From Nocardioides sp. 1609 (GTDB lineage Bacteria; Actinomycetota; Actinomycetes; Propionibacteriales; Nocardioidaceae), in the NCBI RefSeq assembly GCF_004522105.1, contig NZ_SPUJ01000004.1, forward strand, positions 248,001 to 312,000: a DNA stretch of 64,000 bases. Reading direction: 5' to 3'. The first letter of the stretch is position 1. Every line of letters begins with the position of its first letter. A program made the position numbers and the translations under genes. This document shows positions 1 to 64,000 of this stretch, piece after piece. The notes below the pieces were generated by a model that searched no databases, had not been told where the DNA came from, and was given only the letters and a program-made list of their open reading frames with translations.

Positions 1-412
1 CGACCGCGGACGGCTCGGCCGGCTCGAGCGAGACCGACAGGGTCGTGCGCGGGTTGACGAGGAGGGTCGTCTCGGCGAGACCGGGTCGGCTGCCGTCGGT
101 GAGACCGGTCGCGGGGTCGAGCGCCTGGACGGTGACGACGAGCGGGTACGACGCGGGCAGCGTGCCCTGCGGCGGGTGCAGGGCGACGGTGAGCTCCTGC
201 GACGCCCCGGGACCGAGCGTCGTGGTGCGCTGCGGCGGGCCGACGACCCAGCCGGGGTCGACGCCGAGCGGGGTGACGGTCAGGACGCGCGGGGAGGCGG
301 CGGTGTTGGTCACCGTCACCGGCACCGCGAGCTCGACGCCGGCCGCCGTCCGGAGCACCGGTGCGGTGGTGACGCCCGGCGGGAGCGGGGCGTGGGGGAC
401 GTGGTCAGCCAT
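1..412 (-). CDS. Ig-like domain protein of the CIS locus (partial, 3' end beyond window)
   Basis: Reading leftward from an ATG at 412-410, 137 codons stay open to the window edge. The product begins MADHVPHAPLPPGV and carries a beta-rich Ig-like/NEW3-type module (VPVTVTNTAASPRVL, then a Gly-rich turn and PPQGTLPASYPLVVTV), matching the N-terminal module of the next two genes. Its start overlaps the stop of the 919-aa gene by 8 bp, so the three are translationally coupled. No membrane segment is seen in the visible part. By analogy with the two complete paralogues it may continue into a membrane segment and further beta-sandwich repeats, but this is inference. Confidence 0.75.
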   Translation of the reverse strand, partial: MADHVPHAPLPPGVTTAPVLRTAAGVELAVPVTVTNTAASPRVLTVTPLGVDPGWVVGPPQRTTTLGPGASQELTVALHPPQGTLPASYPLVVTVQALDPATGLTDGSRPGLAETTLLVNPRTTLSVSLEPAEPSAV

Positions 413-3164
413 CGGAACGCACCTGGAAGTCCTTGGTCTGGGGCTCGCTGCGGTTGACCTCGGCCCGAGCGGTCGCCAGGGGCGCGCCTCCGCTGGTGCG
501 TCGGACCTGGATCACGTAGGTCTGCGGAGCATCGATGTCGAGGAACTCGTAGTAGGCGCACATGTTCTCGGGACACCCCCGGCCGCGGAGCTCCTTCATC
601 ACCACGGTGGTGGTGAGGTAGGTCTGGCTGGGGTACTCGGAGGAGCGGTAGAGCTCGACGACCCACCCGGCGCGGGCGTTGGTGATCACGCCGCTCAGCG
701 ACGCCGGCGGATCGAGCCTGAGGTTGCGCTCGTACTCCTGGCCGGCCTCGACGGTGAGGGTCTCCGTCGTGGGGGTGACGCCGCTGCGGCTGGTCTGCAG
801 CGTGTAGGTGCCCGGGGGCACGGCGTCGAAGCGGTAGTCGCCGGCCGAGGCGGCCGGGACCGAGGCCGCGACCACGCTGTAGGTCGCGGTGTTGGAGATC
901 AGCTGGACGACGGTCTCGCCGGCCGGCTGGGCCGCGACCCCGCGCGTCGGCGACTGGGTCACCTTGCCGAAGACGACGGCGGTCGAGGCCTGCAGGCGCA
1001 CGGTGATGACGCCGTTGACGACGGCGCTGTTCTCGGCGTCGGCGGAGACGTTGCCCTCGCCGTCGAGCGCGACGGCGACCGTCTGCGACTCGAGGTCGGC
1101 GCGCGAGAAGGTGATCGTGTAGTCGCCGGGCAGGGGGAGGCCGGAGGCCTTCCAGTTGGTGCCGGGGCTGGTCGGGCAGGCCGGCCCGGCCGAGTCGTCG
1201 GACTGGGTGGCGGTCTGCACCGTCTGGCTGCCGTCGGTGACGGTGACGGTGACGTCGGGCGCGGGCAGGTCGTCGAGGACCGAGATCACCTTGCCGCAGA
1301 GCTCGCCGGAGGACTTGTCGAGGTTGACCGCGACGCCGGTGAGGCGCTGACCCTCGCCGAGCGCGACGGTCAGGGTCTGGGAGGCGTAGCCGTCCTGGCT
1401 CACGACGAGGGTGAACGCGGCCGGGGTCGGCAGGCCGCGCAGGGTGAAGTCGCCGCCGTCGGTGCCGGTCTGCGACGTCGTGGTCACCGACGTCTGCCCG
1501 ACGGTGGCCGTGATCGTGGCGCCCTCGACCTTCTGGGTCGCGGACGTGACGGTGCCGCTGATGACGCCGTCGCCCTGGCGCAGCGTGATCTCGACGTCCT
1601 CGCGCTCCTCGCCGGCGCTGACGTCGATGCGCTGGGTGGAGGTGGCGTACCCCTCCTTCTCCACGACCAGGTCGTAGGTCTGCGGCGAGGGGACGTCGGT
1701 GAGCGAGAACGTGCCGTCGTCGCCGATCGGCACCGAGGTCACCGTCGCGCCCTCGGAGGCGACGTCGACCGACGGGTTGTCGACGCCGTCGGCCGGGATG
1801 GGCGCGTTGGCGCCCGCCCCGGCGCCGGTCGCGTCGAGCGGCGCCTTGAGGGTGAGCGTGGCGTTCGAGACGTCGGCGCCGACGACCGTGCCGCTGATCG
1901 AGGCCGGGACGCCGCCGAGGTCGACGTCCAGCGAGAGCTGCTGGCCGCCGGACTCGACGGTCACGGTCTGGCCGTCGGCGGCGTCGAGCGCCGTCGGATA
2001 CCAGAGCTGCACGAAGCCGGCGCCGCGGAAGGAGAACTTGTAGTCACCGGCGGGGAGGTCGGCGACCTTCCAGGCGCCGTTGCGGTCGGTGGCGATGGTG
2101 CCGCGCGCGGTCTCGGTGTCGTCGGCGGAGAAGACACTGACCTCGACGCCCTCGACCGGCTTGCTCGACGTGAGCAGCCGCACGGTGCCGCCGACCTGGG
2201 CGGACCCGCTGGTCGCGCTCGCGTCACCCGCGGCGGCGATCGCCAGGGCGAGGTCGCGGTCCTCGGCGGAGCGCCCGACCAGCTGGCCGAGCGAGAGGGT
2301 GATGACGATGGCGAACACGGTGACCGCGACGAGCAGCCCGACCAGGGACAGGCCGCCGCGCGAGATGGTCGCGCGCTGCACGAACGTCGCCTGCGCCTGC
2401 GCGGGCACGTCCTCGCCGACCTGGGGCGGGCGCCTGCGCCGCAGCTTCGGGCCGAGCTTCTGGGCCGCGCCGGGCTGGGGCGCGGGCTCCTGGGCGGCGC
2501 CGTCGGCGGCGGCGGCGGGGACGGCGGCGGGGACGGCGACCGGCTCCTCCTGGGCGCGGGCCAGCGCCGCGCTCTGGGCCTCGTCGAGCATCCGCAGCTC
2601 GAGCGGACGGATCACGGGGCTGCCGGTGAGCGGACGACGGCTGCGCGCGCGCAGGTCGATCATCGTGTTCTCGCCCGGCGCGAGGTCGACCGCCTCCGGG
2701 CTGAACTCGAACCGGACGCGGCCCTCGGGGTCCTGGCCGTGCATCCGGCCGCTGACGCGGGTGTTGCCCTCGTTGGCGACCAGGATGCTGAGCTTGGCGG
2801 TGCGACCGGCCGAGACGACCACCGGGTCGGCGGTGACGGTGACCGAGGGGGCCTCGGGCACCGACAGGACGACGTCCTCGACGATGCTGGCGAACGGCGG
2901 CGTGACCTCGCGGACCTGCACGGCGACCCGGCGGTCGCCGGCGGTCATGCCGGGCGGGACCTCGAGCGTGACGATCACCGTGCGGGTCTCGTCGGGGAAC
3001 AGCGTGATCTCGGCGTCGTCGAGGCCGACCCACGACGGGTCGGCGCCGAGCACCCGGAGCGTGTAGCCGCCGATGACGTCGCCGGTGTTGCTCAGGGTGA
3101 CGACGATCGGCTGGGGGATGCCCGCGATGACGTCGAACTGGCGAGGGGAGACGTCGACGTGCAC
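405..3164 (-). CDS. Membrane-anchored Ig-like / carboxypeptidase-regulatory-repeat protein (919 aa)
   Basis: Residues 1-100 and 105-195 form two Ig-like modules. A Pro/Ala/Arg-rich linker (200-268, with KLRRRR) follows, then one membrane helix at about 270-293, then a long chain of carboxypeptidase-D-regulatory / CNA-B-like beta-sandwich repeats (motifs GTV..., GAWKVADLPAGDYKFSF, DFTLRGLPTPAAFTLVV, YRFDAVPPGTYTL). The basic stretch just before the helix predicts, by the positive-inside rule, a cytoplasmic N-terminus and an outside C-terminus. No signal peptide or enzyme active site was seen. It lies between two paralogues (1 bp and 8 bp from them). Similar multi-repeat proteins occur near Streptomyces CIS genes as far as I recall; an anchoring role is inference. 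Confidence 0.85.
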   Translation of the reverse strand: MHVDVSPRQFDVIAGIPQPIVVTLSNTGDVIGGYTLRVLGADPSWVGLDDAEITLFPDETRTVIVTLEVPPGMTAGDRRVAVQVREVTPPFASIVEDVVLSVPEAPSVTVTADPVVVSAGRTAKLSILVANEGNTRVSGRMHGQDPEGRVRFEFSPEAVDLAPGENTMIDLRARSRRPLTGSPVIRPLELRMLDEAQSAALARAQEEPVAVPAAVPAAAADGAAQEPAPQPGAAQKLGPKLRRRRPPQVGEDVPAQAQATFVQRATISRGGLSLVGLLVAVTVFAIVITLSLGQLVGRSAEDRDLALAIAAAGDASATSGSAQVGGTVRLLTSSKPVEGVEVSVFSADDTETARGTIATDRNGAWKVADLPAGDYKFSFRGAGFVQLWYPTALDAADGQTVTVESGGQQLSLDVDLGGVPASISGTVVGADVSNATLTLKAPLDATGAGAGANAPIPADGVDNPSVDVASEGATVTSVPIGDDGTFSLTDVPSPQTYDLVVEKEGYATSTQRIDVSAGEEREDVEITLRQGDGVISGTVTSATQKVEGATITATVGQTSVTTTSQTGTDGGDFTLRGLPTPAAFTLVVSQDGYASQTLTVALGEGQRLTGVAVNLDKSSGELCGKVISVLDDLPAPDVTVTVTDGSQTVQTATQSDDSAGPACPTSPGTNWKASGLPLPGDYTITFSRADLESQTVAVALDGEGNVSADAENSAVVNGVITVRLQASTAVVFGKVTQSPTRGVAAQPAGETVVQLISNTATYSVVAASVPAASAGDYRFDAVPPGTYTLQTSRSGVTPTTETLTVEAGQEYERNLRLDPPASLSGVITNARAGWVVELYRSSEYPSQTYLTTTVVMKELRGRGCPENMCAYYEFLDIDAPQTYVIQVRRTSGGAPLATARAEVNRSEPQTKDFQVRSDG

Positions 3165-3165
3165 C

Positions 3166-5454
3166 TCAGCCGCCGCCCGAGCCGAGGGCGAGGTCCTGGA
3201 ACGACGTCAGCCCCTCCATCACCACGACCATCGCGGTCTGCTGGCGCAGGCCCTCGGCGGTGACGGTCACGCTGTAGGTGCCCGAGGGGAGTCCCTCGAC
3301 CCGGTACCCGCCGTTGCCGTCGATGCTCCCGGTGCCGCCGCTGGTCGCGGTCCACGTGGTGAGGCCGTTGGTGATGGTGACCTGCGCGCCGACGTAGGGG
3401 TTGTCGGTGGCGCCGTAGACCTGGCCGGCGATGCCGCCGAGCTTGTTGTTCAGCTGCACCTCCACCTCGGGCGGCGGGCTGACGCCGTCGAGCGAGACCG
3501 GGACGCTGCGCGGGGCGTAGCCCTCGAGGGTGAAGGTGAGCGTGTAGTCGCCGGGGGCGGCCAGGCCGCTGAGGCTGAACCGGCCGACGTCGCCGGAGGT
3601 CAGCGTGGTCGTCGTGGGGGTCGTGGTGCCGTCCTCGGTGGCGGCGACGCCGCCCACCGTGACGGTCGCGCCGCCGAGGCCGTTGCCGTCGGGGCCGCGC
3701 AGGTAGCCGGTGACGCTCGTCGTGCCGGCCTCGACCTGCACCACCAGGCCGTCCTCGCTGGCGCCGGCGTCCAGGTCGACGATGGTGGTGTCGGTGCCGT
3801 AGGTCTCGGAGGTGAAGGTCAGCACGTAGGTCGCCGGGGTGGGGAGGTGCTCGAGGGTGAACGAGCCGACCGCCCCGACGGTCGGGGTGACGACCGCGAC
3901 GGTCTCGCCGTCGACGGTGGTGGTGACGGTGACGCCGCCGGCCGGCGTCCCGTCGGGCAGCTCGACGCGGCCGGTGATCCGGCCCTCGGCGGAGGCCGGG
4001 ACGACGCTCGGCTGCAGCCGCTGCTCGCCGCCCGCGACGGAGGTGGTCAACGTCTTCACCTCGTAGCCCTCGGTGGTGAAGCTGAGCTCGTAGCGCGACG
4101 GCGCGAGGAGGCCGAGCAGCCGGTAGGTGCCCCGGCCGTCGGTGGTGGTGCGCACCGTCGGGGCGTCGGGGATGTCGAGGGAGCGGGCCACGACGGTCGT
4201 CGGCAGCGTCGTCAGCGAGGCGCCCTGGTCGACGACGCCGGTGATCGAGGCGTCCAGGCCGGTGACGACGACGTTCTGCAGGCCCTCGGCCTCGCCCTGC
4301 GCGGGCACCGGGACGGCGGTGGCGCGGCCCCTGGCGACCGGGCCGCGGTCGCCCCACCAGGTCGGCTCGTAGCCCTGGGCGACGAACTGGAGCTTGTAGC
4401 TGGTGGGGAAGAGCCCGACCAGGCGGTAGCTCCCGTCGGCCTGCGTCGCGGCCGAGCTGACCAGCACCGGGCCGTCGCGGCCGTCGCGCCAGGCCTTGAC
4501 CAGGATCCGGGGGACCGGCTGCAGGTTGCTCGCGGCCGTGACGACGCCCTGGATGGTGCCGCCGATCTCGGGGTCCACCAGGCCGTCGTCCTTGTCGAGC
4601 GCACCCTCGGGGGCCGTGGCGGCGACGTTCTCGACGCGGTCGGCCGGGTAGAACGACGTCGCGACCTTCTTGGTGACCGGGTCGCCGCCGAGGACCTGCG
4701 CGAGGCCGAGCACGAAGATGGCCGCCCACACGGCGATGATCCCCATCAGGATCAGCGCCGTGAGCAGGCCGCGGCTCAGCGTCGGGCGCTGCTTGAGGAC
4801 GACGCGCGTGTCGGCGACGAGGTCGGGGTCCTGCTCGGTCTCCTCCATCGCGGCGATCGAGTGCGCCCGGCTGGCGGTGAGGTTGATCGCGGCGGTGCGG
4901 TCGATCTCGGCGCCGGTGATCATCCGCGGGCCCTTGACGACCAGGATGACCGGGGTGCGGGTGCCGGGATCGACGGTGAACCGCTCCGAGCTGAACCGTG
5001 CGGTGCTGCGGCCGTCCTCGAGGGAGGAGGCGAGGGTGACGTCGAGCGCGGTGTTGCCGGTGTTCTCGACGTCGAGCAGGAAGCGGCCGGAGCGCCGGGC
5101 CCGGATCAGCTGCGGCGTGCGGTGCAGGCGCAGCGCGGGGTGGGCGGCCACGGACAGGTCGAGGTCGAGGTGCTGGGTCGGGGCGCCGCTGCCGTGGGAG
5201 ACGACCTCGACGGTGACCGGGTGGCTGCCCGCGGTCAGCGACCGCGGGACGTCGACGTGCATGACGAGCCGGCCCTCGGCGCCGGGGAAGAGCGGCAGCA
5301 GCTGCGGCTCGATCCGGGTCTCGGCGTCCGGGAGGCCGATGAGGCGGGCGGTGACGCCGTCGATGAGGTCGCTGGTGTTGACCACGTCGACGGGGATCTC
5401 GAGGGTCGTGCCGGGGTCGGCCTGCAGGACGAGGTGCTCGGTCGCCAGTCTCAT
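3166..5454 (-). CDS. Membrane-anchored Ig-like / carboxypeptidase-regulatory-repeat protein (762 aa)
   Basis: Paralogue of the 919-aa protein with the same plan. Two N-terminal Ig-like modules (about 1-100 and 105-195) precede a membrane helix at about 229-252 (LLTALILMGIIAVWAAIFVL), itself preceded by basic residues (KQRPTLSRG). Four to five carboxypeptidase-regulatory-type repeats follow (YRLVGLFPTSYKLQF, YRLLGLLAPSRYELSF, FTLEHLPTPATYVLTF, FSLSGLAAPGDYTLTF, YRVEGLPSGTYSVTV). It is the first gene of the minus-strand set; its stop is 1 bp before the start of the next gene. The ATG at 5454 is the only sensible start. Function unknown; predicted surface-exposed C-terminal repeats and cytoplasmic N-terminal Ig domains. 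Confidence 0.85.
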   Translation of the reverse strand: MRLATEHLVLQADPGTTLEIPVDVVNTSDLIDGVTARLIGLPDAETRIEPQLLPLFPGAEGRLVMHVDVPRSLTAGSHPVTVEVVSHGSGAPTQHLDLDLSVAAHPALRLHRTPQLIRARRSGRFLLDVENTGNTALDVTLASSLEDGRSTARFSSERFTVDPGTRTPVILVVKGPRMITGAEIDRTAAINLTASRAHSIAAMEETEQDPDLVADTRVVLKQRPTLSRGLLTALILMGIIAVWAAIFVLGLAQVLGGDPVTKKVATSFYPADRVENVAATAPEGALDKDDGLVDPEIGGTIQGVVTAASNLQPVPRILVKAWRDGRDGPVLVSSAATQADGSYRLVGLFPTSYKLQFVAQGYEPTWWGDRGPVARGRATAVPVPAQGEAEGLQNVVVTGLDASITGVVDQGASLTTLPTTVVARSLDIPDAPTVRTTTDGRGTYRLLGLLAPSRYELSFTTEGYEVKTLTTSVAGGEQRLQPSVVPASAEGRITGRVELPDGTPAGGVTVTTTVDGETVAVVTPTVGAVGSFTLEHLPTPATYVLTFTSETYGTDTTIVDLDAGASEDGLVVQVEAGTTSVTGYLRGPDGNGLGGATVTVGGVAATEDGTTTPTTTTLTSGDVGRFSLSGLAAPGDYTLTFTLEGYAPRSVPVSLDGVSPPPEVEVQLNNKLGGIAGQVYGATDNPYVGAQVTITNGLTTWTATSGGTGSIDGNGGYRVEGLPSGTYSVTVTAEGLRQQTAMVVVMEGLTSFQDLALGSGGG

Positions 5455-5670
5455 CGGGCGTCCCCCGCGGGCATGCGGAGGTGCCGCGCGTGGGGGGCGG
5501 GGACGGAGCCGAGCACGGATACCTGCCGAGGGCCTAGGACGAGGGGGGCAACACCAGGCACAGTAGGAGCAGGGAGCAGCGCCGCGAGGCGGAATGAGGA
5601 AAGTTTTCCCCGCCCACGACGCGGTGCTCCCGTCCGGGGCGACGGCGACGACCCGACGGGTCGGACCGTC
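5455..5670. other. Intergenic region, presumed promoter of the minus-strand Ig-protein genes
   Basis: These 216 bp separate the DUF4255 gene from the three-gene Ig-like set, both on the minus strand. The stretch at 5594-5625 (GAGGAAAGTTTTCCCC) is less GC-rich than its surroundings. A perfect short palindrome, CGACCCG-A-CGGGTCG, lies at 5649-5663 just past the DUF4255 stop, but its 1-nt centre makes it a poor hairpin. No convincing -35/-10 pair was found. Confidence 0.3.
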
Positions 5671-6231
5671 TCAGATCTGCTTCGGAGCGGCCAGCACCGA
5701 CACGCGCTCGACCGCGGCGGCCTGGTCCTCCCAGTCCCAGGTGTCGGCGGCGACGGTGGCGCGGATGACCGCACAGGCCTTGAGCTGTCCGCTCACGCCC
5801 TGCCAGATCTCCCGCGGCCGCATCGTGGGGTCGCTGCCGAAGCCGAGGGTGACGCTCGAGTTGAGGTTGGCGTGCGTCAGGTCGGGCGGGAGGACCGGCA
5901 CGCCGGCGAACAGGCTGACGACGTCGCTGAGCAGCTGGTGCTCGTCGCGGGGGCTGCCGGCCCAGGCGCTGACGAGGTAGTCGAGGTCGACCATCGGCAG
6001 GGGAGCGCGGCGCTCGGCGCGGCCCGACGCGTCGACCCGCGCCTGCACGGTCCGGGTGGGCTGGTTGCTGCGGTCGAGGCCGTAGAGGAAGAGGTTCACC
6101 GTGAGTCGCGAGAGCTGGGCGGCCCAGGTGGAGGTGGGCGTCTCGAAGCTGACGTCGCCGACGTCCTCGGGGAGCGGGAGGCGACGACGGACCAGCTGCT
6201 CGAGGCCCTCGTCGACGTACCTGATGAACAC
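5671..6231 (-). CDS. DUF4255 (Pvc16/Afp16-like) CIS protein
   Basis: A 186-aa protein starting VFIRYVDEGLEQLVRRRLPL and containing the DUF4255 pattern: an N-terminal helix, VSFETPTSTWAAQL, LTVNLFLYGL, then DLDYLVSAWAGSPRDEHQLLSD and a C-terminal beta half. I chose the GTG at 6231 because AGGAGA lies 7 nt upstream; the frame stays open further upstream but with no comparable ribosome site. In phage-tail-like particles this family caps or terminates the sheath/tube (Afp16/Pvc16 role). It is divergent from the lipoprotein gene at 6371. Family assignment is firm; the terminator role is by analogy. Confidence 0.85.
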   Translation of the reverse strand: MFIRYVDEGLEQLVRRRLPLPEDVGDVSFETPTSTWAAQLSRLTVNLFLYGLDRSNQPTRTVQARVDASGRAERRAPLPMVDLDYLVSAWAGSPRDEHQLLSDVVSLFAGVPVLPPDLTHANLNSSVTLGFGSDPTMRPREIWQGVSGQLKACAVIRATVAADTWDWEDQAAAVERVSVLAAPKQI

Positions 6232-6370
6232 GTGCGCTCTCCTCGGGTGGGGGGTCGGAGCCAATGTAGGGGCGGCGACGGGGTGCGTGCGGGCAATCTC
6301 CGCATTCACCCGCGGCGGGCGTCCGGCCGCGACTAGATTGCCCGGGCCGGGTCGTCGAGAGCGAGAGGTC

Positions 6371-6865
6371 GTGACCGGGAACGTGAACGCTCCCCACACC
6401 CGCCGAGCCGCGCGCCTGGTCGTGCTGGTGTGCCTCGCGGTGCTGGCGCTCGCCGGCTGCAGCGGTGACGACGACGGCGACGAGAACCCGGTCCTCGACC
6501 TCGAGGTCGGGGACTGCGTGAACGCCCCCGAGGAGATCAAGGCGCAGGTCAGCGACATCGCCACCGTGCCGTGCGACGAGCCGCACGACCAGGAGGCCTA
6601 CGCGGTCGCCGACTACGAGCCCGCCGACCAGGACGTCGACGGCGACGTCTTCCCGGGCGACGACGCCCTCACGGCGTTCGCCGACGGCCGCTGCGCCGAG
6701 GAGTTCAAGGGCTACGTCGGCGTCGACTACCTCGACTCCCAGCTCTACTTCACCTACCTCTACCCGTCCCCGCGCTCCTGGCAGTCCGGCGACCGCGCCG
6801 TCGTCTGCCTGGTGCTCGAGTCCGGCCGCCAGCTCGACAAGTCCGTCAAGGGCACCAAGCTCTGA
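6371..6865 (+). CDS. Septum-formation-domain lipoprotein in the CIS locus
   Basis: A 164-aa product from GTG 6371 with GAGAGG just upstream. A basic N-terminus and hydrophobic stretch end in the lipobox LALAGC, followed by an acidic linker (SGDDDGDENP). The mature part has the Septum_form pattern: VGDCVNAP, VPCDEPHDQEAYAV, a second Cys pair (GRCAEEF, AVVCLV) and SPRSWQSGDR. The domain is common in actinobacterial exported proteins and its biochemical role is unclear. The stop is 22 bp before the PAAR-like gene, which has its own AGGAG, so the two are probably one transcript. It may be a surface partner of the CIS or just a neighbour. Confidence 0.8.
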   Translation: MTGNVNAPHTRRAARLVVLVCLAVLALAGCSGDDDGDENPVLDLEVGDCVNAPEEIKAQVSDIATVPCDEPHDQEAYAVADYEPADQDVDGDVFPGDDALTAFADGRCAEEFKGYVGVDYLDSQLYFTYLYPSPRSWQSGDRAVVCLVLESGRQLDKSVKGTKL

Positions 6866-6887
6866 CCGATCTGACCAGGAGACAGCC

Positions 6888-7280
6888 ATGGGCAACCCCG
6901 CAGCGGTGACCGGCGCGATGCTGGCCTGCACGTTCGGCGTCGCGCCGTCGACCCTGAACACGCTCCCCGCCAAGCTGGTGATGGTCGAGGGCCGCCCGGT
7001 CGCCACCATCCCCGACATCGCGCCGGGGATGAACATCGCGCCGTTCGGGATGTGCACGAGCCTCGCCAACCCGACGGTGGCCGGCGCCACCGCTGCCGCG
7101 CTCGGCGTGCTCACCCCCATGCCCTGCGTCCCGGTCGTCCCGGGGCCCTGGACCCCCGGCGCCCCGAAGACCCTCATCGGCGGCGTGCCCGCCCTGACGG
7201 CCGGCTCGATGTGCAACTGCGCCTGGGGCGGCGTCATCAGCATGACGATGTCCGGCGCCGTCCGCACGACGATGGCCTGA
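6888..7280 (+). CDS. DUF4280 PAAR-like spike-tip protein
   Basis: A 130-aa protein of the DUF4280 PAAR-like family. It opens MGNPAAVTGAMLACTFG, with a central IAPFGMCTSLANP and late TPGAPKTLIGGVPALTAGSMCNCAWGG. The conserved cysteines (MLAC, FGMC, MPC, MCNC) and repeated Gly/Pro turns are those expected of the conical metal-binding cap that sits on a VgrG spike. An AGGAGACAG ribosome site precedes the ATG by 5 nt. It is separated from the spike operon (17.5 kb) by the repeat array and the IS630-derived gene, which is unusual because PAAR genes are normally next to the spike gene. Confidence 0.88.
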   Translation: MGNPAAVTGAMLACTFGVAPSTLNTLPAKLVMVEGRPVATIPDIAPGMNIAPFGMCTSLANPTVAGATAAALGVLTPMPCVPVVPGPWTPGAPKTLIGGVPALTAGSMCNCAWGGVISMTMSGAVRTTMA

Positions 7281-7304
7281 CGCTCGCCCGATCGATCCGC
7301 CCCC

Positions 7305-8363
7305 GGTGGTCGTCCGCCCCCGGTGGTCGATCCGCCTCCGGTGGTCGAGCCGCCTCCGCTGGTCGAGCCGCGGGGACGGAGTCACCGCGAGTCGAGACCT
7401 GGTGACGGGGTGGGGGTGGTCTCGACTCGGCTCGCTGGCGCTCGCCGGCTCGACCAGCGGTGTCGTCCGGTGGTCGAGCCGCGGGGACGGAGTCACCGCG
7501 AGTCGAGACCTCGCGGGTGGGATGCGGTGGTCTCGACTCGGCTCGCTGACGCTCACCGGCTCGACCAGCGGGGGTTGTCGGTGGTCGAGCCGCGGGGACG
7601 GAGTCACCGCGAGTCGAGACCTCGCGGGATAGGTGGGCTCGACTCGGCTCGCTGGCGCTCGCCGGCTCGACCAGCGGTTGCCGGTGGTCGAGCCGTGGGG
7701 ACGGAGTCACCGCGAGTCGAGACCCTGGTGGGCTGGTCGGTGGTCTCGACTCGGCTCGCTGGCGCTCGCTGGCGCTCGCTGGCGCTCGCCGGCTCGGCCA
7801 GCGGTGTCGTCCGGTGGTCGAGCCGCGGGGGCGAAGTCACCGCGAGTCGAGACCCTGGTGGGCTGGTCGGTGGTCTCGACTCGGCTCGCTGACGCTCGCC
7901 GGCTCGACCAGCGGTTGCCGCCTCCGGTGGTCGAGCCGCGGGGACGGGGTCACCGCGAGTCGAGACCTGTTGGCAGTTGTGGGGGTCTCGACTCGGCTCG
8001 CTGGCGCTCGCCGGCTCGACCAGCGGGGGGTGCCGGTGGTCGAGCCGCGGGGACGGAGTCACCGCGAGTCGAGACCTGGTGACGCTGACGTGGTCTCGAC
8101 TCGGCTCGCTGGCGCTCGCCGGCTCGACCAACGGTGTGGCGGGTTCCGGTGGTCGAGCCGCGGGGACGAAGTCACCGCGAGTCGAGACCCTGGTGGGCTG
8201 GTCGGTGGTCTCGACTCGGCTCGCTGACGCTCGCCGGCTCGACCAGCGGTTGCCGGTGGTCGAGCCGCGGTAACGGGGTGCGGTGGTCTCGACTCGGCTC
8301 GCTGGCGCTCGCCGGCTCGACCAGCGGGGGCGCTCGACCAGCGGGGGGGGGCTCGACCACCGG
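7305..8363. repeat. Array of about nine paired ~110-bp GGTCTCGACTCG repeats
   Basis: About nine alternating copies of two related ~42-bp elements. Element A (inverted here) has core CGGGGACGGAGTCACCGCG. Element B has core GCTCGCTGGCGCTCGCCGG. Both share outer arms GGTCTCGACTC and GGCTCGACCA, so each A-B pair is a large fold-back. Copies begin near 7363, 7418, 7472, 7526, 7582, 7637 and so on; the ninth A copy (about 8258) is truncated, and the B copy near 7745 has an expanded GCTCGCTGGC run. Spacers are 10-25 bp and differ. Any reading frames across it are by-products of stop-free GC-rich repeats. The 1.1 kb between PAAR-like and HTH genes holds nothing else. Confidence 0.9.
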
Positions 8364-8384
8364 GGCGCGACGAGGAGGCGCGGC

Positions 8385-9422
8385 CTACCGGCGCGGCGGG
8401 ACGACCGTCCGGGCACCGGGTCCGGACCAGACCAGGGGCGCGGGCAGGACGAGGTCGCCGGAGGTCAGCCCGCGCAGGAGGTCGGCCATCTCGGGCGCGC
8501 AGCCGGGACCGGCGGTCTGGGACTCGGCGAGGGTCAGGAAGGCCGTGGTGAGGCCGAGCCACCGGCGGGTGCTGCCGGCGTGGTGGGTGCGGACGTGGGG
8601 CCGGGCCGAGAGCCAGGCCGCGACCGCGGGCCGGGCGAGGGCGTCGGCGGTGTCGGCGACCAGGCACAGCCGCGCGCCGCCGGCGCCGTCGCCGGTCTCG
8701 AGGCCGTCCAGCCACCGACCGAGGTCGAGCCGGCCGCGGCGCGCGTGGGCGGCGGGGTCGGCGAGCGCGGCACGGGTGGCGGCGTACAGGTAGAGGGGCG
8801 CCAGGCCGGTGCGGGGGGAGCGGGTCAGCGCGTGCCGGGTCGCGCCGGTGGCGGTCGCGTCGCGCACGAGGAGCGCGACCAGGCGGACGTCGCGGGCCAC
8901 CACCAGGCCCACCACCTCCACCAGCTGGACGACGAGCTCGGGCGTGGTCGCGACGCGGAACGTGTCGGCGCCGTTGGGCCGGACGCCGTGCGCCACCCAC
9001 GCCCGCGCGACGGTGCTGTGCCCGACGCCGAGGTGGGTCGCGAGGGTCCGCGCCGACCAGGTCGTGCTGCCGACGGACGCCGGCGGCGGCACCAGGCTGG
9101 CCGCCACGATCGCCCGGTCGTCGACCGCGCGGACCGGCTCGGGCGGCTGGTCGTGGAGGCCGGCGAGACCCGCGCCGGCGTACCGCGTGCGCCACGTGTG
9201 CACCGTCTGCCGGCTCACGCCGAGCACCCGCGCCACCTGGGTCGGGCCGATCCCGCGCCCGGAGAGCAGCACGATCCGCGCCCGCAGGCCGAGTGCGCTC
9301 GGGGCCGCGGCGTACGCCGAGAGCTGCGGCACCTCACCGGGGCGCAGCGCGTAGCGCTCGGCGCGGGCGGGGGAGATCTCGGGGAGGTCGGCCGGGCCCC
9401 AGGACCCGGCGGTGGTGGTCAC
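8385..9422 (-). CDS. IS630-transposase-derived helix-turn-helix protein
   Basis: A 345-aa protein collinear with IS630-family transposases. It has an HTH (RARIVLLSGRGIGPTQVARV, SRQTVHTWRTRYAGAGLAGL), a second winged helix (WSARTLATHLGVGHSTVARAW), the linker VVQLVEVVGLVV, and then a DDE-like fold. The catalytic acids look eroded. The usual VDEK segment reads LVRDAT, the LVLDNYATH segment reads LVADTADAL (Asp kept, His lost), and the NQVERWFG segment reads TRRWLGL (Glu lost). It has normal length, intact frame, no terminal inverted repeats seen and an isolated position just before the CIS operon. I infer a domesticated DNA-binding protein, possibly a regulator of the divergent sheath operon. 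The start is GTG 9422; no strong ribosome site. Confidence 0.7.
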   Translation of the reverse strand: MTTTAGSWGPADLPEISPARAERYALRPGEVPQLSAYAAAPSALGLRARIVLLSGRGIGPTQVARVLGVSRQTVHTWRTRYAGAGLAGLHDQPPEPVRAVDDRAIVAASLVPPPASVGSTTWSARTLATHLGVGHSTVARAWVAHGVRPNGADTFRVATTPELVVQLVEVVGLVVARDVRLVALLVRDATATGATRHALTRSPRTGLAPLYLYAATRAALADPAAHARRGRLDLGRWLDGLETGDGAGGARLCLVADTADALARPAVAAWLSARPHVRTHHAGSTRRWLGLTTAFLTLAESQTAGPGCAPEMADLLRGLTSGDLVLPAPLVWSGPGARTVVPPRR

Positions 9423-9636
9423 GACACCAGTCTGGGCAGGAACGCGTCCCGGCGGGCGAAAACGTCAAGACCCGTTGGGACGCTCCCTGGTCAGATCGAA
9501 CCACTTTCCGCGATTACCCGCCGGGGCCCGCCCGACCGGACCACGATTCGACTTGTCAGAACGTGTCTGCCCGGGCGTGATGCCGTCGCCCTCCCCGAAT
9601 TTCCCACGAGCCACGAAGCCACGAAGCGGAGAACCC
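9423..9636 (+). promoter_or_regulatory. Probable control region of the CIS structural operon
   Basis: These 214 bp lie between the divergent IS630-derived gene and the sheath gene and must hold the main CIS promoter. The region is locally less GC-rich (CGAAAACGTCAAG, CACTTTCCGCGATTA, CACGATTCGACTTGTCAGAA). A TTGTCA at 9553-9558 could be a -35 element but no good -10 follows at 17 nt. A short direct repeat (GCCACGAA twice, about 9610-9626) is followed by CGGAG, the sheath ribosome site. Confidence 0.4.
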
Positions 9637-11208
9637 ATGCCTACCTACACCGCACCCGGTGTGTACGTCGAAGAGGTCCCGTCCTCTCAGAAGATCCTCT
9701 CGGCCGCCCCCACCGCTGTCGCCGCGTTCGTCGGCTTCACGGAGCTGGCACCCACCGACGACCCGCTGGACCCGCAGGGCCTCGCCCCGCGCCTGGTCAC
9801 GAGCTGGACCCAGTTCGAGAGCCTGTACGGCGGCTTCGCGCCCGGCTGCATGCTCCCGCTCTCCGTCTACGGCTACTTCGCCAACGGCGGCTCCATCGCC
9901 TACATCTGCCGCGTGCCGAACACCGAGCCCGCCGGTGAGCCGGCCACGGCCGCCCTCCCGGCCGCCGACCGGTCCCTGGGTCTGCCCGTTGCCGTCACGA
10001 GCGTCGAGCCCGACGCCAACATCGCCGTCCAGGTCACCTCGGACGACGCCGGTGACGACGACGACGCGCAGCCGACCTTCACGATGACGATCATCGAGAA
10101 CGGCGTCGCGGTCGAGGAGTTCTCCGGCCTCAGCTTCGACAAGGGTGACTCGAACGTCGCCACGAAGGTCAACGCGACCTCCACCAAGGTCAAGGTCGAC
10201 CTCGACCTCGCCGAGGACGCCGACGTCGCCAGCCAGCTCGAGCTGGTCAAGCCCGGCACCTACAGCCTCTCGAAGGCCGCGCCGATCCCGGTGCCCGTCA
10301 CCGGCAAGAAGTTCGCCGGCTCGGAGTCGGCCCGCGCCGGCATCAACGGCCTCGCGGTCGCCGAGGACGTCACCATGGTGATCGTCCCCGACCTCGTCAC
10401 CGCGGCCACCAAGGAGGACGGCAGCCTCGACCTCGGTCTCTGGAAGGCCGTCCAGACCGCCCTGATCTCGCACTGCGAGCAGAACGGCAACCGGATGGCG
10501 GTCCTCGACGCGCCTCCCGGCATGAACCCGCAGCAGGTCAAGGAGTGGCGCTCGGAGACGGCCATGTACGACTCGGCCTACGCCGCGCTGTACTACCCCT
10601 GGGTCAAGGTCGAGAACCCGAACCCGACCAACGGCGAGACCGAGATCCTGATCCCCCCGTCGGGCCACGTGGCCGGCGTCTGGGCCCGCACCGACGACAC
10701 CCGCGGCGTGTGGAAGGCCCCGGCCAACGACACCATGCGCGGCGTCCTCGACATCGAGCGCTCGGTCACCCAGAACGAGCAGTCGCTGCTCAACCCGATC
10801 GGCATCAACTGCATCCGCCCGTTCGGCACCCGCGGCATCCGCATCTGGGGCGCCCGCACCCTGGCCTCGGACACCGACTGGAACTACATCAACGTCCGCC
10901 GCCTGTTCAACATGGTCGAGTCGACCATCCTCGAGGGCACCCAGTATGCCGTCTTCGAGCCGAACGACATGGCGCTCTGGGAAGGTGTCAACCGCACCGT
11001 CAGCGGCTTCCTGCGTGGCCTCTGGACGGCCGGCGCCCTGTCGGGTCTCTCGGCCGACGAGGCGTTCTACGTCAAGTGCGACGCGGAGACGAACCCGCCG
11101 GAGTCCGTGGACGCCGGCATGCTCGTGGTCGAGGTCGGCATCGCGCCGGTCAAGCCCGCCGAGTTCGTCGTGTTCCGCATCAGCCAGAAGAAGCAGGTCG
11201 CCGGCTGA
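9637..11208 (+). CDS. Contractile tail sheath protein
   Basis: A 523-aa phage-tail-sheath family protein. Hallmarks are the N-terminal PTYTAPGVYVEEVPS, AFVGFTELAP, the central GLAVAEDVTMVIVPDL, the late C-terminal domain NPIGINCIRPFGTRGIRIWG with ART, DWNYINVRRLFNMVE and FEPND, and the terminal strand VEVGIAPVKPAEFVVFRISQ. The length matches eCIS sheaths with an inserted variable domain (about residues 110-230, acidic and Val-rich). ATG 9637 is chosen for the CGGAG 5 nt upstream and the canonical N-terminus; the frame is open further upstream without support. It forms the contractile outer sheath and is first in the structural operon. Confidence 0.95.
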   Translation: MPTYTAPGVYVEEVPSSQKILSAAPTAVAAFVGFTELAPTDDPLDPQGLAPRLVTSWTQFESLYGGFAPGCMLPLSVYGYFANGGSIAYICRVPNTEPAGEPATAALPAADRSLGLPVAVTSVEPDANIAVQVTSDDAGDDDDAQPTFTMTIIENGVAVEEFSGLSFDKGDSNVATKVNATSTKVKVDLDLAEDADVASQLELVKPGTYSLSKAAPIPVPVTGKKFAGSESARAGINGLAVAEDVTMVIVPDLVTAATKEDGSLDLGLWKAVQTALISHCEQNGNRMAVLDAPPGMNPQQVKEWRSETAMYDSAYAALYYPWVKVENPNPTNGETEILIPPSGHVAGVWARTDDTRGVWKAPANDTMRGVLDIERSVTQNEQSLLNPIGINCIRPFGTRGIRIWGARTLASDTDWNYINVRRLFNMVESTILEGTQYAVFEPNDMALWEGVNRTVSGFLRGLWTAGALSGLSADEAFYVKCDAETNPPESVDAGMLVVEVGIAPVKPAEFVVFRISQKKQVAG

Positions 11209-11255
11209 CGCCGGTGCCCGTCCCCCTCACCCACACCGAGAAAGTGGTTTAGCAG

Positions 11256-11735
11256 ATGCCCAACGAGTCTCTCATCGCGACCGACCCGATCGTCGCGCAG
11301 AACTTCTACCTGGAGATCGCCGGCGAGAACATCATCCTCACCGGCGTCTCCGGCCTCGACGTCGAGGCCGACGTCGTCTCCATCCAGCAGGTCGGCAAGA
11401 CCGGCCGCTCGGAGATGGTCAAGACCCGCGGCAACATCAACAAGGCCGCCGACATCACGATCACCCGGATGGCGCCGATGGACGCCATGTCGGACCCGAT
11501 CTGGAAGTGGTTCAAGGACATCCGGGACAAGGGCATGGGCGGCACCGCCCGCACCGCCACCCGCAAGGACGGCTCGATCGTGCTCTACGACGGCGCCTAC
11601 GCCGAGGTCGGCCGGTTCAACTTCTCCAAGGGCTGGCCCAGCAAGATCGCCACGGACGCCGTGAGCACCGACTCCAACGAGGCGGTCAAGGAGACCATCA
11701 CCCTCGTGATCGAGCGGCTCGACCGCGTCAAGTGA
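11256..11735 (+). CDS. Inner tail tube protein (gp19/Hcp-like)
   Basis: A 159-aa phage tail tube protein. The fold markers are IVAQNFYLEIAGENIILTGVSGLDVEADVV, KTRGNINKAADITITRMAP, DPIWKWFKDIRDKG and a last strand ETITLVIERLDRVK (quoted in segments). It polymerises as hexameric rings to form the rigid tube that the sheath drives forward. It lies 47 bp after the sheath gene and its stop overlaps the GTG of the next gene. The sheath-tube order is the standard eCIS order. Confidence 0.93.
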   Translation: MPNESLIATDPIVAQNFYLEIAGENIILTGVSGLDVEADVVSIQQVGKTGRSEMVKTRGNINKAADITITRMAPMDAMSDPIWKWFKDIRDKGMGGTARTATRKDGSIVLYDGAYAEVGRFNFSKGWPSKIATDAVSTDSNEAVKETITLVIERLDRVK

Positions 11736-12268
11736 GCTCGCTGCGCACGACGTACGAGTTCACGCTGCCGCGAGGCTACGTGGACGACGAGGGCACCCTG
11801 CACCGCAAGGGCGTCATGCGGCTCGCGACGGCGCGCGACGAGCTCGCGCCGCTGCGGGACCCCACGGTCCAGGGTCCCGACGACCCGAGGCTGACCATCC
11901 TGGTGCTCACCAGGGTGGTCACCCGCCTCGGTTCGCTCGAGCAGATCAACTCGTACGTCATCGAGGGCCTGTTCGCGGTCGACCTCGCGTTCCTCCAGGA
12001 CTTCTACGGAGTGATCAACTTCGGGAACCAGGAGGAGTTCGACGCCCTCATCGCGGCGCAGGAGTCCAGTGCGCTGGTCGGGTCGTCCTCGCCCGCTCCG
12101 TCCCCGGCCCCCGCGGCGGCTCCGGCCGCCGAGGGTGCCGGGGCGGAGCCCGCGGACGCCGCGGTCGCTCCTGCGGCCCCGGCCGGCTCGACGGGTGTCT
12201 CGGAGCAGGTGTCCGAGCGACCCAGCCTGCGGCACAGCGTCGAGGAGCTGCCGCGTCGCTCGTCGTAG
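11732..12268 (+). CDS. eCIS tail-assembly chaperone-like protein
   Basis: A 178-aa product starting at a GTG that overlaps the tube stop (GTGA). The N-terminal ~110 residues are ordered (RTTYEFTLPRGYVDDEGTLH, GVMRLATARDELAPL, LTILVLTRVVTRLGSL, IEGLFAVDLAFLQDFYGVIN). The remaining tail is Ala/Pro-rich and disordered, ending HSVEELPRRSS. This pattern and position fit the phage-tail-assembly / gpG-like proteins found between tube 1 and tube 2 genes in eCIS loci. The exact role (tube chaperone or baseplate assembly) is not proven by sequence. Confidence 0.75.
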   Translation: MSSLRTTYEFTLPRGYVDDEGTLHRKGVMRLATARDELAPLRDPTVQGPDDPRLTILVLTRVVTRLGSLEQINSYVIEGLFAVDLAFLQDFYGVINFGNQEEFDALIAAQESSALVGSSSPAPSPAPAAAPAAEGAGAEPADAAVAPAAPAGSTGVSEQVSERPSLRHSVEELPRRSS

Positions 12269-12295
12269 CGTGCGTCGGGACAGGAGCACCGCCGC

Positions 12296-12472
12296 ATGAT
12301 GCGCTACCCGAGTGACGCCCTGTGGCAGGAGATCGCCTACCTGGCCTACCACCTGCACTGGCCGCTCGACGAGCTGCTCGACCTCGAGCACATGGATCGC
12401 GTGCGGATGGTGCGCGCGGTCGTCTCCCTGAACGAACGAGCCTGGCAGGTGGTGCGTGAGTATGGCCAGTAG
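12296..12472 (+). CDS. DUF6760 small CIS protein (58 aa)
   Basis: A 58-aa helical protein beginning MMRYPSDALWQEIAYLAYH and ending with EYGQ. GGAGCACCGCCGC precedes the ATG. Its end overlaps the beginning of the second tube gene by 11 bp, so it is embedded in the coupled operon. The W-x-E-I-A-Y-L-A-Y-H-x-H-W pattern and its position between two tube genes match the small DUF6760 protein conserved in eCIS clusters. The function is unknown, probably a baseplate/tube assembly factor. It is easy to miss because of its size. Confidence 0.85.
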   Translation: MMRYPSDALWQEIAYLAYHLHWPLDELLDLEHMDRVRMVRAVVSLNERAWQVVREYGQ

Positions 12473-12956
12473 CGGCGGAAGCGGCAGCGCCGCCGAGGAT
12501 CCCCTCGGCGGGGACATCCCCACCGCGAACCGGTTCCTGTTCGAGCTGGACGGCGTCGAGATCGGCGTCTTCCGCGAGCTGTACGGGCTGCAGGTCACCG
12601 TCGGCGTCGAGGAGTTCCGCGAGGGCGGGCAGAACGGCTTCAGCCACCGGGTGCCCGGCCGGATGACCTGGCCGAACATCGTGTTCAAGCGCGGTGTCAC
12701 CTCCAGCAACGCGCTCTTCGAGTGGCTCCAGAAGAGCTCGGGCGAGGGGTTCGCCAGCTCGGGCAACAAGCTGACCCGCTCGACCGGCGCGGTCACCGCC
12801 ATCGACCACGTCGGCACCCGGCTCCGCGCCTGGGAGCTGATCGACGTCTTCCCCGTACGGTGGAAGGGACCCGACTTCTCCGTCGCCAGCCAGGACGCGC
12901 TCGAGGAAGAGCTCGAGATCGCCCACCACGGGTTCCGCGCCAAGACCCAGGCCTGA
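12462..12956 (+). CDS. Second tail tube protein (tube initiator, Afp5-like)
   Basis: A 164-aa paralogue of the tube protein with the pattern IPTANRFLFELDGVEIGVF, LQVTVGVEEFREGGQNG, HRVPGRMTWPNIVFKRGV, SNALFEWLQKSSGEG and AIDHVGTRLRAWELIDVFP. In eCIS a second tube protein of this kind links the spike/baseplate to the main tube. The ATG at 12462 overlaps the preceding DUF6760 gene; a GTG two codons upstream (12456) is an alternative start. The N-terminal Gly/Ser tail is short and flexible. Confidence 0.9.
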   Translation: MASSGGSGSAAEDPLGGDIPTANRFLFELDGVEIGVFRELYGLQVTVGVEEFREGGQNGFSHRVPGRMTWPNIVFKRGVTSSNALFEWLQKSSGEGFASSGNKLTRSTGAVTAIDHVGTRLRAWELIDVFPVRWKGPDFSVASQDALEEELEIAHHGFRAKTQA

Positions 12957-12971
12957 CCCCGGACCCCCGAG

Positions 12972-15900
12972 ATGACCGACATGACCGACGCACCGGCCGA
13001 CCCTGCCGACTCCCCGCCCCCGCCCGCGCCGTGGCTGGGCGGTGCCGTGCGCCGTCGCCTGCGCCTGCCCGGTCCGCCGGTCGGGCGCCCGCTGCCGTCC
13101 CGGATCGGCTCGCTGGCCTCCGGCGTCTCCCGCTTCGCGGCCGCCACCTCGCGCCCGATCGACATCCGGCGTGCGCTGGCCGGCCCGGACCCGGGTGGCC
13201 CCGGCGTCCGTCCGCCGCGCTGGTGGGTGCCGCGCCCGGTCGACGACGACGTCGCGGACGTCGTCGACCCCCGCCCCGTCTTCCGTCAGACCGGGCCTGC
13301 GGTGGTCTCGACACGCGGTGACTCCGTCCCCGCGGCTCGACCAGCGGAACCTGCCCCCGTCGGTCGAGCCGGGTCCACAACACCGGCCCCCGGTTCCGCC
13401 CCCGCGGTGCGACGGACCGAGGCCCCCGCCTCCGAGTCCGCCCCCACGGTGCGACGGACCGAGGTTCCCGCCTCCGAGTCGGCCCCCACGGTGCGACGGA
13501 CCGAGGCCCCCGCCTCCGGGTCCGTCCCGACGGTGCGACGGACCGAGGCCGCCCCCGCCTCCGAGGCCGCCCCCGCCTCCGTTGGTCGAGCCGGCGAGCG
13601 CCAGCGAGCCGAGTCGAGACCTCCGACCCCCGGACCCGGCTGGCTCACGTCGTCGCGGCCGCTCGACGTCGAGGCGCTGCCCGAGCGCCGGCTGCCCCGC
13701 GCGGCGCACTCGGTGCCCCAGCAGGACACCTACACGCCCGGTGGCATCGTCGGCGGGTTGACCGCCCAGGTCGCCCAGGTGCGCCGGCACGTCGAGGTCC
13801 AGGCGGCCGGCCCGATGCTCACCCCCGGCGACCTCTCCCGGCTCCAGGCCACCCGTCGCGTCGCGGCGCCGCCGCCCGACCCGGCGCCCCCGGTGCGGCG
13901 GACGCCGTCCGCCGCCGCGAGCCCCGGACCCACCAGCCCGCCCCGCACCGACGGCCCCGACCTCGGCGAGGGTCCCGCGGCACCTCCCGCTCCCGGTCCC
14001 TCGGGCGGCCCGTCCGGCGGCCCGTCCGGCGGCCCCGGCCCGAGCACGCCGCCCCCGCCGTCCGGTCCGGTCGCCGGGCCGTCCGGAGCCGCGGTGCCGA
14101 CGTCTACCTCGTCGCCCGCTCCGTCGTCCTCCGCGTCCACCGCGTCGTCCTCGGTGTCTCCGGCGCCGTCCTCGGCGGCCGCCGCCGCGACGGGTCGCGC
14201 GGGGGCGCCCGCGCTGCCCCCGGTCCGCCGCGCGTCGTGGCAGCTCGGCTCCGGTCCCGGCCGGTTCGGGGCCATGGTCCGCCGCACCCCCGCCGCGGCC
14301 GCGACGCACACCACCGCGTCGGCCCCGCTGGTCGCGGGTCGCGCGGCGCTCGACAGCGGCGTCCGCGACACCCGGACGGTCGCCGCGTCGGCGCCGTCCC
14401 TGATCCGCCGATCGGCCACCCCACCGGGCGTCTCGCGCCGCGACGTGTGGTCGGCCGGCAGCCTGGTGATGCGGCAGTCCGGACGCTCGGCCGGGATGGC
14501 GCTGAGCACCGCGGGCTCGCGCTCGCGCTCCACCGCCCCCGGACTGGTGGCCGCCTCCGCGCCCACCGTCCCCACCCCGCTCGCGACCCCGGCCTCGACC
14601 GGCACCGCACCCGCCGTCGGGTCCGTCGCTCCCGCGCCGGCGACCGCAGCCACGACCACAGACCCGACCGCAGCCACGACCGTGGGCGCCGGCGTGCCGG
14701 TCGCCGCGGCGACCGGCCTGCCCTCGAGCCAGCAGCGCGCGCTCGGCAGCGCGGTCCGCGACGGCGAGGTCGTGCGCGCCGCGGGGCCCGACCTCATCGC
14801 TCGCGCCTACGCCGCCCCGGCCTCCGGTGCCGCTGCCGGCGCCGCTGCCGGTGCCGCTGTCGGCGCCGCGCGGCGACAGCGCTGGACGGCGTCCAGCCCG
14901 GTGATGCGTCAGGCCGGCGGCACCGTGCGCCGTTCGACGGCCGGGCCCACCTCGTCGTCGGTGTCGTCACCCGCCCCGTCGTCGGGGACCGCCGGCTCGC
15001 CCGCGCTCGCCGCCCCGTCCGCCGCCCCGTCCGCCGCCCCGGCCCCTGCGCCCGGCGCGCACCCGGCCACGGCACCCGGGGCGACCCCGGGTCTCCCGGC
15101 GTCCCCGGGTGCGCACCGGCGGGGTCCGCGCGCTGTCGACCCCACCCCCGCAGCCGCACCGGCCGCCGCTCCGTCCGCTCCGTCCGCGCCGGTTGCCCAG
15201 GGCGGCGGCGTCGGCCGGGCGCCAGGCGGCGTCCTGCGCCGCATGCTCGGCGCGGCACCCCTGGGTGCCGCCGCCGGCGCCGCCGGCTCCCCGCCGGACG
15301 CCGTCGCCGCCGCCGCGTCGCCCAGCACGTCGACCGGTCCGCTGCCCTCCGGATCACCGGCCACGCCCGGGCTCGCGCGGAGCACCCGTCGCCCGGTCCG
15401 CCGGCTGTGGGGCGCCGACCAGGTCATCGCCCCCGCCGCCGACGTCCGCCGCTCGGCCGTCGTGGGCCGGCAGGCGCCCGGCCTCGCCGCCGGCGCGGCG
15501 TCGTCCGCGGCCGCGACGCCGACCACCCCCGCGGTATCGCCGGTCGAGGTGCCCGCCCCGAGCGCTCGGGCCACGCCGGGTCGAGCGGCCGTCCCCGGGA
15601 CGACGGGACCGGCCGCAGTCCCGGTGCCCGTGAGCGTGACCGCGCCCGCGACCGCGCCCGTGACCGCGCCGACCATCGCCCCCTCGATCGGTCGCGTCGG
15701 TGCGACGTCGGTCGCGATGGGCGACCTCTACTCCGTGCGCCGCTCCACCCGGTACGGCGTCGACGCCGGCCACCCGCTGGCCACCGCGCTCGGCACCGCC
15801 GAGGACATCCGGCCCGCCACCGCGAGCGCCTCGCCTTCCCACCCGCAGCTGGTCGGAGCCGGAGCCGGAGCCCGGTCCGGCGCCGGTGGGCGCCCGGGTC

Positions 15901-16871
15901 GGGCCCGCGGCGGGTCGGCCCCGGAGCAGATCCGTCGCCAGGTGGCCCGCGCGTCCACGCCGTCCGCGGCCTCGGTCCGCGGCGCCGGCGGCTCCCGCGC
16001 CGCCGGCAGCTCCCGCGGCGCCGGCGCCGCGGCGTCGGGGCCGACCGTGCTCCGGTGGGCGGCCCCGCCGGCCCCCGCGACCGACGCCGCGACCGACGCC
16101 ACGACCGCCGCCACCCCCGACGTGCGCCGCGCGGGTCTCGGCGCCCAGGTCCCCGCGCTCGGCCGGCACCCGGCGTCCGGCACCGCGGAGGCGGTCGCGC
16201 TCGTGGCCCGGGCGGGCGGCATGCCGATCGGCCCGGGAGGCCCGACCGGCCCGGCGGCTCCCGCCGTGGCCCGCCTCGGCCGGCCCGGCGCGCCGGCGGC
16301 ACCCGGCGCACCCGGCGCACCCGGCGCCGCCACGCCCGACCCGAGCCTGCTGCGCCGGATGACGGTCGCCCCGCCGCGGGTCAGCCTCAGCCCGGCCCGC
16401 CCGGCGGCCGCCGCGCCGCCGGTGCCGGCGTCCGCCCGGGCCGACGTCGTCCGCCGCACCCCGTCCGCGACGGCCGCGCCGGTCGCGCCTGGCGCCCCGG
16501 CCGGCGGCTCGCTGCTCTCCTCGACCGCCCACCTGTTCGGTGACGCCCAGGCCGGCGTCGTCCGGCGACTGCTCGACCAGGGAGGACCCACCATGCCCGG
16601 TGGCAACGCGCCAGACTTCTTCGGCCAGGGCCGCGAGAGCTGGGAGCTCGAGCAGCGCGGCGGCAGCATCACGCCGGCCGAGGACATGACCGGGTGGACG
16701 TCGAACGACGGCTACCGCGGCTTCGCGGTCAACACCGCCGCCGCCGACGCCGGCGCCCTTCCCGGGGACGCGATGGAAGCGCTCGTCGACGCCGTCGTCG
16801 AGCGGATCGAGGCCCGCGTGGTCGACGAGCTCGAGCGGCGCGGACGGCGCCAGGACTGGGGAGTGTTCTGA
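12972..16871 (+). CDS. Giant disordered Pro/Ala-rich CIS protein with VRR motifs
   Basis: A 1299-aa protein dominated by Pro, Ala, Ser, Thr, Gly and Arg. More than twenty short motifs of the type (hydrophobic)-V-R-R-(T/S/A/L/M) are spaced through disordered linkers (PTVRRTEAP, AMVRRTPAA, SLIRRSATPP, GTVRRSTAG, VLRRMLGAA, PVRRLWGAD, DVRRSAVVG, LLRRMTVAP, VVRRLLDQG). The last ~95 residues are ordered, with an acidic helix (MEALVDAVVERIEARVVDEL) ending RRQDWGVF. It sits between tube 2 and LysM genes, its stop overlapping the LysM start (TGATG). It is not a typical helical tape measure; a multivalent scaffold or ruler is possible. QR/RR motif-rich disordered proteins occur in other eCIS loci. Residues 111-217 lie in a repeat-derived insert. 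Confidence 0.8.
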   Translation: MTDMTDAPADPADSPPPPAPWLGGAVRRRLRLPGPPVGRPLPSRIGSLASGVSRFAAATSRPIDIRRALAGPDPGGPGVRPPRWWVPRPVDDDVADVVDPRPVFRQTGPAVVSTRGDSVPAARPAEPAPVGRAGSTTPAPGSAPAVRRTEAPASESAPTVRRTEVPASESAPTVRRTEAPASGSVPTVRRTEAAPASEAAPASVGRAGERQRAESRPPTPGPGWLTSSRPLDVEALPERRLPRAAHSVPQQDTYTPGGIVGGLTAQVAQVRRHVEVQAAGPMLTPGDLSRLQATRRVAAPPPDPAPPVRRTPSAAASPGPTSPPRTDGPDLGEGPAAPPAPGPSGGPSGGPSGGPGPSTPPPPSGPVAGPSGAAVPTSTSSPAPSSSASTASSSVSPAPSSAAAAATGRAGAPALPPVRRASWQLGSGPGRFGAMVRRTPAAAATHTTASAPLVAGRAALDSGVRDTRTVAASAPSLIRRSATPPGVSRRDVWSAGSLVMRQSGRSAGMALSTAGSRSRSTAPGLVAASAPTVPTPLATPASTGTAPAVGSVAPAPATAATTTDPTAATTVGAGVPVAAATGLPSSQQRALGSAVRDGEVVRAAGPDLIARAYAAPASGAAAGAAAGAAVGAARRQRWTASSPVMRQAGGTVRRSTAGPTSSSVSSPAPSSGTAGSPALAAPSAAPSAAPAPAPGAHPATAPGATPGLPASPGAHRRGPRAVDPTPAAAPAAAPSAPSAPVAQGGGVGRAPGGVLRRMLGAAPLGAAAGAAGSPPDAVAAAASPSTSTGPLPSGSPATPGLARSTRRPVRRLWGADQVIAPAADVRRSAVVGRQAPGLAAGAASSAAATPTTPAVSPVEVPAPSARATPGRAAVPGTTGPAAVPVPVSVTAPATAPVTAPTIAPSIGRVGATSVAMGDLYSVRRSTRYGVDAGHPLATALGTAEDIRPATASASPSHPQLVGAGAGARSGAGGRPGRARGGSAPEQIRRQVARASTPSAASVRGAGGSRAAGSSRGAGAAASGPTVLRWAAPPAPATDAATDATTAATPDVRRAGLGAQVPALGRHPASGTAEAVALVARAGGMPIGPGGPTGPAAPAVARLGRPGAPAAPGAPGAPGAATPDPSLLRRMTVAPPRVSLSPARPAAAAPPVPASARADVVRRTPSATAAPVAPGAPAGGSLLSSTAHLFGDAQAGVVRRLLDQGGPTMPGGNAPDFFGQGRESWELEQRGGSITPAEDMTGWTSNDGYRGFAVNTAAADAGALPGDAMEALVDAVVERIEARVVDELERRGRRQDWGVF
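13304..13621 (+). repeat. In-frame dispersed-repeat insertion inside the 1299-aa CIS gene
   Basis: Element A (13304-13347, core CGGTGACTCCGTCCCCGCGG) opens the segment and inverted element B (13583-13621, core GGCGAGCGCCAGCGAGCC) closes it. These are the same elements that form the arrays at 7.3-8.4 kb and 62.8-63.6 kb. The segment is 318 bp, exactly 106 codons, and is translated as STRGDSVPAARPA and VGRAGERQRAESRP at its two ends. Between them lie the 42-bp tandem repeats. The reading frame is intact, so the element has been absorbed into the disordered linker. Confidence 0.85.
13406..13573 (+). repeat. Four 42-bp tandem repeats encoding VRRT-EAPAS units
   Basis: Copies of GGTGCGACGGACCGAGG start at 13406, 13448, 13490 and 13532, an exact 42-bp period, each encoding 14 residues of the type VRRTEAPASESAPT. 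The copies differ by a few bases. They supply four of the VRR motifs of the host protein and show that motif number can change by unit duplication without breaking the frame. Confidence 0.9.
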
Positions 16872-17527
16872 TGGCGGAGCTGGAGAAGGCGTTCCTCGAG
16901 ATCGAGGGCGGCGCGAAGGTGCCGTGCCTCTACAACCCCGAGACCCTGAGCGTCGGTCGCCGCAACAACTGGACCTCCAACCCGATGCCCGGCAAGGGCG
17001 TCCCGACGCTGCAGTACGCCGGCGCCACGTCCGGGTGGATGCGCCTCGACCTGGTCTTCGACACGACCTCCGACGGCACCCCGGTCAGCGTCCACACCGG
17101 CAAGATCCTGGGCCTGATGGACGTCGACCCGAACCTGCCGGGCAGCGACGAGACCTCCAACAACCTGCGACCGCCGACGCTGACCTTCCACTGGGGGGAC
17201 CTGCACTCCTTCACCGCCGTCGTGGAGGACCTGCGCCTGACGTTCACCTACTTCTCCTCCTCGGGGGTGCCGCTGCGGGCCCGGATGCTGCTGGAGCTGC
17301 GGCAGTACGAGGAGTCGCAGGCCTTCGGGCCGCAGAACCCCACCTCCGGCACGCCGAAGCCGCACCGCACGCACCGGGTGCTGCCCGGTGAGACGCTCGA
17401 CCGGATCAGCGCCCGCTACTACGGCAACGCCACCCGGTGGCGGATGCTCGCCGACGCCAACGGTCTGCAGGACCCGCTCGCGGTCCGTCCGGGCACCATC
17501 CTGGACATCCCCCGGCTGGAGAACTGA
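16871..17527 (+). CDS. LysM-domain CIS baseplate protein (Afp7/Pvc7-like)
   Basis: A 218-aa protein. The N-terminal ~160 residues are the eCIS/phage gp53-like module (LEIEGGAKVPCLYNPETLSVGR, NPMPGKGVPTLQYAG, LVFDTTSDGTPV, LTFHWGDLHSFTAVVEDL, LTFTYFSSSGVPLRARM). The C-terminal LysM (THRVLPGETLDRISARYYGN, WRMLADANGLQDPLAVRPG) is single. It lies at the spike-tube junction in eCIS baseplates. ATG 16871 overlaps the previous stop (TGATG), and its own stop overlaps the spike ATG the same way. Confidence 0.92.
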   Translation: MAELEKAFLEIEGGAKVPCLYNPETLSVGRRNNWTSNPMPGKGVPTLQYAGATSGWMRLDLVFDTTSDGTPVSVHTGKILGLMDVDPNLPGSDETSNNLRPPTLTFHWGDLHSFTAVVEDLRLTFTYFSSSGVPLRARMLLELRQYEESQAFGPQNPTSGTPKPHRTHRVLPGETLDRISARYYGNATRWRMLADANGLQDPLAVRPGTILDIPRLEN

Positions 17528-19293
17528 TGGGTGCCGAGCTCGGCGTCGCGCCCACCGTGAAGGTGAAGGGCAGCCCGCTGCAGTCGACGTGGCTGGACCT
17601 GCTCTCGAGCATCCGGATCGACCTCGCGGTCGGCCTGTCCGGTCGGACCGTGCTGCGCTTCCGGGACCGGGGGTTCGCGCTGTCGACGTCCCAGCAGTTC
17701 GCGATGGGCGTGGAGGTCGAGATCACCGCGGGGGGCAACCAGCTGATGATCGGGGAGGTGACCGGCGTCGTCCTCGAGCAGGCGGCCGGGCAGACGCCCG
17801 TGCTCGTGGTCACCGTCGACGACCGGGCGTGCCGGCTCAACGGCTCGACGAAGAACCGCACGTTCCTCAACCAGACCTACACCGACGTGGTGAGGAAGAT
17901 CGTCGGCGAGACGGGCCTCTCGATGGGGACCGTGCCCGCGACCAACCCGGCGCACCCCTACCAGCTCCAGACCGGGAGCAACCTGGCCTTCCTGAACGCC
18001 ATCTGCTCCCGCGCCGGGCTCGCGTGGTGGGTCGAGGGCGTGGCCCTGAACGTCGTCCCGGTCGGCACCGCGGGCGCGACGGTGCCGCTGGCGCTCGGCA
18101 CCGACGACCTCACGTCGTTCTCGGTGCGCGCCACCAACACCGGTCCGGCGCAGGTCGTCGTGCGCGGCTGGAACCCCGACCAGCAGGCGGTCGTCAGCGG
18201 CGAGCACACCACGAGCGTCACCGGGGAGTCCGCCTTCGTCGCCAAGGCCGCCGGCCGCGACGCGCGCCCCTCGCGCGGCGCCACCGACGTCATCCTGGCG
18301 GCGCCCGCGCTCGACGCGGGGGAGGCCGGCACGATGGCCAAGGCCCGGTTCGCGGAGGCGAGCTCCGCGGCCGTCGTCGCCAAGGGCGGCGGCGCGATCA
18401 ACTCCAGGATCAAGCTCTACGACAAGGTCAAGATCTCGAACGCAGGTCCGGCGTCCGGCTCCTATCTCGTCACCGGCCTCGAGCACGTCTACAGCCACTC
18501 CGCCGGGTTCCGGACCCACTTCACCGCCGGGCCGGTCCGCCCTGCCGGCCTCGTCGACCTGCTCGGGACGCCGCCCCCCGACTCGGGGATGGCCGTCAGC
18601 GGCGTCCTCGCCGCGGTCGTCACGAACCTCAAGGACCCCGACAACAAGGGCCGGATCGCCGTGAAGTACTCCGCCGTCTCCGAGCAGGTCGAGTCGGCCT
18701 GGGCGCGGATGGTAGTCCTCGGCGCCGGCAAGGACCGCGGGATGCTCTTCTACCCCGAGGTCGGCGACGAGGTGCTGATCGCCTTCGAGAACGGCGACAC
18801 CCGCCGTCCCGTCGTCCTCGGGGGGCTCTTCTCGGCCAAGAACACCCTCCCGGTCGGCAGCGGCGCGGCCGTCGACAACAACAAGATCAAGTACCGCCGG
18901 ATCACCTCGCGGCTCGGTCACATGGTCGAGCTCGCCGACGGCGAGCAGCCCGGCGAGCAGCACATCCTGCTGCAGCACAAGGAGAAGAAGCACCAGATCA
19001 AGATCTCCGGCGAGGAGGTCGAGGTGATCTCCGACGGGCTGCCGATCACCCTGTCGAACGGTCAGGCGAAGGTGATCCTGGCCAAGAACGGCGACATCAC
19101 CCTCGACGGCAACAACATCGAGATCAAGGCGAAGGCGGCGATCAAGGTCACCGCCAACGGCCAGGTCGCGATCAAGGGCACGGCGGGCACCGAGGTCGGC
19201 GGCGCCTCGGTGAAGGTGAAGGCCGACGGCCTGGCCTCGGTCGAGGCGAGCGGCCCGCTCACCCTCAAGGGCGCGCTGGTGGCGATCAACTGA
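17527..19293 (+). CDS. VgrG/gpD-like spike protein
   Basis: A 588-aa spike protein. Residues 1-340 are the late-control-gene-D fold (RIDLAVGLSGRTVLRFRD, RTFLNQTYTDVVRKIVGETG, NLAFLNAICSRAGLAWWVEG). An OB-fold follows (VVTNLKDPDNKGRIAVKY, ARMVVLGAGKDRGMLFYPE, GDEVLIAFENGDTRRPVVLG). The C-terminal part is a repeated beta-helix (KHQIKISGEEVEVISDG, NIEIKAKAAIKVTANGQ, AGTEVGGASVKVKADGLA). The trimer forms the needle below the PAAR-like tip. Coupled by TGATG to the LysM gene before it and by TGATG to gp25 after it. No extra C-terminal effector domain is seen. Confidence 0.93.
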   Translation: MGAELGVAPTVKVKGSPLQSTWLDLLSSIRIDLAVGLSGRTVLRFRDRGFALSTSQQFAMGVEVEITAGGNQLMIGEVTGVVLEQAAGQTPVLVVTVDDRACRLNGSTKNRTFLNQTYTDVVRKIVGETGLSMGTVPATNPAHPYQLQTGSNLAFLNAICSRAGLAWWVEGVALNVVPVGTAGATVPLALGTDDLTSFSVRATNTGPAQVVVRGWNPDQQAVVSGEHTTSVTGESAFVAKAAGRDARPSRGATDVILAAPALDAGEAGTMAKARFAEASSAAVVAKGGGAINSRIKLYDKVKISNAGPASGSYLVTGLEHVYSHSAGFRTHFTAGPVRPAGLVDLLGTPPPDSGMAVSGVLAAVVTNLKDPDNKGRIAVKYSAVSEQVESAWARMVVLGAGKDRGMLFYPEVGDEVLIAFENGDTRRPVVLGGLFSAKNTLPVGSGAAVDNNKIKYRRITSRLGHMVELADGEQPGEQHILLQHKEKKHQIKISGEEVEVISDGLPITLSNGQAKVILAKNGDITLDGNNIEIKAKAAIKVTANGQVAIKGTAGTEVGGASVKVKADGLASVEASGPLTLKGALVAIN

Positions 19294-19727
19294 TGAGCGA
19301 GCTGGCAGTGCCGGGTGGGCCCGGCGACGAGACGTCGTTCATCGGCCGCGGCTTCGGCTGGCCGCTGGGTGTCGACCACACCGGCTCGATCCGGCTGTCG
19401 AACGGCGTCCCCGAGCTGGACCGCTCGATCGAGATGGTGCTGATGACCGCGCCGGGGGAGCGGCTGATGCGGCCCCAGTTCGGCTGCCGGATCTGGGACC
19501 TGCTCTTCGAGCCGGTCACCGCGAACCTGCTCGGCCTGATCAACCAGGCCGTGCGCGACGCCCTGGCCCAGTGGGAGCCGCGCATCACCGTCGAGGAGGT
19601 CACCAGCGTCGGTGACGACTCCTCGTCCTCCCTGGTCAACATCCACATCGGCTACCGCGTCCGCTCCACCAACGACCGCCGCAACCTCGTCTACCCGTTC
19701 TACGTCATCCCGCACGACGCCGAATAG
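19293..19727 (+). CDS. gp25-like baseplate wedge protein
   Basis: A 144-aa protein of the GPW/gp25 family. Markers are FIGRGFGWPLGVDHTGSI, ELDRSIEMVLMTAPGERLMRP, FGCRIWDLLFEP and the C-terminal strands VNIHIGYRVRSTNDRRNLVYPFYV (two segments). It anchors the first sheath ring to the baseplate in phages, T6SS and eCIS. The EPR-type core (here PGERLMRPQFG) is present. Start codon overlaps the spike stop. Confidence 0.92.
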   Translation: MSELAVPGGPGDETSFIGRGFGWPLGVDHTGSIRLSNGVPELDRSIEMVLMTAPGERLMRPQFGCRIWDLLFEPVTANLLGLINQAVRDALAQWEPRITVEEVTSVGDDSSSSLVNIHIGYRVRSTNDRRNLVYPFYVIPHDAE

Positions 19728-19760
19728 CCGTCGCGAAGCCCAGTCAGGACACCCGAAGCC

Positions 19761-21713
19761 ATGCCCCTGCCGAGCCCGTCCCTCGACGACCGCACCTTCC
19801 AGGACATCGTCGACGAGGCCAAGCGGATGATCCCCCGCTTCTGCCCGGAGTGGACCAACCACAACGTCTCCGACCCCGGCGTCGCACTCATCGAGCTGTT
19901 CGCGTGGATGAGCGAGATGGTGCTCTACCGCGTCAACCAGGTGCCCGACCGGCTCTACACGCAGTTCCTCAACATGGTCGGGATCGAGCCGTTCCCGCCG
20001 TCGGTGGCCAGCACGAACCTCACGTTCTGGCTCTCCGCGGTGCTGGAGTCGGCGGTCGTGGTGCCCGCGGCCACCGAGGTGATGACCGTGTCGACCACGT
20101 CGGCCGCCGTGGACTCGGTGGTCTTCTCCACCGTCGACGAGCTGGTCATCGCGCCGCCGAGGCTCGAGCACGCCAAGGTGTCGACCGCCGTGGAGGGCAC
20201 GGTCACCGACGTGTGGGACGACCTCCGCTTCGGCACCGTCGGCGCCCGCGTCTTCGCCTCCTCGACGATGACGGTGGGTGACACGTTCTGCCTCGGCTTC
20301 CGCGACTCGCTGGCCGGGATGGTGCTGCGCCTGGCCGTCGAGGCCCAGGCCGAGGGCATCGGCGTCGACCCGCGCAACCCGCCGATCGCCTGGGAGGTCT
20401 GGAACGGCGAGGGCTGGCTCGCCACCGAGGTCTACGAGGACACCACCGGCGGTCTGAACCGGGCCGGCGAGATCGTGCTGATGGTCCCCGTCGAGCACCA
20501 GCCGATGAGCGTCGGCAACCAGTCGGCGTACTGGCTGCGGGCCCGGCTGCTGCCCACGGCGAACGGCCGGCCCACCTACCAGGCCTCGCCGCGGGTGCAG
20601 CGGATCGAGGTCTCCGCCCTGGGGGGCACGGTGCGCGCCGAGCACGCGGAGGAGGCCGCCGGCGAGCAGGTCGGCCGCAGCGACGGCGGCGCCGCGCAGC
20701 GCTTCTCGGTCTCGCACCGCCCCGTCCTCCCGCGCCGGGGCGACGAGGTGGTCCGCGTCGTCGACGGCACCGACGTCCAGGAGTGGACCGAGGTCGCCGA
20801 CTTCTCCGGCTCCACCCCGCGCGACCGGCACTACGTGTGGAACGACAGCGACGGCGAGATCCAGTTCGGCCCGCGGGTGCGCTACCCCGACGGGTCGGTG
20901 CGCCAGCACGGCGACATCCCTCGCGACGGCGCGATGATCGAGGTCAGCGGCTACCGCCACGGCGGTGGCTCGCGCGGCAACGTCGGCGCCCGCACGCTCA
21001 CCCTGCTGCGCTCGACGGTCCCGTTCGTCAGCGGCGTGGTCAACCTGCTGCCGGCGACCGGCGGCGTCGACGCGGAGAGCGTCGAGGAGGCCAAGATCCG
21101 CGGCCCGCTCACCCTGCGCACCGGCCAGCGCGCCGTCACCGCCCAGGACTACGAGCGGCTCACCATCGAGGCCTCGCCCGCGGTCGCCCGCGCCCGGTGC
21201 CGCTCGGCCCGGCGCGGCAACGGCACGGTGCAGCTGCTCGTCGTCCCCGAGGTGCGCGGGGAGCCCAGCGGCCACACGATCGACGACTACGCCATCTCCC
21301 AGCAGCTGATGGCCACCATCACCGACCACCTGGACGCCCACCGGGTCGTCGGCACCGCGGTCGAGGTGACCACGCCGTTCTACCAGGGCGTCTCGGTCGT
21401 CGCGCTCGTCCACGGCGCCCCCGGACGGCCCCAGGGCATCGTCAAGCAGCGGGCCGCGGAGGCGCTGGCCCGGTTCGTCAACCCGCTCCTCGGCGGGCCC
21501 GACGGCGCCGGCTGGCCCTTCGACGCCGACCTGAACGTCGCCACCGTCACCCAGCTGCTCGAGTCGGTCGAGGGCGTCGAGCGGGTGGAGGAGGCGCTGC
21601 TGTTCGAGTACGACCTGCGCACCGGACGCCGCCTCGGCGCGGCCAAGGACGTCATCCGGCTCGACCGCCAGTCGCTGTTCCTCTCGGCCTCGCACCAGGT
21701 GGTGGTGCGATGA
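19761..21713 (+). CDS. Baseplate J-like protein (Afp11-like)
   Basis: A 650-aa baseplate assembly protein of the eCIS/gpJ type. The N-terminus RTFQDIVDEAKRMIPRFCPEW, then SDPGVALIELFAWMSEMVLYRVNQVP, is the highly conserved entry motif. A beta-rich central region follows (VFSTVDELVI, YWLRARLLPTANGRPTYQASP, GEIQFGPRVRYPDGS). The C-terminal third has the J signature (INLLPATGG-type turn, GPLTLRTGQRAVTAQDYERLTIEA, VQLLVVPEVRGEP, ADLNVATVTQLLESVEGVERVEE). The length is shorter than Afp11 of Serratia, as in other actinobacterial CIS. Its stop overlaps the next gene (ATGA). Confidence 0.92.
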   Translation: MPLPSPSLDDRTFQDIVDEAKRMIPRFCPEWTNHNVSDPGVALIELFAWMSEMVLYRVNQVPDRLYTQFLNMVGIEPFPPSVASTNLTFWLSAVLESAVVVPAATEVMTVSTTSAAVDSVVFSTVDELVIAPPRLEHAKVSTAVEGTVTDVWDDLRFGTVGARVFASSTMTVGDTFCLGFRDSLAGMVLRLAVEAQAEGIGVDPRNPPIAWEVWNGEGWLATEVYEDTTGGLNRAGEIVLMVPVEHQPMSVGNQSAYWLRARLLPTANGRPTYQASPRVQRIEVSALGGTVRAEHAEEAAGEQVGRSDGGAAQRFSVSHRPVLPRRGDEVVRVVDGTDVQEWTEVADFSGSTPRDRHYVWNDSDGEIQFGPRVRYPDGSVRQHGDIPRDGAMIEVSGYRHGGGSRGNVGARTLTLLRSTVPFVSGVVNLLPATGGVDAESVEEAKIRGPLTLRTGQRAVTAQDYERLTIEASPAVARARCRSARRGNGTVQLLVVPEVRGEPSGHTIDDYAISQQLMATITDHLDAHRVVGTAVEVTTPFYQGVSVVALVHGAPGRPQGIVKQRAAEALARFVNPLLGGPDGAGWPFDADLNVATVTQLLESVEGVERVEEALLFEYDLRTGRRLGAAKDVIRLDRQSLFLSASHQVVVR

Positions 21714-22297
21714 GTGCCCTGGTCAAGGTCGCCTCGGCCGGCCTGACCCGGCCACGCACGCCGCGCCGTCCCGATGACTGGATGCTGCGCCAGCTGCCGG
21801 TGCAGATGCTCAGCCACGACTTCTTCGTCCGGTTCGTCTCGATCTTCCAGGAGCTCGGCAGCACCCTCCTCGAGGACGCCGACGGCGTCGAGCACGCCGT
21901 CGACCTCACGATCGCGCCGGAGAGCTCGATCGCCTGGCTCGGGTCGTGGATCGGGGTGGACAAGCTCGACAACTCCATGCCGGAGGCGCTGCGGCGCCGT
22001 ATCGTGGCGACCGCGGCTCGCACCCTCTCCACGAGGGGCACGGTCGCCGGGCTTACGTCGTTCCTCGAGCTCCTCAGCGGCTCGTCCGCCGAGGTCGTCG
22101 AGGGGGGCGGGATCTGGCGGGCGGGTGAGGTGCCCGACGACACGGCGTGGGTGCGGATGCGGGTCGCACGGACCGGTTCTCTCGACGAGGCCGCGTTCGT
22201 CGACATGGTGCGCGACGAGATCCCGGCCCACGTGACGGCCGAGCTCTGGGTCGCGGACCGTCAGGTGTGGAACTCCGAACAGGACGAGGAATGGTGA
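21710..22297 (+). CDS. Phage tail protein I / Afp12-like baseplate protein
   Basis: A 195-aa protein of the P2 gpI-like family in eCIS form. Motifs are DDWMLRQLPVQMLSHDFFVRFVSIFQEL, then AWLGSWIGVDKLDNSMPEALRRRIVATAARTLSTRGTVAGLTSFLELLSG, here quoted only as landmarks (WLGSWIGV, STRGTVAGL). The late domain DTAWVRMRVARTG and IPAHVTAELWV is typical. It joins J and gp25 in the wedge. ATG 21710 overlaps the previous stop, and its own end overlaps the zinc-ribbon start by 7 bp. Confidence 0.85.
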   Translation: MSALVKVASAGLTRPRTPRRPDDWMLRQLPVQMLSHDFFVRFVSIFQELGSTLLEDADGVEHAVDLTIAPESSIAWLGSWIGVDKLDNSMPEALRRRIVATAARTLSTRGTVAGLTSFLELLSGSSAEVVEGGGIWRAGEVPDDTAWVRMRVARTGSLDEAAFVDMVRDEIPAHVTAELWVADRQVWNSEQDEEW

Positions 22298-22881
22298 CCA
22301 TGCGCGTCGACGGGCAGGCCGACCCCGGCGAGGGTCTGGGAGGGCCGGTCAAGCCGGCCGCCCCCGAGCCGCCGGCCACGCAGACCCAGGGTCTCCCCGT
22401 CGTCCCGGTCGTGGCCGAGGGGTACGAGCAGTCCACGCACGCGGTGGGTCGGTCGGTGACGTGCCCCGAGTGCGGCGCGGTCGCCGAGATCACCGTCAAC
22501 CGGCGCGAGTCGCACGACTTCTGCCCGCGCTGCGACTTCCCGCTCTTCTGGACGCCGGCCCAGCTGGTGCTCAGCGACGCCGAGTCCGCGACCCAGGCGC
22601 TGCGCCGTCTTCCCGGCACCGGCGGCCGCGTCACCGTCGGCTCGCTGGCCTGCCCGCACTGCGCGGAGGCCAACCCGATCACCGGGTCGCTCTGCCTGCG
22701 CTGCGGCGGCGACCTTCACCCGGTCGCGCCCCCGCCCGCCCCCGCCCCCGCGCCGGTCGTCGTCGCCCCGCCGCCGCCCGCGGCCGAGCCGGAGCGCAGC
22801 ATCCCGCTGTGGTGGTGGGTGCTCGGCACCATCACGGTGTTCCTGCTGGTCGCGGTGGTCGTCGTCCTGGTCCAGCGCTGA
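22291..22881 (+). CDS. Tail-anchored zinc-ribbon membrane protein at the end of the CIS operon
   Basis: A 196-aa protein with two zinc ribbons: CPECGAVAE...CPRC (about residues 53-75) and CPHCAEANPITGSLCLRC. A Pro/Ala linker (PPPAPAPAPVVVAPPPP) follows, then one C-terminal membrane helix (LWWWVLGTITVFLLVAVVVV) with only a few residues after it, so it is tail-anchored with the ribbons in the cytoplasm. The ATG at 22291 overlaps the previous stop by 7 bp, and a hairpin follows the stop. It may tether or sense the particle at the membrane (inference). A membrane partner for cytoplasmic Streptomyces CIS is established in principle, but I cannot show homology. Confidence 0.78.
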   Translation: MVTMRVDGQADPGEGLGGPVKPAAPEPPATQTQGLPVVPVVAEGYEQSTHAVGRSVTCPECGAVAEITVNRRESHDFCPRCDFPLFWTPAQLVLSDAESATQALRRLPGTGGRVTVGSLACPHCAEANPITGSLCLRCGGDLHPVAPPPAPAPAPVVVAPPPPAAEPERSIPLWWWVLGTITVFLLVAVVVVLVQR

Positions 22882-22900
22882 CGCTGGTCCCCGTGCGGGT

Positions 22901-22920
22901 CTCCCCGGCCGCCCGGGGAG
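22901..22920. terminator. Hairpin between convergent CIS operon and xre gene
   Basis: Perfect 8-bp stem CTCCCCGG / CCGGGGAG with loop CCGC, 19 bp after the zinc-ribbon stop and 32 bp from the convergent xre stop. There is no U-tract, as is common in high-GC actinobacteria. Probably a bidirectional terminator. Confidence 0.6.
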
Positions 22921-22952
22921 CCTGCCGGTCGGCGCCGGGCCGCGCGGGCGAC

Positions 22953-23159
22953 TCAGTCCTGCTCCCAGCGCAACAGGTCGCCCGGCTGGCAGTCGAGCAC
23001 CTCGCACAGCGCCTCGAGCGTGTTGAACCGGACGGCCTTGGCGCGGCCGTTCTTGAGGACGGCGAGGTTGGCCGGGGTGATGCCGACCCGGGCGGCGAGC
23101 GCGCCGACGCTCATCTTGCGGCGGGCCAGCATCACGTCGATGTCGACGACGATCGCCAT
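22953..23159 (-). CDS. Small XRE-family regulator (YozG-like)
   Basis: A 68-aa Cro/C1 helix-turn-helix protein: VDIDVMLARRKMSVGALAAR, VGITPANLAVLKNGRAKAVRF, TLEALCEVLDCQPGDLLRWEQD. The ATG at 23159 overlaps the stop of the DUF2975 membrane protein gene (ATGA). DUF2975 plus small XRE pairs are widespread and are thought to act as one regulatory/membrane unit. Confidence 0.9.
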   Translation of the reverse strand: MAIVVDIDVMLARRKMSVGALAARVGITPANLAVLKNGRAKAVRFNTLEALCEVLDCQPGDLLRWEQD

Positions 23160-23626
23160 CAGATGACGGCCTCGAGCTCGGTGCGCATGGCGGTGGCCTG
23201 CACGAGCAGCGCGCGCATCACGAGGACGGTGAGCGCCGCGCCGGCGACCAGGACGCCGAGGCCGCCCAGGAGGAGCACCACCCCGGGAGCGACGTCCTCG
23301 CCCGGCGCCAGGACGACGCCGAGCGCGAGGGCGAGGAGCGCGGCGGCCGCGATCGAGCCGATCAGGACGTCGACGAGGCGGAACGCCGCGTCGGAGAAGA
23401 CCGTGTCGCCGCGCACCATCGTGACCAGGCGCCAGACGCAGACCATCGCGACCTGGATCGTGACGATGCCGAGGAGCACGATGGCGACCACCGGCCAGCG
23501 CACGGCGGCGTCCGCGCCCTCGAGGTCGACCGCGAGCAGCGGAACCATGACCGCCTGGACGACGAGCGAGCCGGCAAGCCCGCAGGCCAGGACGAGGCGG
23601 AGCAGCGTGGTGGTGATCGATCCCAT
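23159..23626 (-). CDS. DUF2975 membrane protein
   Basis: A 155-aa protein with four predicted membrane helices: LLRLVLACGLAGSLVVQAV, VAIVLLGIVTIQVAMVCVW, LIGSIAAAALLALALGVVL and VLLLGGLGVLVAGAALTVLV. The conserved VTMVRGDTVFSDAAFRLVD segment sits between helices 2 and 3. It is translationally coupled to the XRE gene. Function not known. Start ATG 23626. Confidence 0.87.
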   Translation of the reverse strand: MGSITTTLLRLVLACGLAGSLVVQAVMVPLLAVDLEGADAAVRWPVVAIVLLGIVTIQVAMVCVWRLVTMVRGDTVFSDAAFRLVDVLIGSIAAAALLALALGVVLAPGEDVAPGVVLLLGGLGVLVAGAALTVLVMRALLVQATAMRTELEAVI

Positions 23627-23660
23627 GTCGATGCCTTTCGGTCGGGAGACGATGACAACC

Positions 23661-23680
23661 TATCGAATGTCGATCGATTA
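23661..23680. promoter_or_regulatory. Possible XRE operator upstream of the DUF2975 gene
   Basis: An unusually AT-rich island holds overlapping palindromes: ATCGA-ATG-TCGAT (23662-23674) and TCGATCGA (23670-23677). It lies 35-54 bp upstream of the DUF2975 start, where an autoregulatory XRE protein would be expected to bind. No protein-DNA evidence. Confidence 0.4.
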
Positions 23681-23766
23681 CGCCAGTGGGTCGGGGTGCG
23701 TCGCACCAGCGCCGGAGGAGGTCGGCCGCCTCGTCCGTGCCGACGGCGCGTGCCATGGTGGTGGGC

Positions 23767-24681
23767 ATGACTGAGAGTGCTGCTGCCCCCGTCGTCGTGG
23801 TCACCGGGGCGAACGGGTTCGTCGGCTCCCACGTGTGCGCCGCGCTGGTCGAGCGGGGCGCACGCGTGCGGGCCGTCGTCCGCCGTGCCGGGACGGCGCC
23901 CGACCTGCCCGGCGTCGAGGAGGCGGTGGGGGAGTTCTCCGACCCGGAGGTCGCGCGCAGCGTGGTCGAGGGTGTGGCCGCCGTGGTCACCACGGTGCAC
24001 CCGATGGGCAGCGACCGGGAGACCCAGCAGCGGATCGGGGTCGAGGGCACGACGACCATCGCCCGGGCCGCCGCCGCCGCGGGCGTCGAGCGGTTCGTGC
24101 ACGTCTCGACCGCGTCGGTCTACGACCGCTCGGCCGCGGCCGGCGACATCGACGAGGACGCCAGGCTCGCCCCCGACGACGGCGACGACTACTCGGTGAC
24201 CAAGCGTGACACCGATGTCGCGCTCGCCGCCGTCGACGGGACGACCCGCGTGCTGGTCCGTCCGCCCGCCATCCTCGGCCCCGGGGAGACCTCGATCTGG
24301 AACACCCTGCGGCCCGCCGACCTGCGCGACGACGAGAGCCAGCGCCACGACGTCCCCGACCGGACCTTCGCCTGGGTCCACGTCGTCGACCTCGCGTCCT
24401 TCACCGCCGACCTGGCCGTCGGGCGGATCGCCACCGCCGACGACGCCGCGGCCGGTCCGCTCGCCGGCGGCTGCACCCCGGTCAACCTGGCGGCCGCGCC
24501 GGCCACCCAGCGCGACTACTACGACACCGTCTGCGCCGCCCTCGGCGTCGACCCCGTCTGGGACGACGGCCCGGCCTGGACCGGCCGGATCGTCGCCGAC
24601 CGGGCGCACGGCTGGGGCTGGCGGCCCAGGGTCGACCGGGACCGCGCGTTCACCGAGATCGCGGCCGGCCTGCGCGGCTGA
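23767..24681 (+). CDS. NAD-dependent epimerase/dehydratase (extended SDR)
   Basis: A 304-aa extended short-chain dehydrogenase. The dinucleotide motif is VVVTGANGFVGSHV; the mid-region has VVTTVHPMGS and GTTTIARAAAAAGVERFVHVS; the catalytic Tyr-Lys pair is YSVTK; PPAILGPGE is typical of the family. Substrate unknown; closest in style to NAD-dependent sugar epimerase/dihydroflavonol-reductase-like enzymes. Single gene, divergent from the XRE/DUF2975 pair; tandem repeats follow its stop. Confidence 0.85.
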   Translation: MTESAAAPVVVVTGANGFVGSHVCAALVERGARVRAVVRRAGTAPDLPGVEEAVGEFSDPEVARSVVEGVAAVVTTVHPMGSDRETQQRIGVEGTTTIARAAAAAGVERFVHVSTASVYDRSAAAGDIDEDARLAPDDGDDYSVTKRDTDVALAAVDGTTRVLVRPPAILGPGETSIWNTLRPADLRDDESQRHDVPDRTFAWVHVVDLASFTADLAVGRIATADDAAAGPLAGGCTPVNLAAAPATQRDYYDTVCAALGVDPVWDDGPAWTGRIVADRAHGWGWRPRVDRDRAFTEIAAGLRG

Positions 24682-24753
24682 CCGGGATCCCCGTCGTCCG
24701 GGATCCCCGTCGTCCGGGATCCCCGTCGTCCGGGATCCCCGTCGTCCGGGATC
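24682..24753. repeat. 16-bp tandem repeat CCGGGATCCCCGTCGT x 4.5
   Basis: Four full copies of CCGGGATCCCCGTCGT plus a partial fifth occupy the whole gap between the convergent epimerase and SDR stops. Each unit contains the palindrome GGGATCCC, so the array can form several alternative hairpins and may act as a bidirectional terminator. Confidence 0.85.
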
Positions 24754-24757
24754 TGCG

Positions 24758-25522
24758 TCAGCGGGGCATCTGCCCGTCGTCGACCTTGATGATCGTGCCG
24801 GTGACGTACTCCGACGCCGGCGAGACGAGGTGGAGCAGGGTCGAGTCGAGCATGGCCGGGTCGCCGAGCCGGCGCCGCGGGTAGCCGGCGGTGATGTCAC
24901 CCATCCGCTCGAGCATGCCGTCCATCATCTCGGAGGCGAAGGCGCCGGGGGCGATGGCGTTGACGTTGATCCCCTTCGCGGCCCACTCGACGGCGAGCAC
25001 CTCGGTCATCCGGTTCACCGCCGCCTTCGTGACGGAGTAGAGGGTGGCTCCCTCGCCGCCGTACTGGAAGGCCGACATCGAGGAGATGTTCACGATCCGG
25101 CCCGGGCGCTCGGCCGCGATGAGACGGGCGGCGAGCGACGTCGCCAGCAGCCACGGCCCGCGGAGGTTCGTCTCGAGGACGGCGTCGACGAGCTCGAGGG
25201 GCATCCGGTGGGCGCGTCGGGCGTCCGGGACGCCCGCGTTGTTGACGAGGATCGAGGGGAGCCCGAGCGCGTCGGTCACGCCGTCGAGGGTGGCCTCGAT
25301 CGCGGCCGCGTCCCGCACGTCGAGGACGACGGGCAGCACGGTGCCGCCCGCCGAGCGGATCGCGTCGGCGGCCTCGTCGAGCCGGTCGAGCCGGCGACCG
25401 GCGACGGCCACCGCTGCCCCGTGGCGCGCCAGGGTCTCGGCGAACCGGCGGCCGAGGCCGGTCGCGGCGCCGGTGACCAGGGCGACCTGGCCGGTCAGCA
25501 CCGGCTCGGTGACGGGCTCCAT
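24758..25522 (-). CDS. SDR family oxidoreductase
   Basis: A 254-aa classical SDR: cofactor motif VALVTGAATGLGRRFAE, LVLDVRDA-type aspartate, NNAG (ILVNNAGVP), catalytic Ser (NISSMSAF) and Tyr-Lys (YSVTK). C-terminus ends DDGQMPR, typical of full-length enzymes. It is the last gene of a three-gene operon; its ATG overlaps the crotonase stop. Context (crotonase, hydroxyacyl-CoA dehydrogenase across the promoter) suggests a step in acyl-CoA or alcohol oxidation; the substrate is unknown. Confidence 0.88.
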   Translation of the reverse strand: MEPVTEPVLTGQVALVTGAATGLGRRFAETLARHGAAVAVAGRRLDRLDEAADAIRSAGGTVLPVVLDVRDAAAIEATLDGVTDALGLPSILVNNAGVPDARRAHRMPLELVDAVLETNLRGPWLLATSLAARLIAAERPGRIVNISSMSAFQYGGEGATLYSVTKAAVNRMTEVLAVEWAAKGINVNAIAPGAFASEMMDGMLERMGDITAGYPRRRLGDPAMLDSTLLHLVSPASEYVTGTIIKVDDGQMPR

Positions 25523-26361
25523 CACCGCCTCCCGAACGACGGCGGCCGCTTCTCCAGGAACGCTCGTTGGGCCTCGACGGAGTCCTCGGTGAGGGCGGTG
25601 ATCACCTGTTGGCGGTTCTCCAGCTCGATCATCGTCTTGAGCGAGGGCACCTCGAGGGCCAACCACATGCCCTCCTTGGTGAGCTCGACCTGGATCGGCC
25701 CGTTGAGCATGATCTCCTCGGCCTTGGCCAGCGCCACGTCGAGCAGCGTGTCGGGGGTGACGACCTCGACGACGAGACCGATCCGGTGCGCCTCGTCGGC
25801 GTCGAACCGGCGCCCGGTGAGCATCAGCTCGTGGGCGGCGCCCGCGCCGACGATCCGCGGCAGCAGCCACGAGACGCCGATGTCGCACGCCGAGAAGCCG
25901 GCCCGGATGAACGAGACCGCGAAGACCGCGCCCTCGGCGGCGATCCGGACGTCGCTCGCGCAGACCAGCGCCAGTCCGCCGCCGGCCGCCGGGCCGTTGA
26001 CGGCCGCGATCACCGGCTGCGGCAGCGAGTGCAGCCGCTCGGTCAGCGCGGCGATCTCGCGCTGCCGCTCGAGGGTGGCCCGCGTCCTGCCGAGCCGCTC
26101 GTCGCGCTCGGGGTCGCCGTACCCGCCGAGGTCGAGGCCGGCGCTGAAGGCCCGTCCGGCGCCGGTGAGGACGACGACCCGGCAGGTGGGGTCGTCGGCG
26201 ATCTCGTCGAGCGTGCGGTGCAACCGCTGGACGAGCGTCACGTCGAGCGTGTTGAGCCGGTCGGACCGGTCGAGGGTGACCAGCCGGACGCCGTCGCGCG
26301 GGGTCTCCACCCGCACGGTCCCGGCCGATCGGTCCGCCGGAGCGGACGGTGTCGTCGTCAT
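25522..26361 (-). CDS. Enoyl-CoA hydratase/isomerase (crotonase) family protein
   Basis: A 279-aa crotonase: RLVTLDRSDRLNTLDVTLV, the oxyanion segment AGRAFSAGLDLGG, IAAVNGPAAGGGLALVCASD and ELMLTGRRFDADEAHRIGLV. Of the two glutamates used by classic hydratases, the second (HELMLTG) is present but the position of the first appears to be a hydrophobic residue (FAVSFIRAGF). Hydratase activity is therefore uncertain and isomerase or other crotonase chemistry is possible. ATGA overlaps on both sides couple it to the phosphatase and SDR genes. Confidence 0.85.
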   Translation of the reverse strand: MTTTPSAPADRSAGTVRVETPRDGVRLVTLDRSDRLNTLDVTLVQRLHRTLDEIADDPTCRVVVLTGAGRAFSAGLDLGGYGDPERDERLGRTRATLERQREIAALTERLHSLPQPVIAAVNGPAAGGGLALVCASDVRIAAEGAVFAVSFIRAGFSACDIGVSWLLPRIVGAGAAHELMLTGRRFDADEAHRIGLVVEVVTPDTLLDVALAKAEEIMLNGPIQVELTKEGMWLALEVPSLKTMIELENRQQVITALTEDSVEAQRAFLEKRPPSFGRR

Positions 26362-27128
26362 TGCTTCTCCTCCACGAGCTGGTGGTCGAGGGTGTCGAGG
26401 ACGGCGTCCTCGACGCCGACCGAGCGCAGGTACGCCGCCGCGCCGCCGTACGTCGCCCGGACGCCGGCGAGGAACGCGGTCATGGTCGCCGGCTGCGCGC
26501 CGAGCGCCTCGGCGGGCAGGGCGGCGATCCGCTCGGCGTACCCGGGCAGCGCCCGCAGCCGGTCGAGCAGGTCGTCGTTCTGACCCTCGGTGCGGGCGTA
26601 GTCGGCGACGATCGCCTCGTCGGTGACGCCGACGGCCGAGAGCAGCAGGGCGACGGTGACGCCGGTGCGGTCCTTGCCGAGCGTGCAGTGCACGAGCGCC
26701 GGGGTGCGCCCGGGCGTCGCCACCGCACGGGTGATCGCCGCGAACGCGTCGGGGGAGTGCTCGAGGAAGCGCAGGTAGTGCGCGGTCATGATCTCGACGG
26801 GACCGGTGCCCTCGTCGCCCGTCGGGTCGACCGCGAACGACGCCCCCGACCGCACCGGCGCGTGCAGGACGTCGTGCTCGACCGCCGCGAGGTGGTCGCT
26901 GCTCGCCCCGGCGACCTCGCCGCGGGAGCGGAGGTCGATCCGCAGGCGGACCCCGACCTCGTCGGCGAGCACCGCCGCCTGGGCGGCGTCCAGGTAGAAC
27001 GGGGTCGCGCTGCGCAGCAGGCGGCCCGACCGGGTGCGCCGGCCGTCGTCGGTGGGCAGCCCGCCGACGTCGCGGAGGTTGGCCAGGTCGGGCAGCCACG
27101 GCGGTCCGGTGGGCGCGGCGTCCGTCAT
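26358..27128 (-). CDS. Tyrosine/serine protein phosphatase (dual-specificity, PtpB-like)
   Basis: A 256-aa phosphatase with the P-loop HCTLGKDRTG (Cys148, Arg154) and an N-terminal NLRDVGGLPTDDGRRTRSGRLLRS motif, as in the Y_phosphatase3 / PtpB group. It has no membrane segment or signal peptide, so it is cytoplasmic or secreted without a classical signal. First gene of the phosphatase-crotonase-SDR operon. The ATG has no ribosome site; a TATGGT -10 lies 6 nt upstream, suggesting a leaderless transcript. Confidence 0.87.
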   Translation of the reverse strand: MTDAAPTGPPWLPDLANLRDVGGLPTDDGRRTRSGRLLRSATPFYLDAAQAAVLADEVGVRLRIDLRSRGEVAGASSDHLAAVEHDVLHAPVRSGASFAVDPTGDEGTGPVEIMTAHYLRFLEHSPDAFAAITRAVATPGRTPALVHCTLGKDRTGVTVALLLSAVGVTDEAIVADYARTEGQNDDLLDRLRALPGYAERIAALPAEALGAQPATMTAFLAGVRATYGGAAAYLRSVGVEDAVLDTLDHQLVEEKQ

Positions 27129-27134
27129 GCTGGC

Positions 27135-27165
27135 ACCATACCTAACGATCGTTCGGTTTTGTCCA
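27135..27165 (-). promoter_or_regulatory. Leaderless promoter of the phosphatase operon with TetR-type operator
   Basis: On the minus strand, a -10 TATGGT (27135-27140) and a -35-like GGACAA (27159-27164) are separated by 18 bp. The spacer is filled by the palindrome CCTAACGATCGTTCGG (27141-27156, centre AACGATCGTT). This sequence is typical of TetR-family operators in actinobacteria. The site lies in the 115-bp divergent gap with the hydroxyacyl-CoA dehydrogenase gene and could repress both sides. The cognate regulator is not in the window. Confidence 0.65.
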
Positions 27166-27243
27166 GGTCGCCCGGCCCCCGGTCGGGGCCGGGCCCCGGA
27201 CGGACGACATGATGAGCAGAGTCGACCAGCGTGGAGGAGCGGG

Positions 27244-28104
27244 ATGAGCGTCAGCAGGACCGTCAGCAAGGCCGGGGTCGTGGGCTTCGGGCTCATGGGC
27301 AGCGGCATCGTGGAGGTCTCGGCACGCGCCGGCCTGGACGTCGTCGTCGTCGAGTCGAACGACGCCGCCGCGCAGGCCGGGCTCGCCCGCCTCGAGAAGT
27401 CGCTGCGGCGCGCCGTCGACCGCGGCAAGCTCGACTCGGCCGAGGCCGTCCTCGAGCGGGTCCGGGTCGAGACCGAGCTGGACGCGCTCGCCGACCGTGA
27501 CCTCGTCGTCGAGGCCATCGTCGAGCAGGAGGCGGCCAAGGTCGACCTGTTCAAGCGGCTCGACGCGATCGTCACCTCGCCGGACGCGATCCTCGCGTCC
27601 AACACCTCGTCGATCCCGATCATGAAGCTCGGCGTCGTCACGGCCCGTCCGGAGCACGTGCTCGGCATCCACTTCTTCAACCCGGTCCCCGTGCTGGCGC
27701 TCGTCGAGCTGGTGCCGAGCCTGCTCACCTCCGCCGAGACCACCGAGCGCTCGCGCGCCTTCGTCGAGGGCTCGCTCGGCAAGCAGGCGATCCTGTGCCA
27801 GGACCGCGCCGGCTTCGTGGTCAACTCGCTGCTGATCCCGTTCATCCTCTCCGCGATCCGGATGCTGGAGTCCGGCTTCGCGACCGCCGAGGACATCGAT
27901 CGCGGCCTGGTCCTGGGCGCCGCCCACCCGCAGGGCCCGCTCGCCCTCGCCGACCTGATCGGCCTCGACACCACGAAGGCCGTCGCCGAGTCGCTCTACG
28001 AGGAGTTCAAGGAGCAGCTCTACGCCCCGCCGCCGCTGCTCGCCCGGATGGTCGACGCCGGCCTCCTCGGTCGCAAGACCGGCCGCGGGTTCTACGACTA
28101 CTGA
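27244..28104 (+). CDS. 3-hydroxybutyryl-CoA / 3-hydroxyacyl-CoA dehydrogenase (FadB2-like)
   Basis: A 286-aa NAD-dependent dehydrogenase: N-terminal Rossmann motif GVVGFGLMGSGIVE, ASNTSSIPI, catalytic His in HFFNPVPVLALVELV, and the C-terminal domain RAGFVVNSLLIPFILSAIRMLE, GLGAAHPQGPLALAD-type segment and a terminal GRGFYDY. It oxidises 3-hydroxyacyl-CoA to 3-ketoacyl-CoA. ATG 27244 follows GGAGGAGCGGG. Divergent from the phosphatase-crotonase-SDR operon. Confidence 0.9.
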   Translation: MSVSRTVSKAGVVGFGLMGSGIVEVSARAGLDVVVVESNDAAAQAGLARLEKSLRRAVDRGKLDSAEAVLERVRVETELDALADRDLVVEAIVEQEAAKVDLFKRLDAIVTSPDAILASNTSSIPIMKLGVVTARPEHVLGIHFFNPVPVLALVELVPSLLTSAETTERSRAFVEGSLGKQAILCQDRAGFVVNSLLIPFILSAIRMLESGFATAEDIDRGLVLGAAHPQGPLALADLIGLDTTKAVAESLYEEFKEQLYAPPPLLARMVDAGLLGRKTGRGFYDY

Positions 28105-28155
28105 CGCCGGGCGACCACACGGTTGGCGGGCGCCCCACGTGGGAACGACGGGGTC

Positions 28156-30519
28156 ATGGCAACCCGACCCGCCCCTCGGCTCCTCGCCGTGGCGGCCCTC
28201 CTCCTGCTGGCTCCGACGTTGGCTGCCTGCAGCGACGACGACCGGGACGCGGCCGCGCCGGGGTCGACGAGCACGACGTCCGCGGACCCGGCGCCGCCCG
28301 CGATCGAGCCGGTGTGGAGCGCGGTGGTGCAGGACCCCCGGCAGAGCGTGGTGACCGACGACCTGGTCGTCTACACCACCGACACCGCCGTGGTGACGGT
28401 CCGGCTCGACACCGGCGCGGAGGTGTCGCGCTGGACGCCGCCGAAGGGCCGCACGCTGTGCCAGGTCTCCGACCAGGTGAGCGCGGACGGCGTCCTCGGC
28501 GTGCTGGTCAAGGACCGGTCCTGGCGCACGTGCGCGGGCGCCGTGGCGCTCGACGTCCGGTCCGGCACGGTCCGCTGGCAGCAGGTGCTGGAGTCCACCG
28601 ACCCCGACGTCGGACCCGGTGAGCGGGACCAGTACCACTCGGTCGACGCGATCGCCGTCACCGATCGCACGGTGCTGGTGACCACGTTCTGCAGCGAGGT
28701 CCGGCGGTTCGCGATCGGCGACGGCCGCGCCCTCCGGTCGATCGTGCCGCGCGACACCGCCTGCCGCAACGAGAGCGCCATCCTCGGCGACCGCGTCGCG
28801 GTGATGGACTACGACCTCGGGCCCGACGACACCGTCGACGAGTCGGGCACTGGGTGGGTCCCGGCGGAGTCCGGGGTCGGCGCGATCGCGTTCTACGACG
28901 CCGACAGCGGGCGCCGGCTGTGGATGCACCTGGTGCGCGACCACCGCTACGCCGAGGTGCACGACCTCGTCTCGACCGACCCGGTCGTCCTCACCACGAC
29001 CGTCCAGGGCCGCGCGGCCACCCGGCTGTGGGACGCCACCGGGCAGCCGGGGGCCTACGTCGGCAGGACGCCGCCGGCCTACCTCAACGACGACGAAGCC
29101 GCCTTCACCGTCGTGGGGCGCCACGACGACCTGCTGGTCGGGCGCTACCCGGCCAGTCCCGACCCGTCGGTGCTGTACGCCTACGACCTCACCACCGGCG
29201 CGGAGGTGTGGGCCTGGACACCGTCGACGGCCGACGGCGGCGGGTTCCCGGCCGAGGCCGTGGTCGACGGCGACCGCCTGCTGGTGACGGTGGCGACCGG
29301 CGCCGGGACCGACGTCCTGGCCTACGCGGTCGACGACCCCGGCACGCCGCAGGTGCTCGGCCGCCTCGACGCCGCCGCGGCCTACACCGGCCTGCAGGTC
29401 GCCGGCGGCCTCCTGGTGGTCGGGGCGACGGCGTACCGGCTGCCCGACGAGGGCGAGACCCGCGACTACCAGCTGCCGGCCGGGCCCGGCTCCGACCAGG
29501 ACGAGCCGTGGGCCGAGGGCGAGGTCCGCCCCGAGCAGGCGGTCCGGGCCTGCGAGGCCGCCGGCGCGACCGCGCCGCGGCTGCTCCGGCTCGGGTGGGG
29601 CGACCGGCCCGCGCCGGTCGACTGCACGTGGCGGCGCGACCACCAGCCGACGTACCGCGACCTCGGCCTCGCCGTGACGGTGGACGTCGGGACGCCCGGC
29701 CTCGACAGGACGGCCACCGAGGACGCGCAGGTGCTGGCCGACGGTGTCCGGGGCATCAGCGACGGCGAGCCGATCGACCCCGACGTCGTCCCGCCCCCGC
29801 TGCTCCCGCCGGAGGCGACGGTGGGGGAGGAGTCCTGGGGCTCGTTCGGCACCGAGGACGGCAGCTCGTTCGAGGGGTACGGCGCCCGGCTGATCACCCG
29901 CTGGCGGAACGTCGTGGTCACCGTCGAGGCGGACCAGAGCCTGCAGATCGAGGACCGGGTCGGCGCGCTGACGCCGTACGCCCGGCTCCACGACGCGACG
30001 TACGTCGCCACGGTCGACGTGCTCCGCTCCCTCGGGGCCCACGTCGACCTGCCCGCCCGTGGGACCGACGGTCCGGTCCGCCGGGTCGCGGAGGTCTGCG
30101 GTGCGCTCGCCCCGGTCGTCGCCGTCCTCCAGCCCGACCTCGCCACGCTCGCCGGCGGCGCCGGGGACGAGCAACGCACCTGCGCGTGGTCCGGCGACAG
30201 CCTGGACTCCGTCACGGTGGTCGCGAACGCGGTGCGAGGCGGCTACGACGGCTCCGACGCGACCGACCGGGCACCGGTCGTGGCGGCGATGCTCGGGTCG
30301 GGGCGGCGCGCCGGTGCGGACGTCACCGGCTTCCCGGGCGACGTGGTCGCGGTGCGTCGCTACGTCGACGACGACTACCTCGTCTGGTCGGTCTCCACCG
30401 TGGTCGACAACCTCGCGGTCTGGGTCGAGTACGCCGACTACGAGGGGACCGCGGACCGGGCCTCGATGGAGGCGGGGCTGCGGCGCCTGGTGCGGACCAC
30501 CGTCCGGGCGGCGACCTGA
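28156..30519 (+). CDS. Large lipoprotein: beta-propeller plus two Cys-paired C-terminal modules
   Basis: A 787-aa lipoprotein; signal and lipobox LLLLAPTLAAC, then a Thr/Pro linker. Residues ~50-430 look like a PQQ-type/quinoprotein propeller (VVYTTDTAVVTVRLDTGAEVSRW, GAVALDVRSGTVRWQQV, GVGAIAFYDADSGRRLWMH, YAYDLTTGAEVWAWTP). The last ~330 residues hold two similar modules each with a Cys pair (RACEAAG...VDCTWRR and VCGALAP...RTCAWSG), reminiscent of DUF3558-type lipoproteins. Monocistronic. Function unknown; a cell-surface binding protein is likely. Confidence 0.82.
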   Translation: MATRPAPRLLAVAALLLLAPTLAACSDDDRDAAAPGSTSTTSADPAPPAIEPVWSAVVQDPRQSVVTDDLVVYTTDTAVVTVRLDTGAEVSRWTPPKGRTLCQVSDQVSADGVLGVLVKDRSWRTCAGAVALDVRSGTVRWQQVLESTDPDVGPGERDQYHSVDAIAVTDRTVLVTTFCSEVRRFAIGDGRALRSIVPRDTACRNESAILGDRVAVMDYDLGPDDTVDESGTGWVPAESGVGAIAFYDADSGRRLWMHLVRDHRYAEVHDLVSTDPVVLTTTVQGRAATRLWDATGQPGAYVGRTPPAYLNDDEAAFTVVGRHDDLLVGRYPASPDPSVLYAYDLTTGAEVWAWTPSTADGGGFPAEAVVDGDRLLVTVATGAGTDVLAYAVDDPGTPQVLGRLDAAAAYTGLQVAGGLLVVGATAYRLPDEGETRDYQLPAGPGSDQDEPWAEGEVRPEQAVRACEAAGATAPRLLRLGWGDRPAPVDCTWRRDHQPTYRDLGLAVTVDVGTPGLDRTATEDAQVLADGVRGISDGEPIDPDVVPPPLLPPEATVGEESWGSFGTEDGSSFEGYGARLITRWRNVVVTVEADQSLQIEDRVGALTPYARLHDATYVATVDVLRSLGAHVDLPARGTDGPVRRVAEVCGALAPVVAVLQPDLATLAGGAGDEQRTCAWSGDSLDSVTVVANAVRGGYDGSDATDRAPVVAAMLGSGRRAGADVTGFPGDVVAVRRYVDDDYLVWSVSTVVDNLAVWVEYADYEGTADRASMEAGLRRLVRTTVRAAT

Positions 30520-30566
30520 CCCGCCTCTCACCCCCGGGGTCGTCGTGCGCCGGCCGCCCCCGGGAC

Positions 30567-30572
30567 TAGCGT
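30567..30572 (+). promoter_or_regulatory. -10 box for a leaderless transcript of the small acidic gene
   Basis: TAGCGT ends 7 nt before the ATG at 30580 (spacer CGGGTCC), the spacing expected for a transcript starting at the A of ATG. No Shine-Dalgarno sequence is present. No clear -35. Confidence 0.45.
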
Positions 30573-30579
30573 CGGGTCC

Positions 30580-30756
30580 ATGAGCACCGGACCCTCCGAC
30601 CCCGACCCGACCACCGCTGACGTCGACACCGACGCGCCGGCCGACCCCGACACCCAGTCCGACCCCGCCCTCGACGACAGCACCACCTCGGAGTGGGCCG
30701 GTGAGGGCGGCGCCGTCGACGAGGGTCCGGCGACCGCCGTCGACGACGACGCCTGA
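30580..30756 (+). CDS. Small acidic hypothetical protein (58 aa)
   Basis: A 58-residue, highly acidic, Thr/Ser/Pro-rich protein (MSTGPSDPDPTTADVD at the start, TAVDDDA at the end) with no aromatic core except one Trp, so probably disordered. Support comes from the TAGCGT box right before the ATG and a strong hairpin 8 bp after the stop, giving a complete mini-transcription unit. No known domain. Could be a stress or ballast peptide; function unknown. Confidence 0.55.
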   Translation: MSTGPSDPDPTTADVDTDAPADPDTQSDPALDDSTTSEWAGEGGAVDEGPATAVDDDA

Positions 30757-30763
30757 GGGCCCA

Positions 30764-30786
30764 CCCCCGGACGGCTGCTCCGGGGG
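30764..30786 (+). terminator. Hairpin terminator after the small acidic gene
   Basis: Perfect 8-bp stem CCCCCGGA / TCCGGGGG with a 7-nt loop, starting 8 bp downstream of the stop codon at 30756 and 79 bp before the ppsR start. No U-tract. Confidence 0.65.
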
Positions 30787-30864
30787 CCGGCGTCGCCCGG
30801 TGGACGGGCAACCGAGCACGCGGAGGGGATCGCGCTTCCGGCGCGCGTGCAGCAGAGTGGGCCC

Positions 30865-31748
30865 ATGGTGAGCGAGTCCGGTGCCGACGCGGGCGTCGTC
30901 CCGGTGTTCTTCCTGTCCGACTCGACCGGGATCAGCGCCGAGACGATGGGCAACGCGCTGCTGCTGCAGTTCCCCGACCTCGTCTTCGAGCGGACCACGA
31001 TCCCGTTCATCACCACGCCCGAGAGGGCCCGCGAGGTCGTGGCCATGCTCGACGCCGCGATGGACGGGCCTGTCGCGCCGCTGGCCTTCACCACCGCGGC
31101 CGAGGACGCCATCCGGGCCGAGCTGACCCGCACCCGCGCACCGATCGTCGACTTCTTCGACATGCACATGGAGCGCGTCGAGGGCATCCTCGGGCAGCGC
31201 GGCGTGCGTGAGGTCGCCCGGCTGCACGGCGTCGGCGACATCAAGCGCTACAACACCCGGATGGCGGCCGTCGAGTTCACCATCGAGCACGACGACGGGC
31301 AGAGCGTGCGCGCCCTCGACCGGGCCGACGTCATCCTGCTGGCGCCGTCGCGGTGCGGCAAGACGCCGACCAGCATGTACCTCGCGCTGCAGCACGGGCT
31401 GTTCGTGGCGAACTACCCGCTCGTCGAGGAGGACCTCGAGGACACCCGCCTGCCGCAGCCGATCCGCGACCACGCGGAGCGGTGCTTCGGCATCGTCACC
31501 ACCGTCGACCGGCTCAGCCGGGTGCGCAACGAACGACGTCCGGGCTCGAAGTACGCCGAGCCGTCGCAGTGCCGGTGGGAGCTGCGGCGCGCCAAGGAGC
31601 TCTTCGCGGCCCACCGCGTCCCGGCGATCGACTCCTCGACGAAGTCGGTGGAGGAGATGGCGGCGCTCATCCTGCAGACCCTGAAGAAGAACGGCGGTGT
31701 CCCGAGCCGACAGGCGGCCCGGGCGACGCGCAAACCGGGAGGCACCTC

Positions 31749-31752
<4 letters not shown>
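30865..31752 (+). CDS. ppsR: Pyruvate, water dikinase regulatory protein (PEP synthase regulator)
   Basis: A 295-aa DUF299-family bifunctional kinase/pyrophosphorylase: [20 protein letters not shown] at the start, P-loop-like [24 protein letters not shown] and [13 protein letters not shown]. The family reversibly phosphorylates a Thr near the catalytic His of PEP synthase using ADP. Its stop overlaps the GTG of ppsA, its expected target. The C-terminus has a short basic extension ([14 protein letters not shown]). Start ATG 30865. Confidence 0.93.
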
Positions 31753-34190
<2,438 letters not shown>

Positions 34191-34215
34191 CCGCGGCGGT
34201 CCGGCCGGGCCGCGG
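34191..34215. terminator. Hairpin between convergent ppsA and dioxygenase genes
   Basis: CCGCGGC (34191-34197) pairs with GCCGCGG (34209-34215), starting directly after the ppsA stop and ending 5 bp from the stop of the convergent dioxygenase gene. The inner GGTCCGG...CCGG can extend alternative pairings. Likely bidirectional. Confidence 0.55.
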
Positions 34216-34220
34216 ACCCG

Positions 34221-35207
34221 TCAGGAGATGAGCTCGTCGATGCGCGAGTAGGCCTCGGCGTCGCCGCGCAGGACGCGGCTGCGCTGGCCGCCGATGCTGA
34301 CCGGGACGTCGCCGGCGACGGTGATCCGGCGCATCTCGCGGTACTGCGTGCCGAAGTCGGCCACGGCGTAGTGCTGGGTGGCGCGGTTGTCCCACATGGC
34401 GATGTCGCCGGGCTGCCAGATCCAGCGGATGGTGTTCTCGAGCTTGGTGATCCGGTTCTGCAGCAGCGTGAAGACCGCGGCCGACTCGGCGGAGTTGAGG
34501 CCGGTGAAGTGCTTGACGAAGTGGCCGAGCGTCAGCGAGCGCTCGCCGGTCTCGGGGTGCACGCGCACGACGGGGTGCTCGGTCTCGAAGATCTGGGCGG
34601 CGAAGTCGGCGCGGCTGTAGTTGGCGTCCGGCTCCTCGGACTCCTCGTCGCGCTGGGCGTAGTCGTAGCTGTTGGTGTGCACGGCCCACAGGTCCTCCAC
34701 CAGGCCCTTGAGCGACGGCGTGAGCGCCTCGTAGGCGGCGACCGTGTTGGCCCACACCGTGTTGCCGCCGTACGGCGGGAGGTGGATCGCCCGCAGCACG
34801 CTGATCGCCGGCACGCGGTCGACGAAGGTCACGTCGGTGTGCCAGGCGTTGGCGGCCATGCCCTTGTCGGCGGTGACCTTGAAGATGCGCTTGCTGCCGG
34901 TGTTGACCGTCGGGTGCGCGGTGGTGAGCGGGCCCATCCGCTCGGCGAAGGCCTGGTGGCTGTCGTCGTCGAGGTGGTCCTGGCCGCGGAAGAAGACGAC
35001 CTTGTGCTGCAGCAGTGCCGCGCGGACCTGGGCCACGGTGTCGGCGTCCAGGTCGCCACCGAGGCGGACGCCGTCGATGCGGGCGCCGATCCGCGCGCCC
35101 AGCTGGTGGACCTCGACGCCGGCGGCGGAGGTCGCGGAGGTCCGGGAGGGCTCGGTGGTGACGGAGGCGGGCGGGGCGACGTCGCGGTGCTCGAGGGTGC
35201 TGGTCAT
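34221..35207 (-). CDS. TauD/TfdA-family Fe(II)/2-oxoglutarate dioxygenase
   Basis: A 328-aa dioxygenase. Iron ligands are His123 and Asp125 (AWHTDVTF) and His279 (RATQHYAV), with the 2-oxoglutarate Arg in [29 protein letters not shown] and [12 protein letters not shown] are classic TauD/TfdA segments. Substrate unknown (taurine, alkylsulfate, a carnitine-like amine or a 2,4-D-like acid are all possible); the neighbouring betaine-type uptake genes are a weak hint to an amine or sulfonate. AGGAG precedes the ATG at 35207. Probably controlled by the upstream LysR gene. Confidence 0.88.
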
Positions 35208-35292
35208 CGGGTGCTCCTGGGGTTGCGGTGAGGCCGGGGAAGACCTGGAACGGGTGGACCGTGCTCCTCCGCCGGTCCCATATATGAGTGAG

Positions 35293-35322
35293 AGTATAGA
35301 GTTAGCGCAGACCGGTCACCAA
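35293..35322 (-). promoter_or_regulatory. Promoter of the TauD-like gene
   Basis: On the minus strand, TTGGTG (35317-35322) and TATACT (35293-35298) are 18 bp apart in an unusually AT-rich stretch (TATATGAGTGAGAGTATAG). The predicted start lies about 80 nt before the ATG. Confidence 0.6.
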
Positions 35323-35364
35323 GCCGAGGCGCGCCACGAGCGAGACCAGTTCCGGCAGCCAGGT

Positions 35365-35379
35365 ATAGATGCCGTCTAT
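35365..35379. promoter_or_regulatory. LysR-type T-N11-A box
   Basis: ATAGATGCCGTCTAT is a 15-bp palindrome with ATAGA/TCTAT arms and the T-N11-A spacing of LysR-type regulators. It lies roughly 85 bp upstream of the predicted start of the TauD-like gene and just downstream of the LysR gene, the natural candidate ligand. Confidence 0.6.
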
Positions 35380-35418
35380 GGGTCGACGCCGAGTCGGCGT
35401 GAAGCTCAAGTCAGTTCT

Positions 35419-35461
35419 CGCCGAGTCGGCGTTCGTGCTCGACGCGAACGCCGACTCGGCG
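35419..35461. terminator. 17-bp perfect stem hairpin after the LysR gene
   Basis: CGCCGAGTCGGCGTTCG (35419-35435) and its exact reverse complement (35445-35461) enclose a 9-nt loop, 38 bp past the LysR stop on the minus strand. A third copy of the core CGCCGAGTCGGCG lies at 35387-35399. The stem is far more stable than other hairpins here; probable strong terminator isolating the regulator from the dioxygenase gene. Confidence 0.7.
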
Positions 35462-35498
35462 TCAGGGGGACCGACCACCCCGGTGGCGCGGCCGGGGG

Positions 35499-36380
35499 TC
35501 AGCGCTGTCCGCGCGCCAGCCCTCGGGCGATGCCGAGCAGGGCCTCGCCCGCGTGGTCGAGGTGGCCGTCGCGCCAGAGCAGGTGGACGGCGGCGCGGGT
35601 CGGCGGGTCGAGGCGGGCCAGGCGGGCGCCCTGGGCGCCGGCCTCGCCGGCCATCCCCTCGGGCAGCAGGGCGGCGCCCGCGCGGGCCAGGACCATCGGG
35701 ACGACGCTGGCGACGTGGGCGGTCTCCACGGCGAGGTCGGGCGGGAGGCCCGCGGCCTCGAGCCGCTCGTCGAGCAGGGTGCGCAACGCGCTGCCGCGCG
35801 GGGTGCAGATGAGGCCGTGCGAGGCGATCTCGGCGAGGTCGACGGTGAGGCCGTGGTCGGTGCCGGGGGGCAGGACGCCGACGAGCTCGACGTCGACCAC
35901 GTGGAGGCTGGAGACGTGGTCTCCTGGCGGCGCGCCGGACACCAGGCCGAAGTCGACCTCGCCGGCGCGCACCTGCTCGACGACGACGGTGCGGTTGGCC
36001 GGGTCGGTCACCTGGAGCTGCAGCCGCGGCATCAGCTGGCGCAGCTCACCGACCACCTGCACCAGGGGGTCGATCGCCCACATCGTGTTGGTCACCACGC
36101 GCAGCTGGGCGAACCCGTCGTCGCCGGCCCCGCGGACGGCGCCCGCGGCCTGCGCGAACGAGCGCAGCGTGCGCCGCGCCGGCCGCACCAGTGCGTGACC
36201 GGCGGGCGTCAGCCGGACGCCGCGGCCGTGCCGCTCGAAGAGCCGCTCGCCGAGCTCGTCCTCGAGGGTGCGCACGGCGTAGGACAGCGACGGCTGGGCG
36301 ATGCTCAGCACGCGCGCCGCGCGGGTGAAGCTGCCGGCGTCGGCGATGGCCAGGAAGAACTCGAGCTGCCGACGTTCCAC
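35499..36380 (-). CDS. LysR-family transcriptional regulator
   Basis: A 293-aa LysR protein. The N-terminal winged HTH is VERRQLEFFLAIADAGSFTR, ARVLSIAQPSLSYAVRTLED, LGERLFERHGRGVRLTPAG. The substrate-binding domain follows (LRVVTNTMWAIDPLV, VDFGLVSGAPPGDH, HGLICTPRGSALRTLLDERLEAAGL, VPMVLARAGAALLPEGMA). The GTG at 36380 gives the canonical N-terminus. It reads in the same direction as the TauD-like gene downstream, whose promoter has a LysR box. The Hsp20 stop is 15 bp upstream. Confidence 0.88.
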   Translation of the reverse strand: MERRQLEFFLAIADAGSFTRAARVLSIAQPSLSYAVRTLEDELGERLFERHGRGVRLTPAGHALVRPARRTLRSFAQAAGAVRGAGDDGFAQLRVVTNTMWAIDPLVQVVGELRQLMPRLQLQVTDPANRTVVVEQVRAGEVDFGLVSGAPPGDHVSSLHVVDVELVGVLPPGTDHGLTVDLAEIASHGLICTPRGSALRTLLDERLEAAGLPPDLAVETAHVASVVPMVLARAGAALLPEGMAGEAGAQGARLARLDPPTRAAVHLLWRDGHLDHAGEALLGIARGLARGQR

Positions 36381-36394
36381 CGTCGGGTCCCGGG

Positions 36395-36907
36395 TCAGTC
36401 GTCGCGCGCGTCGACCGCGCGCGACGTCCTGCCGCGGGAGCGGTCGGCCAGCGCGATCCGGGTGCCCACGCCCCGGACGGCCGCGCCCCGGACCGTGATC
36501 TCCACCAGGCCGTCGTCGAACTCGGCGCCGAGGTCGTCGGCCTCGGTGCCCTCGGGCAGCGTGACGACCCGCCGGAACTCGCCGTGGAACCGCTCGCGGA
36601 CGTAGAAGACGACGTCGTCGTCCCCGTCGCCGGCCGCGGACCGGCGCGCCCCCGACACGGTGAGCACCCCGTGGTGGAACTGGAGGTGGACGTCGTCGGG
36701 GTCGACGCCGGCGAGCTCGATGCGGATGACGACGTCGTCGCCGCGGGCGAGGATGTCGGTCGTGGGCAGCCACGCCGAGGCGTGGGTGCGCTCGGACGCC
36801 TCGCTCCCGAGCTCGCTGCCGTGGACGCCGAGGGTGCGCATCCGGCTCAGCTCGCTGACGAAGTCGGTGATGCCCTCGAAGGGGTTGCGACGTGAGGTCG
36901 GCGGCAC
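36395..36907 (-). CDS. Small heat-shock protein (Hsp20/alpha-crystallin)
   Basis: A 170-aa Hsp20. The N-terminal PPTSRRNPFEGITDFVSELSRMR is followed by the alpha-crystallin domain (WLPTTDILARGDDVVIRIEL, DDVHLQFHHGVLTVSGAR, FYVRERFHGEFRRVVTLPEGTEAD, GLVEITVRGA). The tail is basic. GTG 36907 follows AGGAGCAACCC. It lies 53 bp after the binding-protein gene, so it may share its transcript; this would link protein folding and osmolyte uptake under stress. Confidence 0.9.
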   Translation of the reverse strand: MPPTSRRNPFEGITDFVSELSRMRTLGVHGSELGSEASERTHASAWLPTTDILARGDDVVIRIELAGVDPDDVHLQFHHGVLTVSGARRSAAGDGDDDVVFYVRERFHGEFRRVVTLPEGTEADDLGAEFDDGLVEITVRGAAVRGVGTRIALADRSRGRTSRAVDARDD

Positions 36908-36960
36908 GGGTTGCTCCTGGTGGCTGGTCGGGACGGGCGGGTGGGGCGGGACGGGGCTGG

Positions 36961-37902
36961 TCAGTCGAGGTCGAGCGGCGTCAGCAGGTCGACGCTGCGC
37001 AGGTGGTCGCGGGCGACGTCCTCCTCGTCCTCGCCGGCGGTCACCTGCGCGTTCATCGCCACCATCGCATCCTCGCCGAGGGTGCGGTTGACCGCCGCGA
37101 CGACGGCCATGAACGCGTCGGCGTCGATGGAGTCGAGCTTCTGCTGGCCCACCACCATGACGACGTTCTGGGAGCCGAACAACCGCTCCGGGTCCTCGAG
37201 CAGGGTGTAGGCGCCCGACTCGAGCTCGGGGTCGGTGGTGAAGGCGTCGGCCGCGTCGGCGTCCTCGGCGTCGAGGGCGGCGTACTGCTCGCCGAGCTCG
37301 GTCGGCTGGAAGGTCACGTCCTCGAGCCCGTAGACCTCCCGCAGGCCCTCGAGCCCGAGCTGGAGGGACTCGAACTCCGCCCGCGCGGACAGCCGGACGC
37401 CGCCCTCGACGCCGGCGAGGTCGCCGATCGAGGTGAGTCCGTTGGCCTGGGCGTACTCCCGGGTGACCGCGATCGCGTCCTTGTTCTCGAACGGCGTCAT
37501 GGTGCTCATCACCATGTCCTGGCCGGCGTAGAAGTCGGCGGCGCGGTCGTAGGTCTCCTCGGGGTCGAGGCCGCTGACCTCCTCGCCCGCGACGACCGAG
37601 AGCACGGTGCCGGTGTAGGCGACGTAGCCGTCGATGTCGCCGTCCTTCAGCGACTGGTCGAGCTCCTCGGCAGGGCCGACGCCCTTGCGGAGGTCGACGG
37701 TGTAGCCGTTCACGGCGAGCGCCTGGCGCCACAGCTCGCCGAGGATCCGGCCCTCGGGGAACTCCTGCGTGCCGATCCGGATGCGCAGCGTCGCACCCTG
37801 CGGCTGCTGCGACGCGTCACGCTCGGAGCTCTCGCCGCACGCCGAGAGCAGGGTCGCGCCCAGCAGCGCCGCCACCAGTGCGGCGAGCGGGCGGCGGTTC
37901 AC
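36961..37902 (-). CDS. Glycine-betaine/choline-type substrate-binding lipoprotein (OpuAC/OsmX-like)
   Basis: A 313-aa lipoprotein, lipobox LLSAC. The mature part is the OpuAC/OsmX type: RIRIGTQEFPEGRILGELW, NGYTVDLRKGVGPAEELDQSL, DIDGYVAYTGTVLSVV, DAADAFTTDPELESG, LFGSQNVVMVV, AVVAAVNRTLGEDAM. Such proteins normally feed an ABC permease and ATPase, but none is adjacent. Instead its GTG overlaps the stop of a BCCT secondary transporter gene (GTGA). Likely ligands are betaine, choline or carnitine. Confidence 0.85.
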   Translation of the reverse strand: MNRRPLAALVAALLGATLLSACGESSERDASQQPQGATLRIRIGTQEFPEGRILGELWRQALAVNGYTVDLRKGVGPAEELDQSLKDGDIDGYVAYTGTVLSVVAGEEVSGLDPEETYDRAADFYAGQDMVMSTMTPFENKDAIAVTREYAQANGLTSIGDLAGVEGGVRLSARAEFESLQLGLEGLREVYGLEDVTFQPTELGEQYAALDAEDADAADAFTTDPELESGAYTLLEDPERLFGSQNVVMVVGQQKLDSIDADAFMAVVAAVNRTLGEDAMVAMNAQVTAGEDEEDVARDHLRSVDLLTPLDLD

Positions 37903-39473
37903 CGGTCGACCTCCACGGGGGGCGCGGACGCGGGCACGACGTCCGTGCGTGGCCCGGCTGGGGGATCGCCCCGTTCGGCGCGGGCGTCCTCCCGCAGCGC
38001 CTTCATCCAGCAGTAGGCGACGGCGACGAGCACGAACGTGAACGGCACCGATCCGAGGACGGCGGCCTGTTGCAGCGCGACCAGACCGCCGACGAGCAGC
38101 ATGGCGCAGGCGATGCCGCCCATCAGCACGCCGAGGATCACCACGACCGCCTTCGACGGCGCGAGCGACCCGCGGGAGGCCATCGTGGCCATCACGATGC
38201 TGGCGGCATCGGCGCCGCTGATGAAGAACAGCGCGATCAGCAGCACGCACAGTGCCGAGCTGACCACCGGCAGGGGCAGCGCGTCGAGCGCGGTGAACAG
38301 CGACAGCTCGGGCGTCGCGAGCGAGCCGAGGATGTCGGCGCGGCCGCTGCTCTGCAGCTCGATCCCGGTGCCGCCGACGACGGCGAACCACAGGAAGCCG
38401 AAGCCGGTGGGCGCCGCGACCACGCCGAGGACGAACTCGCGGATGGTGCGCCCGCGCGAGATCCGCGCGACGAACATCCCGACGAACGGGGCCCACGAGA
38501 CCCACCAGGCCCAGTAGAAGATCGTCCAGCTCGCCATCCACTGCTCGTCGCCGACGCCGGTCTGCAGCGACATCGGGAGCACCTGGATGACGTAGTTGCC
38601 GATCGACTCGATGCCGTTGGAGATCACCAGCACCGTCGCGCCGCCGACCACGGCGAAGAACACGAACAGGCCGATGGTCGCGAGCGAGCCGAGGTTGGCG
38701 AGGAGGTTGATGCCCTTCTCGACGCCGGACGTCGCCGACAGCAGGAACAGTGCGGTGACCCCGACGATGATCGTCACCGCGACGGCGTTCGACTTCTCCA
38801 CGTCGAAGAGGTACTCGAGCCCGCTGTTGAGCTGGAGGCCGTTGAGGCCGAGGGCGGTCGCCGTCCCGAAGAGCGTGGCGACGATGGCGAGCGCGTCGAC
38901 GATCCGGCCGATCGGTCGCTCGTGGGCCTTCGGGCCGAGGATCGGCGACAGCGTCGAGCTCACCAGCGTCGGCAGGTTCTTGCGGTAGCTGAAGTAGGCC
39001 ATCGCGCCGCCCATGATCGCGTACATCGCCCAGCCGTTGAAGCCCCAGTGGAAGTAGGTGTAGCGCAGCGCGGTGAGCGCCGCCTCCTCGCTCTGCGGCT
39101 CGGCCAGGCCGTGCGGCGGGGCGCTCCAGTGCGAGACCGGCTCGGCGATCCCGTAGAAGAGCAGCCCGGCGCCGAGCCCGGCGGCGAACATCATCGAGAC
39201 CCACGAGAACGTGCCGAACGCCGGCCGCGAGTCGTCCGGGCCCAGGCGGGTGCGGCCCCACGGGTGCACGACCAGGAAGATGCACAGCGCCAGCGAGCCG
39301 AAGGCCAGCAGCACGAACGACCAGCCGAAGTTGCCGATCACCCAGTCGAGGCTGGTCTTCATCACCGTGCCGAGGCTGGTCGGTGCGGCGAGCCCCCAGC
39401 CGACGAAGCCGGCGATGAGGAGGGCCGACCCCCAGAACACGCCCGGATCGACACCCTTGATCCACCTGTTCAT
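37899..39473 (-). CDS. BCCT-family betaine/choline/carnitine transporter
   Basis: A 524-aa membrane protein with twelve predicted helices. Family signatures include FGTFSWVSMMFAAGLGAGLLFYG, the periplasmic/aromatic core TIFYWAWWVSWAPFVGMFVARISRGRT (quoted as YWAWWVSWAPFVG), GFNGWAMYAIMGG, and FFISGADAASIVMATM. It imports zwitterionic quaternary amines by Na+ or H+ symport. ATG 39473 is chosen over the ATG at 39491 because GGAGG lies 8 nt before it. The C-terminal tail is short and hydrophilic, and it overlaps the binding-protein gene. Confidence 0.92.
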   Translation of the reverse strand: MNRWIKGVDPGVFWGSALLIAGFVGWGLAAPTSLGTVMKTSLDWVIGNFGWSFVLLAFGSLALCIFLVVHPWGRTRLGPDDSRPAFGTFSWVSMMFAAGLGAGLLFYGIAEPVSHWSAPPHGLAEPQSEEAALTALRYTYFHWGFNGWAMYAIMGGAMAYFSYRKNLPTLVSSTLSPILGPKAHERPIGRIVDALAIVATLFGTATALGLNGLQLNSGLEYLFDVEKSNAVAVTIIVGVTALFLLSATSGVEKGINLLANLGSLATIGLFVFFAVVGGATVLVISNGIESIGNYVIQVLPMSLQTGVGDEQWMASWTIFYWAWWVSWAPFVGMFVARISRGRTIREFVLGVVAAPTGFGFLWFAVVGGTGIELQSSGRADILGSLATPELSLFTALDALPLPVVSSALCVLLIALFFISGADAASIVMATMASRGSLAPSKAVVVILGVLMGGIACAMLLVGGLVALQQAAVLGSVPFTFVLVAVAYCWMKALREDARAERGDPPAGPRTDVVPASAPPVEVDR

Positions 39474-39568
39474 GCCCGACCTCCGCACCATCGAGAATTA
39501 GTCGAGCGACAAACTAGACCAAATCGGCAGCACGTGCTGGACGGGTGTCCGGGAACGGCGACCCTCGA

Positions 39569-39589
39569 CCCGGCCGGCCGAGGGCCGGG
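39569..39589 (-). terminator. Hairpin after the gntR gene
   Basis: CCCGGCC (39569-39575) pairs with GGCCGGG (39583-39589) across a 7-nt loop, 20 bp beyond the gntR stop and about 100 bp before the BCCT start, so it would end the gntR transcript on the minus strand. Confidence 0.5.
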
Positions 39590-39608
39590 CGGCGTCGGGG
39601 GGCCGGCG

Positions 39609-40349
39609 TCAGCGCTCGACGAGCGTCAGGTCGAAGGAGTAGAGCTCCGGCCGGTAGGCGTGCCGGCCGAACTCGACGGCCTGGCCCGCGTCGTCGTACG
39701 CCGTGCGCTGCATGGTGAGCAGCGGCGAGCCGCGGCGCTCGCGGAGCCGGGTGGCCTCGGCGGTGGTGGCGCGTCGGCAGCCGATGCGCTGCCGGGCGAC
39801 CCGGATCAGGATGCCCGAGCGGCGCAGCGTCGCGTAGAGGCCGTGGTGCTCGAGGTCGGCGCCGGCAAGGTCGATCAGGCCGATCGGGAGGTAGTTGCGC
39901 ATCAGGGCGAGCGGCTCGTCGCCGACGAAGCGCAGTCGCTCCAGCGACCAGACCTCGGCACCCTCGGCGACCCGGAGCTCCTGGGCGGTCTCCTCGTCGG
40001 CGGGGGAGCGGCGCAGGTGCAGGATCTCGGTGCGCGGCTCCTGGCCGGCGCGGGCGAGGTCGTCGTACAGGCTGGTCAGCTCGACCGAGCGACGGACCTT
40101 GCCGTGCACGACCTGGGTGCCGACGCCGCGCTTGCGCACGAGCATCCCCTTGTCGACGAGGGTCTGGATCGCCTGGCGCATCGTCGGGCGGGAGAGGCCG
40201 AGGTCGCGGGCCAGGTCGACCTCGTTGTCGATCCGGTCGCCCGGCGCGATCGCGCCGGAGAGGATGGCCGCCTCGAACTGCTCGGCCACCTGGAAGTACA
40301 ACGGGATCGGGCTGGAGCGGTCCAGGGTGATCGCGGGGCGGCCGGGCAT
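39609..40349 (-). CDS. GntR/HutC-family repressor of the inositol operon (probable IolR)
   Basis: A 246-aa GntR-type regulator. Winged HTH: IPLYFQVAEQFEAAILSGAI, PGDRIDNEVDLARDLGLSRP, TMRQAIQTLVDKGMLVRKRGVGTQVV (in segments). Then a UTRA effector domain (SLYDDLARAGQEPRTEILHL, EGAEVWSLERLRFVGDEPLALMRNYLP, SPLLTMQRTAYDDAGQAVEF). Divergent from the inositol genes across a 146-bp region full of TGTCA half-sites, which is the normal setting of an inositol-responsive repressor. Confidence 0.88.
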   Translation of the reverse strand: MPGRPAITLDRSSPIPLYFQVAEQFEAAILSGAIAPGDRIDNEVDLARDLGLSRPTMRQAIQTLVDKGMLVRKRGVGTQVVHGKVRRSVELTSLYDDLARAGQEPRTEILHLRRSPADEETAQELRVAEGAEVWSLERLRFVGDEPLALMRNYLPIGLIDLAGADLEHHGLYATLRRSGILIRVARQRIGCRRATTAEATRLRERRGSPLLTMQRTAYDDAGQAVEFGRHAYRPELYSFDLTLVER

Positions 40350-40369
40350 GGGCGGATCGTAACCCCTCT

Positions 40370-40460
40370 ATGTCAGGACCTTTTAATGTCAGGACAATTG
40401 CTTGACAGGGCGGTGTGACTGTCGACACACTCGTCGGAGTCGAGCATATGTCACGACATA
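40370..40460. promoter_or_regulatory. Divergent gntR / inositol-operon control region
   Basis: ATGTCAGGAC occurs twice in direct repeat (40370-40379 and 40386-40395). TTGACA at 40402-40407 could be a -35 element for the rightward operon. A perfect palindrome TATGTC-AC-GACATA lies at 40447-40460. The shared TGTC half-sites suggest binding by the GntR-type repressor. The palindrome sits 36 bp before the first inositol gene, a typical repressor location. Confidence 0.65.
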
Positions 40461-40495
40461 CCGCGCCGCACGGCCTCCCCGAGAGAAGGTCCCGC

Positions 40496-41389
40496 ATGAC
40501 CCTCCGTCCCCACTCCCGCATCGCCGGAGCCCCGATCTCGTGGGGCGTCTGCGAGGTGCCCGGCTGGGGTCTGCAGCTGCCGGCCGAGCGCGTCCTGTCG
40601 GAGATGCGCGAGCTCGGCCTGCGGGCCACGGAGCTCGGGCCCGACGGGTTCCTCCCCGACGAGCCGCAGGCGAGGGCAGCGCTCCTCTCGGGCTTCGGGC
40701 TGCAGGCGGTCGGCGGGTTCGTGCCGGTCCTGCTCCACGACGCCGGCCACGACCCGCTGCCCGAGGTCGACGCCTTCATCGACGGCTGCCTCGCCGCCGG
40801 CGGCGCGACCGTGGTGCTGGCCGCGACCACCGGCCAGGACGGGTACGATGCCCGCCCGGTCCTCGACGACGTGCAGTGGAAGACCCTGCTCACCAACCTC
40901 GACCGGCTCGCCGACCACGCCCGCGAGCGCGGCGTCGTCGCCGTCGTCCACCCCCACATGGGCACGATGGTCGAGGGGGCCGACGACGTGCAGCGGGTCC
41001 TCGAGGGCTCGCACATCGGGCTCTGCGTCGACACCGGCCACCTCGTCGCCGCCGGCGCCGACCCTGTCGCGATCACCCTGGCGCACACCGCGCGCGTCGG
41101 CCACGTGCACCTCAAGGACGTCGACGCCGCGCAGGCCGCCCGCGTGCTGGCCGGTGAGATCTCCTTCTCCGACGCGGTCCGTGAGGGTCTGTGGACGGTG
41201 CTCGGCGAGGGCTCGGTCGACGTGCTCGCCATGGTCGAGGCGCTCGAGGGCGTCGGCTACCAGGGCTGGTACGTGCTCGAGCAGGACCTGATGCTGAGCG
41301 GTGAGCCCGAGGGCGAGGGGCCGGTCGCCGACGTGCGGCGCTGCCTGTCCTACGTCGAGGCCGCGCTCGAGCGGGCGGCGCGCGCGTGA
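40496..41389 (+). CDS. Sugar isomerase/dehydratase TIM barrel (IolE/IolH-like)
   Basis: A 297-aa AP-endonuclease-2-type TIM barrel. It opens IAGAPISWGVCEVPGW with LGLRATELGPDGFLPD, then VVAVVHPHMGTMVEGADD, IGLCVDTGHLVAAGADP and GHVHLKDVD, and ends GYQGWYVLEQD; these supply the metal ligands (Glu, His, Asp). In inositol operons this family contains IolE (2-keto-myo-inositol dehydratase), IolH and IolI. Position as first gene and the operon lacking another candidate dehydratase favour the IolE role, but IolH cannot be excluded. ATG 40496 follows GAGAGAAGG. Confidence 0.82.
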   Translation: MTLRPHSRIAGAPISWGVCEVPGWGLQLPAERVLSEMRELGLRATELGPDGFLPDEPQARAALLSGFGLQAVGGFVPVLLHDAGHDPLPEVDAFIDGCLAAGGATVVLAATTGQDGYDARPVLDDVQWKTLLTNLDRLADHARERGVVAVVHPHMGTMVEGADDVQRVLEGSHIGLCVDTGHLVAAGADPVAITLAHTARVGHVHLKDVDAAQAARVLAGEISFSDAVREGLWTVLGEGSVDVLAMVEALEGVGYQGWYVLEQDLMLSGEPEGEGPVADVRRCLSYVEAALERAARA

Positions 41390-42375
41390 GCCACCCCGAC
41401 CCCGCCGACACCCCCTTCGAGCTGGTGACGATGGGCCGCGTCGGCGTCGACATCTACCCGCTCCAGGTCGGCGTCCCGCTCGAGGACGTCACGTCGTTCG
41501 GCAAGTACCTCGGCGGCAGCTCGACGAACGTCGCCGTCGCGGCCTCCCGCCTCGGTCACCGCGCCGCCACGATCACCCGCACCGGCGACGACCCGTTCGG
41601 CCGGTTCGTGCACCGCGCGCTCCGCGGCTTCGGCGTCGACGACCGCTGGGTCACCGCGGTCGACCACCTGCCCACCCCGGTCGTCTTCTGCGAGATCTTC
41701 CCGCCCGACGACTTCCCGCTCTACTTCTACCGGTTCCCCACCGCCCCCGACCTCGAGATCCACGCCGAGGAGCTCGACCTCGACGCGATCGCCGCGGCCG
41801 ACGTCTTCTGGACGACGGTCACCGGCCTGTCCCGCCAGCCCAGCCGGGCCGCGCACCTGGCCGCCCTCGCCGCCCGGTCGGCCCGCTCGACGAGCGGGCG
41901 GGGCGGCACCACCGTGCTCGACCTCGACTACCGCCCGATGTTCTGGGACTCCGAGGCCGAGGCCACCGCCGCCATCGGCGAGGCGCTGCCGCACGCCACG
42001 GTCGCGGTCGGCAACCGCGAGGAGTGCCGGGTGGCGGTCGGCGAGACCGAGCCGCAGGCCGCCGCCGCCGCCCTGCACGCCGCCGGCGTCGACCTCGCCG
42101 TCGTCAAGCAGGGACCCGACGGCGTGCTCGGCAGCCGCCGGCACCCCGACGGCCGGATCGAGCAGGTCGTCGTCCCGCCCGTCCCGGTCGACGTCGTCAA
42201 CGGGCTCGGCGCGGGCGACGCCTTCGGCGGCGCCCTCGTGCACGGCCTGCTCGCGGGGCTCGACCTCCGTGACACCCTCACCCTCGCGAACGGTGCCGGC
42301 TCCTACGTCGCCGGGCAGCTCTCCTGCGCCGACGCGATGCCCACCCTCACCGAGCTCACGGAGTACCTCTCATGA
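41386..42375 (+). CDS. iolC: 5-dehydro-2-deoxygluconokinase
   Basis: A 329-aa PfkB-family kinase. FELVTMGRVGVDIYPLQVGVPLEDV is the specific IolC opening; FGKYLGGSSTNVAVAASRLG contains the first PfkB signature, and NGLGAGDAFGGALVHGLLAG the second, with catalytic Asp278. It phosphorylates 5-dehydro-2-deoxygluconate. GTG start overlaps the previous stop and its own stop overlaps the next gene (ATGA). Confidence 0.93.
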   Translation: MSHPDPADTPFELVTMGRVGVDIYPLQVGVPLEDVTSFGKYLGGSSTNVAVAASRLGHRAATITRTGDDPFGRFVHRALRGFGVDDRWVTAVDHLPTPVVFCEIFPPDDFPLYFYRFPTAPDLEIHAEELDLDAIAAADVFWTTVTGLSRQPSRAAHLAALAARSARSTSGRGGTTVLDLDYRPMFWDSEAEATAAIGEALPHATVAVGNREECRVAVGETEPQAAAAALHAAGVDLAVVKQGPDGVLGSRRHPDGRIEQVVVPPVPVDVVNGLGAGDAFGGALVHGLLAGLDLRDTLTLANGAGSYVAGQLSCADAMPTLTELTEYLS

Positions 42376-43277
42376 CTGCCCCCACGCGCGTCACCCCCGA
42401 CGACGTCCGCCGGATCGTCGAGACGCGCGTCGGCGACCCCGGACGGATCGCCGGTCTCGCGGCCGCCCGGCAGCAGCCGACCGGTCTCGTCGGCTCCACC
42501 GGCCGGCTGATGCTGATCGCCGCCGACCACCCGGCCCGCGGCGCGCTGCGCGCCGGCGACGACCCGCTCGCCATGGGGAACCGGCTCGAGCTGCTCGACC
42601 GGATGGTCCGCGCGCTCGCCCGGCCCGGCGTCGACGGCGTCCTCGGCACCGCCGACGTCCTCGAGGACCTGCTGCTGCTCGGCGCCCTCGACGGCAAGGT
42701 CGTGGTCGGCTCGATGAACCGCGGCGGCCTGGCCGGCAGCGCGTTCGAGATCGACGACCGGTTCACCGGCCACGACGCCGCGGGGATCGCCGCGGCCGGC
42801 TACCAGGGCGGCAAGATGCTGATGCGCATCGACCCGGAGGACCACGCGACGGTCCGCACGCTGGAGGCCTGCGCGCACGCGGTCGGTCAGCTCGCCGAGC
42901 GCGGCCTGATGGCCATGGTCGAGCCCTTCCTCTCCTACCGCGACCCGGCCGGGCCGGGCGGCCGGGTGCGCAACCTGCTCACCGCCGAGGCCGTCGTCCG
43001 CTCCGCCACCGTGGCCGCGGGGCTGGCGGCGACCTCGGCCCACACCTGGCTCAAGCTGCCGGTGATCGACGACATGGAGCCGGTGCTCGCCGCCACCACC
43101 CTGCCGGTGCTGCTGCTCGGCGGCGAGGTCGCGGCCGACCAGGACGCCCAGCTCGCCACCTGGCGCAAGGCGCTGGCCAACCCGGTCGTGCGCGGCATGG
43201 TCGTCGGCCGGTCGCTGCTCTTCCCGCCCGGCGGCGACGTCGAGGCCGCCGTCGACGCCACCGTGGAGATGATGTGA
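42372..43277 (+). CDS. Cgl0159-family (beta/alpha)8 aldolase-like protein of the inositol pathway
   Basis: A 301-aa TIM-barrel protein of the Cgl0159 type, named from the Corynebacterium inositol cluster. Segments: VGSTGRLMLIAADHPARGAL, GVDGVLGTADVLEDLLLL, VVGSMNRGGLAGSAFEIDDR, GGKMLMRIDPED, MAMVEPFLSY, HTWLKLPVID and PVLLLGGEV. The Lys in KMLMRID or TWLKLP is a candidate Schiff-base residue. It occupies the place of IolJ (6-phospho-5-dehydro-2-deoxygluconate aldolase), which is otherwise absent. Enzymatic assignment is inference. Confidence 0.82.
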   Translation: MTAPTRVTPDDVRRIVETRVGDPGRIAGLAAARQQPTGLVGSTGRLMLIAADHPARGALRAGDDPLAMGNRLELLDRMVRALARPGVDGVLGTADVLEDLLLLGALDGKVVVGSMNRGGLAGSAFEIDDRFTGHDAAGIAAAGYQGGKMLMRIDPEDHATVRTLEACAHAVGQLAERGLMAMVEPFLSYRDPAGPGGRVRNLLTAEAVVRSATVAAGLAATSAHTWLKLPVIDDMEPVLAATTLPVLLLGGEVAADQDAQLATWRKALANPVVRGMVVGRSLLFPPGGDVEAAVDATVEMM

Positions 43278-44182
43278 GCAGCCCCGCACCCGACCTCGGC
43301 CTCGTGGTCCGCGACGGTGAGTCCGCCCGCGGGCCGTGGGTCCTCGACATCGACCCCGAGCGGGCCGGGTGGGGCCACAGCGGGCTCCGGGTCCTCGCCC
43401 TCGACCCCGGCGCCGAGCACACCTTCGCCACCGGCGACAGCGAGGTCGTCGTCCTGGCGCTGGCCGGGTCGGCGACCGTCACGGTCGACGGCGCGAGGTT
43501 CGAGCTCGTGGGCCGGGCCTCGGTCTTCGCCGGCCCGAGCGACGTCGTCTACGCGCCCCGCGACGGCGAGGTCACCGTCGCCAGCGCCGCGGGCGGCCGG
43601 TTCGCGCTCTGCGCCGCCCGCTGCGAACGGCGCCTCGCGCCGGTCCACCTGCCCGCCGCCGACGTCCCGGTCGAGCTGCGCGGCGCCGGACGGGCCAGCC
43701 GCCAGGTGCACAACTTCGGGGTGCCCGGCGTCCTCGACGCCGACCGGGTCATCGCCTGCGAGGTACTCACGCCCGGCGGCAACTGGTCGTCGTGGCCGCC
43801 GCACAAGCACGACGAGGAGCGCCCCGTCGAGGACCGGGGTGGGGAGACCCTGCTGGAGGAGATCTACTACTTCGAGGTCGCGGACGGACCCGCCGCCGCC
43901 GGCCCCGGCATCGGCTTCCAGCGGGTCTACGGCCACGCGGACGCCGACATCGACGTCACCGCCGAGGTACGCACCGGCGACACCGTGCTGGTGCCGCACG
44001 GCTGGCACGGTCCCTCGGTCGCCGCCCCCGGCTACGACCTCTACTACCTCAACGTGATGGCCGGTCCCGGCGCCGAGCGGGCCTGGCGGATCTGCGACGA
44101 CCCCGCCCACACCTGGGTCCGCGACGCGTGGGCCGGCGAGGAGATCGACCCCCGGCTCCCCTTCGGGGAGGAGGCGCGATGA
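43274..44182 (+). CDS. iolB: 5-deoxy-glucuronate isomerase
   Basis: A 302-aa bicupin of the IolB family. The second cupin holds the metal site: GGNWSSWPPHKHDEE, EEIYYFE, and DTVLVPHGWHGPSVAAPGY. YYLNVMAGPG is a family signature, as is the C-terminal ICDDPAHTWVR. It isomerises 5-deoxy-glucuronate to 2-deoxy-5-keto-gluconate. GTG start overlaps the stop of the aldolase-like gene; the next gene overlaps by ATGA. Confidence 0.94.
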   Translation: MSSPAPDLGLVVRDGESARGPWVLDIDPERAGWGHSGLRVLALDPGAEHTFATGDSEVVVLALAGSATVTVDGARFELVGRASVFAGPSDVVYAPRDGEVTVASAAGGRFALCAARCERRLAPVHLPAADVPVELRGAGRASRQVHNFGVPGVLDADRVIACEVLTPGGNWSSWPPHKHDEERPVEDRGGETLLEEIYYFEVADGPAAAGPGIGFQRVYGHADADIDVTAEVRTGDTVLVPHGWHGPSVAAPGYDLYYLNVMAGPGAERAWRICDDPAHTWVRDAWAGEEIDPRLPFGEEAR

Positions 44183-46164
44183 CCACCCGGCTCACCGTGG
44201 CCCAGGCCCTCGTGCGCTTCCTGGAGGCGCAGCGCGTCGAGCGCGACGGCGTCCGGACGCCGTTCTTCACCGGCTGCTGGGGCATCTTCGGCCACGGGAA
44301 CGTCGCCGGCGTCGGCCAGGCGCTGCTCCAGCACGAGGTCGCCGGCGGCCGGCTGCGCTACCTGCAGGGCCGCAACGAGCAGGCGATGGTGCACGCCGCC
44401 GTCGGCTACGCCCGGCACCGCGACCGCACGGCGGCGATGGCCGTCACCGCCTCCGTCGGCCCCGGCGCCACCAACATGCTCACCGGGGCCGCGCTCGCCA
44501 CGATCAACCGGCTGCCCGTGCTGCTGCTGCCCGGTGACACCTTCGCCACCCGCGTCGCCCAGCCGGTGCTGCAGGAGCTCGAGTCGCCGACCGCCGGCGA
44601 CGTGTCGGTCAACGAGGCGTTCCGGCCGGTCTCGGCGTACTTCGACCGCGTCGACCGCCCCGAGCAGCTCGCCTCGGCGCTGCTCAACGCCACCCGCGTG
44701 CTCGTCGACCCGGCCCTGACCGGCGCCGTCACGATCGCGCTGCCGCAGGACGTGCAGGCCGAGGCGCACGACTGGCCCGACGAGCTCTTCGCCGAGCGCA
44801 CCTGGCACCTCGCGCGCCCGGTGCCCGAGCCGGCCGCCCTCCACCGTGCCCTGGAGGTGATCCGCGGCGCCCGTCGCCCGCTCGTCGTCGCCGGCGGCGG
44901 CGTGCTCTACAGCGGCGCGGACGCCGCCCTGCGCGCCTTCGCCGAGGCGACCGGCATCCCCGTCGCCGAGACCCAGGCCGGGAAGGGGTCGCTGCCCCAC
45001 GACCACCCGCAGGCGGTCGGCGCGATCGGGGCCACGGGCACCACGGCCGCCGACGCGCTGGCGAACGACGCGGACGTCGTCATCGGGATCGGCACCCGCT
45101 ACAGCGACTTCACCACCGCCTCCCGCACGGTCTTCGCCGAGGGCGCGCGGTTCGTCAACGTCAACGTCTCGGCCTTCGACGCCCACAAGCTCTCGGCCAC
45201 GACCGTCGTCGCCGACGCCCGCGAGGCCGTCGTCGCGCTGACCGCCGCCCTGGCCGGCCCCGACGGCTGGACGGCGCCGCCCGAGCACACCGCCCGCGCC
45301 ACCGCGCTCGCGCAGGAGTGGGACCGGATCGTCGAGACGGCGTACGCCGGCCCCGCGACCACCGCCACGGGTGACCGGCCCCACGACGGGCGACTCGTCC
45401 AGTCGCAGGTGATCGGCGTCGTCAACGAGACCACCGACCCGCGCGACGTCGTCGTCTGCGCGGCCGGCTCGATGCCCGGCGACCTCCACAAGCTGTGGCG
45501 CACCCGCGACCGCAAGGGCTACCACGTCGAGTACGGCTTCTCCTGCATGGGCTACGAGGTGGCCGGCGGGCTCGGCATCAAGATGGCCGCGCTCGACGAG
45601 GTCGAGGCGGGCCTGGCCCGCGACCGCGACGTCGTCGTCATGGTCGGCGACGGCTCCTGGCTGATGATGAGCACCGAGCTGGTCACCGCCGTCGCCGAGG
45701 GCGTCAAGCTCATCGTCGTCCTGGTGCAGAACCACGGCTTCGCCTCCATCGGAGCGCTGTCGGAGTCGCTCGGCTCCCAGCGCTACGGCACCCGCTACCG
45801 CCGGCGGACGGCGTCCGGGCTCGACGGCGACCTGCTGCCGGTCGACCTGGCCGCGAACGCCGCCAGCCTCGGCGCCGACGTGCTGCGCGCCGGGACGCTC
45901 GACGAGCTGCGCGACGCCGTCCTGGCCGCCAGGGCGTCGACCCGCACCACCGTCATCCACGTCGAGACCGACCCGCTCGTGCCCGCGCCCGACAGCCCCG
46001 CGTGGTGGGACGTGCCGGTCGCCGAGGTCTCCGAGCTCGCCTCCACGCAGGAGGCGCGTGCGGCCTACGAGAAGCACAAGGGCGACCAGCGCCACCACCT
46101 GACCCCTGCCCCGGCACCCGCCGTCGAGCCCGACCGGGCGCACCAGCCGAAGGACCCCGCATGA
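44179..46164 (+). CDS. iolD: 3D-(3,5/4)-trihydroxycyclohexane-1,2-dione hydrolase
   Basis: A 661-aa thiamine-diphosphate enzyme. The catalytic Glu67 is in GRNEQAMVHAAVGYAR; the central domain has VIRGARRPLVVAGGGVLYSGA; the C-terminal domain has the ThDP motif MVGDGSWLMMSTELVTAV with VQNHGFASIG. FFTGCWGIFGHGNVAGVGQA marks IolD rather than acetolactate synthase. It opens the ring of trihydroxycyclohexanedione to 5-deoxy-glucuronate. Length normal for the family. Coupled by ATGA to iolB and iolA. Confidence 0.95.
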   Translation: MTTRLTVAQALVRFLEAQRVERDGVRTPFFTGCWGIFGHGNVAGVGQALLQHEVAGGRLRYLQGRNEQAMVHAAVGYARHRDRTAAMAVTASVGPGATNMLTGAALATINRLPVLLLPGDTFATRVAQPVLQELESPTAGDVSVNEAFRPVSAYFDRVDRPEQLASALLNATRVLVDPALTGAVTIALPQDVQAEAHDWPDELFAERTWHLARPVPEPAALHRALEVIRGARRPLVVAGGGVLYSGADAALRAFAEATGIPVAETQAGKGSLPHDHPQAVGAIGATGTTAADALANDADVVIGIGTRYSDFTTASRTVFAEGARFVNVNVSAFDAHKLSATTVVADAREAVVALTAALAGPDGWTAPPEHTARATALAQEWDRIVETAYAGPATTATGDRPHDGRLVQSQVIGVVNETTDPRDVVVCAAGSMPGDLHKLWRTRDRKGYHVEYGFSCMGYEVAGGLGIKMAALDEVEAGLARDRDVVVMVGDGSWLMMSTELVTAVAEGVKLIVVLVQNHGFASIGALSESLGSQRYGTRYRRRTASGLDGDLLPVDLAANAASLGADVLRAGTLDELRDAVLAARASTRTTVIHVETDPLVPAPDSPAWWDVPVAEVSELASTQEARAAYEKHKGDQRHHLTPAPAPAVEPDRAHQPKDPA

Positions 46165-47669
46165 GCGACCTCCCCGTCCACGACCACTGGATCGACGGCA
46201 CGCCCACCGCCGGCACCGGGCAGGAGCGCCTCGGCGACGTCTTCGACCCGGCCACCGGGCGGGTCCGCAGCCGGGTCCGCCTGGCCGGCGTCGCCGACGT
46301 CGACGCCGCCGTGGCCGCGGCCCGCTCCGCCGCGGTCACCTGGGCCGAGACGTCGGTGACCGCCCGCTCCCGCGTCATGTTCACCTTCCGCGAGCTGCTG
46401 GTGCAGCACGAGGACGAGCTGGCCGCGGTGATCTCGGCCGAGCACGGCAAGACCCTCGACGACGCCCGCGGCGAGGTGGTCCGCGGCCGCGAGGTCGTCG
46501 AGTTCGCGTGCGGCATCCCGCAGCTGCTCAAGGGCGACTTCAACGACCAAGTCTCGGCCGGCGTCGACTCCCACTCGTTCCGGCAGCCGCTCGGCGTCGT
46601 CGCCGGCATCACGCCGTTCAACTTCCCGATCATGGTGCCGCTGTGGATGCACCCGATCGCGATCGCGTGCGGCAACACCTTCGTGCTCAAGCCGTCCGAG
46701 CGGGTGCCCGGCGCCTCCGACCTCGTCGCCCGGCTCTACCAGCGGGCCGGCCTGCCCGACGGCGTCTTCAACGTGGTGCACGGCGACAAGGTCGCGGTCG
46801 ACGCGCTGCTCGAGCACCCGGACGTCGACGCGGTCTCGTTCGTCGGCTCCACGCCGATCGCGCGCCACGTCCATGAGGGCGCCAGCCGCACCGGCAAGCG
46901 CGTGCAGGCGCTCGGCGGCGCGAAGAACCACGCCGTCGTGATGCCGGACGCCGACCTCGACTTCGCCGCCGACCACGTCGTCGCGGCCGGCTACGGCTCG
47001 GCCGGGCAGCGCTGCATGGCGATCTCCGCCGTCGTCGCGGTCGGCCCGGCCGCCGACACCCTCGTCGACAAGATCCGCGAGCGCACCGTCGACCTCACGG
47101 TCGGACCGGGCAGCCGGGCCGGCGTCGACATGGGCCCGGTCATCACCCGCGCCTCCCGCGACCGGGTCGTCGACTTCGTGGGCCAGGCCGAGGACGCCGG
47201 CGCGAAGGTCGTCGTCGACGGTCGCGACCTGGTGGTCGAGGGTCACGAGGGCGGCTTCTTCGTCGGCCCCACCCTGGTCGACCACGCCACCACCGCGATG
47301 TCGGTCTACACCGAGGAGATCTTCGGCCCGCTGCTCACCGTCCTGCGCGTGGCGACCCTCGACGAGGCGATCGCGCTGGTCAACGCCAACCCCTTCGGCA
47401 ACGGCACCGCCGTGTTCACGTCGTCCGGTGAGGTGGGTCGCTCCTTCCAGAGACGCGTCAAGGTCGGCATGATCGGGGTGAATGTGCCGGTCCCGGTCCC
47501 GATGGCCTTTCATTCCTTCGGTGGGTGGAAGGACTCGATGTTCGGCGACCACCACATGCACGGCCCCGAGGGGGTCCGGTTCTACACGCAGGCCAAGGTG
47601 GTCACCACGCGGTGGCCCCACGTGAGCGAGGAGTCGCTCGCCCAGCTCAACTTCCCGACGGCACAGTGA
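46161..47669 (+). CDS. iolA: (Methyl)malonate-semialdehyde dehydrogenase (acylating)
   Basis: A 502-aa CoA-acylating aldehyde dehydrogenase of the MmsA/IolA type. [40 protein letters not shown] and [17 protein letters not shown] (catalytic Cys285) identify it, with [20 protein letters not shown] at the C-terminus, a feature of the MMSDH group. It converts malonate semialdehyde to acetyl-CoA and CO2 at the end of the pathway. ATG overlaps the iolD stop by 4 bp. Confidence 0.94.
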
Positions 47670-47698
47670 CGCCGGGACCGAGGAGAAGGAAGCACCAC

Positions 47699-48661
47699 AT
47701 GAAGAAGCTCACCACGGTGGCCGCGCTCGCGCTGGTCGCCACGACCCTGGCCGCGTGCAGCGGCACGGGCGACGAGGAGAAGCAGGACGAGGTCGCCCCC
47801 AACGAGCTCACCTACGCGGTCATCACCCACAGCTCCTCCGGCGACGCGTTCTGGGACCGGGTGAAGTCCGGTGCCGAGAAGGCCGGCACCGACTACGGCG
47901 TCACGGTCAGCTACTCCTCGGACCCCGACCCGGCCAAGCAGGCCCAGCTGATCGACGGCGCCGTCGCGGACGAGGTCGACGGGATCGTCGTCTCGATGGC
48001 CAACCCCGACGGCCTCGAGACCAGCATCAAGGACGCGGTCGCCGCCGGCATCCCGGTCGTCACCATCAACTCCGGGGTCGACCGGTTCGCCGAGTTCGGC
48101 GCGATCACCCACATCGGCCAGAGCGAGACGATCGCCGGCGAGGCCGTGGGCGAGCAGCTGAACGAGAACGGCCTGACCAAGGCGATCTGCGTGATCCAGG
48201 AGGCCGGCAACGTCGGGCTCGAGGAGCGGTGCGCCGCCGCTGCGGAGAGCTTCGACGGCGACATGGAGAACCTCCAGGTCGACGGCACCGACGACAGCGC
48301 GGTGCAGGCCAGCATCACCTCCAAGCTCCAGGCCGACCCCGACATCGACGGCGTCCTCACCCTCGGCGGCCAGTACGCCATCGACGCGGTCGGCGCGGTC
48401 GACGAGTCCGGCTCCGAGGCCCAGGTCGCGACGTTCGACCTCAACGAGGACGTCGTCGCCGGTGTCGAGGACGGTTCGATCCTCTTCGCCGTCGACCAGC
48501 AGCCCTACGTCCAGGGCTTCCTCGGCGTCACGACGCTCTACCTCAAGTCGATCAACGGCAACGACGTGGGCGGCGGCCAGCCGATCAACTCCGGCCCGGC
48601 CTTCGTCACCAAGGAGAACGCCGCCGAGGTCGCCGAGTTCGCCGCCAACGGCACTCGCTGA
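47699..48661 (+). CDS. Sugar/inositol ABC transporter substrate-binding lipoprotein
   Basis: A 320-aa periplasmic-binding-protein-type lipoprotein; signal [20 protein letters not shown] with lipobox. Type-I sugar-binding fold: [87 protein letters not shown] and [17 protein letters not shown]. The context makes myo-inositol the likely ligand. GGAGAAGGAAG lies upstream of the ATG. Followed by the matching permease and ATPase. Confidence 0.9.
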
Positions 48662-48742
48662 CCCCTCCACCACGGCCTCGTCGAGGTCTGTCGCAGCACG
48701 GCATCCCCGCCACACCGAGCACGTCCGAACCTGGGAGTAGTC

Positions 48743-49776
48743 ATGGCCACAGCCATCGCGGTCGACGAGCGCGTCGCGCGCACCTCGACCCTGACGCGCG
48801 TGATGAAGCGACCAGAGGTCGGCGCCCTCAGCGCCGCCATCGTCATCTTCGTCTTCTTCGCACTCACCACCGACGTGTTCGCCACCGGCAGGGGAGCCAG
48901 CACCTGGCTGCAGCAGGCCTCGACGGTCGGCATCATGGCCGTCGCCGTCGCCCTGCTGATGATCGGCGGGGAGTTCGACCTGTCGGCCGGCGCCATCACC
49001 GGCTTCACCGGGCTGGTCGTCGGCGTCCTGACCCGCGAGTACGGCGTCAACATCTTCGCCGCGATCCTGATCTCGCTCGCGCTGGCGCTGCTCATCGGGG
49101 CGGTGAACGGGGTCCTGGTGATGAAGACGGGGCTGCCCAGCTTCATCGTCACCCTCGGCACGTTCTTCGTGCTGCAGGGCATCGACCTGGCCGGCACCAA
49201 GGCGCTGATCGGGCAGGTCGCCATCCAGGGCATGTCGAAGGTGCCCTACTACGACCAGGCCAAGACCGTCTTCGGCTCGACGCCGCTGACCATCGACGGC
49301 GGCGGGATCTACGTCTCGGTGTTCTGGTGGCTCGGCGTCACCGCGGTGGCGACCTGGGTGCTGCTCCGCACCCGGGCCGGCAACTGGATCTTCGCCGTCG
49401 GCGGCGCCGTCACCGCGGCCCGCCAGGTCGGCGTCCCGGTCTTCCGCACCAAGGTCGGGCTGTTCATGACCACCGCCGGCGCGGGCTGGCTGGTCGGCAT
49501 GCTGCTGCTGTTCCGCACCTCGACGGTGCAGAGCAACACCGGCGTCGGCCAGGAGTTCATCTACATCATCTGTGCCGTCGTCGGGGGCTGCCTGATGACC
49601 GGCGGCTACGGCTCGGCCATCGGGGCCGCGCTCGGCGCCCTCATCTACGGCATGGTGAACCAGGGGATCGTCTACGCCGGCTGGGACAACAACTGGCTCA
49701 AGGCCTTCCTCGGGGTCATGCTCCTCGGCGCCGTGCTCCTCAACGAGTGGGTGCGCAAGCGGGCGGAGACGAGCCG

Positions 49777-49780
<4 letters not shown>
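48743..49780 (+). CDS. Sugar/inositol ABC transporter permease (RbsC-like)
   Basis: A 345-aa permease of the BPD_transp_2 type with about nine or ten helices. Signature stretches: [47 protein letters not shown], and [51 protein letters not shown] forms the last helix. Its stop overlaps the ATPase start (ATGA). Forms the channel for the preceding binding protein. Confidence 0.92.
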
Positions 49781-50723
<943 letters not shown>

Positions 50724-50727
<4 letters not shown>

Positions 50728-51878
50728 GCTCCCGCGAGCTCCGCGTCGGCGTCGTCGGGCTGGGCTGGATGGGGCAGGTCCACGCCCGCAGCCTGACCCG
50801 GCTCGCCCACCACTACCCGGACCTCGGCCTCCGGCCGCGGCTGGTCGCGGTCGCCGACACCGCGACCGACGAGCGGACCGCCGCCGCGGTGGCGGCGTAC
50901 GGCTTCGAGGAGCGCACCGACGACTGGCGCGAGCTGGTCGCCCGCGACGACCTCGACCTCGTCTGCGTCACCGGCCCCAACTTCATCCACCGCGACGTCG
51001 GCGTCGCGGTGGCCGCGAGCGGCAAGCACCTGTGGATCGAGAAGCCCGCCGGGCGCAACGCCGCGGAGACCCGTGAGATCGCGGACGCCGTCGCCGCCGC
51101 CGGGGTGCAGTCGGCCGCCGGGTTCAACTACCGCAACGCCCCGGCCGTCGAGCGCGCCAGGGCACTGGTCGCGGACGGCCGGATCGGCACCGTCGAGCAC
51201 ACCAGCATCCGCTTCCTCGCCGACTACGCCGCGCACCCCGACGGGGCGCTGTCGTGGCGCTTCGTGAACGAGCACGCGGGCAGCGGCGTCCTCGGCGACC
51301 TCGTCAGCCACGCGGTCGACCTCGGTCGCCACGTGGTCGGCGAGCCGGCCGAGCTCGTGGTCGACCGGGCGACGTTCATCCCGCAGCGGCCCGAGGCCGT
51401 CGCCGGCGCCCGGCACTTCGAGCGGGGCAGCGGCACGATGGGTGACGTCGAGAACGAGGACTACGTCAGCGCCCTGCTCCGTTTCGCCGACGGCTCGCGC
51501 GGGGTGCTCGAGTCGAGCCGGGTCGCGGTCGGGGAGCAGTGCACCTACGGCATCGAGGTGCACGGCACGACCGGTGCCGTCGCGTGGGACTTCCGGCGGA
51601 TGGGCGAGCTGCGGGTCTGCCTCGACCAGGACTACCAGGACGGCGCCTGGGCCACCGAGCTCATGACGCCGGCGCACGGCGAGCTGGGTGCGTTCCAGCC
51701 CGGCGCCGGCATCGCGATGAGCTACGACGACCTCAAGGTCATCGAGGCGCACCGCCTGCTGGAGTCGATCGTCACCGGCACGCCGGTGGGTGCGACGATC
51801 CACGACGCCCTGGTGGCGGCCGAGATCGTCGAGGCGATGATCGAGTCGGCCGACGAGCGACGGTGGGTGAGCCTGTGA
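50724..51878 (+). CDS. Gfo/Idh/MocA oxidoreductase (inositol-operon copy 1)
   Basis: A 384-aa NAD(P)-dependent sugar dehydrogenase. Rossmann [17 protein letters not shown], the EKP motif [24 protein letters not shown], and [17 protein letters not shown] carrying the conserved Asp/His of the active site. It is the longest of three adjacent members of this family. Probably oxidises an inositol isomer or epimer; exact substrate not predictable. GTG start. Confidence 0.9.
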
Positions 51879-52882
51879 GCGCGTCCACCGCCTCGTTGCG
51901 GGTCGGCGTCATCGGCGCCGGCGCCATGGGCGCCTCCCACGTCCGCACCCTGACGAGCGCCGTCCCGGGCGCCGTCGTCACCGAGGTGTTCGACACCGAC
52001 ACCGGGCGCGCGACGGCCGTGGCCGGCCCGGGGGGTCGCGCGGCGTCGTCCGCGGAGGACCTGATCGCCTCGGCCGACGTCGACGCGGTCGTCATCGCCT
52101 CCCCCGATCGCACCCACGCCGAGCTCGCCGTCCGGTGCCTCGAGGCCGGCAAGCCGACCCTGTGCGAGAAGCCGCTGGCCCTCACGGCGGCCGAGGCGCG
52201 CACCGTCGTCGACGCCGAGGTCGCCCTCGGACGGCGCCTCGTGCAGCTCGGCTTCATGCGCCGGTTCGACCCCGGCTTCGTCGCGCTCCGTGACGCCGTC
52301 GCCGGCGGCAGCGTCGGCCGGGTGCGGGTCGTGCACGCCGTGCACCGCAACGCCTCGAGCTCCACCAGCACCGACGACGCCGGGCTGGTCACCGGCTCGA
52401 TGGTCCACGAGCTCGACACGATCCCGTGGCTGCTCGACGACCCGCTGGTCGCGATCCGGGTCGAGTCGCCGATCACCAGCGGCTTCCGCGACCCCCAGCT
52501 CGCGACCCTGTGGACCCGGGGCGGGGTGATGGCGACCGTCGAGGTCTTCGTCAACGCCGCCTACGGCTACGACGTCCGATGCGAGGTCGTCGGCACCGCG
52601 GGCTCCGCCTCCCTCGAGCCGTCGACGCCGGTCCGGCTGCGCTCGGCCGGCGTGGACGGCGTCGAGGTGCGCGACGACTTCGTCGCCCACTTCACCGAGG
52701 CCTACCGCCACGAGCTCGGCGCGTGGGTCGTGGCGGCCGCCTCGGGTGGCGTGCCGTCGTCGGCACCCTCGGCGTGGGACGGCTACGTCGCCAACGTCGC
52801 CGCCGCGGCCGGCGTCGCCTCGCTCGGCTCCGGCGCCCGCGAGGACGTCGTCCCGGGCGAGCGCCCGGCGCTCTACGCCTGA
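51875..52882 (+). CDS. Gfo/Idh/MocA oxidoreductase, probable myo-inositol 2-dehydrogenase (copy 2)
   Basis: A 335-aa dehydrogenase: LRVGVIGAGAMGASHVRTL, LCEKPLALTAAEART, FMRRFDPGFVALRDAV, VHELDTIPWLLDD (conserved His/Asp), VEVFVNAAYGYDVRCEVVG. This FVNA-YGYD segment is common in IolG-type inositol 2-dehydrogenases, so this copy and copy 3 are the best candidates for the first pathway step (myo-inositol to 2-keto-myo-inositol). GTG start overlaps the previous stop. Confidence 0.88.
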   Translation: MSASTASLRVGVIGAGAMGASHVRTLTSAVPGAVVTEVFDTDTGRATAVAGPGGRAASSAEDLIASADVDAVVIASPDRTHAELAVRCLEAGKPTLCEKPLALTAAEARTVVDAEVALGRRLVQLGFMRRFDPGFVALRDAVAGGSVGRVRVVHAVHRNASSSTSTDDAGLVTGSMVHELDTIPWLLDDPLVAIRVESPITSGFRDPQLATLWTRGGVMATVEVFVNAAYGYDVRCEVVGTAGSASLEPSTPVRLRSAGVDGVEVRDDFVAHFTEAYRHELGAWVVAAASGGVPSSAPSAWDGYVANVAAAAGVASLGSGAREDVVPGERPALYA

Positions 52883-52948
52883 CCTCCCGCTCGCTCCTGC
52901 CCCGCCCTGCCCGCCCTGCCCGCACCCCCGTCCTGGGAAGGACCCGCC

Positions 52949-53971
52949 ATGCCCTCCTCCCCCCTCCGCATCGGTCTGATCGGTGCCGGCCGGATCGGCG
53001 CCGCCCACGCCGGGACCATCGCCCGGCGGGTGCCCGAGGCCGACCTCGTCGCTGTCGCCGACCCTCGACCCGGTGCCGCCGACGCCGTCGCGGGGCCGCT
53101 CGGCGCCCGCGGTGAGACGTCGGTCGAGGCCGTGCTCGGCGCCCCCGACGTCGACGCGGTCGTCGTGGCGGCGTCCTCGGTGGCGCACGCGGAGCTGATC
53201 GTCGCCGCGGCCGCGGCCGGCAAGCACGTCTTCAGCGAGAAGCCCGCCGGCATGACGCTCGCCGAGATCGACGGCGCCCGCCGGGCGACCGCAGCGGCCG
53301 GCGTGGCGTTCCAGGTGGGGTTCAACCGCCGCTTCGCCCGCGAGTTCGTCGAGGCACGGGCGCTGGTGGCCGACGGGCGCCTCGGGGAGGTGCGGCAGCT
53401 GCGGTCGCTGACCCGCGACCCGGGGCGCGGACCGGCCGACCCGGACGCCGTCCCGGAGTGGACGATCTTCACCCAGACCCTGATCCACGACTTCGACACG
53501 CTGAACTGGCTCAACCCCGGCGCTCGAGCCGTCGACGTGGTCGCCACCGCGGGCTCGCTGACGGCGCCCGGCCACCCGACGCTGCTCGACCACGCGACGG
53601 TCGTCGTCCGCTACGACAACGGGGCGATCGGCACGGCCGAGGCGAGCTTCGCGGCGGTCTACGGCTACGACGTCCGCGGGGAGGTGCTCGGTTCGGAGGG
53701 CATGGTCACGATGGGGGACGGCGCCCGCTCGTCGCTGCGGGTGCACGACGGCGCGGGCCGGCTGGCCGCCACGTCGCACAGCGACACCGAGCTCCTCGCC
53801 GACGCCTACGCCGCGGAGTTCGCCGAGCTCGCGCACGCCGTCGCCGAGGGGCGGACGCCGTCGGTCGGCGGCGACGACGCGTGGGCGGCGTTCGCGATCG
53901 CCTGGGCGGCGATCGACTCGATGACCTCCGGTGGCCGCGCCGCGGTCGCCCAGCCCGGGTCGGGAGCCTGA
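52949..53971 (+). CDS. Gfo/Idh/MocA oxidoreductase, IolG-like (copy 3)
   Basis: A 340-aa dehydrogenase: LRIGLIGAGRIGAAHAGTIA, FSEKPAGMTLAEIDGARR, FQVGFNRRFAREFVEARAL, LIHDFDTLNWLNPG and ASFAAVYGYDVRGEVLGSEG. ATG 52949 follows GGGAAGGACCC. The gap of 66 bp before it holds CCGCCCTGCC direct repeats but no hairpin, so it probably stays in the operon. With copies 1 and 2 it suggests the operon handles more than one inositol stereoisomer. Confidence 0.88.
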   Translation: MPSSPLRIGLIGAGRIGAAHAGTIARRVPEADLVAVADPRPGAADAVAGPLGARGETSVEAVLGAPDVDAVVVAASSVAHAELIVAAAAAGKHVFSEKPAGMTLAEIDGARRATAAAGVAFQVGFNRRFAREFVEARALVADGRLGEVRQLRSLTRDPGRGPADPDAVPEWTIFTQTLIHDFDTLNWLNPGARAVDVVATAGSLTAPGHPTLLDHATVVVRYDNGAIGTAEASFAAVYGYDVRGEVLGSEGMVTMGDGARSSLRVHDGAGRLAATSHSDTELLADAYAAEFAELAHAVAEGRTPSVGGDDAWAAFAIAWAAIDSMTSGGRAAVAQPGSGA

Positions 53972-53972
53972 G

Positions 53973-54761
53973 ATGACCTTCACCCTCGCCGTCTGCTCCG
54001 AGATGGTCTTCACCGACCTGCCCGTGGCCGAGCGGGTCCGGCGGATCCACGAGCAGGGCTTCGCCGTCGAGATCTGGGACTGGAGCGTCCACGACGCCGA
54101 CGCGCTCGCCGCCAGCGGCGCCCGGTTCACGTCGATGACTGGTTACCTCCGTGGCGACCTCACCACCCCGGACGGCGCCGACGAGCTGCTCCGCACGGCG
54201 GAGGCGTCGCTGCCGTTCGCCCGGGCGATCGCCTGCCCGTCGCTGAACCTGCACGGCACCGGTCTCGGGCCGGGCGGGCTGCCGGTCCGCCCGGTCGAGC
54301 ACGTGAGCGGTGAGATGTGGCTGGCCGCCGTCCGCACCCTCGAGCGGGTCGCCGCCCTCGGCGCGGAGCACGACGTCACGTTCGTGCTCGAGAACCTCAA
54401 CACCGAGGTCGACCACCCCGGGACGCCGTTCGCGAGGGCCGCCGACACCCTCGCCCTCGTGCGCGCCGTCGGCAGCGACCACCTCAGGATGAACCTGGAC
54501 CTCTACCACGCCCAGATCGGCGAGGGGAACCTCGTCGAGCTGGTGCGCCGGGCCGCGCCGTACCTCGGCGAGGTGCAGGTCGCCGACGTCCCCGGCCGCT
54601 GTGAACCGGGCACCGGCGAGGTCCGCTGGCCCGTCGTCGCCCGCGCCCTCGCCGACGCCGGCTACGACGGCGTCGTCGCGATGGAGGCCTTCGCCTCGAC
54701 CGAGGGCACCGCCGGCAGCGACCTCGCGCTCGAGAGGTTCCGCGAAGCGTTCACGCTCTGA
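53973..54761 (+). CDS. Hydroxypyruvate-isomerase-like TIM barrel (IolI/Hyi-like)
   Basis: A 262-aa xylose-isomerase-like barrel: FTLAVCSEMVFTDLPVAERV, GFAVEIWDWSVHDA, FVLENLNTEVDHPGTPF, HLRMNLDLYHAQIGEGNLVE, GEVQVADVPGRCEPGTGEV and YDGVVAMEAF. The metal-binding Glu, Asp, His, Glu pattern is intact. Closest to hydroxypyruvate isomerases; in inositol operons a similar protein (IolI) interconverts inosose isomers. ATG is 1 bp after the previous stop, so last gene of the operon. Confidence 0.87.
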   Translation: MTFTLAVCSEMVFTDLPVAERVRRIHEQGFAVEIWDWSVHDADALAASGARFTSMTGYLRGDLTTPDGADELLRTAEASLPFARAIACPSLNLHGTGLGPGGLPVRPVEHVSGEMWLAAVRTLERVAALGAEHDVTFVLENLNTEVDHPGTPFARAADTLALVRAVGSDHLRMNLDLYHAQIGEGNLVELVRRAAPYLGEVQVADVPGRCEPGTGEVRWPVVARALADAGYDGVVAMEAFASTEGTAGSDLALERFREAFTL

Positions 54762-54943
54762 CCCTGGGTGGACCTAGGCTCCCCGAGCCGGTCTCCGAAC
54801 CGGGTCGGAACGGCTGGAGCTCCGGGTCGTCTCGGACGGGCGCCCGGTCCTGTTGCACGGGATCGCCGTCACGCCCTAGCCCCCGGACGGCGTTCGGGCG
54901 CGGCCGGTGGCCCCGCTGGGGGCGGGGTGTGGGGGCGGGGTGG
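54762..54943. other. Intergenic region between convergent inositol operon and HNH gene
   Basis: These 182 bp hold no recognisable gene, hairpin or repeat. A short stop-bounded open stretch (about 54784-54879) lacks a start codon. Confidence 0.5.
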
Positions 54944-56197
54944 TCAGGGTTCGGCCGGCTCGGCTGGTGGTTCGGCTGGTGGTTCGGCTGGTGGTGGGTG
55001 GAGTGGGGTGGTGCCGTGGTGGTCGCGGCGGTGGGTGAGGCCGGAGGGTGCGGTCCACTCGAACGTGCCGGGTTCGGTCATCTGGTAGCGCCATCGTCCG
55101 TGGGTCTTGGCGCGGTGGTGCCTGCGGCACAGGGGTGCGAGGTTGTCGCTGGAGGTGGGGCCGCCGAGGTCGTGGGGGGTGATGTGGTCGAGGTCGCAGC
55201 GGGTGGCGGGTCGGCGGCAGTGGGGGAAGACGCAGGTGAGGTCGCGCAGCTCGATGTGTTCGCGGAGGCGGTCGGGTGCTTCGTAGGCCTCGACGTGGAC
55301 GTGGCCGTGGAGGTCGATGACGGGTTTGACGGTGACCTTGGTGGAAGCGGTGCACCAGCCCTGGATGGTCTCGATGGTGACCGGGGTGCGGGTGGTCTCG
55401 CAGCGGGCGAGGTCGGGTGAGTCCTGGTGCAGGTGGACCACCAGCGCCCGGCTGGTCTGAGCGGTGAGGTCGAGGGGTTGGTCGCCGCGGGCGAGGTCGC
55501 CGAGGGCGAGGGAGCGTCGGACGTCGAGGGGCGCTTGGCAGCCGGCGTCGGCGAGCCTGGCGGCTCCGGTGCGAAGGGCGTCCTCGAGGTCGAGGGCGTC
55601 GGGGACGGAGAGGAGTCCCTCGAGGCGGACGTGACCTTCCAGGGTCGGCTGGGTGAGGTCGATCCAGGCGTGTCGCTCGTCGCCGGCGGGGTCGAGGTCC
55701 TGGGGTGCGTAGCGGGCGAGGGCTTCGTCGATGAGGCGGTCGAGCTGGGCGAAGGTGATGGTGCGCACGGCTTGGGCGAGGCGGGCGTCGACGTGGGCAG
55801 CGCCCTCGACCGGCAACCGCATGGTGGCCTCGGCGATCCGGCCGGCCTTCCACACGGGGAGCCGGCCGTCGAGGACTGCTGCCCAGAGTCGGGGAAGTCG
55901 GTAGCGCAGCTCCAGGGCGCGGCCGAGGTAGCCCAGGCCGGCGTCGGTGCTCATGCCCATCGCGGCGGCGAGGTCGTAGGCGGCGAACTCCTCGATGACC
56001 GGGCACCCGGCACCACCGAGCGGGAGCGGGCGTTCACCGAAGGTCACGGCTTCCGGGTCGTCGTCGGTGGTGTGCTCGAGGGCCCAGTCGAGGACCGCGA
56101 CCAGGGTCGCGACCTCGGCCTGGCGTGCGGTGCTCTGGCGGGCGCGCACCGTGGCCAGCGCCGGGTCGGCGGTCTGGGCTGCGGTGGTTGCGGGCAC
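54944..56197 (-). CDS. 13E12-repeat (DUF222) HNH endonuclease domain protein
   Basis: A 417-aa protein with an N-terminal DUF222 helical domain (VLDWALEHTTDDDPEAVTFG, MGMSTDAGLGYLGRALEL, LWAAVLDGRLPVWKAGRIAEAT) and a C-terminal HNH nuclease (CVFPHCRRPATRCDLDHITP, HDLGGPTSSDNLAPLCRRHHRAKTH). The HNH Cys/His ligands are complete. The C-terminus is a PPAEPPAEPPAEP repeat. Such genes are multicopy in many actinobacteria and behave like mobile elements; biological role unknown. Confidence 0.88.
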   Translation of the reverse strand: MPATTAAQTADPALATVRARQSTARQAEVATLVAVLDWALEHTTDDDPEAVTFGERPLPLGGAGCPVIEEFAAYDLAAAMGMSTDAGLGYLGRALELRYRLPRLWAAVLDGRLPVWKAGRIAEATMRLPVEGAAHVDARLAQAVRTITFAQLDRLIDEALARYAPQDLDPAGDERHAWIDLTQPTLEGHVRLEGLLSVPDALDLEDALRTGAARLADAGCQAPLDVRRSLALGDLARGDQPLDLTAQTSRALVVHLHQDSPDLARCETTRTPVTIETIQGWCTASTKVTVKPVIDLHGHVHVEAYEAPDRLREHIELRDLTCVFPHCRRPATRCDLDHITPHDLGGPTSSDNLAPLCRRHHRAKTHGRWRYQMTEPGTFEWTAPSGLTHRRDHHGTTPLHPPPAEPPAEPPAEPAEP

Positions 56198-56325
56198 GAG
56201 CCAATTCTACCTCGCACTGCATCTATTCGCTACCGTGTTCGAGCATCTGTGGAGAAGGCTCGGCGGTGGCGCTTCGTGGCGGCCGTGCCCGGGCCGGTCC
56301 TCAGCCCGGCTTCAGCGCCGACACC

Positions 56326-56331
56326 TAGGGT
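56326..56331 (+). promoter_or_regulatory. -10 box of a leaderless alarmone synthetase transcript
   Basis: TAGGGT lies 7 nt before the GTG at 56339, with no Shine-Dalgarno sequence. This spacing fits transcription starting at the start codon. Confidence 0.45.
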
Positions 56332-56338
56332 GGGGGCC

Positions 56339-57070
56339 GTGACCGTCGAACCCGCGCCGGACTTCGGCTTCGTGTCGGACCTGCGCCGCTTCCTGCTCGA
56401 GCACAAGTTCGGCATGGACGAGGTCGTCACCAAGCTCTCGATCCTGCGCGACGAGTTCGCCCACCTGCACGACGAGAACCCCATCGAGCACGTCCGGTCC
56501 CGGATCAAGAGCCCGGAGAGCCTGCGCGAGAAGATGGTGCGCAAGGGCATCGCCGTCGACGGGTCGGCCTCCTGGGAGGAGATCCGGGCGACGGTCTGCG
56601 ACGTCGCCGGCGTGCGCGTGGTCTGCTCGTTCGTCTCGGACGTCGTCCGCGTCTTCGAGCTCCTCGCCCGGCAGGTCGACGTGGAGGTGATCGAGGTCCG
56701 CGACTACATCTCGCAGCCCAAGGCCAACGGCTACCGCAGCCTGCACGCGATCGTGCGGGTGCCGGTCTTCCTGTCCGAGGGCCCGGTGCCGGTGCCGGTG
56801 GAGGTGCAGTTCCGCACCATCGCGATGGACTTCTGGGCCAGCCTCGAGCACAAGATCTACTACAAGTACGACAGCGAGGTGCCCGCCGACCTGCTCGCCG
56901 GACTGCGCGAGGCGGCCGACAACGCCGCCGGCCTCGACACCACGATGGAGCGGCTACGCCAGGAGATCCGCGGCCTCGAGGACCTGCCCGCGGACGTCGT
57001 CGCCGGCCTCCGCCGCGGCTCCGGCCCGGACGCGTCGTTCGTCGAGTCGTTGCGCCGCCTCGACGGCTGA
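56339..57070 (+). CDS. Small alarmone synthetase (GTP pyrophosphokinase, RelQ-like)
   Basis: A 243-aa single-domain (p)ppGpp synthetase. Synthetase motifs: SRIKSPESLREKMVRKGI, VCDVAGVRVVCSFVSDV, VIEVRDYISQPKANGYRSLH (G-loop Tyr-Arg-Ser) and VEVQFRTIAMDFWASLEHK (catalytic Glu). It has no HD hydrolase, TGS or ACT domain. It makes ppGpp/pppGpp from ATP and GDP/GTP under stress. GTG 56339 is preceded by a -10 box, not by a ribosome site. Confidence 0.92.
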   Translation: MTVEPAPDFGFVSDLRRFLLEHKFGMDEVVTKLSILRDEFAHLHDENPIEHVRSRIKSPESLREKMVRKGIAVDGSASWEEIRATVCDVAGVRVVCSFVSDVVRVFELLARQVDVEVIEVRDYISQPKANGYRSLHAIVRVPVFLSEGPVPVPVEVQFRTIAMDFWASLEHKIYYKYDSEVPADLLAGLREAADNAAGLDTTMERLRQEIRGLEDLPADVVAGLRRGSGPDASFVESLRRLDG

Positions 57071-57108
57071 CCCGGAGGGGTGGCTCAGGGCCCCCTACGG
57101 TCGTCGTC

Positions 57109-57519
57109 GTGGACACCCCGGTCGTCGCGTTCGCCCTCGCCTCCGTGCTGCACGCCGGCTTCCAGGTCACCGTCACCACGCTGGCCTACCCGGCGCTGGC
57201 GGCGCGGGGTCCCGAGGGCTGGAGGGCGACGCACGACCGGCACAGCCGGGCGATCGTGCCGCTCGTGGCCGTCGTGTACGCCGGGCTGCTGGTCACCGGC
57301 GGGTTCCTGGTGGCGTCCGGGCCGGACGTCGCCGGCTGGCTCGCGCTGGGCGGCGCCGGTGCCGCCCTCGCGGTCACGGCGGCGCTGGCGGCGCCGATCC
57401 ACGGCCGGCTGACGACTCACGACGAGGCGCTGGTGGCCTGGCTGCTCGTCGTCGACCGCTGGCGGTGCGCTGCCGCCGTGGTCGGTGCCGTGGCGGCCGT
57501 GGCGGCCCTGGCCGGCTGA
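57109..57519 (+). CDS. Small membrane protein (DUF1772-like)
   Basis: A 136-aa protein with four predicted helices: VAFALASVLHAGFQVTVTTLAY, IVPLVAVVYAGLLVTGGFLV, WLALGGAGAALAVTAALAAP and WRCAAAVVGAVAAVAALAG. The YPALAARGPEGW and HDRHSRAIVP segments recall DUF1772-type proteins. A TACGGT -10 box ends 7 nt before the GTG, so probably leaderless. Function unknown. Confidence 0.7.
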   Translation: MDTPVVAFALASVLHAGFQVTVTTLAYPALAARGPEGWRATHDRHSRAIVPLVAVVYAGLLVTGGFLVASGPDVAGWLALGGAGAALAVTAALAAPIHGRLTTHDEALVAWLLVVDRWRCAAAVVGAVAAVAALAG

Positions 57520-57520
57520 G

Positions 57521-58063
57521 TCAGCCCAGCAGCCGCAGCGCCGGCTCCTGCTCGACCAGCCACGGGCTGAGCGCCCACGGCGCCCGCCCGACGACGGCGA
57601 GGACGTCGGCCACGTCGACCCAGCGGTGCTCCATCACCTCGTCGGGGTTCGGTGAGGGCGCGGGCGAGGCGGTGCGGGCGCTGAAGACCGGGCACACCTC
57701 GTTCTCGACGACGCCCGCGGCGTCGACGGCGTGGTAGCGGAAGTCGGGCAGCAGCGGCTCGATGTCGGTCACGTCGAGGCCGAGCTCGTGCCGGGCGTGC
57801 CGGCGGACGGCGTCCTCGAACGACTCGCCGGGTCGCGGGTGCCCGCAGAACGAGTTCGTCCAGACCCCGGGCCAGGTGCGCTTGGTCAGCGCGCGACGGG
57901 TGACGAGCACCCGGCCGGCGTCGTCGCGGAGGTGGCACGAGAACGCCAGGTGCAGCGGGGTGGTCGTGGTGTGCACGGTGGCTCGTGGCGCGGTGCCGAT
58001 CGCCGCCCCGGACTCGTCGAGGAGCACGACGAGGTCGTCGGTGGTGGTGGGGGAGGTGGTCAC
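57521..58063 (-). CDS. idi: Isopentenyl-diphosphate delta-isomerase (type I)
   Basis: A 180-aa Nudix-fold Idi: LVVLLDESGAAIGTAPRATVHT, HLAFSCHLRD, TKRTWPGVWTNSFCGHPRPGE (catalytic Cys in NSFCGHP), the Nudix-like ARHELGLDVTDIEPLLPDFRY and ENEVCPVF (catalytic Glu). It interconverts IPP and DMAPP. Divergent from the UbiA-led PKS operon, for which it would supply DMAPP. Confidence 0.93.
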   Translation of the reverse strand: MTTSPTTTDDLVVLLDESGAAIGTAPRATVHTTTTPLHLAFSCHLRDDAGRVLVTRRALTKRTWPGVWTNSFCGHPRPGESFEDAVRRHARHELGLDVTDIEPLLPDFRYHAVDAAGVVENEVCPVFSARTASPAPSPNPDEVMEHRWVDVADVLAVVGRAPWALSPWLVEQEPALRLLG

Positions 58064-58142
58064 CGGCCCAGCCTCGCACCCTCACGTTCGGGTGTGCCCC
58101 GCCGGAGGGGTGAGGCGGTAGGAAGTGGCCTGGGAGGTTCAC

Positions 58143-58976
58143 GTGACGAGCACCGGATCGGCTGGGCCGACGCTGGCGCGCGCGCCCGCGCTCCCGAGCC
58201 TCCTCGCCGCCGCCCACGGCGGCCCGGCGCTGGCGGTGACGGTGGTGGCAGCGCTGCTCGGCGTCGCCGCGGACCTCCCCCCGCCCACCCTCGCCCTCGT
58301 GACCGCCGCCGTGCTGGCCGGCCAGCTCACCATCGGCTGGGGCAACGACCTCGTCGACGCGCGCCGCGACCACGACGTCGGGCGCCGCGACAAGCCGCTC
58401 GCGACCGGCGCGCTGTCACGCAGCCTCGTCGTCGGCTGCCTGGTCGGCGCCGCGGCGGTCTGCGTCGTGCTGTCCGCCGCCCTGGGCGGGCGCAGCGCGG
58501 CGGTGCACCTCGGTCTCGTCGTCGCGATGGGTCACGCCTACAACCTCGGCCTCAAGGCGACCGCCTGGTCGTGGTTCCCGTACGCCGTCGCCTTCGGCAG
58601 CCTGCCCGCCGTCGTCTCGCTCGCGGGCGGGCGCTGGCCCGGCTGGTGGCTGCTGGCCACCGGCGCGCTGCTCGGGGTCGGTGCCCACCTGCTGAACGCG
58701 CTCCCGGACCTGGCGGACGACGTCCGCACCGGCGTCCGCGGGCTGCCGCACCGGCTGGGGGCGACGGCGTCGCGGGTGCTCGCGGCGGGCCTGCTCGCCA
58801 CGGCTTCCGTGCTCGCCGTCGTCGGCCCGGGCGGCGAGCCGCCCCTGTGGGCCTGGCCCGTGCTGGCGCTCGTCGCCGCACTGGCGACCGCTGCGGTCCT
58901 CGGCCGCGGCCGGCTGCCGTTCCAGGCGGCGATGGCGATCGCGCTCGTCGACGTCGTCCTACTGGTGGCCCGATGA
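58143..58976 (+). CDS. UbiA-family prenyltransferase
   Basis: A 277-aa membrane prenyltransferase with about eight or nine helices. The two Asp-rich motifs are NDLVDARRDHDVGRRDKPLATG (first) and NALPDLADDVRTG (second), with GHAYNLGLKATAWSW between them. GTG 58143 follows GGGAGG at 5-nt spacing and replaces an upstream GTG. In AgqD-type clusters such an enzyme attaches geranyl to a hydroxyl of an alkylated hydroquinone. Coupled to the next gene by ATGA. Confidence 0.88.
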   Translation: MTSTGSAGPTLARAPALPSLLAAAHGGPALAVTVVAALLGVAADLPPPTLALVTAAVLAGQLTIGWGNDLVDARRDHDVGRRDKPLATGALSRSLVVGCLVGAAAVCVVLSAALGGRSAAVHLGLVVAMGHAYNLGLKATAWSWFPYAVAFGSLPAVVSLAGGRWPGWWLLATGALLGVGAHLLNALPDLADDVRTGVRGLPHRLGATASRVLAAGLLATASVLAVVGPGGEPPLWAWPVLALVAALATAAVLGRGRLPFQAAMAIALVDVVLLVAR

Positions 58977-60127
58977 GGGGCCCGACGAGCAGCCCGAGCG
59001 ACCTGACGATCGTCGGGGCCGGCCCGGCCGGTGCCGCGACCGCCCTCGGCGCGCTGAGCGTCGAGCCGCGGCTGCGCGTCACGCTCCTCGACCGCGCCGA
59101 CTTCCCGCGCGACAAGGCGTGCGGCGACGGGATCGCCCCGCACGTGCTCGACCTGCTGGCCGAGGTCGGCGTCACCGGCCTCCTCGACGACCGGACGCCG
59201 GTCGACCGGCTCCGGCTGTCGAGCCGCGCGCAGGTCGTCGAGCGCACGATGGCCCGGCCGGCCTGGGTCGTCCCGCGGACGGTCCTCGACGCCCGGCTGG
59301 TCGCGGCGGCGCAGGCCGCGGGCGCCCGGCTGGTGCGGCAGCGGGTGCGCTCGCTCGAGGACGTCGACCACGCCGCGGTCGTGGTCGGCGCCGACGGCGC
59401 CCACTCGGTGCTCCGCCGCGCGCTCGGGCGGCCCAAGGGCCCGACCGCCCTCGCGCTGCGCGGCTACGCCCCGACGCCGGCGGGACGACGGGGCGCCCAG
59501 GTCATCGTCTTCGGGTCCGAGCGGCAGCCGGCCTACGCCTGGTCGTTCGACCGCGGCGACGGCCTGGCCAACGTCGGGTACGGCGAGCTGCTCACCGACC
59601 GCCCGCCGCCGACGCGCGGCTTCCTGCTCGAGCAGCTGGAGGCCCTGCTGCCCGGCAGCACCGCGGGCGGCGCCGGCTGGACCGGCCACCACCTGCCGCT
59701 CTCGACCGCGCGCTGGCAGGTGCCCGACGGGCGGGTGCTGCTCGTCGGCGACGCCGCGGGGCTCGTGAACCCGCTGAGCGGCGAGGGCATCTACTACGCC
59801 GTCGCCACCGGCCTCGCCGCCGGGCGGGCCGCCGCCGAGGCGATCGCCCTCGGCCGTCCGAGCACCGCCGGACGCCGCTACCGTCGCGTCACCGGCCCGC
59901 TGCTGACCCGGCACCTGCGCCACACCGCGCTCGCCTCGCGGCTCACCCGCGGCGGACCGGTGCTCGACGCCGGGCTCCGCGCCGCCGGCCGCGACCAGCG
60001 GGTCTTCGACGACCTCGTCGAGCTCGCCCTCGCGAGCGGCCGACTCACCCCCGCCCTCCTGCGCGGCCTGGCCCACGGCCTGGCCCGCGGCGCCCTGCCC
60101 GCCCCCCGACCCGTCCCCGTCCCCTGA
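58973..60127 (+). CDS. Geranylgeranyl-reductase-family FAD oxidoreductase
   Basis: A 384-aa flavoprotein: FAD motif LTIVGAGPAGAATALGAL, KACGDGIAPHVLDLL (GGR-type), ARPAWVVPRTVLDARLVAAA, WSFDRGDGLANVGYGE, and the second FAD motif VLLVGDAAGLVNPLSGEGIYYAV. Family members reduce prenyl double bonds. In a cluster with UbiA and a type III PKS it would reduce geranyl to dihydrogeranyl. The C-terminal tail is Ala/Pro/Arg-rich. ATGA overlap with ubiA-like gene. Confidence 0.87.
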   Translation: MRGPTSSPSDLTIVGAGPAGAATALGALSVEPRLRVTLLDRADFPRDKACGDGIAPHVLDLLAEVGVTGLLDDRTPVDRLRLSSRAQVVERTMARPAWVVPRTVLDARLVAAAQAAGARLVRQRVRSLEDVDHAAVVVGADGAHSVLRRALGRPKGPTALALRGYAPTPAGRRGAQVIVFGSERQPAYAWSFDRGDGLANVGYGELLTDRPPPTRGFLLEQLEALLPGSTAGGAGWTGHHLPLSTARWQVPDGRVLLVGDAAGLVNPLSGEGIYYAVATGLAAGRAAAEAIALGRPSTAGRRYRRVTGPLLTRHLRHTALASRLTRGGPVLDAGLRAAGRDQRVFDDLVELALASGRLTPALLRGLAHGLARGALPAPRPVPVP

Positions 60128-60138
60128 GGAGAACCGAC

Positions 60139-61230
60139 ATGCGCGTGCTGAGCGTCCGTGGCGTCCTGCCCGACCACCGCTACCGCCAGGAGGAGATCAC
60201 CGACTCCTTCGTCGATCGCATGACGACGGGGAAGGTCGACCGCAAGGTGGTCGAGCGGTTCCACCGCAACGCGTGCGTCGACACCCGCCACACCGCGCTG
60301 CCGCTCGAGGCCTACGCCGGGCTCGACGACTTCGGCGCCTCCAACGACGCCTTCATCGAGGCGGCCGTGGCGCTCGGGTCGCGCGCCGTCGTCGACGCGC
60401 TCAAGGCGGTCGGCCTCACGCCCCAGGACGTCGACTACATCGTCTCGGCCACCGTCACCGGCCTGGCCGTCCCGTCGCTCGAGGCCCGGGTCGCCGCCGA
60501 GATCGGGCTGCGCCCCGACGTGGTGCGGGTCCCGCTCGTCGGTCTCGGCTGCGTCGCCGGAGCGGCGGGTGTCGCCCGGCTGCACGACTACCTCGTCGGG
60601 CACCCCGACGCCGTCGCCGTCCTGATGTCGGTCGAGCTCTGCTCGCTGACCCTGCAGCGCGACGACCTCTCGGTGCCGAACCTGGTCGCCAGCGGTCTCT
60701 TCGGCGACGGCGCCGCCGCCGTCGTCGCGGCCGGGTCGCGCCGCGCGCGCGACCTCGTCGACGCCGCGGTCGGCGTCCAGCCCGAGGTGCTCGACAGCCG
60801 CAGCCGGCTCTACCCCGACTCCGAGCGCACGATGGGCTGGGACGTCGGCGCCGGCGGACTCAAGATCGTCCTCGACAGCTCCGTGCCCGACCTCGTGCGC
60901 CGCTACGTCGGCGAGGACGTCGAGGCGTTCCTCACCGACCACGGCCTGACCCGCGCCGACGTCGGCTGGTACGTCGCGCACCCCGGCGGCCCGAAGGTGC
61001 TCGAGGCGATGCAGGACGCCCTCGGCGTCGAGCGGCACGCCCTCGGCGTCACGTGGGACTCGCTGGCCAAGATCGGGAACCTGTCGTCGGCGTCGGTCCT
61101 GCACGTGCTGGCCGACACCCTCAGCGACCGACCGCCGGCCCCCGGGTCCTACGGGCTGATGCTCGCCATGGGTCCCGGCTTCTGCTCCGAGCTGGTGCTG
61201 CTGCGCGCCCCCGGGGAGGCAGCCCGATGA
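60139..61230 (+). CDS. Type III polyketide synthase (alkylresorcinol synthase-like)
   Basis: A 363-aa chalcone/stilbene-synthase-fold enzyme. The catalytic triad is Cys138 (VPLVGLGCVAGAAG), His281 (WYVAHPGGPKVLEAM) and Asn314 (KIGNLSSASV). The GFGPG-like loop reads MGPGFCSE. The enzyme extends a long-chain acyl starter with malonyl-CoA to an alkylresorcinol or pyrone. The nucleotide gap to the previous gene is 11 bp with GAGGAG before the ATG. Its ICMT-like and FAD-monooxygenase neighbours repeat the SrsABC/AgqABC gene order of actinobacteria. Confidence 0.93.
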   Translation: MRVLSVRGVLPDHRYRQEEITDSFVDRMTTGKVDRKVVERFHRNACVDTRHTALPLEAYAGLDDFGASNDAFIEAAVALGSRAVVDALKAVGLTPQDVDYIVSATVTGLAVPSLEARVAAEIGLRPDVVRVPLVGLGCVAGAAGVARLHDYLVGHPDAVAVLMSVELCSLTLQRDDLSVPNLVASGLFGDGAAAVVAAGSRRARDLVDAAVGVQPEVLDSRSRLYPDSERTMGWDVGAGGLKIVLDSSVPDLVRRYVGEDVEAFLTDHGLTRADVGWYVAHPGGPKVLEAMQDALGVERHALGVTWDSLAKIGNLSSASVLHVLADTLSDRPPAPGSYGLMLAMGPGFCSELVLLRAPGEAAR

Positions 61231-61748
61231 GCAGCGAGGTCTGGTTCACCGTCCTGGTGCTGCTGGTCGGCGTCGAGCGGCTCGCCGAGCTCGTCGTCTC
61301 GAAGCGGAACGCCGCGTGGTCCTTCGACCGCGGCGGCGTCGAGACCGGGCTCGGGCACTTCCCGGCGATGGTCGTGCTGCACACGGGGCTGCTCGTCGGC
61401 GCCCTCGCCGAGGTGTGGCTGCTCCGGCCCGGGCCGCCGTCGGTGCTGGCGTGGTCGATGCTCGCCCTCGTCGTCGCGAGCCAGGCGCTGCGCTGGTGGT
61501 GCATCGCGACCCTCGGGCCGCGCTGGAACACCCGCGTCATCGTCGTCCCCGGACTGGCCCCGGTCGCCGCGGGGCCCTACCGCTGGCTCTCGCACCCCAA
61601 CTACGTCGCCGTCGTCGTCGAGGGCGTCGCGCTGCCGCTGGTCGGCGGGGCGTGGGTGACCGCGGTCGTCTTCACCGTGCTCAACGCCGCGCTGCTCCGG
61701 GTGCGGATCCGCGTCGAGAACCAGGCCCTCGCCGGGCTGGCGGCATGA
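61227..61748 (+). CDS. ICMT-like membrane O-methyltransferase (SrsB/AgqB-like)
   Basis: A 173-aa integral membrane methyltransferase of the isoprenylcysteine-carboxyl-methyltransferase fold, with about five helices. The cofactor segment WWCIATLGPRWNTRVIVVPG, then GPYRWLSHPNYVAVVVEGVALPL, carries the conserved RxxxHPNY motif. In Srs/Agq pathways such enzymes O-methylate the alkylresorcinol ring. ATGA overlaps tie it to the PKS before and the monooxygenase after. Confidence 0.87.
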   Translation: MSSEVWFTVLVLLVGVERLAELVVSKRNAAWSFDRGGVETGLGHFPAMVVLHTGLLVGALAEVWLLRPGPPSVLAWSMLALVVASQALRWWCIATLGPRWNTRVIVVPGLAPVAAGPYRWLSHPNYVAVVVEGVALPLVGGAWVTAVVFTVLNAALLRVRIRVENQALAGLAA

Positions 61749-62815
61749 GACCCGCCCCGGACGTCGACCTGGTCGTGGCCGGCGGAGGGCCGGCCGGGCT
61801 CGCGACCGCGCTGCACGCCGTCCGGGCCGGGCTGACGGTGCGGGTCGTCGAGCCGCGCCCGGCCGTGATCGACAAGGCGTGCGGGGAGGGCCTGATGCCC
61901 GGCGCGCTCGCCGCGCTGGCCGACCTCGGGGTCGACCCTGCCGGGCACCCGCTGCACGGCATCGCCTACCGCGCGGGCAGCCGGTGGGCGGCCGCCGACT
62001 TCGCGGCCGGGCCCGGCCGGGGCGTGCGTCGTACCGTCCTGCACGCGGGCCTGCGCGACGCCGTCGACCGGGCCGGCGTCGAGGTCGTCGCGGGCCGGGT
62101 GCGCGCGGTCGAGCAGGACGCCGACGGCGTCCGGGCCGAGGTCGACGGCGAGCACGACGGTGACGGCCTCCGGGCCCGCTACCTCGTGGCGGCCGACGGG
62201 CTGCACTCCCCGCTGCGCCGCTCGCTCGGGCTCGACGTCACCCACCGGCGCCGGGCGCGCTACGGACTGCGGCAGCACCACGCCCTCGCACCCTGGACCT
62301 CGCACGTCGAGGTGCACTGGGCGCCGGACGCCGAGGCCTACGTGACGCCGGTGGCGGACGACCTCGTGGGCGTCGCCGTGCTGTCGTCGTCCCGACGCAC
62401 CTACGACGACCACCTGGCCGCGTTCCCGGCGCTGCGCGAGCGGCTGGGGGCGACGACGCCCGCGAACGACGTCCGCGGCGCCGGGCCGCTGCGCCAGGAC
62501 GCGCGTCGCCGGGTCGCCGGCCGGGTGCTGCTCGTCGGCGACGCCGCGGGGTACGTCGACGCGCTGACCGGCGAGGGCGTCTCGCTCGCCCTCGGCCAGG
62601 CCGCCGCGGCGGTCGCCGCGATCCGCGCCGACGACGCGCAGGCCTACGAGCTGGCCTGGACGTCGCTGACCCGGCGCTACCGCTGGCTGACCGGCGGACT
62701 GGTCGCCGCGACCGCGCTGCGTCCCGTGCGGCGCACGATCGTGCCGGCGGCGTCCGCGCTGCCGTCGGTGTTCTCGCTCGCCGTGAACGCACTCGCCCGC
62801 CCCGTCGGCGCCTGA
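61745..62815 (+). CDS. FAD-dependent monooxygenase (SrsC/AgqC-like)
   Basis: A 356-aa FAD monooxygenase: VDLVVAGGGPAGLATALHAV, KACGEGLMPGALAAL, RTVLHAGLRDAVDRAG, YLVAADGLHSPLRRSL and RVLLVGDAAGYVDALTGEGVSL. In SrsC/AgqC pathways this enzyme hydroxylates the methoxyphenol to a hydroquinone. A C-terminal hydrophobic stretch (VPAASALPSVFSLAVNALA) may contact the membrane, where its lipid substrate would be. Last gene of the five-gene operon. Confidence 0.88.
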   Translation: MRPAPDVDLVVAGGGPAGLATALHAVRAGLTVRVVEPRPAVIDKACGEGLMPGALAALADLGVDPAGHPLHGIAYRAGSRWAAADFAAGPGRGVRRTVLHAGLRDAVDRAGVEVVAGRVRAVEQDADGVRAEVDGEHDGDGLRARYLVAADGLHSPLRRSLGLDVTHRRRARYGLRQHHALAPWTSHVEVHWAPDAEAYVTPVADDLVGVAVLSSSRRTYDDHLAAFPALRERLGATTPANDVRGAGPLRQDARRRVAGRVLLVGDAAGYVDALTGEGVSLALGQAAAAVAAIRADDAQAYELAWTSLTRRYRWLTGGLVAATALRPVRRTIVPAASALPSVFSLAVNALARPVGA

Positions 62816-62840
62816 GGGCCTCTCCCGCCTCCGGTGGGGT

Positions 62841-63568
62841 GGTCTCGACTCGCGGTGACTCCGTCCCCGCGGCTCGACCAGCGGTGGGCCCTCGGGTGGT
62901 CGAGCCGGTCTCCGGTGGTCGAGCCGGCGAGCGTCAGCGAGCCGAGTCGAGACCCGGTGGGTGGTCTCGACTCGCGGTGACTCCGTCCCCGCGGCTCGAC
63001 CAGCGGGGCGGTCCTGCGGTGGTCTCCGGTGGTCGAGCCGGCGAGCGTCAGCGAGCCGAGTCGAGACCTGGTGGTGTGGTCTCGACTCGCGGTGACTTCG
63101 TCCCCGCGGCTCGACCAGCGGGTGGGCCCTCGGGTGGTCGAGCCGGTCTCCGGTGGTCGAGCCGGCGAGCGTCAGCGAGCCGAGTCGAGACCTGGTGGGT
63201 GGTCTCGACTCGCGGTGACTACGTCCCCGCGGCTCGACCAGCGGGTGGGCCCTCGGGTGGTCGAGCCGGTCTCCGGTGGTCGAGCCGGCGAGCGTCAGCG
63301 AGCCGAGTCGAGACCTGGTGGGGTCTCGACTCGCGGTGACTTCGTCCCCGCGGCTCGACCAGCGGGGCGGTTCAGCGGTGGGCCCTCGGGTGGTCGAGCC
63401 GGTCTCCGGTGGTCGAGCCGGCGAGCGTCAGCGAGCCGAGTCGAGACCCGGTGGTGTGGTCTCGACTCGCGGTGACTACGTCCCCGCGGCTCGACCAGCG
63501 GGTGGCAGCGGGTGGGCCCGCGGCTCGACCAGCGTATGGCAGCGGGTGGGCCCGCGGCTCGACCAGCG
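62841..63568. repeat. Second GGTCTCGACTCG repeat array (six A, five B elements), opposite orientation
   Basis: Six copies of element A (core CGGTGACTNCGTCCCCGCGG) alternate with five copies of inverted element B (core GGCGAGCGTCAGCGAGCC). The first A starts at 62841 and copies recur about every 120 bp (62964, 63078, 63201, 63326 and 63460 region). A tail of shorter GCGGCTCGACCAGCG remnants runs to 63568. Orientation is inverted relative to the array at 7.3-8.4 kb. The A copies vary at one base (C, T or A before CGTCCCC). No gene is supported in this 0.73-kb stretch. Confidence 0.9.
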
Positions 63569-63587
63569 CGTGGGGTTGGGCTCGTGG

Positions 63588-63914
63588 TCAGCCGGCGGAG
63601 CCGCCGGCGACCTCGTAGCTCCACACCTCGCTGTGGGTCGAGACGGGGCGCGGGGCGTCGCCGCCGGCCCGCTCGGCGGCGGAGCGGTGACCCTCGGCGA
63701 AGCCGGGGGAGCTGACCCAGGCCTGGAACGACCCCTCGTCGCGCCAGCGGGTGATCACCAGCCACTGCTCGCGGTCGTCGGTGGGCCGGAGCAGCTCGAA
63801 GCCCTCGAAGCCGTCGGCACCGTCGACGGCGCCGGCCCGGGCGGCGAAGCGGTGCGCGAGCTCGTCGCCGGAGCCGGCGGGGACGGTGATGGCGTTGATC
63901 TTGATCGTGGTCAC
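63588..63914 (-). CDS. Antibiotic-biosynthesis-monooxygenase (ABM) domain protein
   Basis: A 108-aa dimeric alpha-beta-barrel protein of the ABM family: IKINAITVPAGSGDELAHRF, GFEGFELLRPTDDREQWLVITRW and FQAWVSSPGFAEGH. Some relatives are haem-degrading IsdG/MhuD-like enzymes, others quinol monooxygenases. The W-x-x-x-x-S/T and Asn near the N-terminus (NAITV) are consistent with either. Single gene next to the repeat array; substrate not predictable. Confidence 0.85.
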   Translation of the reverse strand: MTTIKINAITVPAGSGDELAHRFAARAGAVDGADGFEGFELLRPTDDREQWLVITRWRDEGSFQAWVSSPGFAEGHRSAAERAGGDAPRPVSTHSEVWSYEVAGGSAG

Positions 63915-64000
63915 GGCCCCAGCCTGCCAAAGGGCTGCGCACGCGCTCCCGTGACCACCGTTTCGTGCCCGGCGACCGATCGGCGCCGCCGTCCTTGTGG

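Follow-up and report, generated by a model that had tools for sequence, protein, structure and literature searches.

A BCCT carrier gene overlapping an OpuAC-type binding-protein gene in Nocardioides sp. 1609 points to a possible accessory capture subunit

Can a BCCT carrier be served by an external binding protein? In textbooks, binding proteins belong to ABC importers and, where carriers are ion-driven, to TRAP and TTT systems. BCCT carriers have the LeuT fold and, to our knowledge, the known members work alone. In the soil bacterium Nocardioides sp. 1609, the gene of a BCCT carrier overlaps the gene of an external binding protein that would normally serve an ATP-driven pump. We analyzed the 64,000-nucleotide stretch of DNA carrying this pair (the window; contig NZ_SPUJ01000004.1, positions 248,001 to 312,000). 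TAXI-GltS was proposed in 2025 as a further binding-protein-dependent ion-driven carrier; whether such a partnership requires an elevator mechanism is a question that its authors raise and that further classes would test (PMC12344293).

Table 1. Features of the BCCT/binding-protein locus, in window coordinates.
Feature	Position	Strand	Basis
GntR/UTRA regulator, upstream of the BCCT gene	39609..40349	-	PF07702/PF00392
BCCT-family secondary transporter, 524 aa	37899..39473	-	PF02028 E 2.4e-167; ATG start behind GGAGG
GTGA shared by BCCT stop and binding-protein start	37899..37902	-	sequence
OpuAC-type solute-binding lipoprotein, 313 aa, GTG start	36961..37902	-	PF04069 E 1e-39; AlphaFold2 model
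Lipobox L19-S20-A21-C22 of the binding protein (LSAC, Cys22)	37837..37848	-	translation
Hsp20 small heat-shock protein, 170 aa, GTG start preceded by AGGAGCAACCC	36395..36907	-	PF00011 E 4.1e-13
LysR regulator, downstream of Hsp20	35499..36392	-	PF03466/PF00126

The original prediction of a BCCT carrier and an OpuAC lipoprotein joined by a GTGA overlap was borne out by coordinates, reading frames and full-length domain matches alike (Table 1). The carrier matches PF02028 over 485/485 positions (557.7 bits, cut-off 27) and TIGR00842 with 456.5 bits (cut-off 407.55), and is the one PF02028 match in the whole genome. It resembles the BCCT carriers BetP, BetT and OpuD in this full-length match and in the Trp/Tyr motifs of TM4 and TM8 (FHWGFNGWAMY, FYWAWWVSWAPFVG), which we take to lie at the substrate-site positions of BetP; its clade keeps both motifs with minor changes. 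It differs from these carriers in being paired with a binding protein and in TM3, where GLGAG replaces GMGIG. The GLGAG motif is present in 14/14 BCCT rows of the window clade and in 0/69 other rows. A GGAGG sits 7 nt ahead of the binding-protein GTG, and the lipobox cysteine is kept in 9/9 clade rows of the binding-protein alignment. The Hsp20 gene (49.7 bits, PF00011 cut-off 20.8) starts 53 bases past the binding-protein stop. No ABC permease or ATPase genes were seen adjoining the binding protein in the window, where the neighbours are the LysR and GntR/UTRA genes.

PF04069 covers the binding protein over positions 3-256/257. Its AlphaFold2 model (pLDDT 88.4) aligns with binding proteins of the EgtUC/AfProX/OpuBC type at Z 28-32 and 20-29% identity among the matches listed, such as 3ppn (Z 31.6, rmsd 2.0, 265 aligned), 3mam (Z 31.5, rmsd 2.2, 267 aligned) and 7txl (Z 30.5, rmsd 3.6, 269 aligned). 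The predicted fold is thus that of the cluster F-III quaternary-amine binding proteins AfProX, OpuBC and EgtUC. The window protein shares this fold with OpuC/OsmU/EgtU ABC importers, but it has no adjoining permease or ATPase and half of the aromatic cage is replaced. The four-aromatic cage of EgtUC consists of F293, Y341, Y419 and Y443 (PMC9732360); the window protein has Y96 and F221 for F293 and Y419, and D142 and Q245 for Y341 and Y443. The residues G244, K242 and R379 of the EgtU ergothioneine-binding protein (PMC9732360) correspond to F48, Q46 and L180. Because key pocket residues differ, both plain betaine and ergothioneine bound in the EgtU style were rejected as ligand assignments. 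The conserved pocket is in part shared with ABC systems: D142 and Q245 also occur in all 23 ABC-linked relatives, including the C11 binding protein of the same genome, so these two residues are not specific to BCCT pairs. An OpuAC-family binding protein without the aromatic cage has been reported in M. tuberculosis ProX (PMC5894108); it differs in belonging to an ABC operon.

The pair itself is conserved. A binding protein is present at 13/14 BCCT loci of the window clade, and in all 13 its start codon overlaps the BCCT stop by four bases, an arrangement that rules out a chance neighbour. Among 149 family genomes, 7/7 close binding proteins (66-100% identity) lie directly behind a BCCT gene at least 75% identical; the distant relatives fetched from these genomes (about 30-38% identity) adjoin ABC permeases in 23/23 cases. 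Among 84,980 species scanned, 8 clade loci turned up, all with the pair, although two of these probably duplicate the species of two of the family loci. The clade is rare (2/394 genomes across the class). Over 12 loci, the distances between BCCTs are correlated with those between binding proteins (r 0.85, Mantel p 0.0002). Permease matches within 1.5 to 5 kb per side of the other clade copies were confined to L042, where the nearby ABC cluster carries its own binding protein. Genome G076 keeps BCCT and Hsp20 at 80% identity and has no binding protein; the binding protein is therefore dispensable there, which speaks against an obligate partnership.

The BCCT/OpuAC adjacency raised by the original prediction also recurs outside this clade. 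Across 110 genomes of the phylum, a same-strand OpuAC domain was found at most 300 bp downstream of 4/37 full-length BCCT genes (counted outside the window genome; about 0.005 expected by chance, by our estimate), and a tblastn search with two permeases gave no match around these four pairs. A binding-protein subtype that, by its motifs, we take to be E. coli-ProX-like is BCCT-paired in 11/11 closest loci, from 11 genomes and 5 families. The BCCT-then-OpuAC order is seen with four binding-protein subtypes including that of the window, in several families, and in Actinomycetota only. In the three other subtypes the pocket is still of the quaternary-amine kind (presumed for type B from its motifs), and the BCCTs are of the GMGIG type except for one GLGIG. 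The window clade differs on both counts, in the pocket (D142, Q245, L180) and in the BCCT motif (GLGAG). Pocket type and TM3 motif thus shift together across subtypes, which we count in favour of the lipoprotein being a capture subunit. No fusion of BCCT and binding protein was found at 10 loci selected for their long open reading frames, and no 9-mer that could serve as a common motif occurred in more than 4 of 14 stretches upstream of BCCT genes. For plasmids outside Actinomycetota, the matches listed (60 of 2,036 and 60 of 394) had no record in common, and an OpuAC neighbour was annotated at 0/3 plasmid BCCT loci examined in Deinococcota and Pseudomonadota. Two B-type pairs, L106 and L107, have as neighbours GluR0-like K+-channel proteins with a fused OpuAC domain; at L129 an OpuAC gene directly adjoins the end of what reads by eye as a histidine kinase gene.

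The Hsp20 gene comes next after the binding protein in 11/11 clade loci extending that far; G531 has the altered order BCCT-Hsp20-binding protein, and in G585 Hsp20 follows BCCT. Around the four phylum-sample pairs no Hsp20 match was found. Of the "stress unit" suggested for the locus, what stands is a conserved gene group (12/12 clade loci extending far enough).

Conservation of the BCCT extracellular loops was compared between clusters, with loop borders set by hand from what we take to be the BetP topology. Extracellular-loop conservation was 0.795 in the window clade versus 0.642 in a similarly diverged clade without the pair, while cytoplasmic-loop conservation was equal (0.795 in both); we count this in favour of a capture subunit. 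The difference extracellular minus cytoplasmic (P minus C) was +0.020 in the window clade. For the second paired cluster, whose 11 rows comprise 10 of type B and one of type C, it was -0.202, the lowest of five clusters, the three remaining ones giving -0.176, -0.090 and -0.080; the lack of an extracellular excess in this cluster counts against a capture subunit. Measured against TM segments, the extracellular loops score highest in the two paired clusters (-0.044 and -0.115, versus -0.136, -0.162 and -0.239 in the other three), with imperfect controls: the nine-row cluster consists of seven genes, two entered twice and 3/7 beside ABC clusters, and one gene of the six-row cluster lies close to an ABC cluster. 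In the BCCT of G076, 3/4 private changes at otherwise invariant sites fall in extracellular loops, compared with 9/45 for the other 13 (Fisher p 0.04, post hoc; p 0.017 leaving out TM1). An enrichment of such changes where the binding protein is absent is only suggestive.

Which partner, if any, does the lipoprotein serve? In Pseudomonas several binding proteins share one ABC core, and the orphan protein could likewise feed one of the two OpuC/OsmU-type ABC importers of its genome, its place behind BCCT reflecting common regulation of two uptake routes. The predicted absence of ABC partners holds locally but not genome-wide, since two OpuC/OsmU-type operons lie elsewhere in the window genome. 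An OpuA-family permease is likewise present in 22/22 genomes checked, 21 of them carrying pairs and the other being G076, and the sharing of D142 and Q245 with ABC-linked proteins, C11 among them, fits this explanation as well. However, neither operon clearly uses the window protein, each having its own binding protein, and the fetched ABC-linked relatives show the low identity given above. The overlap kept over 13 loci and the recurrence of the pairing with other subtypes also argue against it, as does G534, a closed, single-contig genome of another family: its paired binding protein lacks a permease of matching kind, and the ABC cluster found carries its own binding protein of another subtype. 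We regard service to an ABC importer as unlikely.

Mere co-expression would make BCCT, binding protein and Hsp20 a stress operon whose first two products are physically and functionally unlinked. The BCCT-Hsp20 arrangement of G076 and the gene orders of G585 and G531 are in line with this, but the overlap joins exactly the BCCT and binding-protein genes (13/13), and pairs of other subtypes exist, the four in the phylum sample without Hsp20 nearby; we hold co-expression alone to be distinctly improbable. The binding protein might instead be a sensor or gate for BCCT or for signalling, reporting or buffering an outside solute without handover. Related OpuAC domains do occur in sensing-like settings (the putative kinase at L129, the channel fusions at L106 and L107), but the window unit has no kinase or channel, and it is a transporter gene that the binding-protein gene follows and overlaps, leaving this the least probable of the alternatives.

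The same pairing in distant relatives suggests that the binding protein may feed the BCCT carrier, and, judged from sequence, we consider it slightly favoured that the lipoprotein assists the carrier as an accessory subunit for substrate capture. The binding-protein-assisted carrier of the original prediction gains from conservation, from recurrence with unlike binding proteins and from the want of a clear ABC user; it loses from a pocket that is not a betaine cage, from G076 and from the widespread permeases. The lipid anchor would hold the binding protein at the outer membrane face of the monoderm host, where it would take up substrate, close, contact the BCCT and hand over the shared ligand at its extracellular side, for import by the carrier using an ion gradient. 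Translational coupling would keep the amounts of both proteins close, and Hsp20 may be encoded on the same stress-linked mRNA. The BCCT is probably able to work alone, so that the binding protein would raise affinity or capture at low substrate and would not be obligatory.

The closest parallel is TAXI-GltS of Bordetella pertussis (BP0403/BP0402), in which a binding lipoprotein is likewise coupled in translation to a secondary transporter of classical type that stands in for its usual partner, the arrangement recurs in other organisms, and members of the carrier family mostly work alone (PMC12344293). Of the features that characterize it, the present pair has the overlap with the carrier gene (13/13) and recurrence in disparate organisms, within one phylum. 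TAXI-GltS differs in that GltS is modelled as an elevator carrier, in that its binding protein is of the TRAP-TAXI type, has extra domains and dimerises, and in that gene fusions are known and binding of glutamate has been measured (PMC12344293). Our carrier is a LeuT-fold BCCT, its binding protein is a plain ABC-type OpuAC protein, and no fusion came up at the 10 loci selected. TRAP and TTT transporters also combine a binding protein with an ion-driven carrier (PMC12344293), but both of their families are unlike BCCT and OpuAC. No BCCT system with a binding protein appeared among the literature matches listed, which covered open-access journal articles.

We tentatively propose, at a little short of even chances, that BCCTs of Actinomycetota have several times recruited unlike OpuAC subtypes as capture subunits; these would be the first binding-protein-assisted LeuT-fold carriers, and an elevator mechanism would be unneeded. 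A BCCT with a coupled binding protein is a test case for the elevator-requirement question, for which the four subtypes and the natural absence in G076 provide ready comparisons. If true, the annotation of orphan OpuAC genes would change.

The stop codon of the BCCT gene and the start codon of the lipoprotein gene share the letters GTGA, a GGAGG motif lies 7 nt ahead of the lipoprotein GTG start, and 53 bases separate the lipoprotein stop from the Hsp20 start. The carrier is the sole BCCT match of its genome. Upstream of the unit lies a neighbourhood that by eye resembles a myo-inositol catabolism cluster; the nearest gene on that side encodes a GntR/UTRA regulator.

Locations of the gene unit and of related features in other loci
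Feature	Location	Strand	Remark
BCCT carrier gene	window 39473-37899	minus	first in reading order
OpuAC-type lipoprotein gene	window 37902-36961	minus	second in reading order
Hsp20 gene	window 36907-36395	minus	third in reading order
myo-Inositol catabolism cluster (by eye)	window 40415-47669		upstream of unit
ABC operon C10			permease, ATPase, permease, binding protein
ABC operon C11			ATPase, two permeases, binding protein
OpuAC fusion protein gene	L106 4464-6683	plus	adjoins a B-type BCCT-binding-protein pair
OpuAC fusion protein gene	L107 8933-11896	minus	adjoins a B-type BCCT-binding-protein pair
Gene group of genome G531	L109 1491-2924	minus	BCCT tail only at contig end
OpuAC protein gene and neighbour, genome G597	L129 6111-7061 and 7061-8989	minus
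BCCT then Hsp20, genome G585	L111 5748-9254
BCCT then Hsp20, genome G076	L052 1501-3536

Close relatives of the binding protein (66-100% identity) occur in only 7 of 149 Nocardioidaceae genomes, each time with a BCCT gene directly ahead; a relative at E 1e-10 is present in 128. The same genomes hold eight close BCCTs (78-100%; next best 48%), seven of them with the binding protein. Around 22 less similar BCCT loci that were fetched, no binding protein of the window kind and no Hsp20 was found within 1.5 kb, and in two of these a ProX-like binding protein precedes the BCCT within an ABC cluster. A scan of 84,980 species yielded ten loci. Eight belong to the clade and each of them has the pair; the remaining two are planctomycete loci (31%), both adjoined by ABC permeases. 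Because of identical junction letters, two of the eight look conspecific with two of the family's seven, and 14 distinct clade BCCT loci were counted. Thirteen carry the binding protein, invariably with its start codon overlapping the BCCT stop by four bases, and Hsp20 comes next in all 11 loci with enough sequence. Distances of the two proteins are correlated across 12 loci, with L051 excluded as the most truncated (r = 0.85, Mantel p = 0.0002). Beyond the family the clade is rare (2 of 394 genomes across the class, E 1e-45). Clade locus L042, from a metagenome bin labelled Acidimicrobiales, is preceded by an ABC permease gene together with a different OpuAC gene that belongs to this permease. 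The L042 BCCT is 77% identical to that of the window, and its presence in such a bin would reflect gene transfer or a misplaced contig. ABC permease and ProX-like genes stand directly before the BCCT in L042 and in L125, L133 and L134 from three Nocardioidaceae genomes, so that the two uptake routes are encoded next to each other.

The adjacency on which the original prediction was built recurs with other binding-protein subtypes. PF02028 was detected in 27 of 110 genomes drawn across Actinomycetota. Among 37 full-length BCCT genes outside the window genome (hand count), four (G575, G594, G584, G534) have a same-strand OpuAC domain at most 300 bp downstream; given about four OpuAC genes in each genome, the chance expectation is estimated at ~0.005. 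Two permease queries run with tblastn gave no match around any of the four pairs. In G565 and several Nocardioidaceae members a BCCT lies close to an ABC cluster, which is a separate arrangement. The binding-protein motifs of type B (G594/G584) resemble the Trp site of E. coli ProX. Type B matches at E 1e-30 occupy 22 places in 13 of 396 genomes. The 11 closest (52-100%; 11 genomes, five families) all lie just downstream of a same-strand BCCT, seven with a start codon at most 13 bases before the BCCT gene end; the other 11, some second copies near a pair and some elsewhere, were left out as pairs. In G534 (type C) the binding-protein start overlaps or abuts the BCCT stop, and in G575 (type D) 3 bases separate the genes; in both proteins the positions of the EgtUC cage are occupied by four aromatics. 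The ProVWX-like cluster of the single-contig genome G534 includes a binding protein of its own; one further, distant permease match was found in this genome, but none closer of OsmU type.

An AlphaFold2 model of the window binding protein (11 sequences; pLDDT 88.4, pTM 0.81) resembles AfProX/OpuBC/EgtUC-type proteins (Z 28-32). In the alignment to EgtUC, using the residues named in PMC9732360, Y96 and F221 take the places of F293 and Y419 of the cage, Y341 and Y443 are replaced by D142 and Q245, and K242 and R379 correspond to Q46 and L180. Since all 12 examined positions are invariant in 13 clade rows (one truncated row gapped at two; invariant background 43% of positions 38-309), the pocket is, on this alignment, under constraint. 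D142 and Q245 are common to all 23 ABC-linked relatives and thus mark a wider subfamily; Q46 and T99 distinguish the clade from these relatives, and N140 and L180 from most of them. M. tuberculosis ProX is likewise reported to have no such cage and to bind polyphenols and not betaine (PMC5894108).

The carrier deviates as well. In TM3, GLGAG replaces GMGIG in all 14 clade rows and in none of 69 other aligned rows (a few being one gene entered twice). GMGIG is retained in the BCCTs paired with the other three types (B, C and D), apart from GLGIG in one of 10 B rows. Thus a canonical binding protein goes with a canonical carrier and the window clade departs in both, which would fit a shared ligand, four types being few. 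Extracellular-loop conservation is 0.795 in the window clade versus 0.642 in a clade that has no such pairing and is about as divergent, with cytoplasmic loops at 0.795 in both; extracellular conservation above cytoplasmic was not repeated in the other paired BCCT cluster.

In G076 a clade BCCT (80%) adjoins Hsp20 directly, with an ATGA overlap; the binding protein is absent, and the remaining PF04069 genes fall outside its clade. In the BCCT tree G076 clusters with L039 (support 87/64), both inside a 13-member branch (99/97) whose sister under midpoint rooting is the pair-bearing L042, so that loss of the binding protein, with the BCCT kept, appears the simpler reading. Private changes of this BCCT at otherwise invariant sites fall in extracellular loops in 3 of 4 cases; for the 13 other clade BCCTs the figure is 9 of 45 (post hoc p = 0.04). 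BCCT followed directly by Hsp20 was also seen in G585, where an OpuAC gene lies convergent beyond Hsp20.

Taken together, the best explanation, which we judge slightly on the probable side, is that the lipoprotein would capture substrate on behalf of the BCCT carrier. That it works with an ABC partner encoded elsewhere seems unlikely. ABC permeases adjoin all 23 fetched relatives of about 30-38% identity. The original prediction suggested looking for an orphan permease in the genome; two ABC operons are present (C10, C11, their ATPases identified by eye from a Walker A stretch without a family search), each with its own binding protein. These account for two of four PF04069 matches, the others being the lipoprotein and a weak one. 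Mere co-expression of carrier and binding protein is somewhat less likely still; the partnerless BCCT of G076 speaks for it, the four-base overlap of 13 loci against it. A sensing role we hold to be the least probable. Of six phylum-wide matches (396 genomes, E 1e-36), G597 adjoins a kinase-like gene, three adjoin permeases, and the window and G531 (46%) have the same gene group, in G531 ordered BCCT-Hsp20-binding protein.

BCCTs have the LeuT fold, and the pairing would therefore be new in the kind of carrier. No BCCT system with a binding protein appeared among the papers listed in an open-licence literature search. Known parallels are TRAP, TTT and TAXI-GltS; a 2016 paper names the first two as the binding-protein-dependent secondary carriers then known (PMC4921485). 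For TAXI-GltS, coupling was likewise deduced from adjacency, overlap and recurrence; unlike for the BCCT pair, fusions and ligand binding add to the case there (PMC12344293).

OpuAC proteins were also seen in other settings. In G597 such a protein (39% identical to that of the window) begins at the end of a neighbour that by eye looks like a histidine kinase of the sensor type; the 13 kb covered around it gave no match to a permease or a BCCT. The OpuAC domain encoded in L106 and L107 is part of a fusion protein that also contains SBP_bac_3, ligand-gated-channel and ion-channel domains, with TTVGYGD as the filter sequence; the few papers listed in a brief literature check on the channel fusion make no mention of OpuAC. 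By its domains, this fusion is perhaps a betaine-sensing K+ channel of the GluR0 type, in which case betaine entry would be linked to K+ release under osmotic stress.
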